Shown in pieces: positions 1-64,000 of a stretch of 64,000 bases of DNA. Source of the DNA: Hyphomonas sp. (GTDB lineage Bacteria > Pseudomonadota > Alphaproteobacteria > Caulobacterales > Hyphomonadaceae); assembly GCF_016125515.1 (NCBI RefSeq), contig NZ_WGLO01000004.1:1-64000 (forward strand). The letters are read 5' to 3'. Numbering within the stretch: position 1 is the first letter of the stretch; each line of letters begins with the position of its first letter. A program made the position numbers and the translations under genes. Under the pieces are notes generated by a model, which searched no databases, had not been told where the DNA came from, and was given only the letters and a program-made list of their open reading frames with translations.

Positions 1-137
1 ACATCAGACCAGAGAGCCGCATGCCTCGATGACTGGACACATCGATACAACTTCCATCGACCCCATGGCGGCATTAAATATCAAACACCCATCAGTCGCC
101 TCGCCCTCGCCGGGGACAACCTGTTGAGAGTCCACAC
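1..137. other. Intergenic edge, nothing recognised
   Basis: This stretch lies downstream of the cytochrome c1 gene at the left window edge. I see no RNA gene, no clear hairpin followed by a T run, and no convincing reading frame. It may hold the 3' end of the bc1 transcript, but no terminator is obvious. Confidence 0.5.
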
Positions 138-1100
138 CTAGTGCTCCACTTTCCGCCAGATGCGCTTGTAGGAGAACCAGAGCAGGATCGTCAGGATGCC
201 GAGATAGACCATCGTGGCAAGGCCGACTTCCTTGCGGGCTTTCAGCTTCGGATCACCGGCCCAGGCCAGGAACTGCGCCACATCGTGCGCCATCTGCTCG
301 ACCGTCGCTTCGGTGCCGTCGGTAAACTCGACGCGTCCCGGCGTCAGCTGCGGACCCATGGCGAGGAAGCCGCCCGGCGGCGCGTGACGCGGATCGCCGA
401 GATAGTTCGGCTTCGTGTCACCGGCCATGAAGGGGTTGTAGTACTGGCCAGCCGGCTGGATCAGGTAAGCGGGGCCGTGATGCGGCATGTCTTCGCCGAG
501 CTTCTCAAACTTCGCCATGTCGATGACCGTCTGATAGACGGTTTCGCCGTCCTCCTCGATCACGCGGTCTTCGTACATTTCGAAGTCCGGATAGCCGGTC
601 AGCAGGCTGTAGACATAAGAGGCGCCGCCAGGGCGGGCTTTGGTGATCACCGACAGGTCCGGCGGCAGGGCGCCGCCATTGGCTGCCCGGGCCGCTGCGT
701 CATTCGGGAACGGCGAGCGGAAACGGTCCGCCGGCGTCGCCGTGCGCAGATCGTATTCACCCGCATCGTTCGGCGTCGGGCTGACGATCTCGTTTTCAGC
801 CGCCAGCGCTTTCACGAACGGGTTGTCGTTCGGGTTCGGATAGGCCGGATCGTAGAACGGGCCGCCCTTTTCGCCGAGATTGCGGTAGCTGAGCAGCTTC
901 ATCGAGTGGCAGCTCGAGCAGACCTGCTTGTAGACTTGGTAGCCGCGCTGGACCGAGGCCAGGTCGTACTGGCCGGTTGCGCCTTCGAACGGCCAACCGC
1001 CTTCTGGCTCATGCGGATGCTTTGCGCCGCCAGCGGCCTGGGCGAGACCCGCAAAAGCGAGCCCGGCGAGACTGATGGCGAGGATGCGGAAGGTTTTCAT
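138..1100 (-). CDS. petC: Cytochrome c1, bc1 complex subunit
   Basis: Membrane-anchored c-type cytochrome of the ubiquinol:cytochrome c oxidoreductase; it accepts electrons from the Rieske protein and passes them to soluble cytochrome c in the periplasm. From the start at 1100 the protein has a signal peptide (residues 1-22), a haem c motif CSSCH at 61-65, a likely Met axial ligand in GGFLAMGP, and one C-terminal membrane anchor before the basic tail ending WRKVEH. An ATG eight codons upstream overlaps the cytochrome b stop, but the ATG at 1100 gives a clean signal peptide and has GGAGAGGA about 10 nt upstream. It is the last gene of petA-petB-petC. Confidence 0.95.
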   Translation of the reverse strand: MKTFRILAISLAGLAFAGLAQAAGGAKHPHEPEGGWPFEGATGQYDLASVQRGYQVYKQVCSSCHSMKLLSYRNLGEKGGPFYDPAYPNPNDNPFVKALAAENEIVSPTPNDAGEYDLRTATPADRFRSPFPNDAAARAANGGALPPDLSVITKARPGGASYVYSLLTGYPDFEMYEDRVIEEDGETVYQTVIDMAKFEKLGEDMPHHGPAYLIQPAGQYYNPFMAGDTKPNYLGDPRHAPPGGFLAMGPQLTPGRVEFTDGTEATVEQMAHDVAQFLAWAGDPKLKARKEVGLATMVYLGILTILLWFSYKRIWRKVEH

Positions 1101-1120
1101 CGAGTCTGTCCTCTCCAGTC

Positions 1121-2581
1121 TCATTCGGCCGGAACGGCGGTGCCGGTCTGCGGCTTGTGGGCCCGCAGCACGGATTTGTGGATCGACTCCGGCAGGGGCT
1201 TGGTCTTCTCGCCGAGGCCGATGAAGAACAGCATCACGAAGTAGCCGAAGTACATGAAGGTCAGGATCAGCGACAGGTGCCGGAACTGGAAGGTCGGCGC
1301 CGGGACAGCCTCAAGGCTCGGTGCCGCAGAAGCCGGCAGCGATTCCATGAAGGCCTTGGCCGCTTCGAAGGCTTCGTCACCGCCCTTGTAGGTCGACGTC
1401 GCAAGCGCGCCGTCCGCCGTGTAGCTGACCACCAGGCTCGATTCGCCCTGCAGCGACTTGATCACAGCGTCGTCCGGGTTGGCCGCGCCGCACCAGCCGA
1501 GCATTAGGCAGACTGCGACAAAGCCGAGGAAGAACTGACGGGCGACCGGACGGTAGCGCATCGACTTCACTTTCGACGTGTCGAGCCAGGGAAGCACGAA
1601 CAGGATGGCGATGGCGGCGAACATGAATATCACGCCCAGCAGCTTCGCATCGATCGGGCCGAGGTCGAACGTGATGGCCCGCAGGATGGCGTAGAAGGGC
1701 AGCATGTACCACTCGGGCACGATGTGCGCCGGCGTCACCAGCGGGTTGGCCTCGATCGACTGGTCCGCGTGGCCCAGCGCGTTAGGCGCGTAGAACACGA
1801 AGTAGGCGAACAGGATCAGGAAGACCGCGATCGCGAAGCCGTCCTTGATCGTGTAGTAGGGGTGGAAGGGCACGGTGTCCTTTTCCACGTCCTGGACTTC
1901 AACCCCGGTCGGGTTGTTGTTGCCCGGCACGTGCAGCGCCCAGATGTGCAGGATCACCACACCGGCGATCACGAAGGGCAGCAGGTAGTGCAGCGAGAAG
2001 AAGCGCTGGAGCGTCTGGTTGCCGATCGACGGGCCGCCGAGCAGCCAGGTCTGGAGGCTTTCACCAACCAGCGGGATGGCGCCGAACAGCGACGTGATCA
2101 CGTTCGCGCCGTGATACGACATCTGACCCCAGGGCAGCATGTAGCCCAGGAAGGCGGTGGCAATCATCAGCAGGAAGATCACGCAGCCCAGGATCCACAG
2201 CACTTCGCGCGGGGCCTTGTACGATCCGTAGTAAAGACCGCGGAACATGTGAATGTAGACCGCGAAGAAGAACATCGAGGCGCCGTTGGCGTGGATGTTG
2301 CGAAGCAGCCAGCCATACGGCACGTCGCGCATAATGCGCTCGACCGACGCGAAGGCGCCAGTGACGCTCGGCTCATAGTGCATCGCGAGGATGACGCCGG
2401 TCAGGATCTGCACGACGAGGCAGACCGCGAGGATGCCGCCGAAGACGTACCAGTAGTTCAGGTTTTTCGGCGTCGGGAAATTGATCGCCGTGTCGTTGGC
2501 AAACCGGATGATCGGCAGGCGCTTGTCGAGCCAGCGTTCGAAAGCCGAGTTCGGCGTGTAGGAGGATTCATGTCCGCTCAT
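1121..2581 (-). CDS. petB: Cytochrome b, bc1 complex subunit
   Basis: Integral membrane core of the bc1 complex, with two b haems and the quinol oxidation and reduction sites. The four haem-ligand histidines are visible at about H97, H111, H198 and H212, and the Qo-site PEWY motif at 289-292. At 486 residues it is longer than the usual 400-430. The excess is mostly a polar segment (about residues 366-433) inserted between the last transmembrane helices, where most homologues have only a short loop. The gene starts 15 nt after the Rieske gene and is followed by cytochrome c1. Confidence 0.95.
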
Positions 2582-2596
2582 TTAAAGGTATCCTTC

Positions 2597-3169
2597 TCAG
2601 AGGGAGATGTTGACGACCGAGTCGGAGACCCAGCGATAATTGGGAACGGGCAGGTTGCGCGGCGCGGGACCCTTCCGGATGCGGCCCGACGTGTCATAGT
2701 GCGAGCCGTGGCAGGGGCAGAACCAGCCGCCAAAGTCGCCGGTATTGCCCTGCGACGGGCCGACCGGGACGCAGCCGAGGTGGGTGCACGAACCGGAGGT
2801 GACCAGGATGGCCCTGTTCAGCGTGCCGTCTGCGCGGGGGCGAAGGCGCGAATCATCGGTTTCCGGATCGCGCAGCGTGTCGACGTTGACCGCTTCGGCC
2901 GACGCAATTTCTGCCTCAGTGCGGTGGCGGATGAAGAACGGCTTGCCGCCGATCAGCACGCGAATCTCGCCGCCCAGAGGGACTTTCGACACGTCGACTT
3001 CCAGCGAGGAGGCCGCTTTCGTGTCCGCAGCCGGGTTCCACTGGTCCACAGCAGCCCAGGCAAACATGCCCGCCCCGCCGAGTGCCACAGCACCGGTCGC
3101 GATGTGAATGAAATTGCGACGGTCGTCATCGACCGTCTCTGTATTCGGATGTGTGGTCTCAGCGGTCAC
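2597..3169 (-). CDS. petA: Ubiquinol-cytochrome c reductase Rieske iron-sulfur subunit
   Basis: Carries the 2Fe-2S cluster that takes the first electron from ubiquinol. The two Rieske boxes are present: CTHLGC with ligands C128 and H130, and CPCHGSH with C151 and H154; C133 and C153 would form the stabilising disulfide. The N-terminus DDRRNFIHIATGAVALGG resembles a Tat-type signal anchor (RR followed by a hydrophobic segment), as expected for this family. At 190 residues the length is normal. First gene of the pet operon, divergent from hemF; the operon promoter should lie in 3170-3371. Confidence 0.95.
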   Translation of the reverse strand: MTAETTHPNTETVDDDRRNFIHIATGAVALGGAGMFAWAAVDQWNPAADTKAASSLEVDVSKVPLGGEIRVLIGGKPFFIRHRTEAEIASAEAVNVDTLRDPETDDSRLRPRADGTLNRAILVTSGSCTHLGCVPVGPSQGNTGDFGGWFCPCHGSHYDTSGRIRKGPAPRNLPVPNYRWVSDSVVNISL

Positions 3170-3371
3170 GCGTGACTCCGTCCCTGATGTCGAGGCGATT
3201 AGCGCCTGTCTTTACTAAAGCTGCCCTGCCCGCACATTGCGGCAAGTAGGCGCGGGCGCGGCAATTCTTGCGCGCGCGAGCCTCCCCGTTGCGCCAGCGC
3301 GTTAGCCTGCTCTGACGCATGTGACAACAGCCCTCTTGCGAGACCCGCTCGCGCCGGTCCAGTGTCCGGGG

Positions 3372-4268
3372 ATGACAAGCACCGCAAAAACACCGCCCCT
3401 GACCGATCATCAAGCCCGCGCCAGCGCGTGGTTCCGGGCCTTGCAGGCCGATATCTGTGCTCGGTTCGAGGCGCTGGAAGACGCGGCCGGCCCGCCACTT
3501 TATCGCGGCCCGGCCGGGCGATTCGTGCTGACAGAATGGTCACGCGGCGATGGCAGCGAAGACCTCGGCGGCGGCCGGATGGGTCTGATGCGAGGAAAGG
3601 TCTTCGAAAAAGTCGGCGTGCATTTCTCGATGGTGCACGGCACGTTTTCGGAAGCTTTCGCTGCCCAGATCCCCGGCGCGGACAAATCCGAAGGCCGATT
3701 CTGGGCGAGCGGCGTGTCGCTGATCGCGCATCCGCGCAATCCGCGCGTGCCGGCGGCGCACATGAACACGCGCATGCTGGTCACAAGCGAGGCCTGGTTC
3801 GGCGGCGGCGGTGACCTCAATCCCCTGCTCGAATACCAGCGCGATCAGGCGTTCGAGGACACGGTCGACTTCCACGCGGCCATGAAAGCCGCGTGCGATA
3901 CCCATGACGGGGTCGATCATGCCGAACTGAAGGACCATTGCGACACCTATTTCCATCTCGCCCATCGCAATGAACCACGCGGCACCGGAGGCATCTTCTA
4001 CGACCGGTTCAACACCGGCGACTGGGAGAAGGATTTCGCGTTCACCCAGGAGGTGGGCCGGCAATTCGCCTCGATTTACCCGCAACTCGTGGCGCGGCGG
4101 ATGAACGAACCCTGGAGCGAGGCCGAGCGCGAGGAACAGCTGATCCGGCGCGGCCGGTATGTGGAATACAACCTGCTCTATGACCGGGGCACGACCTTCG
4201 GCCTGAAAACCGGCGGCAATGTCGAGAGCATCCTCTCGTCGATGCCACCGGTGGTCAAATGGCCCTGA
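3372..4268 (+). CDS. hemF: Oxygen-dependent coproporphyrinogen III oxidase
   Basis: Converts coproporphyrinogen III to protoporphyrinogen IX with O2 in haem biosynthesis. Family signatures are clear: the AHMNTRM and [10 protein letters not shown] segments, the [16 protein letters not shown] block, and the C-terminal [18 protein letters not shown] block ending in [10 protein letters not shown] chose the ATG at 3372, since family members start shortly before the TDHQARA region; an in-frame GTG at 3321 is possible. It is divergent from the bc1 operon, so two haem-related functions share one upstream region. Confidence 0.95.
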
Positions 4269-4270
4269 AC

Positions 4271-4291
4271 CCGTCCACAAACTGTCCACAC
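4271..4291 (+). repeat. 21-bp repeat copy 1 (paired TGTGGAC motif)
   Basis: Immediately after the hemF stop codon. It contains two GTCCACA heptamers in tandem with an 11-bp period. The complete 21-bp unit occurs again, inverted, at 44215-44235. Confidence 0.8.
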
Positions 4292-4303
4292 GGGCGTGTG
4301 GAC
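4284..4303. terminator. Stem-loop between hemF and doc
   Basis: Perfect 8-bp stem GTCCACAC/GTGTGGAC with the 4-nt loop GGGC, in the convergent gap between hemF and doc. No T run follows on either strand, so intrinsic termination is possible but weakly supported. One arm is the second heptamer of the 21-bp repeat. Confidence 0.45.
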
Positions 4304-4315
4304 GTATCAGACGAT

Positions 4316-4717
4316 TCAGGCGTCATTGGGCGTCGAATTTTCGCGGAGCCAGAGGGCACAGGCGTCGTCTGATATCTCACTTGCCGCGAGAGCAATCGTC
4401 TTCAGGGTCGCGTCGGCTTCTCCCGCCCGCAAAGTGAACCCGTTAATCTCAAGGAACACTGCGGCGGCGAGAAAGCCGGTTCGCTTGTTACCATCGACGA
4501 AGGGATGGTTCTTCACGATGCCGGCAGCGTAGACGCCTGCGAGATCGAAGATATCCGGCTCGCCGTAAGCAAACAGGTTCTCAGGCCGGGCGAGCGCGCT
4601 TTCGAGCAGCCCTGGATCCCGAATGCCAATAGCGCCACCATGCTCGGCGAGGCTTTCGTCATGCAGGATCAGGATTGCTTCGCGCCTCAGCCACTTGGGC
4701 GGCTTTTGCAAACTCAT
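4316..4717 (-). CDS. doc: Death-on-curing (Doc/Fic-fold) toxin
   Basis: Type II toxin of the Fic fold. The active-site loop HPFVDGNKR lies at residues 71-79; the NKR ending, not GNGR, is typical of Doc proteins, which in phage P1 phosphorylate EF-Tu instead of AMPylating it. Length (133 aa) is normal for Doc. The gene overlaps the antitoxin by 4 nt (ATGA), so the pair is translationally coupled. Chromosomal copies are usually acquired stability or stress modules; here it sits alone between hemF and tspO. Substrate is inferred from the family. Confidence 0.9.
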   Translation of the reverse strand: MSLQKPPKWLRREAILILHDESLAEHGGAIGIRDPGLLESALARPENLFAYGEPDIFDLAGVYAAGIVKNHPFVDGNKRTGFLAAAVFLEINGFTLRAGEADATLKTIALAASEISDDACALWLRENSTPNDA

Positions 4718-4938
4718 TTAGCCAGTTCACGCAAGGTATTGCGGTAACGACGTGCCACTTCGCGGCCGGCTTCGACTTGCTCGGCAACAGCTTCGTCATA
4801 AACGTCGAGTCTGAAGCCTTCAGGCGTATCACTGAGGATGAGCGTATCGCCTTGCACGACCTTGTGGCGAGCGAGCGCGTCGGCGGGCAGCACCACGCCG
4901 AGGGAGTTGCCGATCTTGCGGATTTTCAGACGGGTCAT
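4714..4938 (-). CDS. AbrB/MazE-like antitoxin of the Doc module
   Basis: 74-residue protein beginning MTRLKIRKIGNSLGVVLP, the swapped-hairpin AbrB/MazE/SpoVT DNA-binding fold; the C-terminal half is charged and helical, fit for neutralising the toxin. Start at 4938, not the ATG at 4962, because CAGGAGT lies about 8 nt upstream and the family starts at this Met. Antitoxins of this kind bind their own promoter, and a 14-bp perfect palindrome lies 21 nt upstream of the start codon. Confidence 0.85.
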   Translation of the reverse strand: MTRLKIRKIGNSLGVVLPADALARHKVVQGDTLILSDTPEGFRLDVYDEAVAEQVEAGREVARRYRNTLRELAK

Positions 4939-4959
4939 GGGCGGACTCCTGTAGCTACG

Positions 4960-4973
4960 CATGTTATAACATG
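4960..4973. promoter_or_regulatory. Palindromic operator candidate of the toxin-antitoxin pair
   Basis: CATGTTATAACATG is a perfect 14-bp inverted repeat just upstream of the antitoxin start. The TATAAC inside could serve as a -10 element, so bound antitoxin would cover the promoter. Position and symmetry are seen; autoregulation is inferred from the family. Confidence 0.6.
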
Positions 4974-5098
4974 GGCGGCCGCATTGCGGAAGATGGATGC
5001 TCCGATGCTGCTTGTTTGCACCTCACCGCGCCTTCATCAGGCGGGTTTGGCGTTGAATCGCCTTTGATTGAAGGGGCTGCAGGGCGTATTCTGCCCCG

Positions 5099-5587
5099 AT
5101 GGGGACGACATGGCGAAACGTGGACTGGCCGGGGGCAGCCCTGGTCACGGCGGCGACGCTGGGCGCGCTGGCGCTCGGCGCCTGGCTCAGCCCCGGCAGT
5201 GACGATCCTTGGTATGCGGCCCTCGACAAGGCGCCGCTCAACCCGCCCGATATCGCCTTCGCCATCATCTGGCCGGTCCTGTTCGCCCTGATGCTGGCGG
5301 GCGCATTGATGGTGCTGAACGATGCCGGCAATTTCAAACGCGCCAGCGCGGCCATGGGTCTCTACTTCACCATGCTGGCCGCAAATGTCTGCTGGAGCCT
5401 GTTCTTCTTCGGCTTCCGGGACCCGGCGGTCGCGCTGGGCGTGCTCGCCGCGCTCTGGCTGCTGATCGTCACCATGATGCTGCGCTTCGCCATCCACTCG
5501 CCGCGCGCTGCGATGCTGCAGCTGCCCTATCTCGGCTGGGTCAGCTTTGCTGCCTACCTGAACTTCCACGTCTGGGCGTTCAATTGA
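5099..5587 (+). CDS. tspO: TspO/MBR family tryptophan-rich membrane protein
   Basis: Small five-helix membrane protein of the translocator family, which binds porphyrins and cholesterol-like ligands; in alphaproteobacteria TspO has been tied to tetrapyrrole export and regulation. Visible family features: SDDPWYAALDKAPLNPPDIAFAIIWPVLF, the NVCWSLFFFGFRDP block, and PYLGWVSFAAYLNFHVWAFN at the C-terminus. 162 residues, standard. The 3' end overlaps the convergent CCA-adding enzyme gene by 8 bp. It lies close to hemF, which fits a tetrapyrrole link, though co-regulation is not shown. Confidence 0.93.
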   Translation: MGTTWRNVDWPGAALVTAATLGALALGAWLSPGSDDPWYAALDKAPLNPPDIAFAIIWPVLFALMLAGALMVLNDAGNFKRASAAMGLYFTMLAANVCWSLFFFGFRDPAVALGVLAALWLLIVTMMLRFAIHSPRAAMLQLPYLGWVSFAAYLNFHVWAFN

Positions 5588-6794
5588 ATGTGTTGAGCTT
5601 TGAAACGAGCGTGCGCCGGTCGAGGGTGAAGCCGGAGCCGATCCAGTCTTCTTCCAGTGCGGCGAGCGCCGTCCCGATTCCGGGGCCTTCCAGCCCTGCG
5701 GCAAGGGCGTCGGCGCCGCCGACCGGAAATTTCGGGCGTTGCCAGACGGCCGCCCGGCTGGCCAGCGCGGCAAGATCGCCCGCCGCGCCCTCGGCGGCTT
5801 CGATTGCAGCACGGTCGACCACGGCGGCGGGACCGTGGCGATAGAAGGCTTCGGCCATCGCCGCATCCCCCGCCCCCAGGACATGCGGCAAGGCCGGTGC
5901 GGCCCAACTGGCGAGGCGGCCGGATTCCTCGTTCGAGAGTTTCAGACGGGCCGCCAGCTCGCCCGCCTCACGCAGACGGCGCGGCACCATCGCCATTAGG
6001 CGGCGCATCGGATCGGCCGTCAGGCCTGCGCTGGTTTCGGCGGCAACCAGCGCCGGCAGCAGCGATATGCTGGCGCCGGGCAGCACTTCGGCCAGTACAC
6101 CCGCCTCATCCATCGCCTCCATTGCGGGCGCCGGATCCGGCGCAGCGAGCGTGCGTTTCAGTTCCTTCCAGATCCGCTCGGCCGCGATCCGCCGGAGGCC
6201 TTCGCGCTGGCGGGCGCAGGCATCCTGTCCCTCTGCGTCGATGCCCGCGCCGTACCAGGCATTGAACCGGTAGAAGCGCAGGATGCGCAGATAGTCTTCG
6301 CGCAGGCGCTGGTCCGCATCCCCGATGAAGATCACGCGGCCGGCATGGGCGTCGTCGATCGAGCCGGGGATGACCTCGTGGAGCACGCCGTCCGGGCCGG
6401 CATAGATGGCGTTGAGGCGGAAATCGCGGCGGCTCGCATCCTCGGCCCAGTCTTCGGTGAAGGCGACAACCGCTCGGCGGCCATCGGTTTCGACATCGCG
6501 GCGCAGGGTCGTGATCTCCACCGGCTGGCTTTCGAAGACGGCGGTGACGGTGCCGTGCTCGATGCCGGTGGGCACGGCGCGCACGCCTGCAGCCTTCAGC
6601 GCGGCGATCACGTCGGGGGGCGTCAGCTGCGTGGCGACGTCAAAATCGTCTGAAGGCAGGCCGCGCAGCGTGTTGCGCACGCAGCCGCCGACATAGCGCG
6701 ACCCGCCGGGGCGGGCGGCGTCGAGCGCGTTCATCACCGCGCGATTGGCCGGTGCGTTGAGCCAGGCCGCCTTCAGCCGGTCAGGCGGGGTCAT
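5580..6794 (-). CDS. cca: CCA tRNA nucleotidyltransferase
   Basis: Adds or repairs the 3' CCA of tRNAs using CTP and ATP. The N-terminal nucleotidyltransferase fold shows RYVGGCVRN, then the catalytic carboxylates in SDDFDVATQ, followed by the RRDFRLNAIY block. About 404 residues from the chosen start at 6794; an upstream extension lying fully inside the DUF6111 gene is unlikely. The start overlaps the end of DUF6111 by 14 bp, so the two are probably coupled, as is common in alphaproteobacteria. Confidence 0.93.
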   Translation of the reverse strand: MTPPDRLKAAWLNAPANRAVMNALDAARPGGSRYVGGCVRNTLRGLPSDDFDVATQLTPPDVIAALKAAGVRAVPTGIEHGTVTAVFESQPVEITTLRRDVETDGRRAVVAFTEDWAEDASRRDFRLNAIYAGPDGVLHEVIPGSIDDAHAGRVIFIGDADQRLREDYLRILRFYRFNAWYGAGIDAEGQDACARQREGLRRIAAERIWKELKRTLAAPDPAPAMEAMDEAGVLAEVLPGASISLLPALVAAETSAGLTADPMRRLMAMVPRRLREAGELAARLKLSNEESGRLASWAAPALPHVLGAGDAAMAEAFYRHGPAAVVDRAAIEAAEGAAGDLAALASRAAVWQRPKFPVGGADALAAGLEGPGIGTALAALEEDWIGSGFTLDRRTLVSKLNTFN

Positions 6795-7110
6795 CGGCGG
6801 GCGCCGTTTCGCGCGGCCGGGGCACACCCACATCGGCCGGATTGTGCTCGCAAGGATAGGTGCGGGCCGGGATCACCACGCCATTCTCGACACGCTCCGG
6901 CTCGATACAGGTGCCCCGGTCGCGCGGCTCCAGCGCGATCATCACGAACCATGCCGCGGTCGCCAGCCCGATCCCGATGAGGAACAGGAGCTGGATCGGC
7001 CATTTACGCTTGCCCGCCTCCTCGGCGGACTGGGTCGCCAGTAGGAACAGGCCGAACACGAGGAACGGAAGGGAAAAGATGACGAGTTCGAGGAGAAGGC
7101 GTCCAGCCAC
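6781..7110 (-). CDS. DUF6111 family membrane protein
   Basis: Protein of 109 residues with two predicted transmembrane segments (about 5-24 and 40-60) and a hydrophilic C-terminus with two cysteines (GTCIEPERV and YPCEHNP). It matches the small DUF6111 family found beside CCA-adding enzyme genes in alphaproteobacteria. Start is a GTG at 7110. Function unknown; close coupling to cca and the NUDIX gene suggests a housekeeping role. Confidence 0.75.
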   Translation of the reverse strand: MAGRLLLELVIFSLPFLVFGLFLLATQSAEEAGKRKWPIQLLFLIGIGLATAAWFVMIALEPRDRGTCIEPERVENGVVIPARTYPCEHNPADVGVPRPRETAPADDPA

Positions 7111-7168
7111 GCGCGCACAGTCCTGTTCTGGTTACGGGCTGATCCGGTGGAAGCCCCTGTTCCTACAT

Positions 7169-7186
7169 AAGGGCCTGCAGGCCCTT
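7169..7186. repeat. 18-bp perfect palindrome in NUDIX/DUF6111 gap
   Basis: AAGGGCCTGCAGGCCCTT is fully symmetrical, between the NUDIX gene's 3' end and the DUF6111 gene's start. With no loop and no T run it is a poor terminator; it could be a protein site or a processing hairpin. Confidence 0.4.
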
Positions 7187-7224
7187 GAGGAACCCTGAAT
7201 GCACCTGTTCCGGGCCGTCGCGGC

Positions 7225-7848
7225 TCAATCGCTCTCGTACAGCGTCTGGTAGAGGCGGCGGATGATGCCGGCGGTGACGCCCCAGATGCGGTAGCCGTTG
7301 TGGGGCATCTCGTAATAGCGCCGGTGCTTGCCCTTGTAGAATGTCTCGGCGGCGGTGTGGTTTGCCGTGTTCATCAGGAACTCGAGCGGCGTTTCGAACA
7401 CGGCCGCGACTTCACCGGGCTCCGGTACGGGCACGAAATCGTGCGGCAGGAGGCCGACCACCGGCGTGATCCGGTAGCGCGTGCCGGTCACGTAAGGCGC
7501 GCCCTTGCCGAGCACATCGACATCTTGGGGCGCGATGCCGACCTCCTCATGCGCCTCGCGCAGGGCGGCGGCGACCTCGTCGAGGTCCAGCGGATCGACC
7601 TTGCCGCCGGGCAGTGCCACCTGGCCGGCATGGTCCGACATTGTTTCCGGGCGAAGCGTCAGCAGCGCAGTCGCCCCTTCCCGGCGCGGGATGACCCCGA
7701 ACAGGACCGCCGCCGGGCGGATGATCGCCACTTCGTCCGGCGTCAGGAAATCCATGTCGCCGCCTTCCGCGAGACGGGCATCGCCCGCCGGCGGATCAAG
7801 CCGGTCGTGCACGCGCGCAATGAAGTCGTCGAGACCTTGCCAGGACAT
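7225..7848 (-). CDS. NUDIX hydrolase, probable CoA pyrophosphatase
   Basis: The NUDIX box is visible in ALPGGKVDPLDLDEVAAALREAHEEVG as GGK...REAHEEVG, and the preceding segment with LTLRPETMSDHAGQVALPGG matches the CoA-pyrophosphatase (NudL-like) subfamily, which hydrolyses CoA to 3',5'-ADP and 4'-phosphopantetheine. 207 residues, normal length. The gene starts 8 nt after the DUF1285 gene in the same direction, and the pair continues towards DUF6111 and cca, so all four may form one transcript. The exact substrate is inferred. Confidence 0.85.
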   Translation of the reverse strand: MSWQGLDDFIARVHDRLDPPAGDARLAEGGDMDFLTPDEVAIIRPAAVLFGVIPRREGATALLTLRPETMSDHAGQVALPGGKVDPLDLDEVAAALREAHEEVGIAPQDVDVLGKGAPYVTGTRYRITPVVGLLPHDFVPVPEPGEVAAVFETPLEFLMNTANHTAAETFYKGKHRRYYEMPHNGYRIWGVTAGIIRRLYQTLYESD

Positions 7849-7856
7849 GCGGTTCC

Positions 7857-8465
7857 TCAGTCGGCCGGACCGAGCGGGAAGAATACACCCTTGCTCCAGA
7901 CACCGAGACGGTTCGTACCGTCCTCGGCAGGAACCGCAAGTTCCACAAGCTCATAAAAGGCCGGCCGGGTGAGTTTCGCTTCAAGGCGCCCGCGCACCAG
8001 CACATAGGGCGCCGGTTCACCCGTCTCGACGTCCGTTTCGACGCGGATGGGCGCCTGCGGGCCGGCGGCGGTCTCGTAGCCCAGATTGGTGGCGAAGGTG
8101 AGCACCTGATCAGGCCCCGGCTTGCCCGACCGGTCAACGCGCACGGCCAGGAACGGTGCGTCTTCGACGTGAACGAGGACCTTCTCATAGGGTGTGACGA
8201 GCCAGGTCGAGCCGTCCTCATCCTTGCGCAGGATGCGGGAGAAGAGCTTCACCAGCCGTTCCCGGTTGATCCGCCCTCCTTCGTGCCACCAGCTGCCATC
8301 GGCGCGGATTTCCATGCCGATATCGCCGCATTTCTCCGGATTCCAGAGATGCACCGGCGGAAGCGGCCCCGCGAACTTGCCTTCCGGCAGGATGGCCTTA
8401 AGCGTGTCTTCAAGGCCAAAACTGCTGTCGGGGCTGGATGTCACATCTATCTCCGCCAAATTCAC
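7857..8465 (-). CDS. DUF1285 domain-containing protein
   Basis: 202-residue soluble protein with the typical DUF1285 segments: WNPEKCGDIGMEIRADGSWWHEGGRINRERLVKLFSRILRKDEDG early in the chain and a VLVHVEDAPFLAV core. No membrane segment or signal peptide. Function is unknown in the family. It is divergent from moxR (55-bp gap) and leads the NUDIX-DUF6111-cca group. The same neighbours (DUF1285, NUDIX hydrolase, CCA enzyme, MoxR) recur in alphaproteobacteria, which supports the call. Confidence 0.85.
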   Translation of the reverse strand: MNLAEIDVTSSPDSSFGLEDTLKAILPEGKFAGPLPPVHLWNPEKCGDIGMEIRADGSWWHEGGRINRERLVKLFSRILRKDEDGSTWLVTPYEKVLVHVEDAPFLAVRVDRSGKPGPDQVLTFATNLGYETAAGPQAPIRVETDVETGEPAPYVLVRGRLEAKLTRPAFYELVELAVPAEDGTNRLGVWSKGVFFPLGPAD

Positions 8466-8519
8466 GCCTTACAAATAGGCTTGTAAACCACTCAGGTGAA
8501 GCCGGAGAACCGAGGCAAC

Positions 8520-9518
8520 ATGGCCGACACGACGACAAGACCCGAAACCGTGGTTGCAGATGCCGAGGCGGCAACCGAAGCCCTCGCCCAGGTTAAGGCC
8601 GAGATCGGCCGGGCCATCTTCGGCCAGGAACGGGTGATCGAACTGGCGCTGGCGGCGGTTCTGGCGGGAGGCCACGCGCTGCTGATCGGCGCGCCGGGCC
8701 TTGCCAAAACCCGTCTCGTGGAAGCGATGGGCACCGCGCTCGGCCTCGCCAACCAGCGTATCCAGTTCACGCCGGACCTGATGCCGTCCGACATCCTCGG
8801 CTCCGAGGTTCTGGATGAAACGCCCGGCGGACAGCGCTCGTTCCGCTTCCTCAAGGGGCCGGTCTTCACGCAACTGCTGATGGCCGACGAGATCAACCGC
8901 GCCAGCCCGCGCACGCAATCGGCCCTCCTGCAAGCGATGCAGGAAAAGCATGTGACCGTGGCCGGCGTGCGCCATGACCTGCCGGCGCCGTTCCATGTGC
9001 TGGCGACGCAGAACCCGATCGAGCAGGAAGGCACCTATCCGCTGCCGGAAGCCCAGCTCGACCGTTTCCTGCTCAAGATCGATGTCGGCTATCCGGACCT
9101 CGACACCGAACGCCGCATCCTGATCGAGACAACGCGCGGCGCCGATGCGCCGGTGCGCCCGGCGCTGGATGCGGGGCGGCTGATGGCAATCCAGGCGCTG
9201 GTGCGCCAGATGCCGGTCGGCGAGAAGATCGTGGCCGCGATCCTGAACCTGATCCGCGAAGCGCGGCCGGAACAGACGAGCGATGCGCGCGTCAGGCGGC
9301 TGGTCGACTGGGGCCCCTCCCCGCGCGCCGGTCAAGCCCTGATGCTGGCCGCCCGCTCGCGCGCCCTGCTGCGCGGGCGCCTTGCCCCGTCGATGGAAGA
9401 TGTCGAGGCGCTGGCCGAGCCCTGCCTCGGTCACAGGATGGCGATGCGCTATGACCCGACGGGCGAGGCGCCGATGCTCAGTGACCTGATCAATGACCTT
9501 GCACGGAAGGTGGCGTAA
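8520..9518 (+). CDS. moxR: MoxR family AAA+ ATPase
   Basis: Chaperone-like AAA+ ATPase of the MoxR/RavA clade, thought to remodel or activate VWA-domain partners. Walker A GAPGLAKT near residues 57-64, Walker B LLMADEINRA, and sensor segment ATQNPIEQEGTYPLPEAQLDRF are all canonical. 332 residues from ATG 8520; a GTG at 8496 would add eight residues. It opens a four-gene operon with DUF58, a BatA/DUF4159 protein and a VWA protein, the classic MoxR-Bat arrangement. Confidence 0.93.
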   Translation: MADTTTRPETVVADAEAATEALAQVKAEIGRAIFGQERVIELALAAVLAGGHALLIGAPGLAKTRLVEAMGTALGLANQRIQFTPDLMPSDILGSEVLDETPGGQRSFRFLKGPVFTQLLMADEINRASPRTQSALLQAMQEKHVTVAGVRHDLPAPFHVLATQNPIEQEGTYPLPEAQLDRFLLKIDVGYPDLDTERRILIETTRGADAPVRPALDAGRLMAIQALVRQMPVGEKIVAAILNLIREARPEQTSDARVRRLVDWGPSPRAGQALMLAARSRALLRGRLAPSMEDVEALAEPCLGHRMAMRYDPTGEAPMLSDLINDLARKVA

Positions 9519-9536
9519 GCCGCGAAGACCGAACGG

Positions 9537-10403
9537 ATGACCCCCGCCGCAGATCTTCGCGCTGAAGCCGAACGCCTTGCCCGGCAGTTGCCGGGGCTGA
9601 GCTTCAAGGCCGAAGCCTCCGAAGCGGCGCATATCGGGTCGGCCGGACGCCGGCGTGCCGGGAATGGCGAAACCTTCTGGCAGTACCGGCGCTATGCGCA
9701 GGAAGACGATGCCGCGCGGATTGACTGGCGCCGCTCGGCCAAGGGCAACGACCTCTATGTGCGCGAGACCGAACTCGAGACCGCGCGCACGGTGTTGTTC
9801 TGGGCCGACGACCATCCCGGCTTCCGTTGGAAGGGCGAGGGCGACCTGCGCACCAAGGCCGAAGAAGCAATCCTCCTGATGCTGACGATGGCGATTCCGA
9901 TGTCGCGCGAAGGCGAGCGGATCGGATCGCTGGGGTCCGGGCGCCGGCCGAGTTTCGGCAAACGGGCGGTCGACCGCCTGGCCACGGACCTGCTGCGCGG
10001 AACGGGCAGGCAGTTTCCCGCCCCGCCGCGCGCCGCCGCGACGCTGATCGTCGCCTCTGATTTCTATGATCCGATCCCGGAATGGACGGCGCGGCTCGCG
10101 CCGCTCGCCGCGAAATGCCCAGAAGGCGTGCTGCTGGCCGTGTCGGCCCCGGTCGAACTCGATTTTCCCTTCCAGGGCCGCGTGAAATTCTCCCGGCCCG
10201 GCGCCGCGATTGACCGGATCCTCGGCCGCGCTGAAACGATGCGCGAAGAATACCAGCAGCGCTTCACGGCGCAGCGCGCCGGCCTCGAAACGCTGGCGCG
10301 GCGCATGGGCTGGGGCTTTGCCACGCATGTGACGGGCGCCCCTGCCCTCCAGAGCGCCGCCCGGCTCAAGGCCGAGCTGGAACAGTTCGGAGCGGCGCGG
10401 TGA
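9537..10403 (+). CDS. DUF58 domain-containing protein
   Basis: 288-residue soluble protein with the DUF58 hallmark AQEDDAARIDWRRSAKGNDLYVRETELE around residues 55-85. DUF58 proteins accompany MoxR ATPases and are thought to have a degenerate VWA fold. It starts 18 nt after moxR and its TGA overlaps the next gene's GTG by 4 nt, indicating coupled translation. Biochemical function is not established. Confidence 0.9.
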   Translation: MTPAADLRAEAERLARQLPGLSFKAEASEAAHIGSAGRRRAGNGETFWQYRRYAQEDDAARIDWRRSAKGNDLYVRETELETARTVLFWADDHPGFRWKGEGDLRTKAEEAILLMLTMAIPMSREGERIGSLGSGRRPSFGKRAVDRLATDLLRGTGRQFPAPPRAAATLIVASDFYDPIPEWTARLAPLAAKCPEGVLLAVSAPVELDFPFQGRVKFSRPGAAIDRILGRAETMREEYQQRFTAQRAGLETLARRMGWGFATHVTGAPALQSAARLKAELEQFGAAR

Positions 10404-13252
10404 CTGCTTTCGGTCCGTTCCTTCTGGGTGCCCCCTGGGCGCTCGCCGCGCTTGTGGCGCTGCCGATCATCTGGTGGGTGCTGCGCGCCACGCCGCCCGT
10501 GCCGAAGGCGGCGGAGCTGCCGTCGCTGCGATTGCTGGACGGCGCACAGCCGCGTGAGGAGACCCCGGCCCGCACGCCCTGGTGGGTGTGGCTGATCCGG
10601 ACGCTCGCCGTGCTCGCCGCCATCGTCGGCCTGTCGCAACCTGTCTATGCGCCCGGCGCGCAGAGCACGGAGGCCGGCGAACAGGGACCGGTGTTGATCG
10701 TCATCGACAATGGCTGGCCGTCGGCGCCGCGCTGGAATGAACTGACCAACGCGGCCAGCGCAACGTTGGATGCCGGCAGCCGCGATACGCCGGTGCACCT
10801 TCTACTGACGGCGCCGCAGCAACTGAACGCCGATCCGGCTGAGCGCTTGTCCAAGTCTGATCTTGGCAAGCGGATCAGTACGCTGCAGCCCCAACCCTGG
10901 AACACGGACCGCGCCGACGCGCTGCAGCGGCTGGACGAGTCCGGGCTGAAACCGGCGCGCATCTTCTGGGCCAGCGACGGCATGGAATCTGTCGCCGGCA
11001 CCGCCTTTGCGGCCGATCTTGGCGCCCGCGCGCCGCTGACCGTGTTTGCCGCGCCGGCCATCGGGCCCGCTGCGATCACCGGCCTTTCCGCCGAAACCGA
11101 TGCGGTCACCGTGCGCCTTGCGCGCGCGGATCCGAGCGGCGAAGCCCGCGCCTTCGTCTCCGCCCAGACGCGCGACGGCTCCGCCATCGGCTCAGCGGAG
11201 GCAACCTTCGCGGCTGGCGAGCTGACGACGACCGCCGAATTCAAGATTCCCGCCGCCGCGCTAGCCCGCGTCGCGCGGTTCAATGTGACCGGACGTTCGG
11301 GGGCCGGCACCGTCTGGCTCTGGGACTCGGTGGACCGCACGCGCCGCGTCAGCCTCGTCGATTCCGGCACTGAGGCGCAGCCTCTGCTCTCGGACATGCA
11401 TTATATCCGCAAGGCGCTCGAACCCTTCGCGTCGATCTCCACCGGCGACATCGACACGGTGGTGGCGACCTCGCCCGACGCGATCATCCTGTCCGATGTC
11501 GGACAGATCCCGGCGGCCGAAGTCGAGACGCTGACCAAATGGGTTGAGGAAGGCGGCGCGCTGATCCGGTTTGCCGGACCGCGCCTCGCCGCGCAGGGCG
11601 ACGAGCTGTTGCCGGTTGGCCTGCGCCGCTCGTCGCGCGCGCTCGGCGGCACGCTGGCCTGGGAAGAGCCGCAAGGCCTGGCCGCTTTTCCTGAAACCTC
11701 GCCCTTCTCCGGCCTGCCGGTTCCGAAGGACATCAAGGTGCGCCAGCAGGTTCTCGCCCGTCCGGACCCGGAGCTTTCGCACAAGACCTGGGCGCGGCTC
11801 GATGACGGCTCGCCGCTGGTGACCGCCGACGCGCGCGGCGCCGGCATGCTGATCTTGTTCCATGTCACAGCGGGACCGGACTGGGCAGACCTTGCCTATT
11901 CGGGCCTGTTCGAACAGATGCTGCGCCGGGCCATCACGGCCGGGCGCGGCGAAGCCATCGAAGACACCGAAGGCACCTACACGCCCCAGCTTACGCTGGA
12001 CGGTTTCGGCCGGTTGTCCGGCGCGAGCACCAATGCCGCGCCGATCAAGGCGACGGAGTTTGCCACGACGGTGCCGTCGGAAATCCATCCGCCCGGCCTC
12101 TATCAAGGCCCGGCCGGCACACGCGCGCTGAATGCCGGCGCCGGCGCGAAGCCGGAACTGATCCGCGATTGGCCGCCAGCGGCGCGCCTTCTGGGCGACG
12201 CCGAAGCGCGCTCGCTGCGCCTGGCCGGCCCCCTGCTCGCCCTCGCCGCAGGCTTGCTCGCGCTGGACCTCTTCATCGCCTTGTTCGTAGCCGGACGGTT
12301 GCGGATGTTCATGCCCCGGCCGAAGACGGCGAACCTGGCGGCCGCCTTCGCAGCTCTGGCTGCCTTTGCGCTGATGACCCCCGAGCGGGCGCTGGCGCAG
12401 TATGACTACCAGCTCATGCCCGATGGCAGCTACCGGGCAGTGTCCACCGAATCGCGCGTGGTGCCCCTGCCCGGCAATGATACGCCCCAGAAGCAGATCG
12501 ACGCCGCCCTCGAAATGCGCCTCGGCTATGTCGAGACTTCGGACAGCGCGCTGAACGCCCGCACCCGCGCCGGGCTGATTGGTCTGTCCAACATCCTCCT
12601 GATGCGGACGTCTGTCGAGCCAGCCGAACCGCACGCGCTGGACCTCGAAGCAGACGCGCTGGAACTCTACCCGCTGATCTATTTCAACGTGCCCGGCAAT
12701 GCCTCGCCACTGTCGGACAAAGCCGTGCAGCGGCTCAACGCCTACCTGCGCTCCGGCGGCGCGCTGCTGATCGACACGCGTGCAGGCGAAACCGTCGGGA
12801 CGCAGACCGATGTCACGCCTCTTGAGACACTTCTGGAAGGCCTTGATGTGCCGCCGCTTCAGCCGGTGCCCCCGAACCATGTTCTCTCGCGCAGCTTCTA
12901 CTTGATCAACGACTTTCCCGGCCGCTTCGCCGGGCGGCGGCTCTGGATCGAGCAGGCTGGCCAGCCGGGCGCGCCGCGCGGGGATGGCGTGTCCCGCCTG
13001 TTCATTGGTGACGCGGACTGGGCCTCGGCCTGGGCGGTCGACAAGAACGGACGCGATCTTTACTCCGTCGACGGAGGCGCCGAGCAGCGCGAGACGGCCC
13101 GCCGGTTCGGCGTGAACCTCGTGATGTACGTGCTGACCGGCAGCTACAAGGACGATCAGGTCCACGTTCCCGCGTTGCTGGAGCGTCTGGGCGAACGCGA
13201 TGACGGCACGCGAGACCCGCGTCTGCCGGACACGGAAGGCGCCCCGGAATGA
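10400..13252 (+). CDS. BatA-like and DUF4159 membrane protein
   Basis: Large 950-residue protein. The N-terminal 80 residues form the BatA-type membrane domain (helices near 6-25 and 57-78, with WVLRATPPVPKAAELPSLRLL between them). A long extracytoplasmic segment follows, then a helical pair near 610-670, and a C-terminal DUF4159 domain (about 690-930), a glutamine-amidotransferase-like fold of unknown activity. GTG start inside the DUF58 stop codon; the stop in turn overlaps the next ATG by 4 nt. In this operon type it likely forms a membrane complex with the VWA protein. Confidence 0.88.
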   Translation: MTAFGPFLLGAPWALAALVALPIIWWVLRATPPVPKAAELPSLRLLDGAQPREETPARTPWWVWLIRTLAVLAAIVGLSQPVYAPGAQSTEAGEQGPVLIVIDNGWPSAPRWNELTNAASATLDAGSRDTPVHLLLTAPQQLNADPAERLSKSDLGKRISTLQPQPWNTDRADALQRLDESGLKPARIFWASDGMESVAGTAFAADLGARAPLTVFAAPAIGPAAITGLSAETDAVTVRLARADPSGEARAFVSAQTRDGSAIGSAEATFAAGELTTTAEFKIPAAALARVARFNVTGRSGAGTVWLWDSVDRTRRVSLVDSGTEAQPLLSDMHYIRKALEPFASISTGDIDTVVATSPDAIILSDVGQIPAAEVETLTKWVEEGGALIRFAGPRLAAQGDELLPVGLRRSSRALGGTLAWEEPQGLAAFPETSPFSGLPVPKDIKVRQQVLARPDPELSHKTWARLDDGSPLVTADARGAGMLILFHVTAGPDWADLAYSGLFEQMLRRAITAGRGEAIEDTEGTYTPQLTLDGFGRLSGASTNAAPIKATEFATTVPSEIHPPGLYQGPAGTRALNAGAGAKPELIRDWPPAARLLGDAEARSLRLAGPLLALAAGLLALDLFIALFVAGRLRMFMPRPKTANLAAAFAALAAFALMTPERALAQYDYQLMPDGSYRAVSTESRVVPLPGNDTPQKQIDAALEMRLGYVETSDSALNARTRAGLIGLSNILLMRTSVEPAEPHALDLEADALELYPLIYFNVPGNASPLSDKAVQRLNAYLRSGGALLIDTRAGETVGTQTDVTPLETLLEGLDVPPLQPVPPNHVLSRSFYLINDFPGRFAGRRLWIEQAGQPGAPRGDGVSRLFIGDADWASAWAVDKNGRDLYSVDGGAEQRETARRFGVNLVMYVLTGSYKDDQVHVPALLERLGERDDGTRDPRLPDTEGAPE

Positions 13253-15288
13253 ACGAGGCTGTCCGACTGAGTTTCGAGCCGTTCCTCGGCTGGCCACTGT
13301 TCTGGGCGCTTGCTGGCCTGACGGCGGCGGCCTGGATCGCCTACATCGCCCTGCGCGGACGCGCCTGGCTGACCCGCGCGCTAGGTCTGCTGCTGCTTTG
13401 CGCCGCGCTACTGAACCCGTCGCTGGTGCATGAGGAGCGCGAGCCCCTTCCCTCCGTGGCAGCCGTGATCCTTGACCGGTCCGAAAGCATGCAGTTCGGC
13501 GACCGGCAGAAAGCCGCCCAAGCGGCCTACAATGCGCTCACCGCCAAACTGGCGGAAGACAAGACGCTGGAAGTGCGTACGCTGGAAACCAATCCCGGCG
13601 ATGACGGCACCTACCTCCACGGCGCGCTGGAAGGCTTGATGTCGGATGTCCCGCGCGACCGGATCGCCGGCGCGATCTTCATCACCGATGGCCAGATCCA
13701 CGATCTTCCGGACCCGGAACAGACCGACTCCCTGATCGGCCCCCTGCACGGCCTCATCGCGGGCGATGAAGACCGCGGCGACCGCAGCGTGCGCATCGTC
13801 AACGCCCCGAATTTCGGCATCGTCGGCGAAGGCGCAGACCTCGTCGTGCGCGTGGAAGATCCGCGTGGCGGCGATGTGGACCTCGACGTCTCCGTAAACG
13901 GCGGCACGCCGGAGCGCGTGCGCGTGAAGGCCGGCGAAGACACCACACTGCCGATCGAGATCGAGCGGCGCGGCGAAAACATGGTGGTGATCGAAGCGCC
14001 GCCCGGGCCCGAAGAACTGACCCTCGCCAACAACCGCACCGCGATGACCATCGCCGGCGTGCGCGACCGTCTGCGAGTGTTGCTGGTAACCGGCAAGCCG
14101 AACCAGGCCGGGCGTGTCTGGCGCGACCTTCTGAAATCCGACCCGTCGGTTGATCTCGTCCACTTCACCATCCTGCGCCCGCCTTTCAAGACCGACTATG
14201 CTCGGCCCGAAGAACTGGCCCTGATCGCCTTCCCGACCGAGGAATTGTTCGAAGAGAAGCTGACCGAATTCGACCTGATCATCTTCGACCAGTATGAACG
14301 TCAGGGCGTCATCACGCAGGCCTATCTCGCCAACATGTCACGCTATGTGGCCGATGGCGGCGCGCTGCTGATCGTGGCGGGCGAACAATTCGCCGGGCCG
14401 GCCAGCCTTGCGCGTTCCCCGCTCGCATCGGTCCTGCCCGCAACGCCTACAGGCGTGATCCGTACCGGGAGCTTCAAGCCGAAACTGACTGGCCCAGGCA
14501 AACGCCATTCCGTCACCGCACCGCTGGACGACAGCCATTGGGGCGAATGGATGCGCTATATCGAAGCCGACGCCGTGGCCGGCGATGTGCTGATCAGCGG
14601 CCCGGAAGACCGCCCGCTGCTGATCGTCGACCGCGTCGACAAGGGCCGTGTCGGCATGCTGATGTCGGACCAGATCTGGCTATGGGCGAGCGGCCATGAT
14701 GGCGGCGGCCCCTTTGCCGAACTGATCCGGCGCATGGTGCACTGGATGATGAAGGAACCCGAACTGGAAGAGCGGCGGCTGTCGATCCAGGCAGACAGCG
14801 GCAAGGCCAGCGTGGAACTGCGCACCCTGCTCGATACCGCGCCGCCGCTGGAAATCCAGACACCGGAAGGCGACGTCATCAAGCCGCGCTGGACCAATCG
14901 CAGCCCCGGCGTATTCACCGCCGAAACGCCCATCGACCAGCTCGGCATCTACCGCGCACGTTCCGGCGGGCTGGAAGCGATTGCCCTGAACGGGCCTGCA
15001 AATCCGAAGGAATATGCGGACCTCACCTCTACGGCAGACGTGCTCGAACCGGTTGCCAAAGCGACCGGTGGCGGTGTGTTCAGGCTCAATGAGGCGGGTA
15101 CGAACCTTCCGGAGATCCGGCGCATCGGAAACCAGCGCACCGCTTCGGGCAGTGGCTGGCTCGGCCTGCGCGAACGCAATGCCTATGCGGTACGCTCGTC
15201 CACCAGCCAGCCACTCCTGCCAGGCATCCTGGCGGCCGCTGCGCTGATCCTGATGCTGCTGCTTGCCTGGCGGCGCGAAGGCCGCTGA
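13249..15288 (+). CDS. VWA-like membrane protein of the MoxR operon
   Basis: 679-residue protein with two N-terminal membrane helices, a VWA-like domain (LDRSESMQF fits the D-x-S-x-S metal site; GAIFITDGQIHD follows), a class I amidotransferase-like central part (RVLLVTGKPNQAGRVWRDLL and GGALLIVAGEQF) and one C-terminal helix. Homologues end MoxR-DUF58-DUF4159 operons and are generally left as hypothetical. ATG overlaps the upstream stop by 4 nt. The operon ends 4 bp from a convergent gene, so no separate terminator is visible. Confidence 0.85.
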   Translation: MNEAVRLSFEPFLGWPLFWALAGLTAAAWIAYIALRGRAWLTRALGLLLLCAALLNPSLVHEEREPLPSVAAVILDRSESMQFGDRQKAAQAAYNALTAKLAEDKTLEVRTLETNPGDDGTYLHGALEGLMSDVPRDRIAGAIFITDGQIHDLPDPEQTDSLIGPLHGLIAGDEDRGDRSVRIVNAPNFGIVGEGADLVVRVEDPRGGDVDLDVSVNGGTPERVRVKAGEDTTLPIEIERRGENMVVIEAPPGPEELTLANNRTAMTIAGVRDRLRVLLVTGKPNQAGRVWRDLLKSDPSVDLVHFTILRPPFKTDYARPEELALIAFPTEELFEEKLTEFDLIIFDQYERQGVITQAYLANMSRYVADGGALLIVAGEQFAGPASLARSPLASVLPATPTGVIRTGSFKPKLTGPGKRHSVTAPLDDSHWGEWMRYIEADAVAGDVLISGPEDRPLLIVDRVDKGRVGMLMSDQIWLWASGHDGGGPFAELIRRMVHWMMKEPELEERRLSIQADSGKASVELRTLLDTAPPLEIQTPEGDVIKPRWTNRSPGVFTAETPIDQLGIYRARSGGLEAIALNGPANPKEYADLTSTADVLEPVAKATGGGVFRLNEAGTNLPEIRRIGNQRTASGSGWLGLRERNAYAVRSSTSQPLLPGILAAAALILMLLLAWRREGR

Positions 15289-15292
15289 AACG

Positions 15293-16420
15293 CTATTCGC
15301 CGAGCACGTCGACCGGATCGACCAGCTGAACATCGCTCAGCTGGTCCAGATAGGCCTCGTAATGGACCTTGTGCGAGGCGCCGACCACATTGAGCACGCG
15401 CGCGCCCGGATGGTTGGCCATGGCCGCGCGGATGTTCGAGACCATGCGCAGGTTGCGCGTCTCGTACCAGGCCACGTATTGCCGGCCGAAGTAATCCGGC
15501 CCGCCCAGCGTGAGCGCGCGGCGGAAATCGTTCTCCACGAACGCGCGCGCGGTGGCGGGCGTATTCATCAGCCGGTAATAGGCCAGCAGGTCGTCGCCCG
15601 TGGTGATCGACTTCTCCAGCGCTTCGAGCGCAGCCATTTCCGGAATGTCGGCCGCGCGCGCTTCCTCCCAAATCCCGAGGATCGCGGCATCGAACCCCTC
15701 GCCTGTGCCTCCAAAGACGATGTCCGATGTGTGGTCATCCACCGCGTAGACGCGCTGCAGCCCGAGGCGCGCCGCGAGCACGGCGGCCACGTCATAGCTT
15801 TCGTTGGAATACTTCCGTGTACGGTTGAGTACGCCGAGCATCCAGTCATCGACGCCGTCCCCCTTGGTCCGCTCGGCGTCCGGCAATTGCAGCCACTGGA
15901 CCATGGCCGAAGCGCGGTCACCGCTGGCAACAAACAGGGAGGCCAGACGCCGCCGCTCGGCGGCCGACGGCTCATCCGGCCAATCGGCCAGCATTTGCTC
16001 CGCCGCAGCCCGCGCCGCCGGCTGATCGAGCCCCGCGGATGCGGCCGCCTCGGTCAGGTCGATGCAATAATCGTTGAAGACGCTGCCATAGGTGTCCGGA
16101 TTGATCCGGATCAATTCGCACTGCTCGCCGCTCAGGCCTTCATGAGTGATGATGTCCGGACCGAATGCCGCCAGCCGCGCGAGCAGTGGCTCCAGCAGCG
16201 TGCGGTCGAACCCTTCCCCGAGCCCGGAGAGATGCGTGCTGGCGAGCACAAAGACCTGCGTCTTCGGGCCCGCCACATTCTCGCGCCAGGCGCTGGGCAG
16301 GAAGGTCGCGCCATAGGCGGCTTTTTCCGCGACAATCGGATCTGCGGGGGTAATGTCGGGCGTCGCGGCGCAGCTTGCGAGCGCGATCAGGCTCAAGCCG
16401 GCGAAAAGTTTCTGCATCAT
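15293..16420 (-). CDS. DUF5694-like lipoprotein
   Basis: 375 residues with a lipoprotein signal: SLIALASC gives a lipobox with Cys near residue 18. The body begins QVFVLASTHLSG and ends RVLNVVGASHKVHYEAYLDQLSDVQLVDP, the paired His-bearing blocks of the DUF5694 family, distantly related to TraB/EreA/ChaN-type proteins. Expected location is the periplasmic face of a membrane. Monocistronic, convergent with the MoxR operon. Reaction unknown. Confidence 0.7.
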   Translation of the reverse strand: MMQKLFAGLSLIALASCAATPDITPADPIVAEKAAYGATFLPSAWRENVAGPKTQVFVLASTHLSGLGEGFDRTLLEPLLARLAAFGPDIITHEGLSGEQCELIRINPDTYGSVFNDYCIDLTEAAASAGLDQPAARAAAEQMLADWPDEPSAAERRRLASLFVASGDRASAMVQWLQLPDAERTKGDGVDDWMLGVLNRTRKYSNESYDVAAVLAARLGLQRVYAVDDHTSDIVFGGTGEGFDAAILGIWEEARAADIPEMAALEALEKSITTGDDLLAYYRLMNTPATARAFVENDFRRALTLGGPDYFGRQYVAWYETRNLRMVSNIRAAMANHPGARVLNVVGASHKVHYEAYLDQLSDVQLVDPVDVLGE

Positions 16421-16515
16421 GTGAAGGCTCCGCAGCGGTGTGGACGGTGCCGGACGCGGAATACACCGCCGCCGGCCCAGGCTGCTGCCTCAAGACGACG
16501 AGGGCCTACCCGCTG

Positions 16516-17007
16516 TCAAGGCGCGGTGACGAGGCCTTCCAGCGCACTGGCATCGCCCGCAAGATCGCGCACCATCACCCGGCCCTGATCCTGCGGACCT
16601 GGAAAGGTCAGCTTGTTGCGCGGCGCCACGACGAAGCCGGCCTTGCCGAACAGGCTGTGCGCACCGATCAGTATGGCCGCTGGCCAGCCCGCCTGCTTGC
16701 CCGCCTCAAGCGCCGCCTCGGTGATGCGAAGGCTGAGGAAATTGCCGCGGTGTGCGGGATCGACCGCGACGGGGCCGCAGAAAAGCGCCGGCCGGCGCGC
16801 CTCCCCTACAACCAGCGGCCAGACGCGGCACACGCCGACGACCTTCCCGTCTTCGACCGCAACGCGATTGATGTACGGCAGCGACGCCGAAAACTCGCGC
16901 AGGCGCTCGGCCGTCTTGGCAAAGTGGCCCGGGCCGAACGTGCGGTCGAAGAGGTCTTCGATCGCATCGGCATGCAGCGCAGGGGTTTCGGGGACAATCT
17001 CGATCAT
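16516..17007 (-). CDS. GNAT family N-acetyltransferase
   Basis: 163-residue single-domain acetyltransferase. The acetyl-CoA loop is recognisable in FCGPVAVDPAHRGNFLSLRITEAALEAGKQAGWPAAILIGAHSLFGKAGF (beta-4, then a slightly degenerate R-G-N-F loop, then the beta-5/alpha-4 FGKAGF block). This subfamily (YhbS-like) acts on unknown substrates. It precedes an acyltransferase gene in opposite reading order but the same strand, with a 61-bp gap. Confidence 0.85.
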   Translation of the reverse strand: MIEIVPETPALHADAIEDLFDRTFGPGHFAKTAERLREFSASLPYINRVAVEDGKVVGVCRVWPLVVGEARRPALFCGPVAVDPAHRGNFLSLRITEAALEAGKQAGWPAAILIGAHSLFGKAGFVVAPRNKLTFPGPQDQGRVMVRDLAGDASALEGLVTAP

Positions 17008-17068
17008 GGCGGGCGCCTCTAGGGCGCATTCGGCGCGCCTGCAAGGGCCGCCCCTCCGCCGCGGGCCT

Positions 17069-17971
17069 TCAGGGCGCGAAATTCGCGTCGGGATCAGTCA
17101 GCAGGGCATAGGAGACATGGTGCTTGAGCTTCTCGGTGACCGTCGCCGGCTCGCCTTGCAGCCGGTCGGGATGGATCATCTCGCCGAAGGTCATGCGGAT
17201 CTTCGAGCCGCGCTTGTTCAAGAGTTCATGGAACAGCGTGATGTCGCGCAGCTCGTTCGAGAGATCGCAGAAGAGGTAATATAGCGCCGAATTGCGTGCA
17301 TCGAGGTTCAGCGGCACGACCGGGGCGGCCTGTTTGCGGGCGAGCCCCACAACCGTCGGGAACCAGTCCTTCTCTTCCATCTGGCCGCCTACCTTCCGGG
17401 CGAGACGCCCGGACGGGAAAATCACAACGCACTTCTCCTGGGCGAACGCCTCGGCCGCGCGCTTCAGGGTCTCGCGGGCCTTGGCCGGCGACCGCTTGGC
17501 CACAACCCATTCCACCGGAATGATCACGTCCTCGAAGCGCGGGTTCACCCGGATCGCATCTGCGTTCGCAAAAAAGACGATGTCGTCACGCTTTTTCTTC
17601 AGCAGGTCCCAGACGGCCACGCCGTCCGCCAGGCCCGTCGGGTGATTCGCGGCCACGACGCAGCGGCCCGTCTCCGGCAGCCGGTCGAGGCCGGAGACCG
17701 TCATGTCGAAGGACAGCTGCCGGGACAGGCGGTCAAACGACTCGCGCCCCGTCAGCTCGACGAGTTCATCCGCCATGGCCCGGGCCTTGCCATAGCCCAG
17801 GATCGCGTAAAGCAGCGGCCGGGCCACGGGCCAGGCGGGGCTGGCGCGCAGCTTCGGGCAGCGCTCCTCGATCAGGACGTCCACGATATGGGCGTCCGTG
17901 CGCTCCTCGGCTGGAAGGAAGGCGTCCAGTGAACGGCTCTTGGCTGGCGGAACGACCGTATCGTCAGTCAT
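17069..17971 (-). CDS. Lysophospholipid acyltransferase family protein
   Basis: PlsC-like acyltransferase, likely acting at the inner membrane on lysolipids or a related acceptor. The acyl-acceptor motif is NHPTGLADG, and block III is IFPSGRLAR (in place of the FPEGTR of PlsC). About 300 residues from ATG 17971, chosen because a GGGAGGG-AAAAGAGG purine tract precedes it; an in-frame ATG at 18046 would add 25 residues. The NHPTG variant is shared with a group of proteobacterial acyltransferases whose substrates are not settled. Confidence 0.8.
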   Translation of the reverse strand: MTDDTVVPPAKSRSLDAFLPAEERTDAHIVDVLIEERCPKLRASPAWPVARPLLYAILGYGKARAMADELVELTGRESFDRLSRQLSFDMTVSGLDRLPETGRCVVAANHPTGLADGVAVWDLLKKKRDDIVFFANADAIRVNPRFEDVIIPVEWVVAKRSPAKARETLKRAAEAFAQEKCVVIFPSGRLARKVGGQMEEKDWFPTVVGLARKQAAPVVPLNLDARNSALYYLFCDLSNELRDITLFHELLNKRGSKIRMTFGEMIHPDRLQGEPATVTEKLKHHVSYALLTDPDANFAP

Positions 17972-18219
17972 TGTGGCCTCTTTTCCCTCCCGAATGCCCG
18001 TCTCGCGGGCTTCAGGGAAGCATAAGCTGGCCCCGGCGGGCTGCATAGGGACCCCCGCAGACCGGCCGCGCCAAAAAAGTTCGATTCAGGGCCATTTTAA
18101 AGACTTCGGAAAGTTTCGATTTACCAAGGCGCAAGACGCGCGTGGCATGGTGAACCCATCACGGGCCCCGGCTTAACGCTTCCGGCCCGCCAGCCAGTTC
18201 CTAGACGGGGTAGATGTAT

Positions 18220-18669
18220 ATGAAAGTTCTGTGGGTTGAGGATCATGAGCCGGTGCGCGACATGCTGGCGATTGCTGCCGACAAGGCAGCGCGCGCACGC
18301 GTTCAGGTTGACCTCGTGATGGCGCCGACACTGATGGCGGCCGAGATGCGCCTGCGCCTGGAGCGTTTCGACCTCGTCGTGCTCGACCTCGGCCTGCCTG
18401 ACAGCATGGACCCCGACATGACGATCGCCCGCGTGGCCAATATGGGCAAATACCGCATTGCCGTCGTCTCCTCGATGGAAAATCGCGACCAGGCCGTCGC
18501 GTCGGCGGTCCGCTGCGGCGCCAACATCCACCCGCAGGCCGTGTTCAAGGCCAACCTGCCCTTCAACCGGTTCATCCAGCGCCCGGAGTCTTTCGAGGAC
18601 TTCTTCATGGAACTGATGCCCGCCGCCGGCATTGCTGCCCCGACCGGACGTCCGGCACGCGCCGCCTGA
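18220..18669 (+). CDS. Single-domain response regulator
   Basis: Receiver domain with no output domain. The acidic pair in WVEDHE, the phospho-acceptor Asp in VVLDLGLPD, the switch Ser in VVSSM, and the conserved Lys in AVFKANLPF are all present. A 30-residue Ala/Pro tail follows. Start at the second ATG (18220), nine nt after GGGG; the ATG at 18214 would be too close. Such proteins usually act as phosphorelay intermediates or bind a target protein; no cognate kinase is adjacent. Confidence 0.85.
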   Translation: MKVLWVEDHEPVRDMLAIAADKAARARVQVDLVMAPTLMAAEMRLRLERFDLVVLDLGLPDSMDPDMTIARVANMGKYRIAVVSSMENRDQAVASAVRCGANIHPQAVFKANLPFNRFIQRPESFEDFFMELMPAAGIAAPTGRPARAA

Positions 18670-18704
18670 TCGCGCGCGCTTGCCGCCACCTGCCTCTGAT
18701 TGCT

Positions 18705-18736
18705 AAGCCGCCCGGGAGACTGCTTCCGGGCGGCTT
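18705..18736 (+). terminator. Stem-loop after the response regulator gene
   Basis: 11-bp perfect stem AAGCCGCCCGG/CCGGGCGGCTT with a 10-nt loop, 36 nt after the stop. There is no T run, so it may act as a weak or factor-assisted terminator ahead of the rhomboid gene. Confidence 0.5.
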
Positions 18737-18769
18737 GCCGTTCCGGCCCACACACCCCAAGGTATCTTG

Positions 18770-19396
18770 ATGGACAGCCTCCTCGCTTCGCCCGTGACCC
18801 TGGGCCTCCTGGCATTGAACATCGCTGCCAGCCTGATCGCATTCTCCAATCCGGTCTTCATGCAGCAGAACATCCTCTGGGTGGGCCCGATGCAGAAGAA
18901 GGGCGAATGGTACCGCGCGCTCAGCTCGGGCTTCCTGCACGTCAATGGTCCGCACCTGCTGCTCAACATGTACGGCCTCTGGCTGTTCGGACCGATCTGC
19001 GAATACGTGCTGGGCGGGGTCGGCTTTGCGATCGTCTACATCGCATCCCTTCTGGGCGGCAGCGCCTGGGCCTATCTGCATAACCAGAACGCCCCGGAAT
19101 ACCGCGCCGCCGGCGCGTCCGGCGCCTTGTCCGGCATGATCCTCGCTTTCTGCCTGTTCAAGCCGTTCGCGATCCTGCTCGCCTTCTTCGTGATTCCGAT
19201 GTGGGGCATCGTGTTCGGCATTCTCTACATCACGCTCAGCTATTTCTTCGCGATGCGGGCCGACCGGATCATCGGCCACGAAGCCCACCTGGGCGGCGCC
19301 GTGGCCGGGGTGATTGCCACGCTGCTGGTGCGTCCGGAAACCTGGAGTGATTTCACCACGCAGCTGGCCGACAAGATCGCAATGTACGTGGGCTGA
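18770..19396 (+). CDS. Rhomboid family intramembrane serine protease
   Basis: 208-residue polytopic protein with six predicted helices. The catalytic Ser lies in GASGALSG and the catalytic His in GHEAHLGGAVAG, the standard rhomboid dyad; the L1-loop region YRALSSGFLHVNGPHLLLNMYGLW contains the H-x-x-x-N block. It cleaves transmembrane substrates within the membrane; substrates are unknown. It is followed after 7 nt by zapE on the same strand. Confidence 0.92.
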   Translation: MDSLLASPVTLGLLALNIAASLIAFSNPVFMQQNILWVGPMQKKGEWYRALSSGFLHVNGPHLLLNMYGLWLFGPICEYVLGGVGFAIVYIASLLGGSAWAYLHNQNAPEYRAAGASGALSGMILAFCLFKPFAILLAFFVIPMWGIVFGILYITLSYFFAMRADRIIGHEAHLGGAVAGVIATLLVRPETWSDFTTQLADKIAMYVG

Positions 19397-19403
19397 GCAT
19401 CAG

Positions 19404-20531
19404 ATGGGCGGGGTACGGGCGCGCTATGACGAACGGGTGGCCAGCGGCGCGCTGACGGGCGATCCCGCACAGGCCGCCGCCGCCGACCGTCTCGACCAGC
19501 TCGCCGCCGCCCTCGCCATTCCCCGCAAACGCAGCCTGTTCGGCAAGCCGCCCGACCCGGTGCGCGGTCTCTATCTCTGGGGCGGCGTCGGGCGAGGCAA
19601 GTCCATGCTGATGGACCTGTTCTTTGCCGAGGCGAAGACCTCGCCGAAGCGGCGCGTTCACTTCCACGAGTTCATGGCCGAAGTGCATGAGCGCCTCGAT
19701 GTCTGGCGCAAGATGGGTGAGGCCGACCGCAAGCGCTCGCCCTGGCGCGTCAAGGGTGCGGGCGACGACCCGATTGCGCCGGTGGCCAAACAGGTGGCCA
19801 GCGAAGCCGCGCTTCTCTGTTTCGACGAATTCCAGGTGTCGCAGATTGCCGATGCCATGATCCTCGGCCGCCTGTTCGACGCGGTGTTCGCGCATGGCGT
19901 GACCGTGGTGGCGACCTCCAACCGGAGGCCAGATGATCTGTATAAGGACGGGATCAACCGCCAGCTCTTCCTCCCCTTCATCAGCCACCTGAAGCAGCGC
20001 TGCGATGTGGCAGAGCTTGCCTCGGCCAAGGATTACCGCCTCGACCGGCTGGTCGAAGCGCCCGTCTGGTACACGCCGCTCGGCACCAGCAGCGACAACG
20101 CGCTAGACAAGGCCTGGACGCGCCTGACGCTGGGCGCCGAGCCGCAGCACTGCGTGCTGACCGTAAAGGGCCGCAAGCTGGAAGTCGCCCGCGAGGCCGC
20201 CGGTGTCGCGCGCTTCACCTTTGAGGAACTCTGCGCCCGCCCCCTCGGCCCGCTCGACTATCTGACGATCGCGGCGACTTTCCACACGGTGATCCTCGAC
20301 TCGATCCCCCTTCTCACCCCGGACCGGCGCAATGAGGCGGCCCGCTTCGTCGCCCTCATCGATGCACTGTACGAAGCGCGTGTGAAACTGGTGGCGAGCG
20401 CCGCTGCCGAGCCCGACCGGCTCTATCCTGACGGCGACGGGGCTTTCGAGTTCCAGCGCACCGCCAGCCGGCTTCACGAAATGCGCTCGGCTTCCTATAT
20501 GGCTGAAGAGCGCCGCATTGTGGAAAGTTGA
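19404..20531 (+). CDS. zapE: Cell division protein ZapE (AFG1-like ATPase)
   Basis: P-loop ATPase that associates with the Z ring in E. coli; mitochondrial AFG1/LACE1 are relatives. Walker A GGVGRGKSMLMD, Walker B ALLCFDEFQVSQIADAMIL, then RRPDDLYKDGINRQLFLPFI and the family C-terminus with FQRTASRLHEMRSASYMAE. 375 residues from ATG 19404, chosen because the family begins at this GVRARYDE region and the longer frame would overlap rhomboid heavily. Likely co-transcribed with rhomboid. Confidence 0.92.
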   Translation: MGGVRARYDERVASGALTGDPAQAAAADRLDQLAAALAIPRKRSLFGKPPDPVRGLYLWGGVGRGKSMLMDLFFAEAKTSPKRRVHFHEFMAEVHERLDVWRKMGEADRKRSPWRVKGAGDDPIAPVAKQVASEAALLCFDEFQVSQIADAMILGRLFDAVFAHGVTVVATSNRRPDDLYKDGINRQLFLPFISHLKQRCDVAELASAKDYRLDRLVEAPVWYTPLGTSSDNALDKAWTRLTLGAEPQHCVLTVKGRKLEVAREAAGVARFTFEELCARPLGPLDYLTIAATFHTVILDSIPLLTPDRRNEAARFVALIDALYEARVKLVASAAAEPDRLYPDGDGAFEFQRTASRLHEMRSASYMAEERRIVES

Positions 20532-20550
20532 GGGCGCCCCAAGCGGATGT

Positions 20551-20569
20551 CCGGAAGCAAAATTTCCGG
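20551..20569 (+). terminator. Short stem-loop after zapE
   Basis: CCGGAA/TTCCGG stem with a 7-nt A-rich loop, followed by TCTCCGTTTTG. The T run is short and offset, so this is a modest terminator candidate separating zapE from rpoH. Confidence 0.4.
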
Positions 20570-20755
20570 TCTCCGTTTTGTAATGCCCACTTCCCGAACT
20601 TCGCCGCATTTCCTATTTATGCAGAAGCGCGATGAATGAATTGCGCTGACCCGGCGGCGACGTTGCTGCCATGCAGGACTAAGGTGCCGGGGAAGATCCA
20701 GTAGGAAGAGGTGGGCCGCCGCAAACGGGACCCGCCCTGAACAGGAGGACGAGAC

Positions 20756-21655
20756 ATGGCGAATACGCCGACCAAAGCAGGCTCAATTGCACTCAGTCCA
20801 GAACAGGGACTCAGCCGGTATCTCAGCGAGATCCGCAAGTTTCCGATGCTTGAGAAGAACGAGGAATTCATGCTCGCCCGCCAGTGGCGCGACCATGAAG
20901 ACACCGAGGCTGCCGAAAAGATGGTGACCTCGCACCTTCGCCTCGTGGCGAAGATCGCCATGGGCTATCGCGGCTACGGCCTGCCGATGGCCGAAGTGAT
21001 CTCGGAAGGCAACGTGGGCCTGATGCAGGCCGTCAAGAAATTCGACCCCGAAAAGGGCTTCCGCCTCGCCACCTATGCGATGTGGTGGATCCGCGCCGCG
21101 ATCCAGGAATACATCCTGCGCAGCTGGAGCCTGGTGAAACTGGGCACCACCGCTGCGCAGAAGAAACTGTTCTTCAACCTGCGCCGCCTGAAGGGCGAAA
21201 TGCAGGCGCTCGACGAAGGCGACCTGAAACCCGAACAGGCCCGCCTGATCGCCGAAAAGCTCAACGTCACCGAAGACGAAGTCTATTCGATGAACGGGCG
21301 AATGTCCGGCTCGGATGCTTCGCTCAACGTGCCCATGGGCGCAGATGGCGACATGGAATGGCAAGACTGGCTGGCCGATGACGAACTCGGCACCGCCGAG
21401 ACCTTCGCCAACCGCCAGGAACTCGACAGCCGCATGGAATTGCTGACCCGCGCGATGGAAGACCTGTCCGAACGCGAGCGCCACATTCTGACCGAGCGCC
21501 GCCTGATCGACGAGCCGAAAACGCTCGAAGAGCTGTCCGACCAGTACAGCGTCAGCCGCGAACGAATCCGCCAGATCGAGGTGCGCGCCTTCGAGAAGCT
21601 GCAGAAAGCCATGAAACGCATGGCCAAGGAACAAGGCCTGCCGGTTGGCGACTGA
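20756..21655 (+). CDS. rpoH: RNA polymerase sigma-32 factor
   Basis: Heat-shock sigma factor. Regions 1.2-2.4 are visible (LSRYLSEIRKFPMLEKNEEF, then VSEGNVGLMQAVKKFDPEKGFRLATYAMWWIRAAIQEYIL), followed by the RpoH box QKKLFFNLRR, which separates it from RpoD. Region 4 ends with SRERIRQIEVRAFEKLQ. 299 residues. Strong Shine-Dalgarno AGGAGGACGAG upstream. The 200-bp leader contains no heat-shock promoter I can define with confidence. Confidence 0.95.
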   Translation: MANTPTKAGSIALSPEQGLSRYLSEIRKFPMLEKNEEFMLARQWRDHEDTEAAEKMVTSHLRLVAKIAMGYRGYGLPMAEVISEGNVGLMQAVKKFDPEKGFRLATYAMWWIRAAIQEYILRSWSLVKLGTTAAQKKLFFNLRRLKGEMQALDEGDLKPEQARLIAEKLNVTEDEVYSMNGRMSGSDASLNVPMGADGDMEWQDWLADDELGTAETFANRQELDSRMELLTRAMEDLSERERHILTERRLIDEPKTLEELSDQYSVSRERIRQIEVRAFEKLQKAMKRMAKEQGLPVGD

Positions 21656-22466
21656 TCCTGCGTCCTTTATCCCGATTACCGAAAGCCGCGATCCCCGGGT
21701 CGCGGCTTTTGCGTCCATCCGGGAGCGCGACTTGACCAACGGCCATGGCGGCCGTTTCATCGTCGAGGGCAAGGTGACTTTGGAAACGCTGCTGACGCGC
21801 GGCCGGTTCGAGGTCGAGAGCCTGTTCCTGTGCGAGACGCGGCTGGCGCCCTTGTCCGGACTGCTCTCGAAAGTGCCGGAGGACGTGCCGGTCTACGTCG
21901 CGGCGCAGGACGTTATGGACGAGATTGCAGGTTTTCCCATGCACCGGGGCGTGCTCGCCTGCGGCCGGAAAGGCCCGCCGGCAACGGCCCGCGATGTGCT
22001 GTCGACGAACGGACGGTCAACTGCCCTGTTGCTCGCCGGCCTCTCGAACCATGACAATGTCGGCGCCTGTTTCCGCAACGCGGCCGCTTTCGGCGCGAAT
22101 GCCGTGCTGCTGGATGAGACATCCTGCGATCCGCTCTACCGCAAGGCGATCCGCGTCGCCTCCGGCGCCTCGCTCTGGCTGCCCTTTGCCCACGGCGGCA
22201 GCGGCGGCTCACTGATCGAGGCGGCGGAGGCCGCCGGGCACGAAGTCTGGGCGCTGACCCCGCGCGCCGACGCAGAGCCCCTTCCCTCAATCCGTGTGCC
22301 GGAACGTGTGGCCCTGCTGATGGGTGCCGAAGGTCCCGGCCTGCCGGCCGAGCTGATCGCCCGCGCGCGCCCGGTGCGGATCCCCATGACGGCGGGTTTC
22401 GACAGCGTGAACGTGGCGACTGCCGCCGCTCTCGCCCTGTCGCATGTCTTCAATGCGCGGTCCTGA
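21645..22466 (+). CDS. TrmH/SpoU family RNA methyltransferase
   Basis: SAM-dependent 2'-O-methyltransferase of the trefoil-knot SPOUT class, acting on tRNA or rRNA. The three knot motifs are present: LAGLSNHDNVGACFRNAAAFG (motif 1), LLMGAEGPGLP (motif 2) and IPMTAGFDSVNVATAAALAL (motif 3). 273 residues; the N-terminal part resembles the RNA-binding L30-like domain. The start is a TTG at 21645 lying inside the rpoH 3' end (11-bp overlap), with no in-frame ATG until much later, so translation is probably coupled to rpoH. Target nucleotide unknown. Confidence 0.88.
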   Translation: MATDPASFIPITESRDPRVAAFASIRERDLTNGHGGRFIVEGKVTLETLLTRGRFEVESLFLCETRLAPLSGLLSKVPEDVPVYVAAQDVMDEIAGFPMHRGVLACGRKGPPATARDVLSTNGRSTALLLAGLSNHDNVGACFRNAAAFGANAVLLDETSCDPLYRKAIRVASGASLWLPFAHGGSGGSLIEAAEAAGHEVWALTPRADAEPLPSIRVPERVALLMGAEGPGLPAELIARARPVRIPMTAGFDSVNVATAAALALSHVFNARS

Positions 22467-22470
22467 CCCC

Positions 22471-22505
22471 AAAGAAGAAAACGCCCTCCCCGCGAGGAGA
22501 GGGCG
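22471..22505 (-). terminator. Terminator of the cysteine operon
   Basis: On the minus strand a stem of about 9 bp with one mismatch and a short loop (22482-22505) is followed by TTTTCTTCTTT. It lies between cysH and the convergent TrmH-family gene; the T-rich side serves cysH. A good intrinsic terminator. Confidence 0.8.
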
Positions 22506-22544
22506 ACCGGGTATATGCGGTGTGATGCCCCCGGGAAACTGGTT

Positions 22545-23288
22545 CTAGAACACGCGCGGGCGTTCGTTGCGCTCGACGTGCAGGCCGCACTCGGTCTTGT
22601 CCTGACCAGCCCAGCGGCCGGCGCGCGGATTGTTCGGATCATCCGCCGGCTGCGTGCAGGGCCAGCAGCCGATCGACGGATAGCCTTGGGCGACCAGCGG
22701 ATGGCGTGGCAGGTTGCGCTGCTCCATGAACAGGTCGACATCGTCCTGGTTCCAGCCGGCGAGCGGGTTCACCTTGTAGCGGCCAGCAGCGAATTCAAAC
22801 ACCGGCAGGGTCATGCGGGCGCCGCCATGGAACCGCTTGCGGCCCGTGATCCAGGCCGAGAAGCCTTCCAGCGCCGGATCGAGCGGACGCACCTTGCGCA
22901 GGTCGCAGCAGGCATCCGGATTGGAATTCCAGAGGGCATTCTTTGGATCTTCGGCGCGCCGCTCGGTCTCGTTCGGCACGAGGGTGCGCACGCCGGTCAG
23001 GCCGAGGCGTTCGATCAGCTCGTCACGATAGTCGAGCGTCTGGGGGAAATGCATGCCGGTGTCGATAAACTGGATCGGCAGCGAAGGATCGACATCGGCG
23101 ATCAGTGCCAGCATCACAGCGCTCTCGGCGCCGAAGCTCGAAACATAGGTCAGGTCGCCCACCCACTCGCGCACGATGGCCGCACGCAGGATGGTCTGGG
23201 CCGACGCCTGACGCAGCTCGCCGTTGAGGCGGGCCAGGCGAACGGAGGGATCCGTTGCCGGTTTCTCGATCAGGCTGTCGAAGGGCAT
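22545..23288 (-). CDS. cysH: Adenylyl-sulfate (APS) reductase, assimilatory
   Basis: Reduces activated sulfate to sulfite. The protein has the cluster-binding cysteines CC at 127-128 and CxxC at 208-211, plus the redox-active ECGLH motif (C234). The extra CC/CxxC set marks the 4Fe-4S APS-reducing type, common in alphaproteobacteria, not the enterobacterial PAPS type. PP-loop motif near SSFGAESAVML. 247 residues. Last gene of the cys operon, 6 nt after DUF934. Confidence 0.93.
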   Translation of the reverse strand: MPFDSLIEKPATDPSVRLARLNGELRQASAQTILRAAIVREWVGDLTYVSSFGAESAVMLALIADVDPSLPIQFIDTGMHFPQTLDYRDELIERLGLTGVRTLVPNETERRAEDPKNALWNSNPDACCDLRKVRPLDPALEGFSAWITGRKRFHGGARMTLPVFEFAAGRYKVNPLAGWNQDDVDLFMEQRNLPRHPLVAQGYPSIGCWPCTQPADDPNNPRAGRWAGQDKTECGLHVERNERPRVF

Positions 23289-23294
23289 TAGGCC

Positions 23295-23783
23295 TCAGGC
23301 TCCGTGTCGCTTGCGGAAGACCGCTGCCGGGCTGGACGCTGCAGGCTGGTAAGCCACAGTGAACTCGGCAAGAGCTTCCAGTACCTGAGATACGGTCGCG
23401 CGGGCGGTTTCGTAAGCGTCGAACCCTGAACGGTGCATGTAGAATATCTGATCCCGAAGGACGTGGCCGACCGCACGCAGCTCCCCGGAATAGCCGAGAC
23501 GCCGCCGCAGCAGCTGGGCCTGGCTGTAGCCGCGCCCGTCCGTGTACTTGGGAAAGGCCACCTCGATCAGGCTCAATCCGGCGAGATAAGGCTCCAGCGC
23601 CGCCGGATCGTCCTCCGGCGAGAGGCGCACTCCTTTGGGGCCGGGCTCGTTGCCCTGTGCCGCCTTGAGCGCCAGGAAGCGCCCCACCGACACCGTCACC
23701 TTGGTATGGTCCGGCAGCGCGCTGCCATCGGCCACGAACATCCAGTCATTGGCGATCTCTTCGCCGTTCTTAATCAGCGGCAT
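23295..23783 (-). CDS. DUF934 family protein of the sulfite operon
   Basis: 162-residue protein starting MPLIKNGEEIANDWMFVAD and containing RLSPEDDP, the central LIEVAFPKYTDGRGYSQAQLLRRRLGYSGELRAVGHVLRDQIFYMHRSGFDAY core typical of DUF934. The family sits between cysI and cysH in many proteobacteria and is proposed to help sulfite reduction, but its function is not proven. The start is fixed by overlap with cysI (14 bp) and the family N-terminus. Confidence 0.88.
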   Translation of the reverse strand: MPLIKNGEEIANDWMFVADGSALPDHTKVTVSVGRFLALKAAQGNEPGPKGVRLSPEDDPAALEPYLAGLSLIEVAFPKYTDGRGYSQAQLLRRRLGYSGELRAVGHVLRDQIFYMHRSGFDAYETARATVSQVLEALAEFTVAYQPAASSPAAVFRKRHGA

Positions 23784-25428
23784 AGAGGGCATCCTGGAAG
23801 GGTTGGTGGCCAAGGCGTTCCAGCGTGTCGATGAATTTCTCCGCCGGCGAGGTGCGCTGCGCACGGTAATACTCGACCACCCGGTGGATGGCGCCGGGCA
23901 CGTCATCGGCCCTGAGGCCCGGGCCGACGATCTCGCCAAGCGCCGCCTTCTCGTCCGCGCGCCCGCCGAGAAGGATCTGGTAGAACTCCTCCCCTTTCCG
24001 GTCGACGCCGAGAATGCCGATATGGCCGACATGGTGGTGCCCGCAGGCATTGATGCAGCCCGACACGTTGATGTGCAGCTTGCCGATATCTTCCTCATAG
24101 GCCGGGTCGGCGAAGATCTTCTGCACTTCCAGCGCCACCGGAATCGAGCGCGCATTCGCGAGGTTGCAGAAATCGAGGCCAGGGCAGACGATCATGTCGG
24201 TGATCCGGCTCTCATTGGCCGCGCCGAGGCCTGCCGCATCGAGCGCCGCATACACGGCCGGCAGGTCGTCCAGCGCCACGTGCGGCAGGATCAGGTTCTG
24301 CGCATGGCTGACACGGATATCTCCGTACCCGTACTGTTCGGCCAGATCAGCGACCACCTCCATCTGCGCATCGGTCGCATCACCCGGCGCCACGCCCAGC
24401 GGCTTCAGGCTGACAGTCACCGAGGCATAGCCCGGCGTCTTGTGCGGATGCAGGTTGGTCCGGGTCCAGCGCGCGAAGGCCGGATCGGCCACCTTGGCCG
24501 CGTCCAGCAGCTTCGAGCCGGCCGACTTTTCCGCCAGCGGCGGCGGTGCGAAATAGGCATGGATCCGCGCAATCTCTTCGGCCGGCAGATCGATCTTCTC
24601 GTCCGGGCGCTGGGCCGCGAACTCTTCCTCGACCTGACGGATGTATTCCGCCTCGCCCAACTCCGAAACCAGGATCTTGATGCGCGCCTTGTACTTGTTG
24701 TCCCGGCGGCCATAGCGGTTGTAGACGCGCATGATCGCCTCGAGGTAATCGAGGATCCGGTCTTCCGGCACGAAGGGATTTACCAGCGCCGCGATATGCG
24801 GTGTGCGCCCCTGCCCGCCGCCGACATGCACTTCAAAGCCCACCTCATCGCCGCGCTTGCGGATATGGAGACCGACATCATGCACACGGATCGCCGCCCG
24901 GTCATGCTCGGCCGCCGTCACGGCGATCTTGAACTTGCGCGGCAGGAAGGCAAATTCCGGATGGAAGGTCGACCATTGCCGTATGATCTCGCACCAGGCG
25001 CGCGGGTCCAGCACTTCGTCCTGCGCCGCGCCGGCATAATGATCCGTGGTCGTATTGCGGATACAGTTGCCCGAGGTCTGGATGGCATGCATCTCGACCT
25101 CTGCCAGTTTCTCCAGAACGTCCGGAATGTCCTTCAGCGCCACCCAGTTGAACTGGATGTTCTGGCGCGTCGTGAAATGGCCATAGCCCTTGTCATAGTC
25201 GCGCGCGATCTCGGCGAGGCGCCGCAGCTGGCGCGGCGAAAGCTGGCCATATGGAATGGCGATGCGCAGCATGTAGGCATGCAGCTGCAGGTACACGCCG
25301 TTCTGCAGGCGCAGCGGCTTGAACTCGTCCTCCAACAGATCGCCGGACAGGCGGCGCGCCACCTGCCCCCGGAACTGCGCGACGCGCTCGCGCACGATCT
25401 GCGCATCGAACTGGTCGTATCTATACAT
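23770..25428 (-). CDS. cysI: Sulfite reductase, haemoprotein (nitrite/sulfite reductase family)
   Basis: Siroheme and 4Fe-4S enzyme that reduces sulfite to sulfide. The internal repeats of the family are present, with the substrate-site block NTTTDHYAGAA and the four cluster cysteines in CPGLDFC and GCINACGHHHVGHIG. 552 residues from ATG 25428; an upstream in-frame ATG at 25488 would run into the GST gene. Lies in an operon with cysG (siroheme synthesis), so enzyme and cofactor are co-expressed. No flavoprotein CysJ is in the window, so ferredoxin is the likely donor. Confidence 0.92.
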   Translation of the reverse strand: MYRYDQFDAQIVRERVAQFRGQVARRLSGDLLEDEFKPLRLQNGVYLQLHAYMLRIAIPYGQLSPRQLRRLAEIARDYDKGYGHFTTRQNIQFNWVALKDIPDVLEKLAEVEMHAIQTSGNCIRNTTTDHYAGAAQDEVLDPRAWCEIIRQWSTFHPEFAFLPRKFKIAVTAAEHDRAAIRVHDVGLHIRKRGDEVGFEVHVGGGQGRTPHIAALVNPFVPEDRILDYLEAIMRVYNRYGRRDNKYKARIKILVSELGEAEYIRQVEEEFAAQRPDEKIDLPAEEIARIHAYFAPPPLAEKSAGSKLLDAAKVADPAFARWTRTNLHPHKTPGYASVTVSLKPLGVAPGDATDAQMEVVADLAEQYGYGDIRVSHAQNLILPHVALDDLPAVYAALDAAGLGAANESRITDMIVCPGLDFCNLANARSIPVALEVQKIFADPAYEEDIGKLHINVSGCINACGHHHVGHIGILGVDRKGEEFYQILLGGRADEKAALGEIVGPGLRADDVPGAIHRVVEYYRAQRTSPAEKFIDTLERLGHQPFQDALYAAD

Positions 25429-26032
25429 CGGTTGCCTCGTGAAAATGTGGCAGGCCAAGCTCGCGTTCGCAGCGCGCGACCCAGGCATGCACCGCCGGGA
25501 ACTCGCCGAGATCGAAGCCGCCTTCGTGGGCCAGGCGCGTATAGGCCAGCAGCGAAATATCGGCGAGCGTCAACGACGCGCCGCCGGCGATGAAATCACT
25601 CGAGATCAGGGCCATTTCCATCCGGCCGAGCGCGCGGCGCCCCCTGGCCATCAGGTCGGTATCGATCGCGTCATCGGATTTCTTCAGATAGTGTTTCTGG
25701 AACCGGCGCACCGCGATGGTCGGCTCGTGGGAATACTGCTCCCAGAACATCCACTCGAACATCTTGGCGCGCTCGAAAGCGGCGTCCGGGATCAGGTCCG
25801 ATCCTTCGGCAAGATGCAGGATGATCGCGTTGGACTGCGACAGCGTCCGTCCGTCATCGAACTGGATCACCGGCACCTGCCCGAACGGGTTCAGCGCGAG
25901 GAAGGCATCGGTGCGCGTCTCGCCCTTCAGGATGTCGATCTCGATCCATTCGTGCGCGACGCCCAGACGCGCCGCGACCCATTTCACCTTCAGGCAATTG
26001 CCCGAGATACTGTCGCCGAAAATGCGGATCAT
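25421..26032 (-). CDS. Glutathione S-transferase
   Basis: 203-residue GST with thioredoxin-like N-terminus (SISGNCLKVKWVAARLGVAHEW, LNPFGQVPVIQFDDGRTLSQSNAIILHLAEG; the cis-Pro in QVPV and SNAI block bind glutathione) and an all-helical C-terminal domain. It sits inside the cysteine operon, overlapping cysI by 8 bp and DUF2849 by 4 bp. The link to sulfur metabolism is by context only. Confidence 0.9.
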   Translation of the reverse strand: MIRIFGDSISGNCLKVKWVAARLGVAHEWIEIDILKGETRTDAFLALNPFGQVPVIQFDDGRTLSQSNAIILHLAEGSDLIPDAAFERAKMFEWMFWEQYSHEPTIAVRRFQKHYLKKSDDAIDTDLMARGRRALGRMEMALISSDFIAGGASLTLADISLLAYTRLAHEGGFDLGEFPAVHAWVARCERELGLPHFHEATDV

Positions 26033-26331
26033 GCCGCACCGCCATGCGCGAGCGACGGATTAGCCCGCATCGATTCGCGCAATGTTTCGCGGCCGGTAAT
26101 CTCCCCGGTTTCGGTCACTTCCATGAAATAGGGATCGGTCACCACCCCCTCCTGTTTCATCGACGCGGCAAGGCGCGCCTCGGCTTCGTCGCCGATGAAC
26201 ACGGCAAGCTGCCGGGCATCCTCCGTCCACGATCCATCGGCGGCGAGCCAGACCGACCTTCCGGTCGCGGTGGCCCAGCCCGTGATGGCCTTGGGGGTTT
26301 CGGGCTTGAGCTTGGGTCGCACGGAGGTCAT
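26029..26331 (-). CDS. DUF2849 domain-containing protein
   Basis: 100-residue soluble protein; the body TGRSVWLAADGSWTEDARQLAVFIGDEAEARLAASMKQEGVVTDPYFMEVTE is typical of DUF2849, a small family nearly always lying between cysG and cysI in alphaproteobacteria. Overlaps the GST gene by 4 nt and follows cysG by 6 nt. Function unknown; a role in sulfite reductase assembly or regulation is plausible but untested. Confidence 0.88.
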   Translation of the reverse strand: MTSVRPKLKPETPKAITGWATATGRSVWLAADGSWTEDARQLAVFIGDEAEARLAASMKQEGVVTDPYFMEVTETGEITGRETLRESMRANPSLAHGGAA

Positions 26332-26337
26332 GGCAGA

Positions 26338-27771
26338 CTAATCCTCAAGGGCCAGGGCATCGAACGGAGCAGCGCCCGCAAGCTCCGGCGGTAGGAACTG
26401 GCGAAGCTGCGATCCGTCGAGCGGCAGGCTGGCGACCTCGCCGATGATCACCAAGGCGGGCCCGCCAATACCTTCTTCCTCGATCAGGAACGGCAGTTCG
26501 GACAGCTCACCGAACACGCGCACCTCGTCGACACGCGTTCCGTTCTCGATGATCGCAATCGGCGTCCGGGCGTCGCGGCCAGCGCCAATCAGGCGCTCGG
26601 CGATGATTGCGGCGGTCTCGACCCCCATGAACACGACCACGGTCTGGCCAGGCCGCGCCAGCGCCGTCCAGTCGAGATCCGGCACACCGCCGGACTTGGC
26701 ATGGCCCGTCACGAAGGTCAGCGTCTGGGCATGATCGCGGTGGGTCAGCGGAATGCCCGCCGACGCCGCACATCCGAGGGCGGACGAAATGCCCGGCACC
26801 ACATGCACGGCAATGCCTTCCGCGCGCACCGCTTCCAGTTCCTCGCCGCCGCGTCCGAAGATGAACGGGTCGCCGCCCTTTAGGCGCACGACGCGCAGCC
26901 CTTCCCGGGCAGAGGCCACGAGGCGGTGCTGGATCTCCGCCTGCGGAACAGAATGATCGCCCTTCGATTTGCCGACCGGCACCCGTGCCGCATCCCGGCG
27001 CACCAGCGCCAGGATCTCCGGGCTGACGAGCCGGTCGTAATAGACAACGTCCGCTTCCTGGATCACACGCAGGGCTTTTAGCGTGAGCAGTTCCGGATCG
27101 CCCGGCCCTGCCCCAACTATGTGCACCACGCCGGCCGAACGGCCCGTGGATTTCGCCGCCGACCGCAGCAGCGCTTCGGCCTTGTCAAGATCGCCGGCAT
27201 AGGCGGCCTCGGCCGCGGGTCCGGCCAGCGCGCGCTCCCAGAACCGGCGGCGGGCGGCGGTGTCGGGAATGGCGTCTGCCACGACCGGGCGCAGGCGGCG
27301 GGCCAGCGCGGCCAGGTCTCCGATCCGGCTCGGCAGAAGGGTTTCAAGTTTGGCGCGGATGGCTTTCGCCAGCACCGGCGCAGCGCCGCCCGACCCGATC
27401 GCCGCAACAATCTCGTCCCGGTCGAGGATCGAGGGCACGGTGAAATCACAGTCTTCCGGATGGTCGACCACATTGACCGGAATGGACCGCGCGCGGACCG
27501 CGCTGAGCGCTTCGGCGCGGCGCGCCGCTTCCGGTTCGGCGATGATGGCCAGACGGGCGCCTTCAAGCGCCTGTTCGCGCGCGCTACGGTCCACCACCGT
27601 CACTCGGCTGGCAAACTCGCGGGCGAGCGCCCCGTCGGCAAATCCGCCCACCAGAACCAGCTCGGCCGGCGACGAAACCAGCAGCCGCAGCTTCCGGGCA
27701 GCTTCCTCGCCATCCCCGAACACCACGATGCGGGCGCCTTCGAGATTAAAAAACGCTGGAAACTGGCGCAT
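26338..27771 (-). CDS. cysG: Siroheme synthase (uroporphyrinogen methyltransferase, dehydrogenase, chelatase)
   Basis: Trifunctional enzyme. The N-terminal Met8/SirC-type domain (residues 1-200) has MRQFPAFFNLEGARIVVFGDGEEAARK; the C-terminal uroporphyrinogen-III C-methyltransferase has HIVGAGPGDPELLTLKALRVIQEADVVYYD and the GRGGEE and VPGISSALG blocks. It makes the siroheme needed by the sulfite reductase encoded downstream. Start placed at ATG 27771, not the TTG three codons upstream. First gene of the cys operon; the divergent LysR gene begins 110 bp away. Confidence 0.93.
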   Translation of the reverse strand: MRQFPAFFNLEGARIVVFGDGEEAARKLRLLVSSPAELVLVGGFADGALAREFASRVTVVDRSAREQALEGARLAIIAEPEAARRAEALSAVRARSIPVNVVDHPEDCDFTVPSILDRDEIVAAIGSGGAAPVLAKAIRAKLETLLPSRIGDLAALARRLRPVVADAIPDTAARRRFWERALAGPAAEAAYAGDLDKAEALLRSAAKSTGRSAGVVHIVGAGPGDPELLTLKALRVIQEADVVYYDRLVSPEILALVRRDAARVPVGKSKGDHSVPQAEIQHRLVASAREGLRVVRLKGGDPFIFGRGGEELEAVRAEGIAVHVVPGISSALGCAASAGIPLTHRDHAQTLTFVTGHAKSGGVPDLDWTALARPGQTVVVFMGVETAAIIAERLIGAGRDARTPIAIIENGTRVDEVRVFGELSELPFLIEEEGIGGPALVIIGEVASLPLDGSQLRQFLPPELAGAAPFDALALED

Positions 27772-27853
27772 GGGGCGCAACTCTCTTGTTTAGATGTTCT
27801 GGAGGGACATATGCACACAACCTCCTTGACGCCTCGGCAGCAACGGGCAACCC

Positions 27854-27870
27854 CTAAGGTAATCTTTTAG
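27854..27870. promoter_or_regulatory. Possible LysR-type operator
   Basis: CTAA-N9-TTAG imperfect palindrome ending 11 nt before the LysR start codon, inside the divergent cysG/LysR promoter region. Symmetry and position fit an autoregulatory LysR site, but it does not match a proven consensus. Confidence 0.35.
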
Positions 27871-27881
27871 AGAAACTATCC

Positions 27882-28814
27882 ATGTCCGACTCCTCAGATC
27901 GCCTGCCCCCGCTGAACGCCCTGCGTGCCTTCGAGGCCGCGGCGCGCCGCCTGTCCTTCACACAGGCCGCCGAAGAACTGAACGTTACGCCGGGCGCTAT
28001 TTCACAGCAAATCCGCCAGCTGGAAGACTTTGCCGGCACGCCGCTGTTCAAGCGTACGGGGCGTTCCGTTCTGCTCACCGATGCCGCCCAGGCCAGCCTG
28101 CCGCTGGTACGCGAGGCCTTTGAGCGGATTTCGGAAGCCGGCCGCATCATGCAGGCCCCTGCTCGCAAGGGCCGGGTGATGGTGTCCTGCGCGCCGTCCT
28201 TTGCCGCCAAATGGCTGGCGCCGCGGCTCGAGAAGTTCAACCAGGCCAATGAAGGCGTCGAAGCCTGGATCTCGGCCGACATGTCGCTGACCGATTTCAA
28301 CACCGCCGATGCCGATCTCGCGATCCGCTACGGGCGCGGCAGTTATGAGGGGCTGAAATCCGAAAAGCTGCTCGACGAGACGGTGTTGCCCGTCTGCTCG
28401 CCGCGCATGCTCGAAGGCCCGGATGCGATCCGCAAGCCGGAAGACCTGAAGAACCACACCCTGCTGCATGATGAGAGTTCCGAGAACGACCCGTCTTGTC
28501 CGGACTGGTCCAGTTGGCTGCGGGCGCACGGCGTCTCCGGCGTCGATGGCAGCCGGGGTCCGCGCTTCAACCAAGGTATCCTGGTGATCGAGTCCGCCGC
28601 CGCCGGCCGGGGCGTTGCCCTCGCCAAGCAGGCCATCGCCGCCAATGACATCGCGGCCGGCCGCCTGGTCGCCCCGTTCGCCAACGGCTCGATCCCGATC
28701 GATTTCGGCTACTGGCTCGTCTGGCCCAAAGGCCGCCACCTGACGCCCGACGTGCGCGCCTTCATCAAATGGATCAAGGACGAAGCCGCCGCCAGCGAAA
28801 TCGTCGGCGTCTGA
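27882..28814 (+). CDS. LysR family regulator, GcvA-like
   Basis: 310-residue regulator. N-terminal winged helix: LPPLNALRAFEAAARRLSFTQAAEELNVTPGAISQQIRQLEDFAGTPLFKRTGR; C-terminal periplasmic-binding-like effector domain of the GcvA type (SCAPSFAAKWLAPRLEKF, DADLAIRYGRG). Divergent from the cys operon, so it is a natural candidate to control it; GcvA itself governs glycine cleavage, so target assignment is only inferred. Ends just before a long perfect hairpin. Confidence 0.88.
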   Translation: MSDSSDRLPPLNALRAFEAAARRLSFTQAAEELNVTPGAISQQIRQLEDFAGTPLFKRTGRSVLLTDAAQASLPLVREAFERISEAGRIMQAPARKGRVMVSCAPSFAAKWLAPRLEKFNQANEGVEAWISADMSLTDFNTADADLAIRYGRGSYEGLKSEKLLDETVLPVCSPRMLEGPDAIRKPEDLKNHTLLHDESSENDPSCPDWSSWLRAHGVSGVDGSRGPRFNQGILVIESAAAGRGVALAKQAIAANDIAAGRLVAPFANGSIPIDFGYWLVWPKGRHLTPDVRAFIKWIKDEAAASEIVGV

Positions 28815-28819
28815 GACCA

Positions 28820-28861
28820 CCCGTTTCATTGCACAAGTTCGCGCTTGTGCAATGAAACGGG
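28820..28861. terminator. Perfect 18-bp stem-loop after the LysR gene
   Basis: CCCGTTTCATTGCACAAG pairs perfectly with its complement at 28844-28861 around the 6-nt loop TTCGCG, 5 nt after the stop. Stability is high, but no T run follows. Likely a bidirectional terminator or 3'-end stabiliser between convergent genes. Confidence 0.6.
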
Positions 28862-28889
28862 CCGACTTTCCCACCCTCTCCGTCTGTCA

Positions 28890-28931
28890 ATCCCGGCGAA
28901 GGCCGCCACTCATGCCGGCTTGCGCCGGGAT
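28890..28931. repeat. REP-like palindromic unit
   Basis: ATCCCGGCG and CGCCGGGAT arms (9 bp) flank a second partial palindrome (GGCCG...GCCGG). The sequence type resembles short intergenic repeats common in high-GC alphaproteobacteria. It sits between the LysR hairpin and the TipN-like gene's 3' end. Confidence 0.5.
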
Positions 28932-28997
28932 GAGCGGAACCCAAGACAAAAAGGAAAAGCAAAAGCGGCCAGCCATCGCTGCGTCCGGACGCCGGTG

Positions 28998-30941
28998 CTA
29001 CAGCGCGGCGTCGACCAGCAGGAAAGCGGCCAGCCGCGCGCTGGCATTGCGGCTGGTGCTCTGCGTCTGCTCCAGCGCGGCGAGCGCATCGGACTCTTCC
29101 AGCATCGCGAACTGGCGCGCCATGTCCATCAGCTTGTTGTCGCCGCGCAGGCGGTGCGACACGCGCTCGACTTCCTTGCCGGCCTGTTCCCGGATGGCCT
29201 GGCGGCGGGGCTCTTCGCCCTTCTGGCTGGCCGTGGCGATCCGCTTTTTGGACCGTGGACGGAAGATCTCGCCCAGCGGAATGCCGGAGGTTTGCAGCCG
29301 GTTGACCAGCGCTTCAGCAATCTCCTCGCGATCGAGCGTGGCATGGCCGGACTCTTCGCGGGAAATGTCGGAAATGATGTTGCGCAGCGCCGATCCATTG
29401 GCCGATGCCGGCGGCGCCAGCTGGTCGCTCGCACGGCGGCGCGGGGTTTCCGGCGCTTGCGGCGGGGCATCGTCATGACGGCGGCGCAGCATCAGTGGCT
29501 CGCCTTCGCGCGAGGTGACATCGCGGCCCAGCACCAGGGGCTGCTCCGGCGGCGTCTTCGTCGTGCTCGCGGCAATCACCGCGTCGACGCTGGCATCGAA
29601 CAGGTCATCATCCATCGTCGCGCGCGAGGCGGTCATCCGGCCTGCACCATTACCATTGCTGGCGGCGTGGCCATTGCCGCTTCCATTGCCATTCGTGTAG
29701 CCGGCTGCATGGCCGTTGCCATTGGCCGAATGTCCGTTGGCGGAGTGTCCATTGGCATATGGCTGCTGCGGCGCAGACAGGCTGGGGCGGACCGGCGGCG
29801 CGCTCAGCGGCGGGGCAGGTTCGGGGGCCTTGATGCCAGTGGTGCGCTCAAGATTCTCGCCCTCGATGCGCGCGGCATAGCTCGCGGTGCGCAGGGCATA
29901 GGCCGCCTGCTCGCCTGCTTCGCGCAGGCGGGCGAGCGCGCGGGCGGCTTCTTCGGCGGCGCCGCGCGTGGCGGAATTGATTTCGGCATTGGCCTGGCGC
30001 GCGCCTTCAAGCGCCGAAGCAACGGCGCCCTTCAGCGCTTCGCCGGTCGTCGCGGCGGCTGCGGCCGCGACTTCGCTCGCGCGCACGGCGGCGTCCACGG
30101 TGCGGCGGGATTGTTCAAGCTTGTCCTCGATCCGCGTGATCGAGAAGGTCAGGGCTTCGGTCCGTGTCGCCGCTTCGCGGGCCAGCCCGTCGAGCGCATC
30201 GAGCCGGCGGCCGAGATCTTCGCCGGCGCGGGTCATCGAGCCGAGCCGGTTCTCCAGCGCGGTATCGGCGCGGCCGACTTCCTCGCTTGCCTGACGCGCC
30301 GCCGTGATCATCATCTGGGCCTGGCGCGGAATGGCCTCGCTCATCGTGCTGATCTGGCTGCGCAATTCGCGCGCCAACGCCTCGAGCGCCTGACGCTCGG
30401 CGGCAAGGCGCGTGGCCAGATCGCGGGCATTGTCGGAGGTGGCGTAGGAAACCGATTCAAGACGCAGGCGCTCATCGCCGATTTCGCTCGCCATGGCTTT
30501 CATCGCGACGAGCGCGTGACCCATCGCCTTGTCGACCTCGGCGGCGGCCTGCTTCATCTGTTCGGCGAAGGCGATGCCTTCCGTGCCGGCTTCGCGGGCC
30601 GGGGCCATCAGGCGCGAGGTCGCCTCCAGCACCAGCGCATTGGCGGCAGCCGCGCGGCGGCTGGAGCGCCCCATGAATCCGGCCATGATGATGAGGAAAG
30701 CCGGAATGATGGCGGCAATACCGCCTGCGGCCAGAAGCTGGGGCGCAACGGTATCGTTCAGCGACAGGCCGCCCATTCCGAGGAATCCGAGGGCAACGCC
30801 TGCAAGCCAGAGCAAGGCGACGATGATCGAAACCGCGACCATCCATCCGCCACCATGCTGGGCCATCTCGAAATTCTGAGAGGCCTGGTGACGCACGAAG
30901 TCGTCCCGGCCCGATGGGCGCGCGGAAGATGCTTCAGTCAT
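28998..30941 (-). CDS. Membrane-anchored coiled-coil protein, TipN-like
   Basis: 647 residues from ATG 30941 (an upstream GTG at 30989 is less likely). Two transmembrane helices near 33-55 and 68-90 are followed by a long Ala/Glu/Arg-rich coiled coil (about 95-375), a flexible Asn/Gly/His linker with NGHSANGHSANGNGHA-type repeats (about 400-450), and a conserved-looking C-terminal domain ending ASARLAAFLLVDAAL. This two-helix plus coiled-coil plan matches TipN, the new-pole marker of Caulobacter, but is shorter; identity is inferred from architecture. A 46-aa membrane protein gene follows upstream on the same strand. Confidence 0.5.
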   Translation of the reverse strand: MTEASSARPSGRDDFVRHQASQNFEMAQHGGGWMVAVSIIVALLWLAGVALGFLGMGGLSLNDTVAPQLLAAGGIAAIIPAFLIIMAGFMGRSSRRAAAANALVLEATSRLMAPAREAGTEGIAFAEQMKQAAAEVDKAMGHALVAMKAMASEIGDERLRLESVSYATSDNARDLATRLAAERQALEALARELRSQISTMSEAIPRQAQMMITAARQASEEVGRADTALENRLGSMTRAGEDLGRRLDALDGLAREAATRTEALTFSITRIEDKLEQSRRTVDAAVRASEVAAAAAATTGEALKGAVASALEGARQANAEINSATRGAAEEAARALARLREAGEQAAYALRTASYAARIEGENLERTTGIKAPEPAPPLSAPPVRPSLSAPQQPYANGHSANGHSANGNGHAAGYTNGNGSGNGHAASNGNGAGRMTASRATMDDDLFDASVDAVIAASTTKTPPEQPLVLGRDVTSREGEPLMLRRRHDDAPPQAPETPRRRASDQLAPPASANGSALRNIISDISREESGHATLDREEIAEALVNRLQTSGIPLGEIFRPRSKKRIATASQKGEEPRRQAIREQAGKEVERVSHRLRGDNKLMDMARQFAMLEESDALAALEQTQSTSRNASARLAAFLLVDAAL

Positions 30942-31018
30942 GTCCAACGTATAACTCGCCTCGCGGGCTGCCGCGAGCGCAGATTGCACGAAGAGTGATT
31001 AAGGCTTTGCAGGATTCT

Positions 31019-31159
31019 TCAGTTGAAGACGGCCAGAATCGAAGAATTTTCCGCCGGCTTGTCGTCCTTGTCCGGCGTGCTCGGGGCAAATTCCAACCCG
31101 ATCCAGGCGAGAATCGTCGCCAGAACAACGTTGCGGATCATGATCAGAAGGTTCGTCAT
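31019..31159 (-). CDS. Small single-pass membrane protein (46 aa)
   Basis: Short frame starting MTNLLIMIRNVVLATILAWI with one hydrophobic segment (residues 3-23) and an acidic/Pro tail PSTPDKDDKPAENSSILAVFN. GGGGACAGGACG lies directly upstream of the ATG as a strong ribosome site. It lies 77 bp upstream of the TipN-like gene on the same strand, so they may be co-transcribed. I do not recognise the family; the ribosome site, hydrophobic profile and clean stop support a real gene. Confidence 0.6.
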   Translation of the reverse strand: MTNLLIMIRNVVLATILAWIGLEFAPSTPDKDDKPAENSSILAVFN

Positions 31160-31276
31160 CGTCCTGTCCCCGGTCTTCGGCGCAAAGTGGAGGAACGCAC
31201 TTTACACGGCGTCCTTAGCAGAAATGGAGCTTCTCGACAATCGATAAATCGTGAAATTTTTGTGCCGGAGGCATCA

Positions 31277-31291
31277 TTAACAGGATGCTAA
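31277..31291 (+). promoter_or_regulatory. CtrA-like box upstream of the Hpt gene
   Basis: TTAA-CAGGATG-CTAA, one mismatch from the CtrA consensus TTAA-N7-TTAA, 41 nt before the Hpt gene start. CtrA is present in this lineage; binding is inferred. Confidence 0.4.
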
Positions 31292-31331
31292 TGGCCCGCG
31301 CGCAGGGTTCCGGGGCACAGGAGACCCACGG

Positions 31332-31721
31332 ATGACCGAACCACGCCCTTCCCTGCCCGTGATGGACCTCGATCATCTCGCCGCAATGACCGGCAACGAT
31401 ACGGACCTCGGCATCGAGGTGATCGAGATCTTCCAGCATCAGGCCCAGCTTTGGTCACGCCTGCTCGATCCGAGGCTGGAGGCGCGGGACTGGTCCGATG
31501 CGGCCCACACGCTGAAAGGCGCAAGCCTCGGCATCGGCGCGCTTAAGCTCGCCGCGGCCTGCGAACGGGCCGAAAAGGCCGGGCGCAGCGATGCGGCGCC
31601 CAGTCCGGCGCACGCGGCGGTGCTGTTGGGAGAGGTGAAAGACGCCCTCGGCGAAACGCTCGAAGCGGCCGCCCGGGCGATCTACGATTTGACGGCGTCT
31701 CGCAAACGCAGGGAATCGTAG
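31332..31721 (+). CDS. Histidine phosphotransfer (Hpt) domain protein
   Basis: 129-residue four-helix Hpt protein. The phosphorylatable His lies in AAHTLKGASLGIGA, the canonical HxxKG motif. It would shuttle phosphoryl groups between a hybrid kinase and response regulators. The window also holds a hybrid kinase (59.1-60.6 kb) and a lone receiver (18.2 kb), but pairing is unproven. Its last 40 bp overlap the convergent chorismate mutase gene. Confidence 0.9.
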   Translation: MTEPRPSLPVMDLDHLAAMTGNDTDLGIEVIEIFQHQAQLWSRLLDPRLEARDWSDAAHTLKGASLGIGALKLAAACERAEKAGRSDAAPSPAHAAVLLGEVKDALGETLEAAARAIYDLTASRKRRES

Positions 31722-32026
31722 CTCTCGAATTCATAGGCGATACAGCGGTCGATCAGCGTGCGCCAGACCGGTTCGGCAATGGCCGGCGACAGGCCATGCC
31801 TGGGGCATTCGGCTTTCACCTTGGCCACCACATCCTCGATGCGGGCCCGGTCGTGCACCACATTGCGATCACCCTTGATGCGCGCCGCGGCATCCATGAA
31901 CGACTGGCGCTCGGCCAGGATTTCCACCAGCAGGCGGTCGATCCGGTCGATCTCATAGCGTACGTCCGCCATCGTTCCGGCTGTCTCAGCCGTGTGTTGG
32001 CGCGGGTCGGAAGCATAGGTCGTCAT
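31682..32026 (-). CDS. Chorismate mutase, AroQ type
   Basis: Converts chorismate to prephenate for phenylalanine and tyrosine. The AroQ helix-1 pattern DVRYEIDRIDRLLVEILAERQSF is followed by the helix-2/3 residues KGDRNVVHDRARIEDVVAKVK and PVWRTLIDRCIAYE. 114 residues from ATG 32026, with GAGAGG upstream; a GTG/ATG extension into 32191 lacks family similarity. Monofunctional form. Tail-to-tail overlap of 40 bp with the Hpt gene. Confidence 0.9.
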   Translation of the reverse strand: MTTYASDPRQHTAETAGTMADVRYEIDRIDRLLVEILAERQSFMDAAARIKGDRNVVHDRARIEDVVAKVKAECPRHGLSPAIAEPVWRTLIDRCIAYEFESYDSLRLRDAVKS

Positions 32027-32109
32027 GCGGCCTCTCAGGTTTGTCGCCCGCCCCCTATATGGCCTCCGGGCCGGGCGCAAGGAACGAGGTGTGTCGCCGC
32101 ACAAACCTT

Positions 32110-33081
32110 TCAGCGGCGCGGAAGGCCGCATTCCTTGCGCAGCTGCGCGATGAGGTGCGGATTGCGGCCGGTATCGGCGGCGTAGCCCCAAGGCGTCGCC
32201 GCCGGGTGCTGCAATTCAGCCAGATGACGGGCCACGCGGTCCTTGTTGATAAAGGTGGTGAACAGAAACGCGAACTGGTTGCGGGCAAAATGCCCCTCCG
32301 CCGGACTCAAGGCCGGGCCGGAACCGGCCAGCGAGTGAAACCGGTCGTCCAGCGCCGCCAGGGCCGACTTGAATTCCGGCGTGGCCGCGCGGGCCTTCAT
32401 CGCCGCCGCCGCGCCGTCTTCGTCGTTCATGCCGCTTTCGTAGAGCCATTCCTCGATGAAGGCGCGCGCCTTCAGGGCGAGAAAAGCGGCGTTGGGCGGA
32501 TCAGCCGTCATATCGTCGGCCCGCGCGTGCATCTCTTCGACGCTGCCATACCATTTCGGCGCCCAGTAGTTCAGCCGCGCCATCTCGGCCAGCACGTTGG
32601 CCTCACCCGTCTGGCGCAGGTCGCGCTCGAACGTTTCGATTCCCTCTTCGCCGGCGGACGTCAGCATCCTGTTGCGGATCCGGAACGCATGCACCGCGCT
32701 GTCGCCCGGTGTCGAAGCGGCCGCCTTTTCCAGCACCTCGCTGGCTTTGGCGGCCATCTCGATCATGTCGCGCACCTGCATCTGGCTGGTCTGGTCGGCG
32801 ACGGCAAAGCCGCGGAGCCGGTGGGCTCAGACATAGCGCAGGCCGCCTTCCACCGCGGCCATCGCAGGATGCTGCGAAACGGGCGGCAACGGCGCGCCGA
32901 TTTCGGACAACTGGCCCAGCCCATCGATGAAATGGATCCGGTCGGCCGGCGGCAGATCCGCATACAGATTGCCCAGCGCGGCGCCTTGACCGGTCTCGAT
33001 CAGGCGCAGGCCTTGCGGCGTGAAAGCGTTGCCCTCTGCCGAATCGAAGGCCGGCAGCTTTTTTCTGAACAGACCGAACAA
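32110..33081 (-). pseudogene. Conserved hypothetical protein split by an in-frame TGA
   Basis: Two same-frame segments read as one protein: MFGLFRKKLPAFDSAEG... to GGLRYV, then a TGA at 32827-32829, then AHRLRGFAVADQTSQ... to the stop at 32110. No frameshift separates them (exact multiple of three), and TGG to TGA would restore a Trp. The start is a TTG at 33081, 2 nt after the yghU stop. The downstream part has no ribosome site near its first ATG (32781). It may be a recent nonsense pseudogene, a readthrough case, or a sequencing error. Function not recognised. Confidence 0.6.
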
Positions 33082-33083
33082 GG

Positions 33084-33962
33084 TCAGCTTCCCGACTGGG
33101 CTTCGAGCTTGTCCTGCGTTTTCGTGTCGAAATCGCTGGCGTCGTGACGCTCTCGCAGCTGGGATTCCGGCTTGCCGAACGTGCGGTTGACCATCTGCCC
33201 GCGCTTCACCGCCGGGCGTGCACCGACCTGTTTCATCCAGCGGATGACGTGCGTGTACTCGTGGACCTGCAGGAATTCGCCCGCCTCGTAGACCGCGCCG
33301 GTGACCAGCGCGCCATACCAGGGCCAGATTGCCATGTCGGCAATCGAATACTCGTCGCCGGCCATGTAGTCATTCTCCGCAAGGTGGCGGTTCAGCACGT
33401 CGAGCTGGCGCTTCACTTCCATCGCATAGCGGTTGATCGGGTATTCGTATTTCTCGGGCGCGTAGGCGTAGAAGTGGCCGAACCCGCCCCCGAGGAAGGG
33501 CGCCGACCCCATCTGCCAGAACAGCCAGTTGAGCGCCTGGGTGCGCTTGTTGTGGTCCTTCGGCAGGAAGGCGCCGAACTTGTCGGCGAGATAGAGCAGC
33601 ATCGAGCCGGATTCGAAGAGGCGCGTCGGCGGCGTGGTGGAATGATCCATCAGCGCCGGGATCTTCGAGTTCGGGTTGATGTCCACGAAGCCCGAGCCGA
33701 ACTGGTCCCCTGCCCCGATATTGATCAGCCAGGCGTCATACTCGGCGTCCTTGAAGCCTGCGGCGAGCAGCTCCTCGAACATGATGGTGACCTTCACGCC
33801 ATTGGGCGTGCCGAGCGAGTAGAGCTGGAAGGGATGTTTGCCCACCGGCAATTCCTTATCATGCGTGGGCCCGGCAATCGGCCGGTTGATATTGGCGAAC
33901 CTTCCGCCGCTTTCCTTGTCCCAGGTCCAGACTTTCGGGGGCGTGTAGGTCGGGTCGGCCAT
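33084..33962 (-). CDS. yghU: Glutathione-dependent disulfide-bond oxidoreductase, YghU type
   Basis: 292-residue GST-superfamily protein. YghU hallmarks are visible: long N-terminus PPKVWTWDKESGGRFANINRPIAGPTHDKELPVGKHPFQLYSLGTPNGVKVTIMFEELLA (in pieces), DQFGSGFVDINPNSKIPALMD, LFESGSMLLYLADKFG, and the C-terminal RPAVKRGQMVNRTFG. E. coli YghU binds two glutathiones and has disulfide reductase activity. Its stop is 2 nt before the TTG start of the split gene. Confidence 0.92.
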   Translation of the reverse strand: MADPTYTPPKVWTWDKESGGRFANINRPIAGPTHDKELPVGKHPFQLYSLGTPNGVKVTIMFEELLAAGFKDAEYDAWLINIGAGDQFGSGFVDINPNSKIPALMDHSTTPPTRLFESGSMLLYLADKFGAFLPKDHNKRTQALNWLFWQMGSAPFLGGGFGHFYAYAPEKYEYPINRYAMEVKRQLDVLNRHLAENDYMAGDEYSIADMAIWPWYGALVTGAVYEAGEFLQVHEYTHVIRWMKQVGARPAVKRGQMVNRTFGKPESQLRERHDASDFDTKTQDKLEAQSGS

Positions 33963-34084
33963 GGCGGGGCTCCATCTCTCGGTTTGGGTCTTGTACTTAC
34001 GAGACCATAAGCTGAGGTGTCCCCGGCGCCAAGCAAGGCCTGATTTGATCAGGTGACCTCAAGTCTGCGTGAAGCGCAGCCGCC

Positions 34085-34115
34085 AAAACAAAACGCCCCG
34101 ACCGTGGCCGGGGCG
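34085..34115 (-). terminator. Intrinsic terminator of the suc operon
   Basis: On the minus strand CGCCCCG...CGGGGCG (34094-34115) is followed by TTTTGTTTT, 26 nt after the sucB stop. A textbook intrinsic terminator. Confidence 0.88.
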
Positions 34116-34140
34116 CCTTGTTCTGTCAGACACGGGCCGA

Positions 34141-35655
<1,515 letters not shown>

Positions 35656-35688
35656 AGGTTTTTGGTCCGAAGGGTAAGAGGCAGGAAA

Positions 35689-38600
35689 TCAGGGGGCGAG
35701 GATGCGGTCATCCACGGGGTCCGGCGAAAGGGCAGTCTTGATCAGCGCAGCCTGTTCAGCCTGGTGTTTCGAGAGCAGGCCCGTTGCAGTGGCGGCGCTT
35801 GGCGGACGGCCCGAATATTTCGGGCGCGGCTGCTTGTAACCGGCCTGGCCGGCGCACCATTCGATCTCGTCACGGATGAAGGTCCAGCCGCCCATGTTGC
35901 GCGGCTCTTCCTGGCACCAGACGATCTCGGCCTGTGTGAAGCGCTTCAGCTCTGTGACCATCGACTTGCGCGGCACCGGGTAGAACTGCTCGACGCGCAG
36001 AAGGTAGACGTCATCGATTCCGGCGGCTTCGCGGGCTTCGAACAGGTCATAGTAGACCTTGCCCGAGCACATCACGACACGGCGGATCTTCTTGTCATCA
36101 ACCAATTTCACCTTGGCTTCGCGGCCCGGCGTTTCCGCATCGTCCCAGAGGATACGGTGGAAGGTCGACTTCGCATTCATGTCGTCGATGGTCGACGTGG
36201 CCAGCTTGTGGCGCAGCAGCGATTTCGGCGTCATGATGACGAGCGGCTTGCGGAACTCGCGGTGGATCTGGCGGCGCAGGGCGTGGAAATAGTTCGCCGG
36301 GGTCGTCAGGTTGCACACCTGCATGTTGTCTTCCGCGCACATCTGCAGGAAGCGTTCGAGGCGGGCCGAGGAATGCTCCGGACCCTGACCTTCATAGCCA
36401 TGCGGCAGCAGCATCACGAGACCCGACATGCGCAGCCATTTGCGCTCGGCGCTGGAGATGAACTGGTCGAAATAGACCTGCGCACCGTTGCTGAAGTCGC
36501 CGAACTGGGCTTCCCACAGCGTCAGCGTGTTCGGATCGGCGAGTGAATAGCCATACTCGTAGCCGAGCACCGCTTCCTCGGAGAGGAGCGAGTCGATCAC
36601 TTCATAGGGCGCCTGCTTGTCGCTGATATGATTGAGCGCCGTGTAGCGCTCGCCGGTCGTCTGGTCGACGAGGTGGCTGTGGCGCTGCACGAAGGTGCCG
36701 CGGCCGCAATCCTGGCCGGATAGGCGCACGGGGAAGCCTTCGTCGAGCAGGCTCGCAAAGGCGAGGTGTTCGGCGCCGCCCCAGTCGATGTCCTTGCCGC
36801 TCTCATAGCTTTCACGGCGGCGCGCGATCACCCGCTCGACCGTCTTGTGCACGTCGAGGCCTTCCGGCACGGTGGTGATCGCCTGGCCGAGTTCCTTGAG
36901 CCTGGCTTTCGCCACACCGGTCTTGCCGCGGCGATCATCGTCGATCGGCAGGCTGAAGCCGGACCAATGGCCTTCCAGCCAGTCGGCCTTGTTTGTCTTC
37001 AGGTCTTTCGCGTCGGTGAAGGCCTTCTCCAGGTAGTCCTCGAATTCCTTCACCTGCGCATCGACCTGTTCGGCCGTCAGCAGGCCTTCGGCGACGAGGC
37101 GCTTGGCGTAGATCTCGCGGGTGGAGGGCTGGTCGCGGATGACCCGGTACATCACCGGCTGGGTCATCGTCGGATCGTCGCCCTCGTTGTGACCGAAGCG
37201 GCGATAGCAGAACATGTCGATGACCACGTCCTTGGCAAACCGCTGGCGGTATTCGGTGGCGACCTTGGCGGCGTAGACGACCGCTTCCGGATCGGCGCCG
37301 TTGACGTGGAAGATCGGCGCCTGGACCATCAGCGCCACATCCGACGGATAGGGCGAGGAGCGCGAATACATCGGGCTCGTGGTGAAACCGATCTGATTGT
37401 TGACGATGAAGTGGATCGTGCCGCCAGTACGGTAGCCCTGCAGGCCCGACAGCGCGAAGCACTCGGCCACGACGCCCTGCCCTGCGAAGGCGGCATCGCC
37501 GTGCAACAGCAGCGGCATCTTCTTGGACCGGTCGAGTTTGCCGGTCTCGCGCGACTCGGTGAACTGTTTCGCGCGCGTGCGGCCCAGCACGACCGGGTTC
37601 ACCGCCTCGAGGTGCGAGGGGTTCGCGTTCATGGTGAGGTGGACGGTGTTGCCGTCGAACTCGCGGTCGGACGAAGCGCCGAGGTGGTATTTCACGTCGC
37701 CGGAGCCGAAGGTGCCCGCGCCCTGCGTCGAGCCGCCCTGGAACTCGTGGAAGATCTTGTCATAGCCCTTGCCCATCACGGCCGCGAGCATGTTGAGGCG
37801 GCCGCGGTGGGGCATGCCGACGATGATCTCGTTCACGCCGAGGGCGCCGCCGCGCTTGATGATCTGCTCCAGCGCCGGAACGGCCGCTTCGCCGCCATCC
37901 AGGCCGAAACGCTTGGTGCCCGGGAAACGCTTGTGGAGGAAGCGTTCAAAGGTTTCCGCCTCAATCAGCTTGCGCAGGATGGCAAACTTGCCCTCGCGCG
38001 TGAACGCGACGCCCTTGTCGGGACCTTCGATACGTTCCTGCAGCCAGGCTTTTTCGGCCGGGTCGGAAATGTGCATGAACTCGATGCCGAGCGTCGAACA
38101 ATAGGTCCGCTTCAGGACGTCGAGCATCTGGTTGATGGTCGCGCGCTCCATGCCGAGCACGTTGTCGATGAAGATCGGGCGCTCGCGGTCGTCGGGGCCG
38201 AAGCCGTAGGTCGCCGGATCGAGTTCCGGCTGTTCGCCGAAGCCGTTGAGGCGCAGCGGGTCGAGCTGGGCGGCGAAGTGGCCGCGGATACGGTAGGCGC
38301 GGATCATCATCAGCGCACGGATCGAATCGGTCACGGCCTGCGAAATATCGGCCGGGGCCGCTGCCGGCAGGGCGGCCCTGATCTTCTTCTCGAGCTTCGG
38401 CTCCAGCAGCGCCCAGTTGCCATCGAAGGCGGCCGTCTGCTCATCGGGCTTGGCGGCTGGCCAGCCATCGCGCTTCCAGCTGGCGCCTTCGGCATTCCGG
38501 GCGGCGCTCGCGCTGTCATCGCCGAGTTCGGCAAAGAAGCTGCGCCAGCTTTCCGGAACCGACGACGGGTCCTTCGCGTATGCGGCCTGCATCTGCTCGA

Positions 38601-38697
38601 TCCAGAGCGCCGAGCCCCCATACAGGAACGCGGTTTCCAGCATCGCGGCATTGCCGGAGCTGCGCGGACCGTTCACCGGGCTGCCATCGTCTGCCAT
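35689..38697 (-). CDS. sucA: 2-oxoglutarate dehydrogenase E1 component
   Basis: Thiamine diphosphate-dependent decarboxylase of the TCA cycle. 1002 residues, normal. The N-terminal motif ETAFLYGGSALWIEQMQAAYAKDPSSVPESWRSFF marks the E2-binding segment; GMPHRGRLNMLAAVMGK, the ThDP motif GDAAFAGQGVVAECF, and the C-terminal VEQFYPVPRK are conserved. It lies 33 nt upstream of sucB and downstream of sucCD. Confidence 0.95.
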   Translation of the reverse strand: MADDGSPVNGPRSSGNAAMLETAFLYGGSALWIEQMQAAYAKDPSSVPESWRSFFAELGDDSASAARNAEGASWKRDGWPAAKPDEQTAAFDGNWALLEPKLEKKIRAALPAAAPADISQAVTDSIRALMMIRAYRIRGHFAAQLDPLRLNGFGEQPELDPATYGFGPDDRERPIFIDNVLGMERATINQMLDVLKRTYCSTLGIEFMHISDPAEKAWLQERIEGPDKGVAFTREGKFAILRKLIEAETFERFLHKRFPGTKRFGLDGGEAAVPALEQIIKRGGALGVNEIIVGMPHRGRLNMLAAVMGKGYDKIFHEFQGGSTQGAGTFGSGDVKYHLGASSDREFDGNTVHLTMNANPSHLEAVNPVVLGRTRAKQFTESRETGKLDRSKKMPLLLHGDAAFAGQGVVAECFALSGLQGYRTGGTIHFIVNNQIGFTTSPMYSRSSPYPSDVALMVQAPIFHVNGADPEAVVYAAKVATEYRQRFAKDVVIDMFCYRRFGHNEGDDPTMTQPVMYRVIRDQPSTREIYAKRLVAEGLLTAEQVDAQVKEFEDYLEKAFTDAKDLKTNKADWLEGHWSGFSLPIDDDRRGKTGVAKARLKELGQAITTVPEGLDVHKTVERVIARRRESYESGKDIDWGGAEHLAFASLLDEGFPVRLSGQDCGRGTFVQRHSHLVDQTTGERYTALNHISDKQAPYEVIDSLLSEEAVLGYEYGYSLADPNTLTLWEAQFGDFSNGAQVYFDQFISSAERKWLRMSGLVMLLPHGYEGQGPEHSSARLERFLQMCAEDNMQVCNLTTPANYFHALRRQIHREFRKPLVIMTPKSLLRHKLATSTIDDMNAKSTFHRILWDDAETPGREAKVKLVDDKKIRRVVMCSGKVYYDLFEAREAAGIDDVYLLRVEQFYPVPRKSMVTELKRFTQAEIVWCQEEPRNMGGWTFIRDEIEWCAGQAGYKQPRPKYSGRPPSAATATGLLSKHQAEQAALIKTALSPDPVDDRILAP

Positions 38698-38793
38698 TGA
38701 AAATCATCCTTCCAGAGCTGCCGCCCCCGGCGAGCATATGGGGGCGGATGATGCCGCCTGCAGGTCACGGGCTGCAGAGCCCCGCTTGCGGCC

Positions 38794-38813
38794 GCCGGTC
38801 CTTCGGGTCCGGC
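38794..38813. promoter_or_regulatory. Stem-loop between sucD and sucA
   Basis: Eight-pair stem with one mismatch around a four-base loop (TTCG on the plus strand) inside the 142-bp sucD-sucA gap. No T run; it could be an RNA processing or attenuation point in the operon transcript. Confidence 0.4.
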
Positions 38814-38839
38814 GCCCACAGGCAAACCTAACGGGTCTT

Positions 38840-39742
38840 CTAACCCTTTAGCACTTCGACGAGTGTCGTACCAAGGCGTGCCGGAGACGGGCTTACACGG
38901 ATTCCCGCCGCTTCCATCGCTGCAATCTTGGATTCTGCATCGCCCTTCCCGCCCGACACGATCGCGCCAGCGTGGCCCATCGTGCGGCCCTTCGGAGCCG
39001 TGCGGCCGGCAATGAAGCCCGCCATCGGCTTCTTGCGGCCGCGCTTGGCCTCGTCGATCAGGAACTGGGCGGCGTCTTCCTCGGCCGAGCCGCCGATCTC
39101 GCCGATCATGATGATCGACTTGGTCTCGTCGTCCGCCAGGAACATCTCGAGGATGTCGATGAATTCGGTACCCTTGACCGGGTCGCCGCCGATACCGACG
39201 GCCGTCGTCTGGCCGAGGCCGGCATTGGTGGTCTGGAACACGGCTTCGTAGGTCAGCGTGCCCGAGCGCGAGACGATGCCGACCGAGCCCTTCTTGAAGA
39301 TGGAGCCCGGCATGATGCCGATCTTGCACTCGTTGGCCGTGATGAGGCCCGGGCAGTTCGGCCCGATCAGGCGCGACTTGGACTTGGCGAGTTTCGCCTT
39401 GACGCGGACCATATCCATGACCGGCACGCCTTCGGTGATGCAGACGATCAGCGGGATTTCCGCGTCGATGGCTTCCTCGATGGCGGCCGCAGCGCCGGCC
39501 GGCGGTACGTAGACCACCGACGCGGTCGCGCCGGTCTTGGCCTTGCCTTCGGCGACCGAGGCGAAGATCGGCAGTTCCTTGCCGTTCGCAGCCGTCCACA
39601 TCTCACCGCCCTTCTTGGGGTGGATGCCGCCGACCATCTGGGTGCCGTAATAGTCGAGCGCTTGGCTGGTATGGAACGAGCCGGTATTGCCGGTCATGCC
39701 CTGGGTCAGGACTTTCGTGTTCTTGTCGATCAGAATGGACAT
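38840..39742 (-). CDS. sucD: Succinate-CoA ligase, alpha subunit
   Basis: Forms succinate and ATP/GTP from succinyl-CoA. The CoA-binding fold begins [25 protein letters not shown]; the phosphohistidine block [17 protein letters not shown] and the Rossmann-type [20 protein letters not shown] are present. 300 residues. Starts 5 nt after the sucC stop. Confidence 0.95.
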
Positions 39743-39747
39743 GACGA

Positions 39748-40941
39748 TTAACCCCGCACCGCTTTGACAATTTTCTGGGCCGCATCGTCGAGATCGTCTG
39801 CGGAGATGACGTTCAGGCCGCTTTCGCGGATGATCTTCTTGCCGAGCTCGACGTTCGTGCCTTCAAGGCGCACGACCAGCGGAACCGACAGGTTGGTCTC
39901 TTTCACGGCTGCGATCACGCCTTCGGCGATGACATCGCATTTCATGATGCCGCCGAAGATGTTCACGAGGATACCCTTCACGTTCGGGTCCTTCATGATG
40001 ATTTTGAAGGCCGCCGCCACCTTCTCCTTGCCGGCGCCGCCGCCGACATCGCAGAAGTTCGCAGGCTCTTCGCCGTAGAGCTTGATGATGTCCATCGTCG
40101 CCATGGCGAGGCCGGCGCCGTTGACCATGCAGCCGATCGTGCCGTCGAGCGCGATATAGGCGAGGTCCCATTCAGCGGCTTCGAGTTCCTTGGCGTCCTG
40201 TTCGGTTTCGTCCTTCAGCGCCTGCACGTCCGGATGGCGGAACAGGGCGTTGCCGTCGAACGACACTTTCGCGTCGAGCACGCGCAGATGGCCGTTCTTC
40301 ATGACGATGAGGGGGTTCACCTCCAGCATCGACATGTCCTTCTCGGTGAAGGCCTTGTAGAGGATCGGCCAGAGTCTCAGGCCATCTTCGGCGGCCGAAC
40401 CAGTGAGGTTCAGCGCGGCGTTGATCTTCTCGCCATCCGCCTTGGTCACGCCCGTCAGCGGGTCGATCTGGACCGTGAGGATCTTGTCCGGCGTGTCATG
40501 GGCGACCGCCTCGATGTCCATACCGCCTTCGGTCGAGACCACGAACGCGACTTTCGAAGTCGCGCGGTCGACGAGGATCGACAGGTAAAGTTCCTTCTCG
40601 ATGTCCGCGCCGTCTTCGATGTAGAGGCGGTTCACCTGCTTGCCGGCGGCAGAGGTCTGCGCGGTCACGAGGTGTTTGCCGAGCATCGCCTCGGCGTGCT
40701 TCATCACATCTTCCTTGGAGAAAGCGAGGCGAACGCCGCCCTTCTCGCCGGCTTCCTTCTCGATGAACTTGCCTTTGCCGCGTCCGCCAGCATGGATCTG
40801 GCTCTTCACGACCCAGAGCGGGCCCGGCAGCGTGTCGACTGCTTTCTGCACATCTGCCAGCGACAAGACCGGCACGCCTTCGGCTACCGGCGCACCGAAC
40901 GACTTCAGCAGCGCCTTGGCCTGATATTCATGAATGTTCAT
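39748..40941 (-). CDS. sucC: Succinate-CoA ligase, beta subunit
   Basis: ATP-grasp subunit; [22 protein letters not shown] is the universal N-terminus, which sets the start at 40941 (397 residues). The GGRGKGKF nucleotide loop and the C-terminal [20 protein letters not shown] block are intact. First gene of sucCDAB; the promoter is likely 70-100 nt upstream. An mdh gene, often the first gene of this cluster in alphaproteobacteria, is not adjacent. Confidence 0.95.
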
Positions 40942-41012
40942 GGAGTTTTCCCTTTGCGGCCGCAGGTCTTGGTCGCCCTTCGCCAGCCCATCAGCCCTAT
41001 GGTTCGCGCCGC

Positions 41013-41040
41013 TGTATACCAACACTGAGGCAGGCCGCAA
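41013..41040 (-). promoter_or_regulatory. Likely promoter of sucCDAB
   Basis: On the minus strand TTGCGG (41035-41040) and TATACA (41013-41018) are separated by 16 bp, ending 71 nt before the sucC start. Reasonable sigma-70-type spacing in the only sizeable gap upstream. Confidence 0.45.
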
Positions 41041-41088
41041 CCGGCTGGGTAGCATATCGTGGACTGAGGTGTCCGGATTGCCGCGCCG

Positions 41089-42348
41089 TCAAGGCGCGCC
41101 GGCCCTATCCGGGGCGGCGGGGTCGAGCGGCACGATCTCGACACTCGCCAATGGGGACGGCAGCATCGCGCCGCGCTCGCCTTTGGGGGTAAGGTCCGCC
41201 GAGGGTCGCAGCCGGGTGCGCACCAGCATGTAAAACGTCATCGCGCCGAGGCAGCCGCCCGCGAGGCCGAACAGGCCGAATCCGCCCGCCAGCGTCATCG
41301 CCACGCCGGAGAGAAGCGGCCCGAAGATCGAGCCTGCCGCCCACACGAACAGCAGGCCGGAGGTGACCTGCGCCACCTGACCGCCGGGCGTGCGATCAAT
41401 CGCGTGGGCAACGCAAATGCCGTAAAAACAAAGGGCACCCGCACCCCAGATGGCCAAGAGGGCGATGATGCCTGTTTCACCCAGCACCGGGCCCAGAAGC
41501 GCGATCAGCAGGGCCGCCGCTGCGGCAACACCGCATAGGCCGGCCACGATCAGGCGCCGGTCGATGAAATCCGAGATCCGCCCGGCCGGCCATTGCAGGA
41601 TCAGCCCGCCCAGCCAGGCGGCCGCAGCGCCGATCGCCGCGGCCGTCGTCCCTCCCCCGCCGAGGTCGAACGTGTCGAAATAGACCGGCAGCAGGGCCAG
41701 CGTGCCCGTGTTCACAATTCCGGCACCGGCCACGCCGATGACCGCCGCGGGCGCAATCGCGAACAGCTGCGACAGCGGCATGGCCTTGCGGTCGGGCGCG
41801 GGGGGCTGCTGCATCCGGGTGACGCAGACCGGCACGATGGCGAGCGCCAGGAACAGGCCGGCCCAGATATAGGCCCGGCTGTCGAGCGGCGAGAGACCGG
41901 CCACGAAAAACGGGCCGAGCATCAGCGAGACCTTGCCGGTCGTGTGGTAGATCCCCATCACGTTGCCGCGCGCCTTGGCCGGCACGGCTTCGCCGAGCCA
42001 GCTTTCGATACTGGTGAACATGAAGGCGAAACTGGCCCCCTGCAGCACCCGGATCAGCGCCCAGAAGGGCGGCGCCTGTATCAGCGCGAGGCTGAGGAAC
42101 CCGGCAGCCGTGACCGCAGCAGCGGCAGCAAACAGGCGGATGTTTCCTACGGCGGCCAGCACGCGCGGCGACACCCAGGCCCCGGCCATGAAGCCGGCTG
42201 CATGCAGCGCGGCGACAAAGCCGATCAGCATGGCCGGAACGTCCATCGCCTCAAGGCCCAGCGGCGTCAGCACACCGGTCAGCCCGCCCGCCATCTGCAG
42301 GATCATCACCGCCAGGATGAGGGACAGGACTTTGCGGGTTTCAGCCAT
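41089..42348 (-). CDS. MFS transporter, YcaD-like
   Basis: 419 residues with 12 predicted helices. N-terminus LILAVMILQMAGGLTGVLTPLGLEA, and the helix 4-5 region RVLQGASFAFMFTSIESWLGEAVPAKARGNVMGIYHTTGKVSLMLGP match the YcaD-type MFS group. Substrate unknown. No companion gene. It lies upstream of the suc operon in the same direction, with 147 bp between. Confidence 0.85.
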   Translation of the reverse strand: MAETRKVLSLILAVMILQMAGGLTGVLTPLGLEAMDVPAMLIGFVAALHAAGFMAGAWVSPRVLAAVGNIRLFAAAAAVTAAGFLSLALIQAPPFWALIRVLQGASFAFMFTSIESWLGEAVPAKARGNVMGIYHTTGKVSLMLGPFFVAGLSPLDSRAYIWAGLFLALAIVPVCVTRMQQPPAPDRKAMPLSQLFAIAPAAVIGVAGAGIVNTGTLALLPVYFDTFDLGGGGTTAAAIGAAAAWLGGLILQWPAGRISDFIDRRLIVAGLCGVAAAAALLIALLGPVLGETGIIALLAIWGAGALCFYGICVAHAIDRTPGGQVAQVTSGLLFVWAAGSIFGPLLSGVAMTLAGGFGLFGLAGGCLGAMTFYMLVRTRLRPSADLTPKGERGAMLPSPLASVEIVPLDPAAPDRAGAP

Positions 42349-42389
42349 TGCGCAACGTTGCCGCTCCCTTCAGGGTTCGATTGTCCGGG

Positions 42390-43559
42390 TCAGCGAAACC
42401 GCGTCCTGGTCTCCCGCACCGTCTCGCCCGTTTCGGACTTCACCTCAAGGCTCACCGTACCGGCGGCCCAGTCGATGCCGATGGCGCCGTAATTGGCGGG
42501 CGGGTAGCCTTCGCCGGTCTGGGCGCTGTCCATCTCGGTCGTCGTCGTCGCGAAGCTGACGTTCACGGACGATGCGGTGATCTCGGAGACCGGATAGGGC
42601 AAGGCGGTCTTGTCCTCATAGAGGAATGCCGTGTGCCGGTCGCCCGAAACGAAAACGACACCCGTGGCTTCCGTCTCGCGGATCAGCCGGTAAAGGCGCT
42701 GCTGTTCCAGCGGCAACGTGTGCCAGGCCTCGAAGCCATGGGCGTCGGTCGGCAGGACCTGGATCGACGAGATGATCAGGCGGACATCGGCCGGGTCCTG
42801 CAGCCGGTTCTCCAGCCAGGTCCACTGGTCATTACCCAGCATGTCCTGGGCCGGATCGGCGGAGGGGATATAGCGCTCCTTGCCTTTCTTGCCCCATTCG
42901 TCGGTCGGCGTCAGCGCCGAGCGGAAGAAGCGCGTGTCGAGCATGATGACCTGCGTGCGCTGGCCCGGTGGGCCAAACGCGCGGGCGTAGTAGGTGCCGG
43001 GATAGGCGCCGACGTCTTGGTTCTCGAGGCCCCAGAACCGCTCATGGATCCGCTCGGCGAGGCGCTTGAACGGGAATTCTTTGCCGGCGTCATTGGCGCC
43101 CATGTCATGGTCGTCCCACGCCACCATCATCGGGAACTTGGCGCGCACAGCCTTGAAGTCGTCGCGGGCCGCGAGGTCTCGGAAGCTCTCGCGCAATTCG
43201 TCGAGGTCGGCCTGGTTGTTGCGATAGGCGGCGCCGTCCTTGTCGCCGTAGACATTGTCCCCGATCATCAGGAACAGGTCCGCGTCTTCCCCGGCCACCG
43301 ACCGCATGACCGGACTCTCGCCGAGCTCTTCATCGAAGCAGGACGCCACCAGGATACGCGAGAGCGCCTTGTCGGACGCCGGCAGCGCCACGCCCTGAGG
43401 CGCGCGCGGATAGAATTCGTCGGGCAGCGACCGGTAATAGGGCTCCAGCGCTTCCTCGGCCGATTTCGGCGCGAAGACATCCCCGATCAGCGGCAGCTTG
43501 CTGGCAGACTGGCAGCCCGCCAGTACGGAAATCGCGGCAAACAGTGCGAATTTCTTCAT
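42390..43559 (-). CDS. PhoD-like alkaline phosphatase/phosphodiesterase lipoprotein
   Basis: 389 residues. Lipoprotein signal with lipobox LAGC (Cys16). The metallophosphatase core shows MIGDNVYGDKDG, VAWDDHDMGANDAG, MLDTRFFRS, and a C-terminal VSGDRHTAFLYED, matching the PhoD/DUF metallophosphoesterase superfamily with Fe/Ca-type active sites. Expected in the periplasm or outer envelope. Its ribosome site is buried in a perfect stem (43565-43594), suggesting translational control. Regulation by phosphate is not evident. Confidence 0.85.
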   Translation of the reverse strand: MKKFALFAAISVLAGCQSASKLPLIGDVFAPKSAEEALEPYYRSLPDEFYPRAPQGVALPASDKALSRILVASCFDEELGESPVMRSVAGEDADLFLMIGDNVYGDKDGAAYRNNQADLDELRESFRDLAARDDFKAVRAKFPMMVAWDDHDMGANDAGKEFPFKRLAERIHERFWGLENQDVGAYPGTYYARAFGPPGQRTQVIMLDTRFFRSALTPTDEWGKKGKERYIPSADPAQDMLGNDQWTWLENRLQDPADVRLIISSIQVLPTDAHGFEAWHTLPLEQQRLYRLIRETEATGVVFVSGDRHTAFLYEDKTALPYPVSEITASSVNVSFATTTTEMDSAQTGEGYPPANYGAIGIDWAAGTVSLEVKSETGETVRETRTRFR

Positions 43560-43564
43560 GATGT

Positions 43565-43594
43565 CCTCCTCAGCGCCTTTTGACTCTGAGGAGG
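43565..43594 (-). promoter_or_regulatory. Hairpin sequestering the ribosome-binding site of the PhoD-like gene
   Basis: On the minus strand CCTCCTCAG pairs perfectly (9 bp) with CTGAGGAGG, the Shine-Dalgarno sequence, across a 12-nt loop. The paired SD ends 5 nt before the ATG at 43559. Initiation would require opening this stem, as in RNA thermometers or trans-acting control. Confidence 0.6.
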
Positions 43595-43635
43595 TTCTAG
43601 ACGGGTTCGGTAACGGTCGTAAGACTCCAATCCGC

Positions 43636-44193
43636 TCAGACCGCGAAGAACAGGTGCCACATCAGGCGGCCCGGCAGGAAGCTGAACAGGCCCGCCACCA
43701 GCATCCCGCCGAAGAACATGCCGGTCATCTCCTTGCGGTGCTTGGCGATGTCACGGCGCCGCGCTGCGGCGAGGCCCATCGGCAGCACGATCAGGGTCCA
43801 GCCCGACAGGAGGTGGATCAGGCTGTAGCTGTGTCCGTTGAGGCCGGTGATGAACAGTGAGCTGATCGCGGTCACGGCCATCGCCGCGACCCAGGCATAG
43901 CCGAGCGTGCGGTGGAAGGTGCGCCCCTTCACGCCGATCAGCAGCGCCGTGCCGATCAGGAACGACGCGGTCGCCCCGGCAATATGCGCCTGCAGGACCG
44001 GCGAGACCTCCAGCAGCGGCGAAAGGTCGACCCGGAAGCGCACCGCCGGGGCGCCCTGCCCCTCCAGGATGACACGCGACAGCCAGGCAAACCCGGCCGC
44101 AGCGGCCAGCACGACCAGTGTATTCTTGCAGCGCTTCCAGAGGCGGCGGAGCGAAAAGGCGGGACGGACGGGCTGAATGGCAAGATCGATCAT
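43636..44193 (-). CDS. DUF2306 family membrane protein
   Basis: 185 residues with four or five predicted helices; LQAHIAGATASFLIGTALLIGVKGRTFHRTLGYAWVAAMAVTAISSLFI and LIHLLSGWTLIVLPMGLAAARRRDIAKHRKEMTGMFFGGMLVAGLFSFLPGRLMWH are typical of DUF2306, with His residues that may bind haem or metal. Start at ATG 44193, with TGGAGT upstream. Divergent from a LytTR regulator, a recurrent pairing that suggests the regulator controls this gene. Confidence 0.8.
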   Translation of the reverse strand: MIDLAIQPVRPAFSLRRLWKRCKNTLVVLAAAAGFAWLSRVILEGQGAPAVRFRVDLSPLLEVSPVLQAHIAGATASFLIGTALLIGVKGRTFHRTLGYAWVAAMAVTAISSLFITGLNGHSYSLIHLLSGWTLIVLPMGLAAARRRDIAKHRKEMTGMFFGGMLVAGLFSFLPGRLMWHLFFAV

Positions 44194-44214
44194 CGGGCAG
44201 GACTCCAGAGGGGG

Positions 44215-44235
44215 GTGTGGACAGTTTGTGGACGG
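44215..44235 (-). repeat. 21-bp repeat copy 2, possible LytTR site
   Basis: Exact inverted copy of 4271-4291, 22 nt before the DUF2306 start. Two TGTGGAC heptamers are spaced 11 bp apart. The internal ACAGTTTGT (44221-44229) fits the LytTR half-site consensus [TA][AC][CA]GTTN[AG][TG]. Confidence 0.7.
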
Positions 44236-44371
44236 CTTCCCGTCCGGCCCGGCCAACTTCGCCGCGCCCTTCCCCGCTCGCCACCGCATCTACGTGCAGC
44301 GGCTGGAATCCTTCGCGAAATGCGGCCAATACGGTTCACGAAGCGCGAAATGCAGGAGCCTGATCCCCATC

Positions 44372-45121
44372 ATGACCCTCGACTGGCCCCGGCGTCTCAG
44401 GGAGTTCGGCGTTTTTGGCGCGGCGGGCCTCTTCCTGGCCTTCATCAATCCCTTCAATTCTACCGGCAGCGCCGATTTCTGGCTGCGCGCGCTCTACTGG
44501 ATCGGGCTGGTGATGTTGGGCAGCTATTCCGCCGAGGCGGCCCGCGCGCTACTCGACCGGCTGCGGCCCGGCAGCCACCTCATGGTGATCCTTGCGGTCA
44601 CCTCGATTTCGGCTGCGATCGGCGTCACGGCCGCGCTGATGCTGATCGAACTCGGCCTGAACGGCCGGGCGCTGCCACTTCGCTATCTGCCGAGGCTGTT
44701 CGGGCCCGTGCTGGTCATTTCCATTGCAATGACCGGAATCGGCTACATGGCCGACCGGTCGATCCTCGCGCCGCCGCCGACCGACGCGCCGGAAGGCGCC
44801 GGCCCCGTGGAGACCTTCCTCTCCCGGCTGCCGCTCAAATTCCGGCAGGCGGACCTCTACGCGGTCTCCTCCGAGGACCATTATCTGCGGATACATACCA
44901 GCCTCGGCGAAGAACTGATCCTGATGCGGCTGGCCGACGCGTTGCGCGAGCTGGAGACAGCGGGGGGGCTGCAGGTACACCGGTCCTGGTGGGTGTCGAA
45001 AGCGGCGATCCGCGACGTGAAACGCAGCGGCGGCAAGGTGTTCCTGGTGCTGGCCTCGGGCAAGGAAGTGCCGGTTTCGCGCACCTATCAGGCCGAGGCG
45101 AAGGCGGCCGGCCTGATCTAG
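44372..45121 (+). CDS. LytTR family transcriptional regulator with membrane domain
   Basis: 249 residues. Four predicted helices in the N-terminal half (about 10-125), then a LytTR DNA-binding domain (about 150-245): LPLKFRQADLYAVSSEDHYLRIHTSLGEELILMRLADALREL and VHRSWWVSKAAIRDVKRSGGKVFLVLASGKEVPVSRTY. A membrane-bound one-component regulator. ATG 44372 follows CAGGAG at a rather long 14 nt. It is divergent from DUF2306. Its TAG stop overlaps the TAXI gene's stop by 3-4 bp at a shared CTAG. Confidence 0.88.
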   Translation: MTLDWPRRLREFGVFGAAGLFLAFINPFNSTGSADFWLRALYWIGLVMLGSYSAEAARALLDRLRPGSHLMVILAVTSISAAIGVTAALMLIELGLNGRALPLRYLPRLFGPVLVISIAMTGIGYMADRSILAPPPTDAPEGAGPVETFLSRLPLKFRQADLYAVSSEDHYLRIHTSLGEELILMRLADALRELETAGGLQVHRSWWVSKAAIRDVKRSGGKVFLVLASGKEVPVSRTYQAEAKAAGLI

Positions 45122-46410
45122 GCGACTGTCGCCGGCTTCGGCGATGCGCCGAGCAGCTGTTTTACGAACTCGACATGACTGCGCAGCCTGTAGAGGTCAT
45201 CGGTATAGGATAGCGGCACATCGAGCCCGCCGATGTCCGCCTGCAGGCGTTCCAGTCGGCTGAGCACCGAAGTGCGCGCCTCACCGGCGGGGGTCGCGCG
45301 GCCTTCTTCTTCCAGCGCACGCAGGTCCTTGTACCAAATGTAGATCCGTCGCCGCACGCGCCAACGATAGATCGGTGGGGCCGCCCGCACGAGCGGGAAG
45401 GCCAGCGTCAGCAGCGGAATCGCCAGAACCCAGGCCCGGTCCAGGAAGTTCGCGACACTGAACGGAAAGTACCGTCTCAGGAATGATGGCCCGTCGCGGT
45501 AGAACCGGGTCGTCTGGCGGCTGACCGGCAGGTCGGCATTCGTCAGGTTCGGGAACCGGCCGGACGGTGAGAAGATGCTCGGCTCGGCATGGATGGCGCT
45601 GGCAGCATCAAGCAGGACTGCCTCAATGGCCGGGTGGATATCTTTGCGGACCACGAGCTGGGACACTGCCGCAACAAGCGGAACGTCGCGTTCCGGGATA
45701 TCGGCGCCGATGTCGGTGATGCCGCGCAGCAGGACGACCGCTGAAAGGCCGTCATCGCGCCGGGCAATCGCTTCGGCCCGGTCGAAAGGCAGCAGGTAGA
45801 CGCCGTCGCTGTGCAGCAGGGTCTGCACATAGGAGGCGTCCGGTGAGGCGGCGAAGGCGGCGGCGTCCACGTCGCCGGCCTTGAGGGCCGCAATTGCCTC
45901 CGCCGTCGGCATCGACAGGCGGGCGGTATCAGGCCAGTCGCCGCCATAATTGGTCTGGAGTGCAGTCGCCAGCGCCCGTGTACCGGACCCGTCCGGGCCG
46001 ATCGTGACCCGCAGCGACCTCAGGTCGCCGAAATCAGCCGCCTTCACGCCGCCCCGCACGAAGACCCAGAACGGCTCCTCGAACAGGCCGCCCAGCGAGC
46101 GCAGGTCTTCCTTTTCCGTTGGCCCGGTCAGGCCGCCTTGCACGAGCGCCACATCGATGAAGTCTTCTTCCAGCAGGCGCAGGTTGTCGATCGAGCCGGC
46201 TGTGTCGACGAGTTCAACATTGACCCCCTGCTCGGCCAACAGGCGCTGATAGCGCTCGGCATAGACGTGGTAGGCCCCGCCCGGCGCGCCGGCGCCGAAC
46301 CGTACCGTCTTCGGCGGCGCCGGATCCATGACAAAAAAGGCCACGAGGAAGCCCGCCAGCGCCAGCGCGATGACCGGCCCGTAAATGCGCCACATGTCCC
46401 GGCTTTTCAT
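45118..46410 (-). CDS. TAXI family solute-binding protein, membrane-anchored
   Basis: 430 residues. N-terminal membrane anchor (about 10-28), then the TAXI solute-binding domain: VRFGAGAPGGAYHVYAERYQRLLAEQGVNVELVDTAGSIDNLRLLEEDFIDVALVQGG. A second helix near 320-345 (WVLAIPLLTLAFPLVRAAP) and a cytoplasmic tail of about 85 residues follow, unlike simple soluble SBPs. No TRAP permease gene lies near. Start at ATG 46410 with GGAG upstream. Ligand unknown (glutamate-like ligands occur in the family); a sensing role is possible. Confidence 0.8.
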   Translation of the reverse strand: MKSRDMWRIYGPVIALALAGFLVAFFVMDPAPPKTVRFGAGAPGGAYHVYAERYQRLLAEQGVNVELVDTAGSIDNLRLLEEDFIDVALVQGGLTGPTEKEDLRSLGGLFEEPFWVFVRGGVKAADFGDLRSLRVTIGPDGSGTRALATALQTNYGGDWPDTARLSMPTAEAIAALKAGDVDAAAFAASPDASYVQTLLHSDGVYLLPFDRAEAIARRDDGLSAVVLLRGITDIGADIPERDVPLVAAVSQLVVRKDIHPAIEAVLLDAASAIHAEPSIFSPSGRFPNLTNADLPVSRQTTRFYRDGPSFLRRYFPFSVANFLDRAWVLAIPLLTLAFPLVRAAPPIYRWRVRRRIYIWYKDLRALEEEGRATPAGEARTSVLSRLERLQADIGGLDVPLSYTDDLYRLRSHVEFVKQLLGASPKPATVA

Positions 46411-46499
46411 CGATCCCACTCCAGCGAACGATCCGCCCGTTCCCGGGGTCATCCTTAAAGCGCGTGCCCCCTGTCCGGCAACCTCGCACAATGACGCCG

Positions 46500-46622
46500 C
46501 CTGAAGTGATCCAAGCGTGCGGCGGAGCGTAAACAGGGCCAGATGAGGCCACTGCAGTCGGCGGTGCTTCTCGGGGCTCCAGGTCTTCCCCCCTCCTCCA
46601 GATACTGGAGCCCCCTCTTTTT
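46500..46622 (+). ncRNA. Candidate small RNA ending at the orphan terminator
   Basis: The plus-strand terminator at 46573-46622 needs a transcript; the region 46411-46572 has no credible gene. The CCTCCTCC loop resembles anti-Shine-Dalgarno loops of several alphaproteobacterial small RNAs. The 5' end is not defined and no clear promoter was found. Inference only. Confidence 0.4.
46573..46622 (+). terminator. Orphan plus-strand intrinsic terminator
   Basis: GGGGCTCCAG (46573-46582) pairs with CTGGAGCCCC (46605-46614) and is followed by CTCTTTTTCC. The T run is on the plus strand, yet no plus-strand gene lies just upstream. The loop contains the C-rich CCCCCCTCCTCC. Confidence 0.75.
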
Positions 46623-46631
46623 CCTGTCAGG

Positions 46632-47096
46632 TCAGGCTTTGTGGTAGGGGGTTCCAGCGAGGATGGTCATCGCGCGGTAGACCTGTTCGGCGAGCATGGC
46701 GCGCACGAGCCGGTGCGGCCAGGTCTGGGCGCCGAAGGCGAGCGTCCTCGGGACCGCTCGGCGGACATCGGCCGAAAAGCCTTCGGCCCCACCAATCAGG
46801 AACACCGTGTCGCGCAGCCCGTCATCGCGCCAGGCCGCCAGCCGGTGGGCGAGTTCGGTGGAGCTGAGGTTTTCGCCGGCCTCATCGAGGCGCAGGCAGT
46901 TCGCGCCGTCTGGAATCCGCGCCAGAAGCCGCGCGCCTTCGGCCTCAAGGCCGCCGCCGCTGGCGACTTCATGTTCATCACAGGCGCGGAAACCCAGCTG
47001 GCGGGCCAACGGCAACGTGCGGCTGACATAATCGTCGGTCAGGCTGCGCTCAGGGCCATCCTTGAGGCGCCCCACACCTACGATCTGCAGGCGCAC
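46632..47096 (-). CDS. rlmH: 23S rRNA (pseudouridine1915-N3)-methyltransferase RlmH
   Basis: SPOUT-class methyltransferase of helix 69. [36 protein letters not shown], and the C-terminal [35 protein letters not shown]-type block (here [12 protein letters not shown]...) identify it. 154 residues. Lies 4 nt after rsfS, the standard neighbour. Confidence 0.95.
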   Translation of the reverse strand: [154 protein letters not shown]

Positions 47097-47100
47097 GGGA

Positions 47101-47598
47101 TCAGGTCGCGTTCATCCGGTGGTTCGACCGGTCCGACATCCAGATTTTCTCGAGATTGTAGAACTCGCGCACTTCCGGGCGGAAGAGGTGGACAATCACG
47201 TCGCCAGTATCGATCAGCACCCAGTCGGCATTCGCCATGCCTTCGACACTGGCCGGGCGGCCGGTCAGGCGTTTGGCCTCCTGTGCCACATGCTCTGCAA
47301 GCGCAGAAACGTGCCGTCCGGAACGGCCGGACGCAATGATCATGAAATCGGCGAGGGAGGACTTGCCCTGAAGATCTATGAAGGCGAGGTCTTCGGCCTT
47401 GTCGTCTTCGAGGACTTTCGAGAGGGCCTCGGCCAGCAGCCTTATATCTGCGAGCGAGACATTCTTGGGGGGCTCAACCCGGTTTTTGGCGGATGACAGG
47501 GCGACGATTCCTTCTTCTTGGCTTGGGATAAGGTAACACGACGGGCCAGCTGCAACCAGTAAAAAGGCGCAGCCTGCCCCAAACCCCCTTTGATTCAC
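47101..47598 (-). CDS. rsfS: Ribosomal silencing factor RsfS
   Basis: Binds ribosomal protein uL14 and blocks subunit joining in poor conditions. Core: ALSKVLEDDKAEDLAFIDLQGKSSLADFMIIASGRSGRHVSALAEHVAQEAKRLTGRP, then WVLIDTGDVIVHLFRPEVREFYNLEKIW. The annotated start is a GTG at 47598, giving a hydrophobic leader unlike the family. A better context is the CTG at 47499 preceded by AAGAAGGA at 9 nt, which would yield a normal 132-residue protein. No nadD gene lies upstream as it often does. Confidence 0.88.
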   Translation of the reverse strand: MNQRGFGAGCAFLLVAAGPSCYLIPSQEEGIVALSSAKNRVEPPKNVSLADIRLLAEALSKVLEDDKAEDLAFIDLQGKSSLADFMIIASGRSGRHVSALAEHVAQEAKRLTGRPASVEGMANADWVLIDTGDVIVHLFRPEVREFYNLEKIWMSDRSNHRMNAT

Positions 47599-47671
47599 TT
47601 TCTATACAGGGTTTCATTTGGAGAATGTCCGAATTTCGCCCTATCTAGGTTGTAATGAGGAGGGCTCCCTC

Positions 47672-48403
47672 ATGACTCTCAGGAATGTACCCATGCGTGC
47701 TGTGCTTGCGCTTCCCTGCCTACTCGCTGCGTTGTCGGTTTCAGGCTGCGCGGTTGCCGTTCTCGGCACCGCCGGCGTGGTCGGCCTCACCTCCGTTCAG
47801 GAAAAGACGATGGGCGAGGCGCTCGACGACGCGACCGCCTCGAACGAGATCAAGGCCAAACTGCTGACCGAAAGCGGCGCGAAATTCGCCGAAGTCGATG
47901 TCGAGGTCGCGAATGGCCTGGTTTTGCTGTCCGGCCGCGTCAACGAACCGGCCGACCGCACCTACGCCGAGGGCATCGCCTGGAGCTCGTCACGCACGCG
48001 CGATGTCGCCAACGAGATCCGGATCGAGCCGCCGGGCGGATTCATGGCCAACGTGTCGGACGAGATCATCACCGGCCGTGTGCGCGCCCGCCTGATCGGG
48101 TCGAGCAAGGTCAAGAGCGTCAATTACAACATCGAGACCTATGACGGCGTCGTCTACCTGATGGGCATTGCCCGCAGCACCGAAGAGCTCCGCCGCGCCG
48201 CCGAAGAGGCGAGCGTCGTGGGCGGCGTGAAGCAGGTTGTCTCCTATGTGCGCTTGCGTGAGGCCGTTAATCGCACCCCTGCGCCCGTGACGACGGAAGC
48301 GCCGCCGCCGCCAGCCACTTATCAACAAGCCCCAGACGCTTCATATACAACGGAGCCGATGCCGGAGCTGACCGGCGCGAATTACGAACCAGGAAGCCGC
48401 TGA
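47672..48403 (+). CDS. BON domain lipoprotein
   Basis: 243 residues from ATG 47672 (GAGGAGG upstream). Lipoprotein signal with Cys26 in SVSGC. Two BON domains (about 50-115 and 122-195; VDVEVANGLVLLSGRVNEPADR and VNYNIETYDGVVYLMGIARSTEELRR) and a Pro-rich tail. Close to DolP/OsmY, outer-membrane-associated proteins that maintain envelope integrity. The tail may cross or contact the peptidoglycan. Confidence 0.88.
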   Translation: MTLRNVPMRAVLALPCLLAALSVSGCAVAVLGTAGVVGLTSVQEKTMGEALDDATASNEIKAKLLTESGAKFAEVDVEVANGLVLLSGRVNEPADRTYAEGIAWSSSRTRDVANEIRIEPPGGFMANVSDEIITGRVRARLIGSSKVKSVNYNIETYDGVVYLMGIARSTEELRRAAEEASVVGGVKQVVSYVRLREAVNRTPAPVTTEAPPPPATYQQAPDASYTTEPMPELTGANYEPGSR

Positions 48404-48442
48404 CCTCCGCGTGCCTTCCGCAATGACGGGGGCACCGAGCGC

Positions 48443-49399
48443 GTGACACTGCGAATAGCCATTCAGATGGACCCGCTGGAGCGGGTCAACATTGACGGCG
48501 ACACGACCTTTGCCCTCGCCGAGACGGCTCAGGCGCGTGGGCACCAGATTTTCGTCTATGGCGTGGCCGACCTGGCCTGGACCGAAGGCAGGGTCACCGC
48601 GCGGGCCCGTCCGGCCCGGGTGCAGCGCGTGCGCGAGACGCCGGGCCTGTTCGGGGAAGCTGTGACGCTGGACCTCGCCCGGGACACCGATGTCGTGCTG
48701 ATGCGCCAGGATCCGCCCTTCGACATGGGCTACATCACCGCCTGCCACCTGCTGGAGGAAGTGGTCGGCGAGACCCTGGTGCTGAACGATCCGGCCGGTG
48801 TGCGCTCCAGCCCGGAGAAGATTTTCCCGCTGATGTTCCCGGACATAATGCCGCCCACGCTGGTGACGCGCAGCCGCGCCGCCATCGATGCCTTCCGCGA
48901 CACCCATCGCGACATCATCGTCAAACCCCTCTACGGCCATGGCGGCGCCGGCGTCTTCCGCATTGCGCCCGACGATTCGAACCTGGATTCGCTGCTGGAG
49001 CTGTTCTTCAGCAAGAATTCCGAACCCGTGATGGTGCAGGCCTTCCTTCCGGCCGTGTCCGAGGGGGACAAGCGGATCATTCTCATCGACGGCGAAGCGG
49101 TGGGGGCGATCAACCGCAGGCCGAAAGCGGGGCAAGTGCGCTCGAACCTGGTGGTGGGCGGCACCGCGGAAGCGACCGAGCTCAGCGCCTCTGACAAGAA
49201 AATCTGCGAGCGGATCGGGCCCGAACTGAAGCGCCGGGGGTTGGTGCTGACTGGCATTGACGTGATCGGCGGACGCCTGACGGAAGTGAACGTCACCTCC
49301 CCGACCGGCCTTCAGGCCCTGAAACGCCTGTCGGGCATTGATGCAACTGTCAAATTCTGGGACGTTGTGGAGAGGAAGCTTGCAGCCCGCGGGTTATAG
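48443..49399 (+). CDS. gshB: Glutathione synthetase
   Basis: Joins gamma-glutamylcysteine and glycine with ATP. QMDPLERVNIDGDTTFALAETAQARGH, LMRQDPPFDMGYITACHLLE and the ATP-grasp KPLYGHGGAGVFRI and ITGIDVIGG-like (LTGIDVIGGRLTEVNVTSPTG) blocks are clear. 318 residues; GTG start at 48443. Two glutathione-using proteins (GST, YghU) are in the window. Confidence 0.95.
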   Translation: MTLRIAIQMDPLERVNIDGDTTFALAETAQARGHQIFVYGVADLAWTEGRVTARARPARVQRVRETPGLFGEAVTLDLARDTDVVLMRQDPPFDMGYITACHLLEEVVGETLVLNDPAGVRSSPEKIFPLMFPDIMPPTLVTRSRAAIDAFRDTHRDIIVKPLYGHGGAGVFRIAPDDSNLDSLLELFFSKNSEPVMVQAFLPAVSEGDKRIILIDGEAVGAINRRPKAGQVRSNLVVGGTAEATELSASDKKICERIGPELKRRGLVLTGIDVIGGRLTEVNVTSPTGLQALKRLSGIDATVKFWDVVERKLAARGL

Positions 49400-49420
49400 C
49401 GTCATGCTTGAGGAATGCTG

Positions 49421-49780
49421 ATGAAACCGATCACTGCCCTGCTCCTGATTTCGATGGCCGCCGTGGGTACGGCCTGTTCCGACCCGGTCGCCAAGGCGTC
49501 CGATTCCGTGCCCGTGGAAACCGCGTCGGCTGAGCCCGAGATCCAGGGCACGCTCAACCTCAATATAGGCCAGGCGCCCGCATCGAGCGGCGGGCTCAAC
49601 CTGGGAACAGCGTCGACCAGCAGTTCAGGCGGCCTGATCGTGGCGCCGGGATCGACCGGCGCCAGTTTCGAGGATGTCGGCGATCTCGGCATCGACATCG
49701 AGGTGACGCCGGATTCGGTCCTCGACCAGAAGCCCGCCTCGGACGAGGACGAGATCGTCCGCCTTCCCGAGAAAAAGTAA
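49421..49780 (+). CDS. Small putative lipoprotein
   Basis: 119 residues. Signal MKPITALLLISMAAVGTAC with a possible lipobox Cys19, then a low-complexity Ser/Gly/Ala stretch and an acidic C-terminus. AGGA at 49411-49414 supports ATG 49421. Not recognised; 21 nt after gshB. Its stop is 3 nt from the convergent hydrolase stop. Confidence 0.65.
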   Translation: MKPITALLLISMAAVGTACSDPVAKASDSVPVETASAEPEIQGTLNLNIGQAPASSGGLNLGTASTSSSGGLIVAPGSTGASFEDVGDLGIDIEVTPDSVLDQKPASDEDEIVRLPEKK

Positions 49781-49783
49781 CGG

Positions 49784-50953
49784 TCAGCCCGAAAGGGCTT
49801 CCGCCTGCATCCAATCCGAACACGCCTTGACCGCCTGCGGCAGCAGGTCCGGGCGTTCGATATAATAGTGGTCCGCACCCTGAATGTCCTGGTAGGCCTT
49901 GCGGCCATGCCCGACCGCCTCGAACAGGCGCCGGGCATGGCTGGGCGTGCAGGCCAGATCAGCCGTGTTGTTGATGACCAGAACCGGGCAGGAAATGCGC
50001 GAGGCATTGCCGAGCCCGTCCGCGTTGGTCGTGTCATAACCCCATTGTGAGAGCCACGAGCGCAGCGTGGTGAACCGGGCCAAGCCGACCGGTCCGTCAT
50101 TGGCGATCCGGGGCTCGCCGAGATAGCAGGTATAGGGCCGCCGGTCGGACGGCTCCTGCGTGGGATCCGTCCAGCACACATTGGCCATCGTTCCGTGCAC
50201 GGTGAAGGCGCGCTCTGCATTGACGTCGCCGGCCTTGCGCAACTCCTCCAGCGTGCCTTTCACCCAGTCGGTGATGCGCCGGTTGCGGGCCAGCTGTGCT
50301 GCGCGGAACTTCGTCACGAAAGCGTCCGTATAAGGAGGCTGGTCCGGACAGGCAGGATCGTAGATGTTGAGGGCGGGATCGCGGACGAAGGGCTTCGTTT
50401 CGTCAGTGATCGACGGATCCATCCATTCGGTGAGCGTGATCGCCCGGCTGACATGCGCCGCCAGCAGCATGATACCATCGGCCGGCGGCATGGCTTTCCT
50501 GGTCAGGTCATACGGATCGCCGGCAGGTGTGTGCGTGATGGTGGGGCGTTCCGCCTGGTCCTGGTAGAACAGGGACAGCGAGCCGCCGCCGGACCAGCCG
50601 CCGAGGATGACGCGCTTGTAGCCGAGCTTGCTGCGGGCGTGGTCCACGCAGGCGCCGAGATCGGCCGCACACTTTTCCATGATCAGGGCGGTGTCGTTTC
50701 CGCGGTAGCGGGTGTTGCAGTAGATCACATGCTGACCGCCCCGGGCGAGCGCCGAGACGAGCGGCAGGAACGCGCCGCCGCCAATGGGGTGTGAGAAGAT
50801 GACGACACTCTCGGCCGTGGTGCCTGCCGGATAGATCCGCATGCATTCGGCTACGACATTGTCCCCTGCCCCGCCATAGACATCCTTGAAGCTCGCCGGA
50901 TCCTTGTGGATCACGAGATAGGGCTCCCGGACGATTTCCCTTGCGACACTCAC
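49784..50953 (-). CDS. Alpha/beta hydrolase
   Basis: 389 residues. Nucleophile elbow GGWSGGG; candidate acid in NTADLACTPSH; catalytic His in GADHYY. Start set at a GTG (50953) because AAGGAGG lies 8 nt upstream; an ATG 22 codons further up lacks this and would enter the promoter region. Cytosolic (no signal peptide). Substrate unknown; the neighbouring divergent VOC protein hints at a catabolic pair. Confidence 0.82.
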   Translation of the reverse strand: MSVAREIVREPYLVIHKDPASFKDVYGGAGDNVVAECMRIYPAGTTAESVVIFSHPIGGGAFLPLVSALARGGQHVIYCNTRYRGNDTALIMEKCAADLGACVDHARSKLGYKRVILGGWSGGGSLSLFYQDQAERPTITHTPAGDPYDLTRKAMPPADGIMLLAAHVSRAITLTEWMDPSITDETKPFVRDPALNIYDPACPDQPPYTDAFVTKFRAAQLARNRRITDWVKGTLEELRKAGDVNAERAFTVHGTMANVCWTDPTQEPSDRRPYTCYLGEPRIANDGPVGLARFTTLRSWLSQWGYDTTNADGLGNASRISCPVLVINNTADLACTPSHARRLFEAVGHGRKAYQDIQGADHYYIERPDLLPQAVKACSDWMQAEALSG

Positions 50954-51049
50954 CCAGCGTTCCTCCTTGTCGCTTTTGATTATGGGGTGCACATTATTGA
51001 CGAGAACGGCCCTGTCCATGTGGCCGCAACGTCAAGGGAGGAAAGCGCC

Positions 51050-51736
51050 ATGATCAAAGCGAATGGCATCCATCACATCGCAATCATGGCGGCGGACATC
51101 CGCGAGCACATCGCCTATTTCTCTGACGTGATGGGTTTCCAGCTTTCGGCCCTGTTCGACATGCACGGTGTGCCGGGCGGCGTGCACGCCTTCCTGCACA
51201 TGGACGATCATTCCTATTTCTCTGTTGTGCAGCTGCCAGCGGTGAAGGACATTCCGATCCAGATCGGCATCACGCATGCGGGCACGGGCGCCGGACCTTC
51301 CGCACCGGGAACGATGCAGCACCTGGCCTTCCGGGTCGATACGCTGGACGACCTGCTGGCGATCCGCGACCGTATCCGCACCAAGGGCATCAACGTGATC
51401 GGCCCGCTCGACCATGCGATGTGCCACTCGATCTATTTTGCCGGGCCGGACCAGCTGACGCTGGAAGTTGCCTGTTCGACCGCACCGATCGACCCGCGCG
51501 CCTGGATCGACCCTGCCGTGGTCGAGAGAGTGGGCATCACGCCGGCTGAACTGGCGGAATTTACCAATCCGGACGATTATTCCGGCGAGGGCGGCACGGT
51601 CAAACAACCGCCCTATGATCCGTCCAAACCGCATCAGGCCTATCCCGAGGCGATGTACAAGGCGATGATCGCGGCGCCCGATGACGCCATCCTGAAAGCG
51701 ACGAAGTTCGAGCCGCCGGTCAAGGTTACCGCCTGA
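51050..51736 (+). CDS. VOC (glyoxalase/dioxygenase) family protein
   Basis: 228 residues. One VOC module: IHHIAIMAADIREHIAYFSDVMGFQLSALFD..., HAFLHMDDHSYFSVVQL, and MQHLAFRVDTLDDLLAIRDRIRTKGINVIG ... LTLEVACST. Metal ligands likely His in IHHIAI, HLAFRV and Glu in LEVACS. GGGAGGAAAGC precedes the ATG. Divergent from the hydrolase with a 96-bp shared regulatory gap. Reaction unknown. Confidence 0.85.
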   Translation: MIKANGIHHIAIMAADIREHIAYFSDVMGFQLSALFDMHGVPGGVHAFLHMDDHSYFSVVQLPAVKDIPIQIGITHAGTGAGPSAPGTMQHLAFRVDTLDDLLAIRDRIRTKGINVIGPLDHAMCHSIYFAGPDQLTLEVACSTAPIDPRAWIDPAVVERVGITPAELAEFTNPDDYSGEGGTVKQPPYDPSKPHQAYPEAMYKAMIAAPDDAILKATKFEPPVKVTA

Positions 51737-51839
51737 ACCTGCGCGACGTCACCGCAGGATTCGCGTCAGGGTCGTATCTGGCCTGAGGGTTGCATGAAGA
51801 GGCCGCTGGCCCGGATTGTCAGCGCCGGAGACTGCGACC

Positions 51840-52247
51840 ATGGCGAAAGCCGAGACATCCCCCGCGCATGAAGCGCGCAAACCGACCGACGCCGACCGCT
51901 TTGTGGGTCAGCGCCTGCGTCAGGGACGCCGCGAAATGGGCCTGACCCAGGAAGGCCTGGCCATGCTGCTGGGCGTGACCTTCCAGCAGATCCAGAAATA
52001 TGAAGCCGGCCATAGCCGCATGTCGGCGGGTCGCCTGTTGGAGATCGCGGTTGCTCTCGGCAAGCCGATCGGCTGGTTCTACGAACCGTTCGAGATCGCT
52101 GAATCGGTCGAAGGTGGGCGCGGACGCGAAGTCCAGACCTATGACCTTAAACGCGATGCCCGGCGCCTGGTTGAGGAAATCGGCGATCTTGAAAGCCTGC
52201 AGGCGGCTGTTCACATCCTGAACGCGCTGGCGCACCGCCCGCGCTGA
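51840..52247 (+). CDS. XRE family helix-turn-helix regulator
   Basis: 135 residues. The HTH is VGQRLRQGRREMGLTQEGLAMLLGVTFQQIQKYEAGHSRMSAGRLLEIAVALGKPIGWFYEPF. The C-terminal part (LVEEIGDLESLQAAVHILNAL) may dimerise. ATG 51840 has GGAG 9 nt upstream; a TTG at 51816 is the alternative. Convergent with mutS. Target unknown. Confidence 0.88.
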   Translation: MAKAETSPAHEARKPTDADRFVGQRLRQGRREMGLTQEGLAMLLGVTFQQIQKYEAGHSRMSAGRLLEIAVALGKPIGWFYEPFEIAESVEGGRGREVQTYDLKRDARRLVEEIGDLESLQAAVHILNALAHRPR

Positions 52248-52256
52248 ACGCGCCGC

Positions 52257-54956
52257 TCAAGCTTCGCCTTTGCCGAGCGCCTTCAACTCATAAAGCATCT
52301 GCAAAGCGTCACGCGGGGTGAGTGCATCGGGATCGATTGCGTCCAGCCGCGCGAGAACCGCGGCCGCTTCCGGGGTCAATTCAGGTTCAGCTTCGGTCGG
52401 CACCGCGGCAAACAGCGGCAGGCTTTCCGCCGCCGACGGACCAGCTTCCAGTTGCTTCAGGATCTGCGCGGCGCGCGCGACCGCACTGCGCGGCAGACCG
52501 GCCAGACGCGCCACCTGTACACCGTAGGACCGGTCGGCGGGGCCGGGATGGACTTCGTGCAGGAAGATCAGGTCCTGCTTCCATTCGCGCGCCTTGAGAC
52601 TGGCATTCGCCGCGCCCGGCAGTTCGGAAGCAAGCGCCGTCAGCTCGTGATAGTGCGTTGCGAAGATGGCGCGGCAGCGCGTCTGCTCGTGCAGGTGTTC
52701 GACCGCTGCCCAGGCAATCGCGAGACCGTCCCACGTCGCCGTGCCGCGTCCGACTTCATCGAGGATGACGAAACTCTGGTCCGTCGCCTGGTTCAGGATT
52801 GCAGCGGTTTCGACCATCTCGACCATGAAAGTGGAGCGACCTCGCGACAGATCGTCGGATGCGCCGACGCGTGAGAAGACACGGTCGGCAAGGCCGAGGC
52901 GCATCGAGACGGCGGGCACGAAACAGCCCGCCTGCGCGAGGATCACAGCGAGCGCGGATTGGCGGAGATAGGTCGACTTGCCGGCCATGTTCGGACCGGT
53001 GACGAGCAGAAAGCGCGGCGCCGAGCGCCCGGCGGCATCGAGGCTGAGATCATTGGCCGTGAAGCCCTTCCCTTCCTTGCGAAGGGCGGCTTCGACGACC
53101 GGGTGGCGCAGGCCCTTGGCCTCGAACACCGGCGCGTCTTCAAGGACGGGTCGCACCGCGCTGGTTTCCGAAGCCCAGACCGCCTGGCCCGCCGCGACAT
53201 CGACCTCTGCGAGCGCTGCAGCGACCTCGGCAAGCGGCCCGGCCTCGGACATCACTCGCGCACAGAACCGGTCGAACAGGGCGAGTTCGATCGATTTCGA
53301 TTCTTCCTCGGCCCGGCTGATACGTCCGGCCAGATCGGCGAGCGCGGTGGTCGAGAAGCGCACCGCGCCGGCCATCGTCTGGCGGTGGATGAAATCGTTT
53401 GCGAGCGGCGGCTTCAGCATCGGGTCGGCCGCGCGGGCCGGCACCTCGATGAAATAGCCGAGCACGTTGTTGAACTTGATCTTCAGCGCACTGATGCCGG
53501 TGATGTCCGCGTAGCGGCCCTGCATTTCGGCGATCACCCGGCGGCTGCCGTCGCGCAGTTTTCTTACATCGTCGAGCGCGGCGTCCCAGCCGGCGGCGAT
53601 GAACCCGCCCTCGCGGGCGAGCATCGGCGCCGATTCCGATAGCGCAGCGGCAAGATCGGCGGCGAGAGCATCGAGGCCGGCATGGTCAGACAGGCTGAGC
53701 GTCTGCGCGGCAGCGGACAGGCGCGGCGGCAAGGCGGCGCCTGACGCACGCAGGCTGGCGGCGGCCTGCTTTCCGGCGGCCAGCGCCTGAGCGAGGGCCT
53801 GAAGGTCACGTGGTCCGCCGCGGCCGAGCGCAAGGCGCATGCAGGCGCGCTCTAGATCGGGCGCAGATTTGAGCGCCGCGCGCATTTCCGACAGGACCGT
53901 GCGCTCGCCGGCGAAATAGCTGACCGCATCGTATCGCGCCTCGATTTCGGCGCGGTCGCGCGAGGGGCGCGACAAACGCGCGGCGAGAAGGCGCGCGCCG
54001 GAGGCCGTGACCGTACGGTCGATGGCTGCGAGCAGGGTTCCGTCGCGGCCACGCGTGAAGGACCGGTCGATCTCGAGACTGGCACGGGTTGCAGGATCGA
54101 TCAGCAGCGCGCCGCGCTGCTCCGCGCGCTTCGGCACCGAGAGACGGGCCGGGATGCCGGCCTGGGTGAGCTTGACATAGTCGAGCAGCAGGCCGGCGGC
54201 GGCGAGTTCCGCTTTCGAGAATTCGCCGAGCCCGTCCAGCGCAGCGACGCTGTAGGCTTCCTTGAGCAGCGCTTCGCCCGACTTGGCGGACGCCGCGCGG
54301 GCCGGGCGCTCGGTAACCGGTATCGTCAGGAGGTCGCTCAAGGCGTTGAGCGCCGGACGATCACGGTCGGCCTCGGAAATGACCAGCTCGGACAGTGGCC
54401 AGGCCAGCAGCGCATCGCCAATGCGGGCGGGATCCAGCGCGGTGAGTTCGAACAGGCCGGTGGAAACATCGCAGACGGCGAGGGCGGCTTCGCTCTGGCC
54501 GGTGACGGCCAGCGCGGCCAGCGCCTGGCCCTGGCGGGCGGGCAGGAGCGTTTCCTCGGTCAGCGTCCCGGGCGTGACGATACGGACGATTTCGCGCCGC
54601 ACGATGGACTTGGACCCACGCTTCTTCGCCTCGGCCGGGCTTTCGACCTGCTCGCACACAGCCACCCGGCAGCCGGCCTTGATCAGGCGCGCCAGATAGC
54701 CCTCAGCCGCATGGTAAGGCACGCCCGCCATCGGGATCGGCGCGCCGTCATGCTCGCCGCGCGAGGTGAGCGTAATGTCGAGAACGCGGGCGGCCGTCAC
54801 GGCATCCTCGAAGAACAGTTCGTAGAAATCGCCCATACGAAAGAACAGGAGGGCATCCGGATTGGCCGTCTTTATTGACAGGTATTGTGCCATGAACGGC
54901 GTGGGTTCACTGGCGGCCTGTCTGACGGGCGGGGATTTGGGGGCGGTATCCGGCAT
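52257..54956 (-). CDS. mutS: DNA mismatch repair protein MutS
   Basis: 899 residues, MutS1 type. Mismatch-recognition motif FFRMGDFYELFFEDA in domain I (Phe-x-Glu analogue GDFYELF), long connector and clamp regions, Walker A TGPNMAGKSTYLRQ, Walker B FVILDEVGRGTATWDG, and the HTH at the C-terminus. Single gene facing maeB divergently (134-bp gap). Confidence 0.95.
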   Translation of the reverse strand: MPDTAPKSPPVRQAASEPTPFMAQYLSIKTANPDALLFFRMGDFYELFFEDAVTAARVLDITLTSRGEHDGAPIPMAGVPYHAAEGYLARLIKAGCRVAVCEQVESPAEAKKRGSKSIVRREIVRIVTPGTLTEETLLPARQGQALAALAVTGQSEAALAVCDVSTGLFELTALDPARIGDALLAWPLSELVISEADRDRPALNALSDLLTIPVTERPARAASAKSGEALLKEAYSVAALDGLGEFSKAELAAAGLLLDYVKLTQAGIPARLSVPKRAEQRGALLIDPATRASLEIDRSFTRGRDGTLLAAIDRTVTASGARLLAARLSRPSRDRAEIEARYDAVSYFAGERTVLSEMRAALKSAPDLERACMRLALGRGGPRDLQALAQALAAGKQAAASLRASGAALPPRLSAAAQTLSLSDHAGLDALAADLAAALSESAPMLAREGGFIAAGWDAALDDVRKLRDGSRRVIAEMQGRYADITGISALKIKFNNVLGYFIEVPARAADPMLKPPLANDFIHRQTMAGAVRFSTTALADLAGRISRAEEESKSIELALFDRFCARVMSEAGPLAEVAAALAEVDVAAGQAVWASETSAVRPVLEDAPVFEAKGLRHPVVEAALRKEGKGFTANDLSLDAAGRSAPRFLLVTGPNMAGKSTYLRQSALAVILAQAGCFVPAVSMRLGLADRVFSRVGASDDLSRGRSTFMVEMVETAAILNQATDQSFVILDEVGRGTATWDGLAIAWAAVEHLHEQTRCRAIFATHYHELTALASELPGAANASLKAREWKQDLIFLHEVHPGPADRSYGVQVARLAGLPRSAVARAAQILKQLEAGPSAAESLPLFAAVPTEAEPELTPEAAAVLARLDAIDPDALTPRDALQMLYELKALGKGEA

Positions 54957-55090
54957 GGCGCGGCACGCTAGCCTTTGACGGAGGGATTCGCAAAGCCGCC
55001 CGCCAGCACATGTGCGGATTTGACTGTTGGCAGGCGCATCGCAGCGGCCTAGACGGGTGCCTGTCCCCGCCGAAACGAAACAGAGCCCAT

Positions 55091-57367
55091 ATGACTACGC
55101 AGCGTCCGAGCATTACCGACCAGGAAGCCCTCGATTTCCACTCGCAGCCCACCGCGGGCAAGATTTCGATGAATCCGACCAAGCCCATGGGAACGCAGCG
55201 CGACCTGTCGCTGGCCTACAGCCCGGGCGTTGCCATTCCGGTTCTGGCCATCGCGGAGAATGAAGACCTTGCCTATGACTACACGTCCAAGGGCAACCTC
55301 GTCGCGGTGATCTCGAACGGCACGGCCATCCTGGGTCTCGGCAATCTCGGCCCGATGGCGTCCAAGCCGGTGATGGAAGGCAAGGCCGTTCTGTTCAAGC
55401 GTTTTGCCGACATCGACAGCTTCGACGTTGAAGTGAACACGCGCGACGCGGAAGACTTCATCCGCACGGTGCGCAACATCGGCGCGACCTGGGGCGGCAT
55501 CAACCTCGAAGATATCTCGGCGCCGGATTGCTTCATCATCGAAAGCCGCCTGCGCGAGGAACTCGACATTCCGGTGTTCCACGATGACCAGCATGGCACC
55601 GCAATCATCGCGGCGGCCGGCCTGATCAATGCGTGTCATATCACCGGTCGCAAGATGTCGGACGTGAAGGTTGCGATTTCCGGCGCGGGCGCCGCGGGCC
55701 TATCCGTTGCCGGCCTGATCCGCCACCTGGGCGTGAAGGGCGAAAACATCCTGATGTGCGATACGGCAGGCGTGGTTTATGAAGGCCGCACCGAGAAGAT
55801 GGACCAGTTCAAGTCCGCCTTCGCTGTGAAGACCAAGAAACGCACGCTGGCCGAAGCCATGGACGGCGCCGATGTGTTCCTGGGCCTGTCGGTCAAGGGC
55901 GCGGTGACCAAGGACATGGTCAAGTCGATGGCGAAGAACCCGATCATCTTCGCAATGGCCAACCCCGATCCGGAAATCACCCCGGAAGACATCAAGTCTG
56001 TCCGCAACGACGCCATCATCGCGACCGGCCGCTCGGATTACCCCAACCAGGTCAACAACGTTCTCGGTTTCCCGTACATCTTCCGCGGCGCGCTCGATGT
56101 ACGTGCCCGGAGTATCAACGAGGAAATGAAAGTCGCCGCCGCGCAGGCCCTCGCCGAGCTCGCCCGCGAAGACGTGCCGGATGAAGTGGCCGCTGCCTAT
56201 CATGGCGCACGCCCGACCTTCGGCCGCGACTATATTATCCCTACACCGTTCGATCCGCGCCTGATCAGCTTCGTGCCGCCGCTGGTGGCGCAAGCGGCCA
56301 TGGACAGCGGCGTTGCCCGCAAGCCGATTGCCGACATGGACGCCTACCGCCGCAGCCTCGTGCGCCGCGCCGATCCGTCCGCCGCCTTCCTGCAGGGCGT
56401 GCAGGCGCGCTGCCGCGACGTGCGGCGGCGCATCGTATTTGCGGAAGGCGAAGAGCCCGCCGTCGTGCGCGCGGCCTGGAGCTTCAAGAACCAGGGTCTC
56501 GGCCATCCGATCCTGATCGGCCGCGAAGCGCAGGTTGAAGCCATGATGGAACAGATGGGTGTGCCGGCCGGCGCACTCGACATCATCAATGCGCGCCTGT
56601 CGGACAACAATCCGGTCTATGTGGACATGCTATACGCGCGCCTGCAGCGCAAAGGCTATCTGAAGCGCGACGCGCAGCGCCTGGTGAACCAGGACCGGAA
56701 CGTGTTCGGCTGCTGCATGCTGAAGAATGGCGATGCCGACGGCATGGTGACCGGCGTGACGCGCAATTACGATGCGGCCCTCAAGGACGCGATGCTCGTG
56801 CTCGACCCGATTCCCGGACAGGCCGTGATCGGCATGTCGATGGTGATCAACATGGGCAAGACGATCTTTATTGCAGATACGAGCGTCAACGAATTGCCGG
56901 ACGGTCAGACGCTGGCCAATATCGCGCTCGAAGCCGTCCGCGCAGTCCGCAGTGTCGGCTTCTCGCCGCGCGTGGCGTTCCTGTCCTACTCCACCTTCGG
57001 CAATCCGATGGGGGAACGCGGCGACAAGGTGCGCGAGGCCGTGGGCATCCTCGACCGGATGAAAGACATCGACTTCGAATACGAAGGCGACATGAATGCG
57101 GATGTGGCGCTCAACCCGAACCACAAACTGCTCTACCCGTTCTCGCGCCTGACGGGCCCGGCCAACATCCTCGTGATGCCGGCTATCCATTCGGCTTCGA
57201 TCGCAACAAACCTGCTTGAGCAGATGAGCCGGTCAACAATCATCGGGCCGATGCTGCTCGGTCTCGAGAAGCCGGTGCAGATCGCCTCGCTCGGCGCAAC
57301 GGTCGGCGACATCGTCGACCTTGCCGCGCTGGCGGCGTTCGACATCGACATGGTGCATTCCAGCTGA
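55091..57367 (+). CDS. maeB: NADP-dependent malic enzyme, MaeB type with phosphotransacetylase-like domain
   Basis: 758 residues from ATG 55091. N-terminal malic-enzyme domain with the catalytic region (LAYSPGVAIPVLAIAENEDLAYDYTSKGNLVAVISNGTAILGLGNLGP, PVFHDDQHGTAIIAAAGL), Rossmann-type segment AISGAGAAGLSVAGLI, and a C-terminal PTA-like domain (about 430-758) that is allosteric, not catalytic, in known MaeB enzymes. Converts malate to pyruvate with NADPH. Monocistronic. Confidence 0.95.
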   Translation: MTTQRPSITDQEALDFHSQPTAGKISMNPTKPMGTQRDLSLAYSPGVAIPVLAIAENEDLAYDYTSKGNLVAVISNGTAILGLGNLGPMASKPVMEGKAVLFKRFADIDSFDVEVNTRDAEDFIRTVRNIGATWGGINLEDISAPDCFIIESRLREELDIPVFHDDQHGTAIIAAAGLINACHITGRKMSDVKVAISGAGAAGLSVAGLIRHLGVKGENILMCDTAGVVYEGRTEKMDQFKSAFAVKTKKRTLAEAMDGADVFLGLSVKGAVTKDMVKSMAKNPIIFAMANPDPEITPEDIKSVRNDAIIATGRSDYPNQVNNVLGFPYIFRGALDVRARSINEEMKVAAAQALAELAREDVPDEVAAAYHGARPTFGRDYIIPTPFDPRLISFVPPLVAQAAMDSGVARKPIADMDAYRRSLVRRADPSAAFLQGVQARCRDVRRRIVFAEGEEPAVVRAAWSFKNQGLGHPILIGREAQVEAMMEQMGVPAGALDIINARLSDNNPVYVDMLYARLQRKGYLKRDAQRLVNQDRNVFGCCMLKNGDADGMVTGVTRNYDAALKDAMLVLDPIPGQAVIGMSMVINMGKTIFIADTSVNELPDGQTLANIALEAVRAVRSVGFSPRVAFLSYSTFGNPMGERGDKVREAVGILDRMKDIDFEYEGDMNADVALNPNHKLLYPFSRLTGPANILVMPAIHSASIATNLLEQMSRSTIIGPMLLGLEKPVQIASLGATVGDIVDLAALAAFDIDMVHSS

Positions 57368-57373
57368 CGCGCG

Positions 57374-59107
57374 TCAGACGGCGGGCGCCTGCTCCACCTT
57401 GGGCAGGCGCGCCTGCCGGATCCATTCAATCCCGGACAATGCCACGGCAATGCCGCCGAGCCAGAACGTGAGAATGAACACCGCGTAATAGCCCTGGCTT
57501 TCGATCATGGCACCAAGCCAGGGGCGGCCGAGCGTGCCGATCAGCATGGTCAGCGATGCCAGCAGCGCATACTGGACTGCGGCGAAGCGCGGATTCACGA
57601 CCGACGTCAGGAACGCGACAACCGCCACGCTGGCGAAGCCGCCTGCGAGGTTTTCTCCCGCGATGGCAATCATCAGGCGTGCCATTCGATCACCGGCATC
57701 AGCGCCTTGCGCGTCGGGTGAGATCTGGGCGGCCCAGCCTGCAAACAGGCGCAAGGGTTCGGCAATGTGGGTCCATTCGAGGAACGCGTCGATCCCCGCG
57801 CCGCCTCTCGACAGGTCTGCGAACAGGAGGTTCGTGGCGGCGGCAAGTACGGCCCCCGCTACAAGCACCGGCATGCGGCCGATGAAACTGATCACGACAG
57901 CGCCCAGCGCGGCGCCCGCCACGGTCATCAGCACACCGAAGAATTTCGAGGCGACGGCGACATCCGCCATCGTGTGGTGCAGCGCCCCGAAACGGTCGTC
58001 CAGATAGAAGGGATAGGCAAAAGAGCCCCAGACGGAGTCTGTGAAACGGTAGGTGAGGGCCAGAAGGAGCACGAGCAGTGCGCCCCAGCCGAGGCGGGCG
58101 ATCAGGTCCATCAGCGGATCGAAGATGGAACGGAAGACGGCACGGATGGTGCGCGGAAGGGCGGGCTCATCACTCGGCCCGACGACAATCTCTGCCGGGA
58201 TCCGCCCATGCCGCATCAACAGGATCAGCGCGCCGGCGGCCGGCAACAGGACCGTAAGGCCTACGATCCAGGGTCCCTGCTCCGCAACGAAGAGGCCGCC
58301 TTTCGGGGGCGGGACCTGGGTGAACGAGGCGATCACGAAGTTTGCGATCATCAGGAAGGCCGCGATCCATCCGCCGGCGACGAGCAGCGTGGCGAAGGTG
58401 CGCTCGCGCTCCGGCAGGCCGGCCTGGAAGGTGAGACGCGCGGTGCCGGGTCCGGTTTCGACTTCCGGCTCGGGCGCCAGCAAGGTGCCGGAAATCGAGA
58501 GCACCATCATCGCGGCGATCATCACATAAACGACAACCCAGCCGAAATATTCAGCCAGCAGCAAAGCGAGGAAGCCCGTGACGAAGCCAGCGATGCGGTA
58601 GCCGAACTGGTAGAGCGCGGCCATCAGGTCCTTGTCTTCATCAGACCGGGCGACCTCGATGCGCCAGGCATCGAGCACGATGTCATGCGTGGCGGAGAAG
58701 AGCGCTGCGAGCAGCGCAATGACGGCAACGAGTCCGATATGCTCGCCGGGATTGGAGAAGGCGAGCAGGAAGAGAAGGCCCGCAATCGGCAGCTGCAGGC
58801 TGAACAGCCAGGTGCGACGGGGACCGAGGAACGGGAACGGATGGTGCGCGGTCTGGAAGGCCGGCGACCAGAGGAACTTGAACGCGTAGCCGATCGTGAC
58901 GATCGACAGCACACCGATAGTCGAGGGGGTGACGCCTTCGGTGGTGAGCCAGGCATTCAGCGTGCCCAGCACCGCCCCGTAAGGCAGGCCCGCCGCGAGG
59001 GCGAGCAGGAACATCGCTGCCATCCGCCGGTCGCGCATGGCCTTCAGGGCCCGGATGAACCGGGGCGGCGCCTTGTCCGTCACAGCGGCGACCGGGGCGG
59101 TGGTCAT
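57374..59107 (-). CDS. ampG: AmpG-like muropeptide MFS transporter
   Basis: 577 residues with about 14 predicted helices. FLLALAAGLPYGAVLGTLNAWLTTEGVTPSTIGVLSIVTIGYAFKFLWSPAF, DIVLDAWRIE and YPFYLDD segments are typical of AmpG, importer of anhydromuropeptides during peptidoglycan recycling. Start overlaps the histidine kinase stop by 4 nt, so the two are coupled. A link between sensing and cell-wall recycling is suggested only by context. Confidence 0.85.
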   Translation of the reverse strand: MTTAPVAAVTDKAPPRFIRALKAMRDRRMAAMFLLALAAGLPYGAVLGTLNAWLTTEGVTPSTIGVLSIVTIGYAFKFLWSPAFQTAHHPFPFLGPRRTWLFSLQLPIAGLLFLLAFSNPGEHIGLVAVIALLAALFSATHDIVLDAWRIEVARSDEDKDLMAALYQFGYRIAGFVTGFLALLLAEYFGWVVVYVMIAAMMVLSISGTLLAPEPEVETGPGTARLTFQAGLPERERTFATLLVAGGWIAAFLMIANFVIASFTQVPPPKGGLFVAEQGPWIVGLTVLLPAAGALILLMRHGRIPAEIVVGPSDEPALPRTIRAVFRSIFDPLMDLIARLGWGALLVLLLALTYRFTDSVWGSFAYPFYLDDRFGALHHTMADVAVASKFFGVLMTVAGAALGAVVISFIGRMPVLVAGAVLAAATNLLFADLSRGGAGIDAFLEWTHIAEPLRLFAGWAAQISPDAQGADAGDRMARLMIAIAGENLAGGFASVAVVAFLTSVVNPRFAAVQYALLASLTMLIGTLGRPWLGAMIESQGYYAVFILTFWLGGIAVALSGIEWIRQARLPKVEQAPAV

Positions 59108-60594
59108 GCAGCGCCCGACATGCGGCCGTCACCTGCCGTCCACTGACGGGCAAGCGCGCGCAAGGCTTCGGCATCGAGCGGTTTGGCGGCTACACCGCTG
59201 GCGCCGCACTCGCGCGCGCGGCGTTCGATGTCCGGTGTTATCTCGGCCGAAACCGCGATGATCGGCGCGGCAAAGCCGTCAGCGCGTAAGCGCCGCATCG
59301 CCTCGAACCCATCCATGATGGGCATCCTCAAATCCATCAGCACGAGTACGGGCTCCATGCGTTTCGCAGCGTCGAGCGCTTCGCTGCCTGTGGCCGCTAC
59401 AGTGACCGCAAATCCGGACGTTTCCAAGGCGCGACGTGCAATCAGCGCGTTTATGGGATTGTCATCCGCGATCAGCACCCGGCCGCCTTCGCCGGAGGTT
59501 TCGGGCTCGTCGGCAAGGAGGCGTCCGCTCCGCGCAAGCATGATGCGCTCGACCAGAGACGACAGGCGCAGCGGTCGCACGAGCCATCCACGGCAGCCGA
59601 GCTCGCGGAACCGACCGATGGCGCCGCGGTCTTCCGGACGCAGCACCACAAGCGCGGGCGCCTGGCGCGCAAGCGCGGCGACCATGGCTTCGGGCAGGTC
59701 TGCACCGACCAGCAACACGTCTGTTTCGGGGGGCACGGCGCCGGAAGACAGGTCAATCTGAACAGGCACGGTATTGATCGCGGAAAGGATGCGGGCGAGC
59801 GCGAGCGTGGTCGCGGGCGGGAGACCGGCCAGGCCGACACGGCCGCCGAGGCGCGGCAGGTCGTGCGCGGGCGGCGCATCGGTGCGGCGCAGGGGCACCT
59901 CGACAGAGAAGGTTGCCCCTTCCCCGAGGCGCGAGGCAACCGATACGCGGCCGCCGAGCAGATCGGCGAGGCGCTTGACGATGGCAAGCCCCAGACCAAC
60001 GCCGCCGTCGCGATAGGCATCGCCCGCCGCTGACTGGCGGAAGGCTTCGAACAAGCGCACCTGATCGGACGGCGCAATGCCGGGGCCGGTGTCGCGCACG
60101 TAGAAGGCGAGGCCGTCTTCGCGCGGCTCGACATCCACCAGGACGGCGCCCGAGGCCGTGAATTTGAGCGCGTTGCCGACCAGGTTGAAGAGGATCTGGC
60201 GCAGGCGCCCGGCATCACCTTCGTAGATCGGAACCGGCCAGCCCACGGCGCGGACGGCCAGATCGAGGCCGGCCGCATGGGCACGGGGCGCCAGCAGTTC
60301 CGCCACCTCACGCGCGAGGCGCAACGGGCAATAGCTCTCCTTTTCGAGATCGACCGCTGAGGCATCAAGGCGCGCATAATCCAGCACGTTGTTCAGCAGA
60401 TCGAGCAGGCGAGCGCCCGACAAGCGGATCGTTTCGGCATACTCGCGCTGGGCCGGCGAGAGGTCGGTTTCCAGCAGCAACGACACGGTGCCGAGGATCC
60501 CGTTAAGCGGCGTGCGGATTTCGTGACTCGCGGTGGCCAGAAAGGCCTTTTCGGGCGATTCAGCGTTGGCGGGAGTGTCGATCGGTTCGGTCAT
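59104..60594 (-). CDS. Hybrid histidine kinase (HisKA-HATPase-receiver)
   Basis: 496-residue soluble kinase with no N-terminal sensor. HisKA with His24 in ATASHEIRTPLNG; HATPase with NALKF, DTGPGIA and GLGLAIVKRLADLLGG; then a degenerate receiver-like stretch (about 235-345) lacking a clear phospho-Asp, and a true C-terminal receiver with VLMDLRMPIMDG. Such soluble hybrids often act with an Hpt protein. Co-transcribed with ampG. Confidence 0.9.
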   Translation of the reverse strand: MTEPIDTPANAESPEKAFLATASHEIRTPLNGILGTVSLLLETDLSPAQREYAETIRLSGARLLDLLNNVLDYARLDASAVDLEKESYCPLRLAREVAELLAPRAHAAGLDLAVRAVGWPVPIYEGDAGRLRQILFNLVGNALKFTASGAVLVDVEPREDGLAFYVRDTGPGIAPSDQVRLFEAFRQSAAGDAYRDGGVGLGLAIVKRLADLLGGRVSVASRLGEGATFSVEVPLRRTDAPPAHDLPRLGGRVGLAGLPPATTLALARILSAINTVPVQIDLSSGAVPPETDVLLVGADLPEAMVAALARQAPALVVLRPEDRGAIGRFRELGCRGWLVRPLRLSSLVERIMLARSGRLLADEPETSGEGGRVLIADDNPINALIARRALETSGFAVTVAATGSEALDAAKRMEPVLVLMDLRMPIMDGFEAMRRLRADGFAAPIIAVSAEITPDIERRARECGASGVAAKPLDAEALRALARQWTAGDGRMSGAA

Positions 60595-60853
60595 ACCCCG
60601 AATTTAGGGCAAAGGCCTGAGCAGAGCCTTAACTGCGCGATCGGGCGAAGGCCGATCCCTGAGAGGCGCGGCTGTGCTGGCGAGAGGCCTATTACGGTAG
60701 CTGAGCGCTTCGGCGACATGGACGCGGCGCAGACCGGCCGCGCCTAGACGCCGTCAAATGCAATTGGGTGATCCGTTGGACCATCCTCGCCCGTGCGCTC
60801 CGGTCCCAAAAGGTTGAGACCGGTCAACTCTCACCAAACAACGAATCTCGAAC

Positions 60854-61843
60854 TTATCCGGCCGCCGGCAAATTTTCTTGCACCGCCGCGAGGGCGGCGC
60901 GCAGCACGTCCAGCCCGGCGCCCTTGCGCGGCGCCTGTTCCGACAGGATGCGGCGCCACTGGCGCGCACCGGGCTGGCCGGCGAAGAGCCCGAGCATGTG
61001 GCGCGTCATGGCGTGCAGGCTGGTGCCTTCGGCAAGTCGCGCCGCGATATAGGGTTCATAGGCGCCTACAGCCTCACCGGCCGCGACGGGCGCCCCTTCC
61101 CCGAACAGCTGCGCATCCACCCCGCCCAGGAGGCCAGGGGTCTGATAGGCGGCGCGACCAAGCATGACGCCGTCGAAGGTGTGCAAGTGATCCGAGCACT
61201 GATCGAGTGTCGTAATGCCGCCATTGAGGATGATCGTCAGCCCAGGCCGCCCTGATTTCAGCTCGGCCACAAGTCCATAATCCAGAGGCGGAACCTCGCG
61301 GTTCTCCTTGGGGCTGAGGCCTTTGAGCCAGGCAGCGCGGGCATGTACGGTGAACGCGGAGCATCCAGCCGCCGCCACCTTGTCGATGAAAGTGAACAGC
61401 GTCTCACGGGCCGGCAGATCGTCGATGGCAATCCGGTTCTTGACCGAGACCGGAATGGAGACCGAAGCACGCATCGCGGCCACGCAGTCTGCGACAAGAT
61501 CCGGCTCCGCCATCAGGCAGGCACCGAAAGCACCGGACTGGACCCGTTCTGACGGGCAGCCGCAATTGAGGTTCACCTCGTCATAGCCGAACCCTTCCGC
61601 TATGCGCGCCGCTTCCGACAGTTTGCTAGGGTCCGATCCGCCAAGCTGAAGGACGACCGGGTGTTCGACGGGACCGAACCCCAGGAGGCGCTCCCGGTCA
61701 CCATGGATCACGGCATCGGCCGTGACCATCTCGGTCCAGAGCAGGGCCCGTTTGGTCAGCGTCCGGTGGAAGGCCCGGCAATGCCGGTCCGTCCAATCCA
61801 TCATGGGGGCGACATTAAATCTATGTGCTTGATATTGTAGCAT
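60854..61843 (-). CDS. dusA: tRNA-dihydrouridine(20/20a) synthase DusA
   Basis: FMN enzyme reducing uridines in the tRNA D-loop. VAPMMDWTDRHCRAFHR, EMVTADAVIHGDRERLL, catalytic NCGCPSERVQSGAFGACLM (Cys96), and FTVHARAAWLKGLSPKENREVPPLDY are diagnostic. 329 residues. The first ten residues MLQYQAHRFN are AT-rich and unlike the rest, as expected when an integrated element supplies a new 5' end. The adjacent integrase faces away from it. Confidence 0.93.
   Translation of the reverse strand: MLQYQAHRFNVAPMMDWTDRHCRAFHRTLTKRALLWTEMVTADAVIHGDRERLLGFGPVEHPVVLQLGGSDPSKLSEAARIAEGFGYDEVNLNCGCPSERVQSGAFGACLMAEPDLVADCVAAMRASVSIPVSVKNRIAIDDLPARETLFTFIDKVAAAGCSAFTVHARAAWLKGLSPKENREVPPLDYGLVAELKSGRPGLTIILNGGITTLDQCSDHLHTFDGVMLGRAAYQTPGLLGGVDAQLFGEGAPVAAGEAVGAYEPYIAARLAEGTSLHAMTRHMLGLFAGQPGARQWRRILSEQAPRKGAGLDVLRAALAAVQENLPAAG
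61780..61812. other. Probable attachment-site end of a dusA-integrated element
   Basis: This interval encodes the conserved VAPMMDWTDRHCR region at the 5' end of dusA. dusA-associated integrases recombine near this conserved sequence. Base composition changes abruptly from GC-rich (dusA body) to AT-rich beyond 61813. The other end is outside the window, so the direct repeat cannot be verified. Confidence 0.5.
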
Positions 61844-61878
61844 TTTTCTACTACTTACAGAGAACTAAACGGGAATTC

Positions 61879-61951
61879 GTGTGCAAACATATGCGGAACA
61901 TTGCACACGTTTGTACCCGATTGCAGCTGTCTGTGCACACGGAGCGCACAC
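61879..61951. repeat. Cluster of TGCACAC motifs before the integrase gene
   Basis: GTGTGCAA (61879-61886) and TTGCACAC (61901-61908) form an inverted pair 22 bp apart, followed by GTGCACAC (61933-61940) and GCGCACAC (61944-61951). Likely integrase or excisionase binding sites; inferred from position. Confidence 0.5.
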
Positions 61952-61954
61952 GAA

Positions 61955-63016
61955 ATGTCGACCATTGTGAAACTTCCATCGGGTAGCTGGCGAACTCAGG
62001 TTCGCCGCAAAGGGCGATACGTTTCCCAGTCATTCGCACGGCGACGCGACGCCGAAGAATGGGCGCTCAAGATGGAGCGCCGTGTTGATCGTGGAGAAAG
62101 TGTCTCCAAGACCAGACCCGACCATATAAACACTGTTGCGGATCTCGTCGACCTGCACATCGCTGACATGCTTGAGGTGGGCAAACTCGTCCGACGGTCA
62201 AAAGCCTATTCGCTCGAAAAGCTTCGGGATGATGTCGGCCACCTTCGCATTGAGCAGATAGACCGCGAGGCCATCATTCAGTTTGCCCGTGATCGCCGGT
62301 CCGAGGGTGCCGGACCGGTCACCATCTCGATGGACATCTCGTATCTCAAAACAATCATGCTCCATGCCGCAGCAGTCCACGGCGTGCACATTCCGGTCGA
62401 ACAGGTTGACCTCGCCCGAGCGGCCCTCAGTCGGCTTGGGCTCGTCGGAAAAGGCAAAGAGCGGGACCGTCGACCTACGCAGGATGAACTTGATCGGCTC
62501 ATTGCCTACTTTGAGTCAAATAGTCGCCAGATTTCGCCGATGCACCGGATCGTGAAATTCGCCGTGGCAACCGCCATGCGGCAATCGGAAATCTGTTCCA
62601 TCGAATGGCCAGACGTCGATGAACGCCGGCGGACTGTGACCGTCCGTGACCGGAAGGACCCGCGCAACAAGCTCGGCAATGATCAGCGCGTGCCGCTGGT
62701 CGATCTGACAGGATACGACGCCTGGGCACTCTTGCTGGAGCAGCGCGCGGCGCGTCCGACAAAAGGAAGGATCTTTCCCTATGATGGACGCTCGATTGGC
62801 GCCGCCTTTCGTCGCGCATGCCAGCAACTCGGGATAGAAGACCTGCACTTTCATGATTTACGTCACGAGGGCACAAGCCGGCTTTTCGAAGCCGGTCTAC
62901 AGATCGAGCAGGTCGCCCTCGTCACCGGCCACAAGGACTGGAAGATGCTGAAGCGATACACACATCTCTCTCCGGACTCTATTGTCCGTATGGCGAATGA
63001 CAGGAAACGCGGATGA
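61955..63016 (+). CDS. Tyrosine-family integrase, dusA-associated
   Basis: 353 residues. N-terminal arm-binding part (TIVKLPSGSWRTQVRRKGRYVSQSFARRRDAEEWALKMERRVDRGE), core-binding SAM-like domain (60-160), and catalytic domain with R209 (AMRQSE), the K near 235-240, HDLRH (H300, R303), H326 (GHKDW) and nucleophile Tyr335 (KRYTHLS). ATG 61955 with GGAG 11 nt upstream. Placed head-to-head with dusA, as in the dusA-integrated prophages and islands described in the literature. Confidence 0.92.
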   Translation: MSTIVKLPSGSWRTQVRRKGRYVSQSFARRRDAEEWALKMERRVDRGESVSKTRPDHINTVADLVDLHIADMLEVGKLVRRSKAYSLEKLRDDVGHLRIEQIDREAIIQFARDRRSEGAGPVTISMDISYLKTIMLHAAAVHGVHIPVEQVDLARAALSRLGLVGKGKERDRRPTQDELDRLIAYFESNSRQISPMHRIVKFAVATAMRQSEICSIEWPDVDERRRTVTVRDRKDPRNKLGNDQRVPLVDLTGYDAWALLLEQRAARPTKGRIFPYDGRSIGAAFRRACQQLGIEDLHFHDLRHEGTSRLFEAGLQIEQVALVTGHKDWKMLKRYTHLSPDSIVRMANDRKRG

Positions 63017-63115
63017 GGCTGCCAAGCGTTCCAATCGGTGTGAATGCTCGCTTCCATGGATCGGACCTGCTTCTGCAAACAGCGCAGGCTTCGTCGGCGA
63101 CCGCTCGGGGATGAA

Positions 63116-63137
63116 TTTTATTGAATACGATAAAATG
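63116..63137 (+). promoter_or_regulatory. HipB-type operator A
   Basis: Contains the palindrome TTTATTG-AATA-CGATAAA (63117-63134), one mismatch from TTTAYTG-N4-CARTAAA. First of three copies at exact 50-bp intervals. Confidence 0.75.
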
Positions 63138-63165
63138 GCCTTAGGTCTAGCCGCGTTGAATTGGA

Positions 63166-63187
63166 ATTTATTGTTTTCAGTAAAATG
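63166..63187 (+). promoter_or_regulatory. HipB-type operator B
   Basis: TTTATTG-TTTT-CAGTAAA (63167-63184), fitting the consensus except for a symmetric Y/R pair; ends 3 bp before the -35 element. Confidence 0.75.
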
Positions 63188-63189
63188 CA

Positions 63190-63218
63190 TTGCCCGAAAG
63201 CTGAAAACCGGCTATATT
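63190..63218 (+). promoter_or_regulatory. Promoter of the hipBA module
   Basis: TTGCCC (63190-63195), 17-bp spacer, TATATT (63213-63218), giving a start about 63225, 21 nt before the hipB GTG. Operators B and C flank or cover it. Confidence 0.65.
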
Positions 63219-63237
63219 TACTGTATTCAATAAAACG
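63216..63237 (+). promoter_or_regulatory. HipB-type operator C
   Basis: TTTACTG-TATT-CAATAAA (63217-63234), overlapping the -10 element and the presumed start site; bound protein would block transcription. Confidence 0.75.
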
Positions 63238-63245
63238 GGTGTAGT

Positions 63246-63533
63246 GTGACCAATGACGCTGAAAATGAGCGACTTGCCGAAGTAGGAGGCAGGATCCGTG
63301 CGACCCGTGAGGCGCGTGGCCTGATCCTGCATGAGCTGGCACGCCTCAGCGGCATCAGCGCATCGGCCTTGTCACTCATTGAAACGGGCCAGCGCGACCT
63401 GCGTATCACCAGCCTCTACCGGATCGCCAACGCCTTGCGCATCGGAGCCGGTTACCTGCTCGACGGCCGGGACGAAGAGACCCGAAAACAAGAGACCAAA
63501 CGCGGCGGCTATGATCTCGGAGACTATACATGA
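63246..63533 (+). CDS. hipB: HipB-like antitoxin, HTH protein
   Basis: 95 residues. HTH (about 14-66): VGGRIRATREARGLILHELARLSGISASALSLIETGQRDLRITSLYRIANALRIGAGYLLDG. Short charged tail. GTG start at 63246. TGA overlaps the next ATG by 4 nt (ATGA). Would bind the three upstream operators and neutralise HipA. Part of the dusA-integrated element. The XRE call is certain; the HipB role rests on the HipA partner. Confidence 0.85.
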   Translation: MTNDAENERLAEVGGRIRATREARGLILHELARLSGISASALSLIETGQRDLRITSLYRIANALRIGAGYLLDGRDEETRKQETKRGGYDLGDYT

Positions 63534-64000
63534 GCCAAACCGTGCCGGTCTGGTTTGACGCCTTGCATGTCGGTGAGGTCGCCGTTGGCGAAGATGGCGC
63601 GCTCGGCTTTGCCTATACGCCAGAATGGCTTGCAACAGAGGGGGCGTTCCCTTTGTCGCTTACCCTGCCGCTTAGATCATCCCCCTACCCTTCCGAAGTC
63701 ATATCCCCCTGGCTTGCCAATCTCCTTCCGGAAGAGGAACAGCTTTCCATTCTGACCCGCTCTCTGGGGCTCGCCCGCGCGGACACACTCGCCATCCTGA
63801 ACGAGATCGGCGGTGATACGGCGGGTGCGCTCTCCTTCGGGGTTCCCTCGGAGCGGACGGCATGGACTTATACTCCGCTTACGGACTTCTATGGAATCGA
63901 CGATCCCGAAGCCGCACTGGAACGCCACTTCGATGACCTGCAACGGCGTCCATTTCTTGTCGGAGAGGAAGGCGTTCGTCTCTCACTCGCCGGCGGACAA
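63530..64000 (+). CDS. hipA: HipA-like toxin, N-terminal part, cut by window end
   Basis: 157 codons to the right edge. VPVWFDALHVGEVAV, GALGFAYTPEWL, FPLSLTLPLRSSPYPSEVISPWLANLLPEEEQLSILTRSLGL and NEIGGDTAGALSFG are the HipA N-terminal subdomain blocks, then SLAGGQ begins the kinase core. The Ser/Thr kinase active site lies beyond the window. E. coli HipA phosphorylates glutamyl-tRNA synthetase; the target here is unknown. Partial. Confidence 0.9.
   Translation, partial: MSQTVPVWFDALHVGEVAVGEDGALGFAYTPEWLATEGAFPLSLTLPLRSSPYPSEVISPWLANLLPEEEQLSILTRSLGLARADTLAILNEIGGDTAGALSFGVPSERTAWTYTPLTDFYGIDDPEAALERHFDDLQRRPFLVGEEGVRLSLAGGQ

Follow-up and report, generated by a model that had tools for sequence, protein, structure and literature searches.

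The window, by which we mean the whole stretch of 64,000 nucleotides that was analysed, ends within a hipBA module. HipBA is a classic toxin-antitoxin system of persistence, and it is mainly in E. coli that its higher-order promoter complex has been characterised. The pair has the makeup of a HipBA type II toxin-antitoxin module: hipA encodes a HipA-like kinase with an N-terminal Couple_hipA domain and an Xre/HTH hipB lies directly upstream of hipA and overlaps it. Three similar palindromes precede hipB, and the features of the module and its promoter, with the putative operators lettered from the distal end, are as follows.

63117..63134, no strand: putative operator A, TTTATTGAATACGATAAA, the distal site, spanning roughly -108 to -91 relative to the predicted +1 (motif match; position kept in relatives)
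63135..63166, no strand: A-B spacer, 32 bp, lacking a TTG at the place that the -35 takes in the B-C spacer
63167..63184, no strand: putative operator B, TTTATTGTTTTCAGTAAA, ending 5 bp before the -35 (motif match and relatives)
63190..63195, + strand: probable -35, TTGCCC (read from the sequence; TTG position shared with relatives)
63213..63218, + strand: probable -10, TATATT, 17 bp from the -35 (predicted from the sequence and the spacer table)
63217..63234, no strand: putative operator C, TTTACTGTATTCAATAAA, reaching from the last bases of the -10 across the probable transcription start (motif match and relatives)
63246..63533, + strand: hipB, 95 aa, an Xre/HTH_3 antitoxin-repressor with a C-terminal GYDLGDY tail (Pfam HTH_3, E = 1.1e-11)
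63530..64000, + strand, continuing beyond the window: hipA (Pfam Couple_hipA, E = 1.1e-24)

Followed past the end of the window, hipA encodes 439 aa (genome stretch L014:3031-4350) and overlaps the end of hipB by 4 bp. The protein matches the E. coli HipA structures over residues 7-436 (E = 3.8e-39), is by score nearer to the HipA of E. coli than to that of S. oneidensis, and in the alignment keeps the positions of E. coli Ser150, D309 and D332. The residues altered in E. coli high-persister HipA mutants include P86, D88 and G22; here the alignment places T at P86 and A at D88 and keeps G22, so that, with the first two replaced, the HipA-HipA contacts need not match those of E. coli. HipB is related to the Y4mF-type HipB family TIGR03070 but is not assigned to it, reaching 34.6 bits against a curated cut-off of 71.65. 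Upstream of the module, a tyrosine integrase (61901-63016, + strand) lies just upstream of the 5' end of dusA (60854-61843, - strand), with hipBA directly after, the layout of dusA-integrated islands; a search of the remaining window and contig for exact repeats of the 5' region of dusA (61701-61960) gave none above 13 bp. Downstream of hipA and past the window end, an ORF (L014:4354-5004) contains, by eye, pieces of a second HipA-like protein and is perhaps a remnant.

A scan of the 64,000 bases for TTTAYTG-N4-CARTAAA with at most 2 mismatches returned 3 matches, starting at 63117 (1 mismatch), 63167 (0) and 63217 (0), against a mean of 0.08 and a maximum of 2 matches in 100 dinucleotide shuffles of the window. 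The spacing is exactly 50 bp from A to B and from B to C, which bears out an earlier note on this DNA that described three 18-bp palindromes at a 50-bp period upstream of hipB, with one mismatch in A. Across the whole genome 10 places match with at most 2 mismatches, against 6 for the reversed pattern, and one of the 2-mismatch places lies within the array of a paralogous module on contig C7; with at most 1 mismatch only the three window sites and a lone site on contig C22 are found. The placement on the promoter proposed by the same note stands for operator B, which lies next to the -35 with a 5-bp gap, and partly for operator C, which covers the probable +1 but shares only the last two bases of the -10; 11 bp lie between the end of C and the GTG start of hipB (63246). 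The array has the makeup of an autoregulatory HipB operator array, in which several similar palindromes lie over the hipBA promoter and are kept with hipB, and the three palindromes are very probably HipB operators.

The hipBA promoter of E. coli K-12 resembles this arrangement in its HipB-type repressor, its several palindromes and its hipB-hipA gene order. It differs in having four sites with an 8-bp core at measured distances of 28/39/28 bp (TATCC-N8-GGATA), a layout that the window array, with its N4 core and 50/50 bp spacing, does not share. The E. coli operators had been held to use a different half-site; the N8 core does set them apart, but the half-site itself is less foreign than claimed, as the E. 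coli sequence, TTATCC-N8-GGATAA, has the half-site TTATCC where the window family has TTTAYYG. One site of a relative, L063, reads TTTATCC-N4-GGATAAA, and near versions occur among the kin of L063.

Relatives of HipB were drawn from genome contigs, whole genomes, plasmids (7 of 10 plasmid HipB matches included) and viral contigs, with L038 left out of the motif scan. Starting from 58 loci, window included, 11 were dropped and 7 were removed as duplicates at 95% HipB identity, which left 40. The loci dropped before the count (L012, L024, L033, L037, L053, L054, L055, L068, L084, L085 and L086) had no site at up to 3 mismatches in the scanned upstream stretch and are mostly weak or partial HipB matches; L068, however, is a clear relative (E = 1.2e-19) with zero sites, which argues against universality of the operator array. 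The scan also found no motif site at L013. Counted with the family consensus TTTAYYG-N4-CRRTAAA at up to 3 mismatches, 39 of the 40 non-redundant loci, the window among them, have 2-4 sites each, and L010 has a single site. Arrays of four operators are present in L040 (51/50/50 bp) and L080 (49/49/49 bp), indicating that the array can be extended by whole periods. In total 115 sites were observed, compared with a mean of 5 and a maximum of 10 in 200 rounds of dinucleotide shuffling of the same regions, and no round produced a pair at 48-51 bp. Among the real loci, 73 of the 75 neighbouring distances fall at 48-51 bp (48 at 50 bp, 21 at 49 bp, 3 at 48 bp and 1 at 51 bp), with the two outlying distances arising from an extra weak site in L060 and a tie of overlapping sites in L041. 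The earlier note would have counted a lack of conservation of the copies and spacing among the closest homologues against its reading; both are kept in nearly all close homologues examined, so that this check does not refute it, and the 50-bp period is a real and strongly conserved trait of a large HipBA group, not a local curiosity.

Because an integrase and dusA lie directly upstream, and because HipB binding is here predicted from sequence, the palindromes could in principle be bound by another regulator that also controls hipBA, for example one from the neighbouring island. Yet the sites accompany hipB whether it lies on a chromosome, a plasmid or a viral contig, next to differing annotated genes on the plasmids, and the operator sequence varies with the HipB subfamily, which leaves this explanation highly improbable.

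The period could have a simpler origin if the sites are HipB operators, the 50 bp follows merely from how large the promoter is, and A is an old duplicate that serves no function. The B-C spacer does hold a conserved -35, as 31 of 39 loci have their first TTG 4-6 bp downstream of operator B, and operator A is less well matched than the others, averaging 1.64 mismatches over 33 loci where B has 1.12 and C has 1.24. The A-B spacer argues otherwise. There only 2 of 33 loci have their first TTG at 4-6 bp from the operator, and mean identity between loci in equal-length pairs is 0.269 against 0.252 when shuffled, compared with 0.364 against 0.254 for the B-C spacer, yet the A-B length is 30-32 bp in all 33 three-site loci. 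Within one locus the A-B and B-C spacers are identical at 0.270, against 0.252 when shuffled; they are not copies of each other, and we reject tandem duplication of a 50-bp unit. For these spacer analyses only, we resolved the tie in L041 manually in favour of the -36 site and disregarded the weak additional site of L060. Since the A-B spacer lacks a consistent -35 and is near shuffled in sequence but fixed in length, promoter size alone is insufficient for the period, which on this interval is independent of promoter geometry, and a sequence that has turned over while its length was kept points to selection on distance. We therefore reject the period as a mere by-product of promoter size, and this whole reading, with an idle A, appears unlikely to us.

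Arrays of a second kind in the window's own genome also bear on promoter size. While another hipBA module (contig C7:323657-323944, L025) has a three-site array at 50/50 bp with a slightly different motif, and a HipB 67% identical to that of the window, so that cross-talk between the two modules is possible, 27-bp arrays of ATACGC-N4-GCGTAT sites are found at hipBA-like loci on contigs C4 (L070, 27/27 bp) and C13 (L074, 27 bp). L070 falls within the E. coli HipA clade, and the hipA frame of L074, at only 216 aa, is too short for the tree. The presence of 27- and 50-bp arrays in one genome indicates that the period belongs to the module and is not set by the host RNA polymerase.

To extend the comparison beyond the window family, we surveyed 72 HipA (PF13657) loci without a consensus, scanning upstream of hipB for two similar palindromes at distances of 20-89 bp with 100 shuffles per locus; the positive controls, E. 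coli and five window-family arrays, were recovered. Under a rule that accepts pairs reached by at most 3 of 100 shuffles, 20 loci were labelled as 27-bp class, 7 as about 50 bp, 6 as about 40 bp and 39 as none, the last number possibly raised by hipB frames or starts that our length rule misassigned; L093 and L096 are two such cases, and there are probably more. When a different start is taken, L087 shows 50 bp and L098 shows 27 and 54 bp. For L088 and L090 more shuffles than this limit attained the best pair, and their labels come from an array rule; some labels, such as those of L095, L100 and L141, rest on a distance that is not the top-scoring one.

In a HipA tree with 102 rows, all 33 rows of the window clade carry the 50-bp label and 20 of the 21 E. 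coli-clade rows belong to the 27-bp class, and a third, weakly supported group has 50 bp in 7 of 12 and none in 5. The 50-bp label requires 5 changes on this tree against a shuffled mean of 32.0, with 0 of 500 shuffles as low, a clustering that near-identical rows favour. When only the best distance is used, which counts the top-scoring distance whether significant or not, the 83 loci outside the window family divide into 17 at 48-51 bp, 21 at 26-28 or 53-56 bp, 15 at 39-41 bp and 30 elsewhere; two of the 17 (L110 and L128) lie in other clades and are not above shuffles. The best-distance 50-bp label takes 9 changes against 36.7 when shuffled (0 of 500 as low), and 19 of 23 E. coli-clade rows fall in the 27-bp class; three of the 40 window-family loci are then outside 49-50 bp (60, 71 and 73 bp) and E. 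coli itself is at 39 bp. Ten plasmid loci, from 80 listed plasmid rows, were added after the classes had been seen. The eight from a search with S. oneidensis HipA all have a best distance of 49 or 50 bp, and 4 of the seven tested against 60 shuffles lie above all of them; the two from a search with the window HipA fall within the E. coli clade, with distances of 27 and 54 bp.

The period classes of about 27, 40 and 50 bp therefore largely follow HipA clades, the 40-bp class being weak, with most loci of the 40-41 bp class not above shuffles. A distance of 40-41 bp between weak palindromes upstream of hipB recurs in divergent HipA clades (for example L113, L118, L120, L126, L138, L148, L151, L153 and L154). 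Within the 50-bp class the operator sequences are of several types: TTTAYYG-N4 in the window family, TTTCCCG-N2 in NGR234 and others, which is a related half-site with a shorter core and resembles TTTACCG, and AATCGA-N10 or AATCC types, clearly different from both of these.

The period had been described as near five helical turns, placing the sites on one DNA face. At 10.5 bp per turn, 50 bp corresponds to 4.76 turns, 49 bp to 4.67 and 48 bp to 4.57, and no neighbouring pair at 52-53 bp occurs in the 40 window-family loci, so that this description lacks support and integral helical turns are rejected. A whole-turn spacing that aligns HipB dimers on one face and leads to looping or polymerisation would agree with the evenness of the period, with 50 bp being five turns if the bound DNA has 10.0 bp per turn, and with a weak third array member at 52 bp in L158, outside the window family. 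Set against the values above, and against 2.57-2.67 turns for the 27-28 bp class and 3.81-3.90 turns for the 40-41 bp class, it is very unlikely. Of the cooperative binding or looping that the earlier note had suggested, a cooperative, protein-protein basis is favoured by the A-B spacer result, and DNA looping is unnecessary for the pattern. A common rotational phase, with 27-28, 39 and 49-50 bp at about 0.6-0.8 turn, was considered, but the 40-41 bp class, at 0.81-0.90 turn, does not conform and we make no such claim.

Multiple Hip operators are already published for E. coli, Caulobacter and Legionella. The portions of the sources available to us describe four cooperative sites in E. coli (PMC3920265) and, for C. 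crescentus hipBA1 and hipBA2, serial inverted repeats (PMC7029023) and three operator sites each (PMC8545095); unlike the present arrays, those of C. crescentus are given no 50-bp period in these portions, and none is followed across families there. Legionella pneumophila hipBST, according to the sections of PMC10653801 consulted, has three evenly spaced operators, of which the first is an 18-nt inverted-repeat stretch, and HipB binds each by gel shift, but the gaps are 53 bp, the motif is another one and the toxin is split. The same sections raise intermediate occupancy for Legionella HipBST, in contrast to the cooperativity of E. coli, and this counts against a cooperative-array explanation. 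The HipA of Shewanella oneidensis HipBA (PDB 4PU3) falls in a tree set otherwise mostly at 49-51 bp (11 of 12), namely a starred set of 13 rows made up of 11 at 50 bp, one other and S. oneidensis itself. In those parts of the literature that our search covered, to which the HipBA-DNA structure papers of 2014 and 2015 do not belong, we found no description of clade-specific operator periods.

We think it probable that the palindromes are HipB operators with a period set by the contact of neighbouring HipB2HipA2 complexes, and that the array represses hipBA; HipB binding, repression, cooperativity and HipA-HipA contact are what we infer. Each palindrome would be occupied by a HipB dimer, alone or with two HipA kinases. 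Occupied B and C would bracket the core promoter and exclude RNA polymerase, and A would add one period to the array. Touching HipB2HipA2 neighbours would fix the 49-50 bp period of this HipA clade, whereas the E. coli clade has the shorter period of 27-28 bp. Repression would be in proportion to the level of the HipBA complex, with HipA held bound and quiet, and the promoter would open when HipB is lost. PMC10627512 describes a tight head-to-tail arrangement of the two HipA about HipB in E. coli HipBA, and an assembly of HipBST that is reminiscent of S. oneidensis HipBA on DNA; an assembly like that of S. oneidensis may be a more open complex, which would fit a longer period. This link is tentative, as the window HipA itself is by score nearer to that of E. 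coli.

More broadly, the operator period may be an inherited ruler of the HipB2HipA2 complex, a proposal that we regard as evenly poised between right and wrong. A period of about 27, 40 or 50 bp would be characteristic of each major HipA clade and persist through the turnover of operator and spacer sequences, and it would report how neighbouring complexes contact one another on DNA, in a compact manner for the E. coli clade and a longer one for the clades of Shewanella and the window. If this is true, a distance of about 50 bp is predicted between the operators of Shewanella oneidensis hipBA. If the period is clade-specific, the E. coli model, with HipA-HipA contact on sites spaced 28 bp apart, would fail for much of the family, and the DNA lengths suited to structures and repression assays elsewhere could be read from the genome. 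The cooperation of toxin-antitoxin complexes on DNA could then also be tested in a simple way.
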